Source: Streptosporangiaceae bacterium (GTDB taxonomy: Bacteria > Actinomycetota > Actinomycetes > Streptosporangiales > Streptosporangiaceae). Taken from it: a stretch of DNA of 5,865 bases. The position numbers were made by a program, and so were the translations under genes. Positions within the stretch are counted from its first letter, which is position 1. Each line of letters begins with the position of its first letter. The stretch spans positions 1-5,865 of the forward strand of contig JASHQP010000004.1 in the NCBI GenBank assembly GCA_030039095.1, given 5' to 3'. The notes under the pieces were generated by a model. That model worked only from the letters and a program-made list of their open reading frames with translations. It was not told the DNA's origin and did not search any database. Shown here piece after piece: positions 1 to 5,865 of the stretch.

Positions 1-105
1 CGACTGTGACGTCCTCATCAGCCTTGCCACGCCGGCTTGAGAGAGACCGGACGCCTCGCGCCGGCGTGTCAGCCGGGCGATGAGCTCACGCTGGCGGTCG
101 TCCAT
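1..105 (-). CDS. XRE-type helix-turn-helix regulator, N-terminal fragment (cut by left edge)
   Basis: Reading the minus strand from the ATG at 105 gives 35 codons that stay open to the window edge. The protein begins MDDRQRELIARLTRRREASG and continues LSQAGVARLMRTSQS. This is the typical start of a Cro/C1 (XRE) DNA-binding domain: a basic first helix, then the 'LSQ..VA..M..SQS' helix-turn-helix from about residue 21. Proteins of this kind are cytoplasmic transcription regulators or antitoxins; which one this is cannot be told from the fragment. The ATG is the only usable start, because upstream the frame has no ATG, GTG or TTG before an in-frame TAG near 183-185. No clear Shine-Dalgarno sequence precedes it. 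It lies downstream of qcrB on the same strand, separated by 153 bp, and probably has its own promoter. The family call is fairly secure; the function is unknown. Confidence 0.72.
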   Translation of the reverse strand, partial: MDDRQRELIARLTRRREASGLSQAGVARLMRTSQS

Positions 106-169
106 CGGACGTGTGTACTCACTATCGAATGAAGGGCCGAGTCCCTCATGAGGACGATAACAGATTTCG

Positions 170-197
170 ATATTACCGATTGGCTAGGGCTTAGCAA
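170..197 (-). promoter_or_regulatory. Putative promoter for the XRE-type regulator
   Basis: On the minus strand, TTGCTA (197-192) is followed after 16 bases by TAATAT (175-170). Each hexamer matches 4 of 6 bases of the vegetative sigma consensus. The patch around 155-180 is clearly AT-richer than the rest of the window, and it lies about 65 bases upstream of the ATG at 105. The rest of the 106-258 gap shows nothing I can support. The assignment is by sequence only. Confidence 0.35.
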
Positions 198-258
198 TGC
201 GCGACACCAGCCCGGCAACACATCGGACGAGTGCCTATCCACGGTCCTAGGCTGGATG

Positions 259-1899
259 CTAGCGGCCCGTACCGACAGACCGGTTACGGGGTGGGCTGGC
301 GCCGTGGCCGTTGGCACCGCCGTTGCCGTTGCCGTCGGTGCCGGGCGGCGGGACGGATTCGGTCAGCACCTGGTTGAGCCGGAGCCGGACGCGGCCGAGG
401 CTGCCGCCCAGGCCGGGTGGCGGCGCGTCCTGGCCGTCATCGGGTTCCCCGCCGGACAGGGCGGCCCGGGCGGCGGGGACCCCGAGCGCGGCGCGCTCGT
501 CGTCGGTGAGCGGCCTGGTCTCCTCGACGTACTCGCCGCTCGGCAGCTGGCGGATGATCCCGGTCTCCACACCGTGCTCCAGCAGGTGCAGATCCTTGCG
601 CTGCAGGCCCAGGCAGATCCGCTTGGTCACGATGTAGGCGACGACCGGGCCGATGAACACCGCGTACCGGACGATCTCCGTGGTCAGGAACAGCGAGATG
701 TTCAGGTGATCGGCGATCACGTCGTTGCCGCCCTCGGCCCACAGGATGCCGTAGAACGTGATCACCGCCATGCCGATCGCTGTCCGGGTCGGCGCGTTGC
801 GCGGGCGGTCGTTGAGGTGGTGCTCGCGCTTGTCGCCGGTGATCCACTGCTCGAGGAACGGCCAGAACGCGGCGCCGGCCAGGATCAGGCCGAGCGGCAC
901 CAGGAAGGGGATGAGCACGTTCCAGGCCACGGTGTGGCCCCAGGCATCCCAGGTCCAGTTCGGGAACATCCGCAGGGCGCCCTCCATGAAGCCCATGTAG
1001 AAGTCCGGCTGCGAGCCGGAGGAGATCCCGACGGGAGTGTACGGCCCATACAGCCAGATGGGGTTGACCTGCACGAACGTCGCAGCCAGCGCCAGCGCGG
1101 CGAACGTGAACAGGAAGAACGCCCCGGTCTTGACCATGAAGTATGGGTAGAACGGCTGGCCGACGACGTTGGCGTTGGTGCGGCCCCTGCCCGGCATCTG
1201 GGTGTGCTTCTGCCAGACCGTCAGGAACACGTGCGCGCTGACGAGAGCCACCAGCACGCCCGGGATCAGCAGCACGTGGATGATGTACAGCCTGGGGATG
1301 ATGTCGTTGCCCGGGTACGGCCCGCCGAACAGGAAGAACGTCAGGTAGGTGCCGACCACCGGGATCGAGAGCAGCGCACCCTCCAGGATCCGCATCCCGG
1401 TGCCGGACAAGAGGTCGTCGGGCAGCGAGTAGCCGAACAGGCCCTCCAGCAGCGCGAGAGCGAACATCACGACGCCGATCAGCCAGTTCACCTCGCGCGG
1501 CTTGCGGTAGGAGCCGGTCAAGAAGTGCCGGATCATGTGGGCCATCATCGACGCCAGGAACAGGTCGGCGGCCCAGTGGTGGATCTGCCGCATCAGCAGG
1601 CCGCCGCGCACGTCGAAGCTGATGTTGAGGGTCGACGCGTACGCCTCGCTCATCCGGACGCCGTCCAGGTTGTGGTAGCTGCCGTGATAGACGATCGGCT
1701 GCATGCTCGGCTGGAAGAACAGCGTCAGGAACGTCCCGGTCAGCAGCAGGATGACGAACGAGTACAGCGCGATCTCACCCAGCAGGAACGTCCAGTGGTC
1801 CGGGTAGACCTTGCGCAGGAAGGTGCGCACTCCCCCGGCTCCCCGGAACCGGTCATCCAGCCAGCCGCCGACGCCCTCCAGGGCCCGCCCAGTACTCAT
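259..1899 (-). CDS. qcrB: Cytochrome bc1 complex cytochrome b subunit (QcrB), orphan copy
   Basis: This 546-residue membrane protein is the quinol-oxidising cytochrome b of the actinobacterial menaquinol:cytochrome c reductase (complex III). Visible family marks are the N-terminal 'HWTFLLGEIALYSF' block, haem ligands His107/His121 in 'QIHHWAADLF...AHM' and His208/His223 in 'IIHVLL...SAH'. Helix D has 14 residues between its ligands, the b6f-like spacing. 'SLPDDLLSG' is at 158-166, PDFY at 298-301 replaces the mitochondrial PEWY, and 'LEHGVETGIIRQLPSGEY' lies near 440-457. About eight hydrophobic segments span residues 40-430. A hydrophilic Pro/Gly/Asn-rich tail follows from about 460. Length matches the family, at about 540-550 residues. 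The start is supported by GGTGA (minus strand, 1910-1906) six bases ahead of ATG. qcrC and qcrA, which normally precede qcrB, are absent; the upstream neighbour is a divergent SDR gene. No key residue is missing, so I expect a functional protein, perhaps a paralogue of a main qcrCAB copy elsewhere. Confidence 0.95.
   Translation of the reverse strand: MSTGRALEGVGGWLDDRFRGAGGVRTFLRKVYPDHWTFLLGEIALYSFVILLLTGTFLTLFFQPSMQPIVYHGSYHNLDGVRMSEAYASTLNISFDVRGGLLMRQIHHWAADLFLASMMAHMIRHFLTGSYRKPREVNWLIGVVMFALALLEGLFGYSLPDDLLSGTGMRILEGALLSIPVVGTYLTFFLFGGPYPGNDIIPRLYIIHVLLIPGVLVALVSAHVFLTVWQKHTQMPGRGRTNANVVGQPFYPYFMVKTGAFFLFTFAALALAATFVQVNPIWLYGPYTPVGISSGSQPDFYMGFMEGALRMFPNWTWDAWGHTVAWNVLIPFLVPLGLILAGAAFWPFLEQWITGDKREHHLNDRPRNAPTRTAIGMAVITFYGILWAEGGNDVIADHLNISLFLTTEIVRYAVFIGPVVAYIVTKRICLGLQRKDLHLLEHGVETGIIRQLPSGEYVEETRPLTDDERAALGVPAARAALSGGEPDDGQDAPPPGLGGSLGRVRLRLNQVLTESVPPPGTDGNGNGGANGHGASPPRNRSVGTGR
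301..342. repeat. Hexanucleotide minisatellite in the qcrB 3' end
   Basis: Seven consecutive six-base units follow GCCGTT or a close variant (GCCGTG, GCCGTT, GGCACC, GCCGTT, GCCGTT, GCCGTC, GGTGCC). On the coding (minus) strand they give a Gly/Asn-rich stretch, residues 520-533 of QcrB, with alternating Gly-Asn. It lies in the non-conserved hydrophilic tail. Changes in unit number would stay in frame, so length variation between strains is likely to be tolerated. Confidence 0.6.
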
Positions 1900-2008
1900 G
1901 AACCGTCACCGTCCGCACGTCGCGTGTCGTCGGCCGTGCCTTCCCGTTCACCTGTAATGACAAATCGCACCCCTCGGCTGTGACACGGATTCCTCCCCCG
2001 CCGCGAGG

Positions 2009-2022
2009 TGAGCGCTCGCTCA
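2009..2022. promoter_or_regulatory. Inverted repeat TGAGCG-CT-CGCTCA, putative operator, copy 1
   Basis: This is a perfect dyad with 6 bp arms and a 2 bp centre, lying between divergent qcrB and the SDR gene. It ends five bases before the TTGACA of the likely SDR promoter and 42 bases before the SDR start codon. The same site, differing in one central base, occurs at 2935-2948 ahead of the next operon. Recurrence in two intergenic regions supports a protein-binding site. The cognate regulator is not visible. The centre lacks the CG step usual in LacI-family operators, so a TetR- or GntR-type dimer is as likely; that is inference. Confidence 0.68.
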
Positions 2023-2027
2023 GGGTC

Positions 2028-2058
2028 TTGACATATGCCCAGAGCGCTGGTGCAGGAT
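2028..2058 (+). promoter_or_regulatory. Putative SDR promoter, TTGACA-N19-CAGGAT
   Basis: TTGACA at 2028-2033 is a perfect -35 hexamer. CAGGAT at 2053-2058 resembles the actinobacterial -10 (TAGRAT) in 5 of 6 bases, though the 19-base spacer is slightly long. A transcript from here would begin at about 2064-2065, on or beside the A of the ATG at 2065, implying a leaderless or nearly leaderless mRNA. The putative operator lies immediately upstream. The competing reading is that transcription starts further upstream and the AGGA at 2054-2057 serves as a ribosome site. Confidence 0.45.
2054..2057 (+). promoter_or_regulatory. Possible Shine-Dalgarno AGGA of the SDR gene
   Basis: AGGA lies seven bases ahead of the ATG at 2065 and favours this start over the in-frame ATG at 2035, which has only AGGG nine bases upstream. 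It overlaps the proposed -10 element, so it can act only if transcription begins upstream of it. Confidence 0.4.
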
Positions 2059-2064
2059 CAGACG

Positions 2065-2865
2065 ATGACAGGGGCAGCGATTCCGGCACCCGGCCTGCTG
2101 GGCGACCTCGGCCTGCGCGGCGCCGCGATCATCGTCACGGGGGCGAGCAGCGGGATCGGCGCGGCAACGGCCACGGCGCTCGCCACGGCCGGGGCCAGCG
2201 TGGTGCTGGTCGGCCGGCGCGAGGACGCGCTGAAGGCTCAGGCCGACGTGGTCGCCGCGGCGGGCGCGGAGGCACTGGCGGTGCCCGCGGATATGGCGGA
2301 GCCCGGCAGCCCGGCACGGATCGCCGCGGCCTGCCGGGACCGGTTCGGCCGGATCGACGGCGTCGTCAACAACGCCGCGGTCGTCCGGCACCAGCCGCTG
2401 GCGGACTGGGATAGGGACGACTTCGACCGGCACCTCGCGACGAATGTGCGCGGCCCGTACTTCCTGATCCAGGCGGCGGTGCCGGATCTGACCGCCTCGC
2501 CGATCGGGTCCGTGGTGAACATCGGATCCTCGTCCGGGGCCATCCACCTGTCCGGCCAGTCCGTGTACGGCATGACCAAGGCCGCGCTGAACTACCTCAC
2601 GATCAGCCTGGCCGGGGAGCTGGCCCCAATCGGCATCAGGGTCAACTGCATCGGCCCAGGCCCGATCGACACCCCGATCCACGCGACCTGGGCCGATGAC
2701 CTCGAGGCGGCTTATCAGTGGCTGGCCGAGCAGGTCCCACTCGGCCGGATCGGCGAAGCAGGCGAGGTCGCCCGGTGGATCGCGTTCCTGCTCTCTCCCG
2801 TCTCATCGTTCATGACCGGGGCCGTGATCCCGCTGGATGGGGGCCAGGTGATCCACCGTGTCTGA
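2065..2865 (+). CDS. Classical short-chain dehydrogenase/reductase (SDR), NAD(P)-dependent
   Basis: This 266-residue cytoplasmic oxidoreductase probably interconverts a secondary alcohol and a ketone using NAD(P). The classical SDR order is visible: cofactor loop TGASSGIG (25-32), NNAA (102-105), Asn127, catalytic Ser155 in 'NIGSSSG', and Tyr168/Lys172 in YGMTK. Near the C-terminus are 'RVNCIGPGPIDT' and 'MTGAVIPLDGG'. Arg51-Arg52 after the second strand suggest NADP(H), but this is not decisive. Length is normal for the family (about 250). I chose the ATG at 2065 because an upstream in-frame ATG (2035) would lengthen an already long N-terminus and overlaps the TTGACA promoter element. It is divergent from qcrB and is followed after 106 bp by the epimerase operon, which carries the same inverted repeat upstream. 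It may therefore work in the same sugar or polyol pathway. The substrate cannot be read from the sequence. Confidence 0.93.
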   Translation: MTGAAIPAPGLLGDLGLRGAAIIVTGASSGIGAATATALATAGASVVLVGRREDALKAQADVVAAAGAEALAVPADMAEPGSPARIAAACRDRFGRIDGVVNNAAVVRHQPLADWDRDDFDRHLATNVRGPYFLIQAAVPDLTASPIGSVVNIGSSSGAIHLSGQSVYGMTKAALNYLTISLAGELAPIGIRVNCIGPGPIDTPIHATWADDLEAAYQWLAEQVPLGRIGEAGEVARWIAFLLSPVSSFMTGAVIPLDGGQVIHRV

Positions 2866-2885
2866 GCTGACCCCTGCTGACCTCT
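2866..2885. repeat. Tandem decamer GCTGACCYCT, two copies
   Basis: Two adjacent 10-base units, GCTGACCCCT and GCTGACCTCT, begin directly after the SDR stop codon and run into the -35 element of the next promoter (TTGCCA at 2885-2890). A one-turn (10 bp) period just upstream of a -35 box could be an activator site, but two short copies can also arise by chance. Confidence 0.35.
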
Positions 2886-2913
2886 TGCCAGGCAGCGCCT
2901 GCATCTTCATACT
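2885..2913 (+). promoter_or_regulatory. Putative promoter of the DUF4432-epimerase-dehydrogenase operon
   Basis: TTGCCA (2885-2890, 5 of 6 consensus bases) is followed after exactly 17 bases by CATACT (2908-2913, 4 of 6 consensus bases). Transcription would start near 2920. The second inverted repeat (2935-2948) would then lie about 15-28 bases inside the transcript, where a bound repressor could block initiation or elongation. The area is unusually AT-rich for this window (2903-2950). No experimental support is available. Confidence 0.5.
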
Positions 2914-2934
2914 GCTGAGCAAATAACCACATCA

Positions 2935-2948
2935 TGAGCGTTCGCTCA
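2935..2948. promoter_or_regulatory. Inverted repeat TGAGCG-TT-CGCTCA, putative operator, copy 2
   Basis: Thirteen of 14 bases are identical to the site at 2009-2022; only the first centre base differs. Here the flanking A and T (2934 and 2949) extend the arms to 7 bp. The extended dyad ends 22 bases before the GTG start of the DUF4432 gene and lies just downstream of the predicted transcription start. Placement suggests repression by the same regulator that acts at copy 1. Confidence 0.7.
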
Positions 2949-2958
2949 TTACGGGCTC

Positions 2959-2963
2959 GGAGG
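2959..2963 (+). promoter_or_regulatory. Shine-Dalgarno GGAGG fixing the GTG start at 2972
   Basis: GGAGG lies eight bases ahead of GTG 2972. It is the only strong ribosome site in the gap and supports GTG 2972 as the initiation codon of the DUF4432 gene. Confidence 0.75.
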
Positions 2964-2971
2964 CGAGGCGC

Positions 2972-4081
2972 GTGGTCTACCTGTGGGGACGCCAGTGGTC
3001 CCGGGGCGAGCTGCAGGCGCGGGTCGGCCGGCTCGAGCAGCTCGCTGGCGTCCAGCTGGTGGAGGCCGCGGACGGTGCCGAGCGCGGGGTCCGGCTGCTG
3101 CGGTTCGCCACCGGGGCCGGATTCGACTTCGAGGTCCTGGTCGACCGGGGGTTCGACGTCGGCCGGGCCCGGCTCGGGGGCAGGCCGCTCTCCTGGTGGT
3201 CGCCGGTCGGACTGACCGGCCCGTGGTACTACGAGCCCGCCGGGATCGGCTGGTTCCGCGGGTTCCCCGGCGGGCTGGTGTCCACGTGCGGGCTGGACTC
3301 GGTGCAGCTTGGCGGCACCGACGACGCGACAGTCTTCAACTACCCGCACCGCAGGACCGAGACCTACGGCCTGCACGGCCGGTACCCGGGCCTGCCCGCC
3401 CGGCTGGCCGGGTACGGCGCCACGTGGGCCGGGGACGAGTGCGTGCTCTGGGCGCAGGGCGAGGTGCTGCAGGCCGCGGTGTTCGGCGAGCAGCTGCAGC
3501 TGAGCCGCCGGATCGAGGCGGACCTGGGCGGCACCAGCGTGCGGATCACCGATACGGTCACCAACGTCGGCGCGACCGCGTGCCCGCACATGCTGCTGTA
3601 CCACTGCAATATCGGCTTCCCCGTCGTCGACGACGGTGCCGAGATCGCCTACCCCGCGCCCCCCGGGGTCTGCGTCAGCGAAGCGAGCTCGCCGGACTAC
3701 CGGCACCTCGAAGGCCCCGAGCCGGCCTTTGTCGAGGAGTGCTACGAGCACGACATGGTGCCCGGCGCCGACGGGTACGTGACCGCCGCCGTGCTGAACC
3801 CAGCCGCCGGCCTGGGCGTCTACCAGCGGTACCGCAAGGACCAGCTGCCGCACCACGTGACGTGGCGCCAGCTGGGCTCCGGCACCTACGTGGTCGCCAT
3901 GGAGCCCGGCACGAACCGCGACGCGGGCCGCTTCGACGCCCGGGAACGCGGTGAGCTCATCCACCTGGCCCCGGGCGAGCAGCGCCACTACGAGCTGGAG
4001 CTCGGCGCGCTCACCAGCGTGGCGCAGGTCGAAGCGTTCCGGGGCCGGAACGAGGAGCTGGCTGCTGGAGCGGTCACGTGA
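2972..4081 (+). CDS. DUF4432 family protein, aldose 1-epimerase-like
   Basis: This 369-residue soluble protein matches my memory of the DUF4432 family, a branch of the galactose-mutarotase (aldose 1-epimerase) beta-sandwich superfamily. Visible features are the 'LWGR.WSR.EL..RVG' opening, 'ADGAERGVRLL' (33-43), 'FEVLVDRGFDVGRA' (53-66), 'WYYEP' (85-89), 'STCGLD' (104-109) and 'YGLHGR' (132-137). The His-rich 'PHMLLYHCNIGFP' (205-217) resembles the mutarotase active-site strand, and Glu311 in 'VVAMEPGTN' is a candidate catalytic acid/base. It probably binds a sugar or sugar derivative and changes its anomeric form. The family's substrates are poorly known, so this stays general. The GTG start at 2972 has GGAGG eight bases upstream. 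Its TGA overlaps the GTG of the next gene by four bases, so the two are co-transcribed and probably translationally coupled. It is the first gene of the operon and lies directly behind the second inverted repeat. Confidence 0.85.
   Translation: MVYLWGRQWSRGELQARVGRLEQLAGVQLVEAADGAERGVRLLRFATGAGFDFEVLVDRGFDVGRARLGGRPLSWWSPVGLTGPWYYEPAGIGWFRGFPGGLVSTCGLDSVQLGGTDDATVFNYPHRRTETYGLHGRYPGLPARLAGYGATWAGDECVLWAQGEVLQAAVFGEQLQLSRRIEADLGGTSVRITDTVTNVGATACPHMLLYHCNIGFPVVDDGAEIAYPAPPGVCVSEASSPDYRHLEGPEPAFVEECYEHDMVPGADGYVTAAVLNPAAGLGVYQRYRKDQLPHHVTWRQLGSGTYVVAMEPGTNRDAGRFDARERGELIHLAPGEQRHYELELGALTSVAQVEAFRGRNEELAAGAVT
4067..4070 (+). promoter_or_regulatory. Shine-Dalgarno GGAG for the GTG start at 4078
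   Basis: GGAG inside the 3' end of the DUF4432 gene stands seven bases ahead of GTG 4078. The alternative in-frame ATG at 4093 has no comparable site, so the GTG that overlaps the upstream stop is preferred. Confidence 0.6.
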
Positions 4082-4851
4082 CCGGTTCTGGGATGCCGCT
4101 GGCGGGCCAGGCGGGCACCGGGCCGCGGCTGTCCGCCGGGGTGATCACCGCGGACCTGACCCGGCTGGGCGCGGAGATGGACGTGATCCGCGGCCGGGCC
4201 CACTGGGCGCACATCGACGTCATGGACGGCGCGTTCTGCCCGCAGCTCACCGTCGGCCCCTCGTTCGTCCGGGCGGTGGCGTCGACCGGCGTCCCCGTGG
4301 ATGCGCACCTGCTGGTCGCCGAGCCGCTGCGCTTCCTGCCGCAGGTTGTGCACGCGGGAGCCGAGATCGTCACCGTGCACGCCGAGTCGGGCCGCCATCC
4401 GCACCGGGCGCTGCAGGAGCTCAGCCAGCTGTCCGCCGGCGTGCGGCCGGTGATTCGCGGTTACGCGATCAACCCGGGCACGCCGGTGCAGGCGATCGAG
4501 CCGGTGCTCGATCTCGTGGACCTGGTGCTGGTGCTCGCCGTGAACCCGGGCTGGTCCGGCCAGGCGCCCGCCGCAAACACCGCCCGCCGGATCGCCGCAG
4601 CCCGCGAGATCACCAGCGCCGCCGGCCATCCGGTCCTGGTGGGCGTCGACGGCGGGGTGAGCCTGGCGAACGCCGCCGAGGTCGCCGGCTGGGGCGCCGA
4701 CATCGTGGTCAGCGGCAGCGCGATCTTCGACGGCAAGGACGCCCCCGGCAACCTGGCCGCGATGCTCGCGGCGCTCGGCGCGCCGCCCGCCGGCCAGGCC
4801 GGGCCGGCTCCCGTTCCCGTTCCCTCTCCCGCGGCAGGAGGTCGATTGTGA
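4078..4851 (+). CDS. Ribulose-phosphate 3-epimerase-like protein
   Basis: This 257-residue (beta/alpha)8-barrel protein belongs to the ribulose-phosphate 3-epimerase family, which epimerises ketose phosphates at C3 with a bound divalent metal. All four metal/catalytic positions are visible: His45 and Asp47 in 'AHIDVMDG', His77 in 'VDAHLLV', and Asp191 in 'VGVDGGVS'. The mobile loop reads 'VNPGWSGQ' (155-162) against the common 'VEPGFGGQ'. The C-terminal phosphate-site strand is 'VSGSAIF' (211-217). The Ser of the N-terminal 'PSILSAD' motif is replaced by Gly21. Family length is about 220; the excess is about 15 N-terminal residues and a Pro/Ala/Gly-rich tail ('APVPVPSPAAGG'). Its place in a sugar operon and the altered residues suggest a specialised ketose-phosphate epimerase rather than the housekeeping pentose-phosphate Rpe; that is inference. 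GTG 4078 overlaps the previous TGA, and its own TGA overlaps the next GTG. Confidence 0.88.
   Translation: MTGSGMPLAGQAGTGPRLSAGVITADLTRLGAEMDVIRGRAHWAHIDVMDGAFCPQLTVGPSFVRAVASTGVPVDAHLLVAEPLRFLPQVVHAGAEIVTVHAESGRHPHRALQELSQLSAGVRPVIRGYAINPGTPVQAIEPVLDLVDLVLVLAVNPGWSGQAPAANTARRIAAAREITSAAGHPVLVGVDGGVSLANAAEVAGWGADIVVSGSAIFDGKDAPGNLAAMLAALGAPPAGQAGPAPVPVPSPAAGGRL
4836..4842 (+). promoter_or_regulatory. Shine-Dalgarno AGGAGGT for the GTG start at 4848
   Basis: This near-perfect anti-16S match lies inside the end of the epimerase gene, five bases ahead of GTG 4848. It decides the start of the dehydrogenase and implies strong independent ribosome loading in addition to coupling through the GTGA overlap. 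Confidence 0.8.
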
Positions 4852-5865
4852 GCCGGCAGGGCCAGCCCGTGCGAGTGCTCGCGATCGGTGACCCGTTCAT
4901 GCCGGCGACCTGTTTCGCCGAGGCGCTCGCGAGCCTGGGCGATGCGGTGACCGTCACCTCGATGCAGATCGACCGGACCGACGCCGAGCCGGCGGGGACC
5001 GAGTCGGAGAAACGGCTGAAGGAGTACGCCGGTGACCCGGCCGAGGTCGCGGCGGCGGTCCCTGGGCACGACGTCGTGGTCGTGCACGGCGCCCCGGTGA
5101 GCGCGCAGGCGCTGGACGCGCCGGGCCTGCGCCTGGTGTGCTGCGCCCGGGGCGGCCCGGTCAACGTCGACGTCGCGGCGGCCACGGACCGGGGCATCCC
5201 GGTGGCGATCACGCCGGGCAAGAACGCCGAGGCCGTCGCGGAGCTGACGATCGCGTTCGCGCTGATGCTGATCCGCGGCGTGCCACGGGCGGCACGTCAC
5301 ACCGCTGACGGCGGCACGGTGGCCGAGTCCAACTACGAGGGCGCGGAGTTCATCGGCCGGGAAGCCCCGGGCACGGTGCTCGGCCTGGTGGGCCTTGGTC
5401 ATGTGGGGCGGCACGTGGCGGTGCGCGCGCTCGCGCTGGGGTTCGACGTGATCGCGCACGACCCGGTGACCCCGGCCGGCGTGCCGGACGGGGTGCGGCT
5501 GGTCAGCCTGGAAAGCCTGCTCGCGGGCGCGGATCTGGTCTCGGTGCACGCCCGGGCCACCGTGGCGAACTGGCACATGTTTTCCTCGGCGGCTTTCGCG
5601 GCGATGAAGCCGGGCGCGGGCTTCATCAACACCGCGCGCGAGTCGCTGGTAGATGAGGACGCGCTCGCGGACGCGGTGCGCTCCGGGCATCTGGCCGGCG
5701 CGGCGCTGGACGTGGTGGAAAGGCCGGCCGGCGGCGGGCGGCACCCGCTGCTGGATCTTCCGGCGGTGTTCATCACGCCGCACATCGGCGGCGCGACGGC
5801 CGAAACGCTGGATCGCGGCGCCCGCCAGGCGGCGGCCGCCGTGGCCGCGGTGCTGGCCGGCGGGC
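4848..5865 (+). CDS. D-isomer-specific 2-hydroxyacid dehydrogenase, NAD-dependent (cut by right edge)
   Basis: From GTG 4848 the frame is open to the window end: 339 codons, beginning MSRQGQPVRVLAIGDPF, with no stop reached. It is a PGDH/formate-dehydrogenase-like 2-hydroxyacid dehydrogenase that interconverts a D-2-hydroxyacid and a 2-oxoacid. Seen in order are the substrate-domain motif 'ARGGPVNVD' (100-108), 'NAEAVAELT' (the hinge to the cofactor domain), and the Rossmann motif G182-L-G184-H-V-G187. Asp205 at the end of 'FDVIAHD' favours NAD. The catalytic residues are Arg264 (in 'NTARES'), Glu291 (in 'DVVERP') and His312 (in 'PHIGG'). About 315-350 residues is usual, so little is probably missing unless a C-terminal regulatory domain follows. 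The substrate loop is shorter than the 'R.G.G.DNVD' of serine-pathway PGDH, so I do not call it serA. The operon position suggests a sugar-acid substrate. The start is set by AGGAGGT and the GTGA overlap with the epimerase gene. Confidence 0.88.
   Translation, partial: MSRQGQPVRVLAIGDPFMPATCFAEALASLGDAVTVTSMQIDRTDAEPAGTESEKRLKEYAGDPAEVAAAVPGHDVVVVHGAPVSAQALDAPGLRLVCCARGGPVNVDVAAATDRGIPVAITPGKNAEAVAELTIAFALMLIRGVPRAARHTADGGTVAESNYEGAEFIGREAPGTVLGLVGLGHVGRHVAVRALALGFDVIAHDPVTPAGVPDGVRLVSLESLLAGADLVSVHARATVANWHMFSSAAFAAMKPGAGFINTARESLVDEDALADAVRSGHLAGAALDVVERPAGGGRHPLLDLPAVFITPHIGGATAETLDRGARQAAAAVAAVLAGG

What the first reader, a model, noticed from the sequence alone, without database searches (positions are those of the whole stretch)
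2009..2948. Same 14 bp dyad upstream of two adjacent transcription units: a candidate local regulon
TGAGCGCTCGCTCA (2009-2022) and TGAGCGTTCGCTCA (2935-2948) are each perfect 6+2+6 inverted repeats and agree in 13 of 14 bases. I found no third copy in the window, and both lie in short intergenic gaps next to promoter-like hexamers. Copy 1 abuts the -35 side of the SDR promoter; copy 2 lies just downstream of the predicted operon transcription start. This links the SDR to the DUF4432-epimerase-dehydrogenase operon as one regulated pathway and gives a searchable motif for an unknown regulator. Copy 1 might also affect divergent qcrB.
Basis: partly seen in the sequence, partly recalled or inferred. 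Interest (0 to 1): 0.7.

Follow-up and report, generated by a model that had tools for sequence, protein, structure and literature searches.

The report
Paired repressor-type sites, sugar-gene operons
In an uncultured soil-type actinobacterium, the same short mirror-image DNA word sits in front of two neighbouring sets of sugar-metabolism genes and most likely lets one TetR-type repressor switch both, which is a normal kind of bacterial gene control with an unidentified regulator.

Summary
TGAGCGCTCGCTCA (2009-2022) and TGAGCGTTCGCTCA (2935-2948) are perfect 6+2+6 dyads; copy 2 extends to 7+2+7. They are the only same-arm dyad pair in the window. In 1000 shuffles that kept the composition of genes and gaps, no such pair fell in the two promoter gaps. 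In 45 genomes of a Streptosporangiaceae-like family the exact motif occurs 30 times in 309 Mb, so a second copy within 1 kb has a chance of about 2e-4. The most likely reading is a two-operator local regulon of one dimeric repressor, probably TetR. Best outside support: the motif, doubled, stands ahead of an orthologous gene in a Streptomyces plasmid and in one genome of that family; in the plasmid the operon ends with a TetR gene. An exact copy also lies in a thiolase-gene leader of seven genomes. Against it: TetR genes are not enriched near the motif, counts barely exceed the backward control, the window's only other regulator candidate is a cut Xre-like gene without the site, and conservation at orthologous loci could not be tested. 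A real, ordinary cis-regulatory element with an unidentified regulator.

The parts
2009..2022 (.). Copy 1, TGAGCGCTCGCTCA, candidate operator upstream of the SDR -35 (about -56 to -43 if transcription starts at the ATG)
2041..2054 (.). Degenerate repeat AGAGCGCTGGTGCA, 32 bp downstream of copy 1 (4 mismatches in the 12 defined bases); possible weak second operator, may be chance
   Evidence: compare the 32- and 34-bp spacing of doubled sites in L502 and L374
2028..2058 (+). Candidate SDR promoter TTGACA-19-CAGGAT, placing +1 at or next to the ATG at 2065 (leaderless); the -10 is weak and the promoter scan did not list it
   Evidence: sequence; not listed; the region is kept as V[QH]D[QH]TM in the 276-residue relatives
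2065..2865 (+). SDR oxidoreductase, 266 aa (glucose 1-dehydrogenase subfamily model just over its cut-off)
2885..2913 (+). Candidate operon promoter TTGCCA-17-CATACT
2934..2949 (.). Copy 2, ATGAGCGTTCGCTCAT (7+2+7), candidate operator in the early transcribed region of the operon
2972..4081 (+). DUF4432 (aldose 1-epimerase-like), GTG start, Shine-Dalgarno GGAGG at 2959-2963
4078..4851 (+). Ribulose-phosphate 3-epimerase-family protein (under the rpe equivalog cut-off), overlaps the DUF4432 stop
4848..5864 (+). D-2-hydroxyacid dehydrogenase (PGDH-like, under equivalog cut-offs), overlaps the previous stop, cut by the window end
259..1899 (-). qcrB (bc1 cytochrome b), divergent neighbour of the SDR; a possible but untested target of copy 1

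Best explanation
The two dyads are binding sites of one dimeric helix-turn-helix repressor, most likely of the TetR/AcrR family, encoded elsewhere in this Streptosporangiaceae-like genome. One dimer binds each TGAGCGNTCGCTCA. At copy 2 (about +16 to +29) it blocks initiation or early elongation of the DUF4432-epimerase-dehydrogenase operon. At copy 1 (just upstream of the -35, perhaps helped by a degenerate copy 32 bp downstream) it hinders polymerase binding at the SDR promoter. A sugar- or sugar-acid-derived ligand would release both. Shown: sequence, rarity, placement, and gene linkage in relatives as far as contig lengths tell. Inferred: function as an operator, the TetR assignment, repression rather than activation, the ligand.
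For: Perfect symmetry and 13/14 identity of two copies with different flanks. 0 of 1000 composition-kept shuffles put a same-arm pair in the gaps. The motif is rare: 30 in 309 Mb of 45 family genomes, and the six genomes with several sites have them on different contigs. Doubled motif (TGAGCA..CGCTCA plus TGAGCG..CGCTCA, 34 bp apart) ahead of an SRPBCC-like gene, a DUF4166 gene and a TetR gene in a Streptomyces plasmid, and again (one exact, one with a mismatch, 32 bp apart) ahead of an ortholog of the first gene (61% identity) in G612. Exact motif in the leader of a thiolase gene in 7 genomes; in the 5 aligned, 13 of 14 site columns are invariant against 12 of 20 and 6 of 20 in the columns before and after. 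Gene linkage in relatives: shared contig lengths SDR-dehydrogenase 12, DUF4432-dehydrogenase 11, DUF4432-SDR 5, against 0-1 per offset control (part of the rows).
Against: No TetR gene in the window; its only regulator candidate is a cut Xre-like HTH gene at 1-105 (HTH_31, 22.6 bits, under the 27-bit cut-off) with no copy of the dyad upstream (best 5 mismatches). TetR genes are not generally close to the motif: 1 of 70 held motif sites against 1 of 30 control sites in the phylum sample, and that motif site lies inside another gene; none in the 22 loci (up to 3 kb) of the family sample. These counts used a small home-made TetR model, so misses are likely. Motif counts barely exceed the backward control (30 v 19, one-sided p 0.076), and 17 of the 30 family sites lie inside genes by a GC-frame test (12 of 22, 5 of the other 8). 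In G612 the contig ends before a TetR gene could be seen behind the ortholog. In the thiolase leaders other blocks are also well kept (33 of 40 columns further downstream invariant). The Nonomuraea and Streptomyces sp. BHT-5-2 thiolase regions lack the motif. Copy 1 upstream of the -35 is an unusual place for a repressor. Conservation at orthologous loci was not testable.
Confidence: 0.58

Rival explanations
1. Operator of another dimeric regulator class (MarR, GntR, IclR, Xre, an unusual LacI), with the same joint control of both units.
For: Symmetry and placement do not name a family. A Chloroflexi relative of the DUF4432 gene lies near a LacI gene (L001), a Deinococcus one near an AraC gene (L090), and the Streptomyces plasmid region holds LacI, FCD-type and TetR genes (L091). 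A cut Xre-like gene lies at the left edge of the window.
Against: The axis bases CT and TT lack the central CpG of LacI operators (recalled). The doubled copies of this motif stand at an operon with a TetR gene. The Xre-like gene has no dyad upstream.
Confidence: 0.23
2. Chance: two unrelated palindromes of the same sequence.
For: Same-arm dyad pairs appear somewhere in 227 of 1000 shuffles. Many exact sites elsewhere lie inside genes (17 of 30 family sites), and the motif is only slightly commoner than its backward control.
Against: 0 of 1000 shuffles place a pair in both gaps. Chance of a second exact copy within 1 kb about 2e-4.
Confidence: 0.1
3. Copy 2 acts as an RNA hairpin in the 5' leader, and copy 1 is unrelated or acts in a qcrB leader.
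For: The copy 2 leader folds with a 6-bp stem over the dyad, -17.7 kcal/mol, z -2.1, 6 of 200 shuffles as good.
Against: Copy 1 lies upstream of the SDR -35 and its folds are not better than shuffles (z 0.01, and z 1.52 on the qcrB strand). No Rfam match up to E 0.1. Two 13/14 identical copies are better explained by a DNA-binding protein.
Confidence: 0.08

Closest known systems
TetR-family operators of Streptomyces, e.g. SCO7222 (TGGAACG-N-CGTTCCA, footprinted; PMC3511530, passages seen)
   Same: Short perfect dyad with a 1-2 base centre, more than one copy, in a promoter gap, GC-rich actinobacterial host.
   Different: Different half-site (TGAGCG against TGGAACG), centre of 2 not 1; SCO7222 is encoded next to its sites, whereas no TetR gene is in this window.
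Doubled TTGAGCRNNYGCTCAA ahead of the SRPBCC-like / DUF4166 / TetR operon of L374, and ahead of the ortholog of its first gene in G612 (found here)
   Same: Same 6+2+6 core motif, in a promoter, one site close to the gene start.
   Different: Two sites 32-34 bp apart at one promoter and outer T..A bases; in the window the outer bases are G..G (copy 1) and A..T (copy 2), and the intact sites lie at two promoters 926 bp apart.
Leader site TGAGCG(CG/GG)CGCTCA of the thiolase gene (L114, L115, L117, L118, L120, L384, L388)
   Same: Same arms, located just after a candidate -10, as copy 2 is downstream of its -10.
   Different: Other genes and a CG or GG centre; its regulator was not identified here.
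lac-type (LacI) operators
   Same: Contain TGAGCG-like half-sites (recalled).
   Different: LacI operators have a CpG at the dyad axis (recalled); here the axis is CT or TT and the arms are further apart.
BkaR operator (PMC3920632, passages seen)
   Same: TetR-type dimer on a dyad present twice near its targets in an actinobacterium.
   Different: Core GTTA(N)T(N4)A(N)TAAC, unrelated to TGAGCG.

Membership tests
TetR-family regulator operator | short inverted repeat suited to a dimer | tested here: met
   6+2+6 and 7+2+7 dyads
TetR-family regulator operator | lies at a promoter of the target | tested here: met
   copy 2 at about +16 of a scanned promoter; copy 1 next to TTGACA by reading only
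TetR-family regulator operator | TetR gene in the neighbourhood carrying the same site | tested here: inconclusive
   none in this 5865-base contig; met in a Streptomyces plasmid operon; not enriched in genome samples, small home-made model
TetR-family regulator operator | direct binding by a TetR protein | not testable with these tools
   needs EMSA or footprinting
LacI-family operator | central CpG at the dyad axis (recalled rule) | tested here: not met
   axis bases are C/T and T/T in the two copies
Regulon (shared operator at several units) | site conserved at orthologous units in related genomes | not testable with these tools
   no held genome with the locus was reached: the 80 kept loci are at most 57% identical; 1 of 374 class genomes (a 56% relative) and 0 of 341 family genomes at E 1e-140 or better
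Regulon (shared operator at several units) | target genes are functionally linked | tested here: inconclusive
   contig-length linkage supports it but is a proxy, with long contigs and two impossible lengths; overlapping start/stop codons inside the operon
Rfam RNA element | match to a known leader RNA | tested here: not met
   no match up to E 0.1

The most novel reading that the evidence does not exclude
TGAGCGNTCGCTCA marks an undescribed TetR regulon that couples a DUF4432-type carbohydrate oxidation pathway (SDR, mutarotase-like DUF4432, epimerase, hydroxyacid dehydrogenase) to a separate cytochrome b of the bc1 complex through copy 1, so that sugar oxidation and a respiratory component are switched together.
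Probability: 0.12. Interest if true: 0.45.

Novelty: new member of a known kind. Interest (0 to 1): 0.27.

Why it matters
It gives a searchable operator for a set of uncharacterised sugar-metabolism genes found in uncultured actinobacteria, and comparative leads to the regulator class. If true, the ligand of the regulator would point to the substrate of the DUF4432 pathway (one search found no paper in the library that holds both DUF4432 and epimerase).

Tried and rejected
Direct conservation test. The genome-contig scan with a 20-sequence DUF4432 alignment found 149 relatives and kept 80 loci, none closer than 57% identity and none with the motif. Searches of genomes gave 1 of 149 (class of G001, G001 itself) and 8 of 396 (phylum of G001, E 1e-126 to 1e-155) at E 1e-100 or better. 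The class of G267 gave 1 of 374, a 56% relative, and the family of G521 0 of 341, at E 1e-140 or better; the tool notes that such an empty answer shows nothing by itself, and G521's family need not be the window's. Viral-contig scans for DUF4432, SDR and QcrB found no relative.

Protein proxy for the sites. Among the 120 listed DUF4432 relatives most start at the same codon as the window's gene, so few extend far enough upstream to show the site; none shows a clear signature. One, P0083, reads MSECS twelve codons before the start, which would fit a one-mismatch copy; too weak to use.

Contig-length linkage. Only part of the rows was copied: 61, 74 and 67 distinct lengths for DUF4432, dehydrogenase and SDR, from 120 rows each. 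Two shared lengths (1863 and 3251 bases) are too short for the genes in the window's order and are probably coincidences; several others are contigs of 0.1-1.5 Mb, where a shared contig does not mean neighbours.

My checkpoint note took the phylum of G001 for Chloroflexota from genome sizes. That was wrong: G267 is Streptomyces-like and G521 Nonomuraea-like, so the sample is Actinomycetota.

TetR enrichment near the motif: not found. The one TetR neighbour in the phylum sample (L112) was a coding coincidence. The pSCAT site lies in a frame that reads as MerR-like (recalled, no family search). Viral contigs with the exact 14-mers (both scans stopped at 120 stretches) were only sorted by open frame: 15 of 242 sites without an open frame of 300 bases.

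Literature. No paper in the library holds either 14-mer, their complements, TGAGCGNNCGCTCA or GAGCGNNCGCTC written out. Other searches gave no listed paper that pointed to this operator; I saw listings only, and of some only a part (30 of 52; 19 of 19; 9 of 9; 20 of 21; 25 of 218; none; 10 of 114). I read passages of two papers. An operator printed as a logo, in other notation or in a paper not held would have been missed.

Full report
What is there. The window is one 5865-base contig with no genome held behind it. It carries qcrB on the minus strand (259-1899), then on the plus strand an SDR (2065-2865), and after a 106-base gap a DUF4432 gene (2972-4081), a ribulose-phosphate-epimerase-family gene (4078-4851) and a D-2-hydroxyacid dehydrogenase cut by the window end (4848-5864). 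The last three overlap by start and stop codons. At the left edge the first 35 codons of an Xre-like HTH gene (1-105, minus strand) run off the window (HTH_31, 22.6 bits against a cut-off of 27). The protein relatives that carry a taxon name in the lists are called Streptosporangiaceae.

The dyads. TGAGCGCTCGCTCA (2009-2022) and TGAGCGTTCGCTCA (2935-2948) are perfect 6+2+6 dyads, 13 of 14 bases alike, and copy 2 is 7+2+7. Their flanks are unlike each other (printed), so they are not parts of a longer shared repeat. No copy with fewer than 3 mismatches exists elsewhere in the window.

Chance. Pairs of dyads sharing an arm are common in this GC-rich DNA (50 of 300 shuffles; 227 of 1000), so the pair alone is not remarkable. 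Its placement is: 0 of 300 with both copies in any of three intergenic stretches and 0 of 1000 with both in the two promoter gaps, composition kept per segment. In 45 genomes drawn from the family of G521, which is Nonomuraea-like (81% DNA identity over 58% of a 3.5-kb qcrB locus), the exact motif occurs 30 times in 309.3 Mb, in 22 of 45 genomes, against 19 for the backward control. By a GC-frame test 12 of 22 sites and 5 of the other 8 lie inside genes. At that rate a second exact copy within 1 kb has a probability of about 2e-4. No genome of the 45 has two sites on one contig. In 17.7 Mb of seven named actinobacterial plasmid records there were two sites and two control sites. In the phylum sample 95 of 396 genomes have the motif, and the backward pattern is in 50 of 246.

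Promoters. For the operon the scan found TTGCCA-17-CATACT at 2885-2913, which puts copy 2 at about +16 to +29. For the SDR I read TTGACA (2028-2033), a 19-base spacer and CAGGAT (2053-2058), which would start the transcript at or next to the ATG at 2065; the scan did not list it, and the -10 is weak. In the 276-residue SDR relatives the stretch before this ATG reads V[QH]D[QH]TM, so the region and its distance to the ATG are kept in close relatives. Copy 1 then lies at about -56 to -43. A degenerate copy, AGAGCGCTGGTGCA, lies 32 bp downstream of copy 1; it may be chance.

What uses this motif elsewhere. In the Streptomyces sp. NBC_00841 plasmid the only exact site stands in an intergenic promoter, with a one-mismatch copy 34 bp upstream. 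The genes behind it encode an SRPBCC-like protein (Polyketide_cyc2, under its cut-off), a DUF4166 protein and a TetR regulator. In G612, of the Streptosporangiaceae-like family, a doubled arrangement (one exact, one with a mismatch, 32 bp apart) stands ahead of an ortholog of the first gene (61% identity); its contig ends inside that gene, so a TetR gene behind it cannot be checked. Separately, seven genomes of the phylum sample (G267, G297, G316, G326, G453, G469, G484) have an exact site in the leader of a thiolase gene, seven of 70 held motif sites. Five of these genomes are Streptomyces-like by DNA similarity at this locus; for G316 another locus was tested and G484 was not tested. In the five aligned loci 13 of 14 site columns are invariant, against 12 of 20 before and 6 of 20 after, but 33 of the next 40 are invariant too. 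The corresponding Nonomuraea and Streptomyces sp. BHT-5-2 regions lack it. So the motif looks like a promoter element at several unrelated genes in Actinomycetota, one of which shares its operon with a TetR gene.

Against a simple rule. TetR genes are not enriched near the motif: 1 of 70 motif sites and 1 of 30 control sites had one within 1.2 kb, and the motif case is inside another gene. None of the 22 family loci (up to 3 kb) has one. Among 11 further stretches three have a TetR gene, one of them with the site inside it, the others with the site about 1.5 and 2.2 kb away. The TetR model behind these counts was built here from three seeds and 15 sequences and will miss some. The TetR assignment therefore rests on architecture, on the doubled-site operon and on the poor fit to LacI. 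I put the best reading at 0.58 and 'some dimeric operator' at about 0.8.

Function of the target genes. A DUF4432 gene stands beside an SDR gene in several distant relatives, and in a Chloroflexi MAG it lies in a cluster with an FGGY kinase, an aldolase, an epimerase of the same family and a LacI gene. In close relatives the SDR, DUF4432 and dehydrogenase proteins recur on contigs of equal length: 12 shared lengths for SDR-dehydrogenase, 11 for DUF4432-dehydrogenase, 5 for DUF4432-SDR, offsets 0-1. Two of these lengths are too short for the window's gene order and several are very long contigs, so this is support, not proof. A carbohydrate or sugar-acid oxidation pathway is the natural reading, the substrate unknown.

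Known or new. Short dyads with a 1-2 base centre are common among TetR operators (recalled); SCO7222 of Streptomyces, with three perfect TGGAACGNCGTTCCA repeats footprinted, is a close comparison (PMC3511530, passages). No paper in the library holds these 14-mers. This is a new member of a known kind. The mechanism (repression of both units, with ligand release) is inferred from position and family habit, not shown.

Noticed in passing
L114, L115, L117, L118, L120, L384, L388 (sites listed): Exact TGAGCG(CG/GG)CGCTCA in the leader of a thiolase gene in seven genomes, at least five of them Streptomyces-like, just after a GTTACT..TAGCAT promoter-like stretch; looks like an operator of a beta-oxidation promoter.
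   Followed up: partly
L374:5452-5499 and L502:3250-3295: Doubled TGAGCRNNYGCTCA sites 34 and 32 bp apart ahead of orthologous SRPBCC-like genes; in L374 the genes run on through DUF4166 to a TetR gene, a likely autoregulated TetR operon.
   Followed up: partly
window 1-105, minus strand: First 35 codons of an Xre-like HTH gene (HTH_31, under cut-off) run off the left edge; no copy of the dyad lies upstream of it.
   Followed up: partly
window 259-1899: qcrB stands alone: the gene beside its start is the divergent SDR, not a Rieske gene. It may be a second cytochrome b copy; G521 has two QcrB matches.
   Followed up: no
L091:11240-11400: In a Streptomyces plasmid with an SDR-DUF4432 pair, a nearby TetR gene has two GAACGTTC-type sites in inverted order in its promoter gap (sequence printed).
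   Followed up: no
L296:4188-4201 and 4836-4849: A viral contig carries TGAGCGAACGCTCA twice, 648 bp apart, each next to a GA-rich run; possible phage transcription element.
   Followed up: no
window 2866-2885: Tandem 10-mer GCTGACCCCT/GCTGACCTCT directly after the SDR stop codon.
   Followed up: no
L489, around 1501: The motif sits at the centre of a long hairpin outside the called genes, perhaps a terminator; shows that not every exact site is an operator.
   Followed up: no
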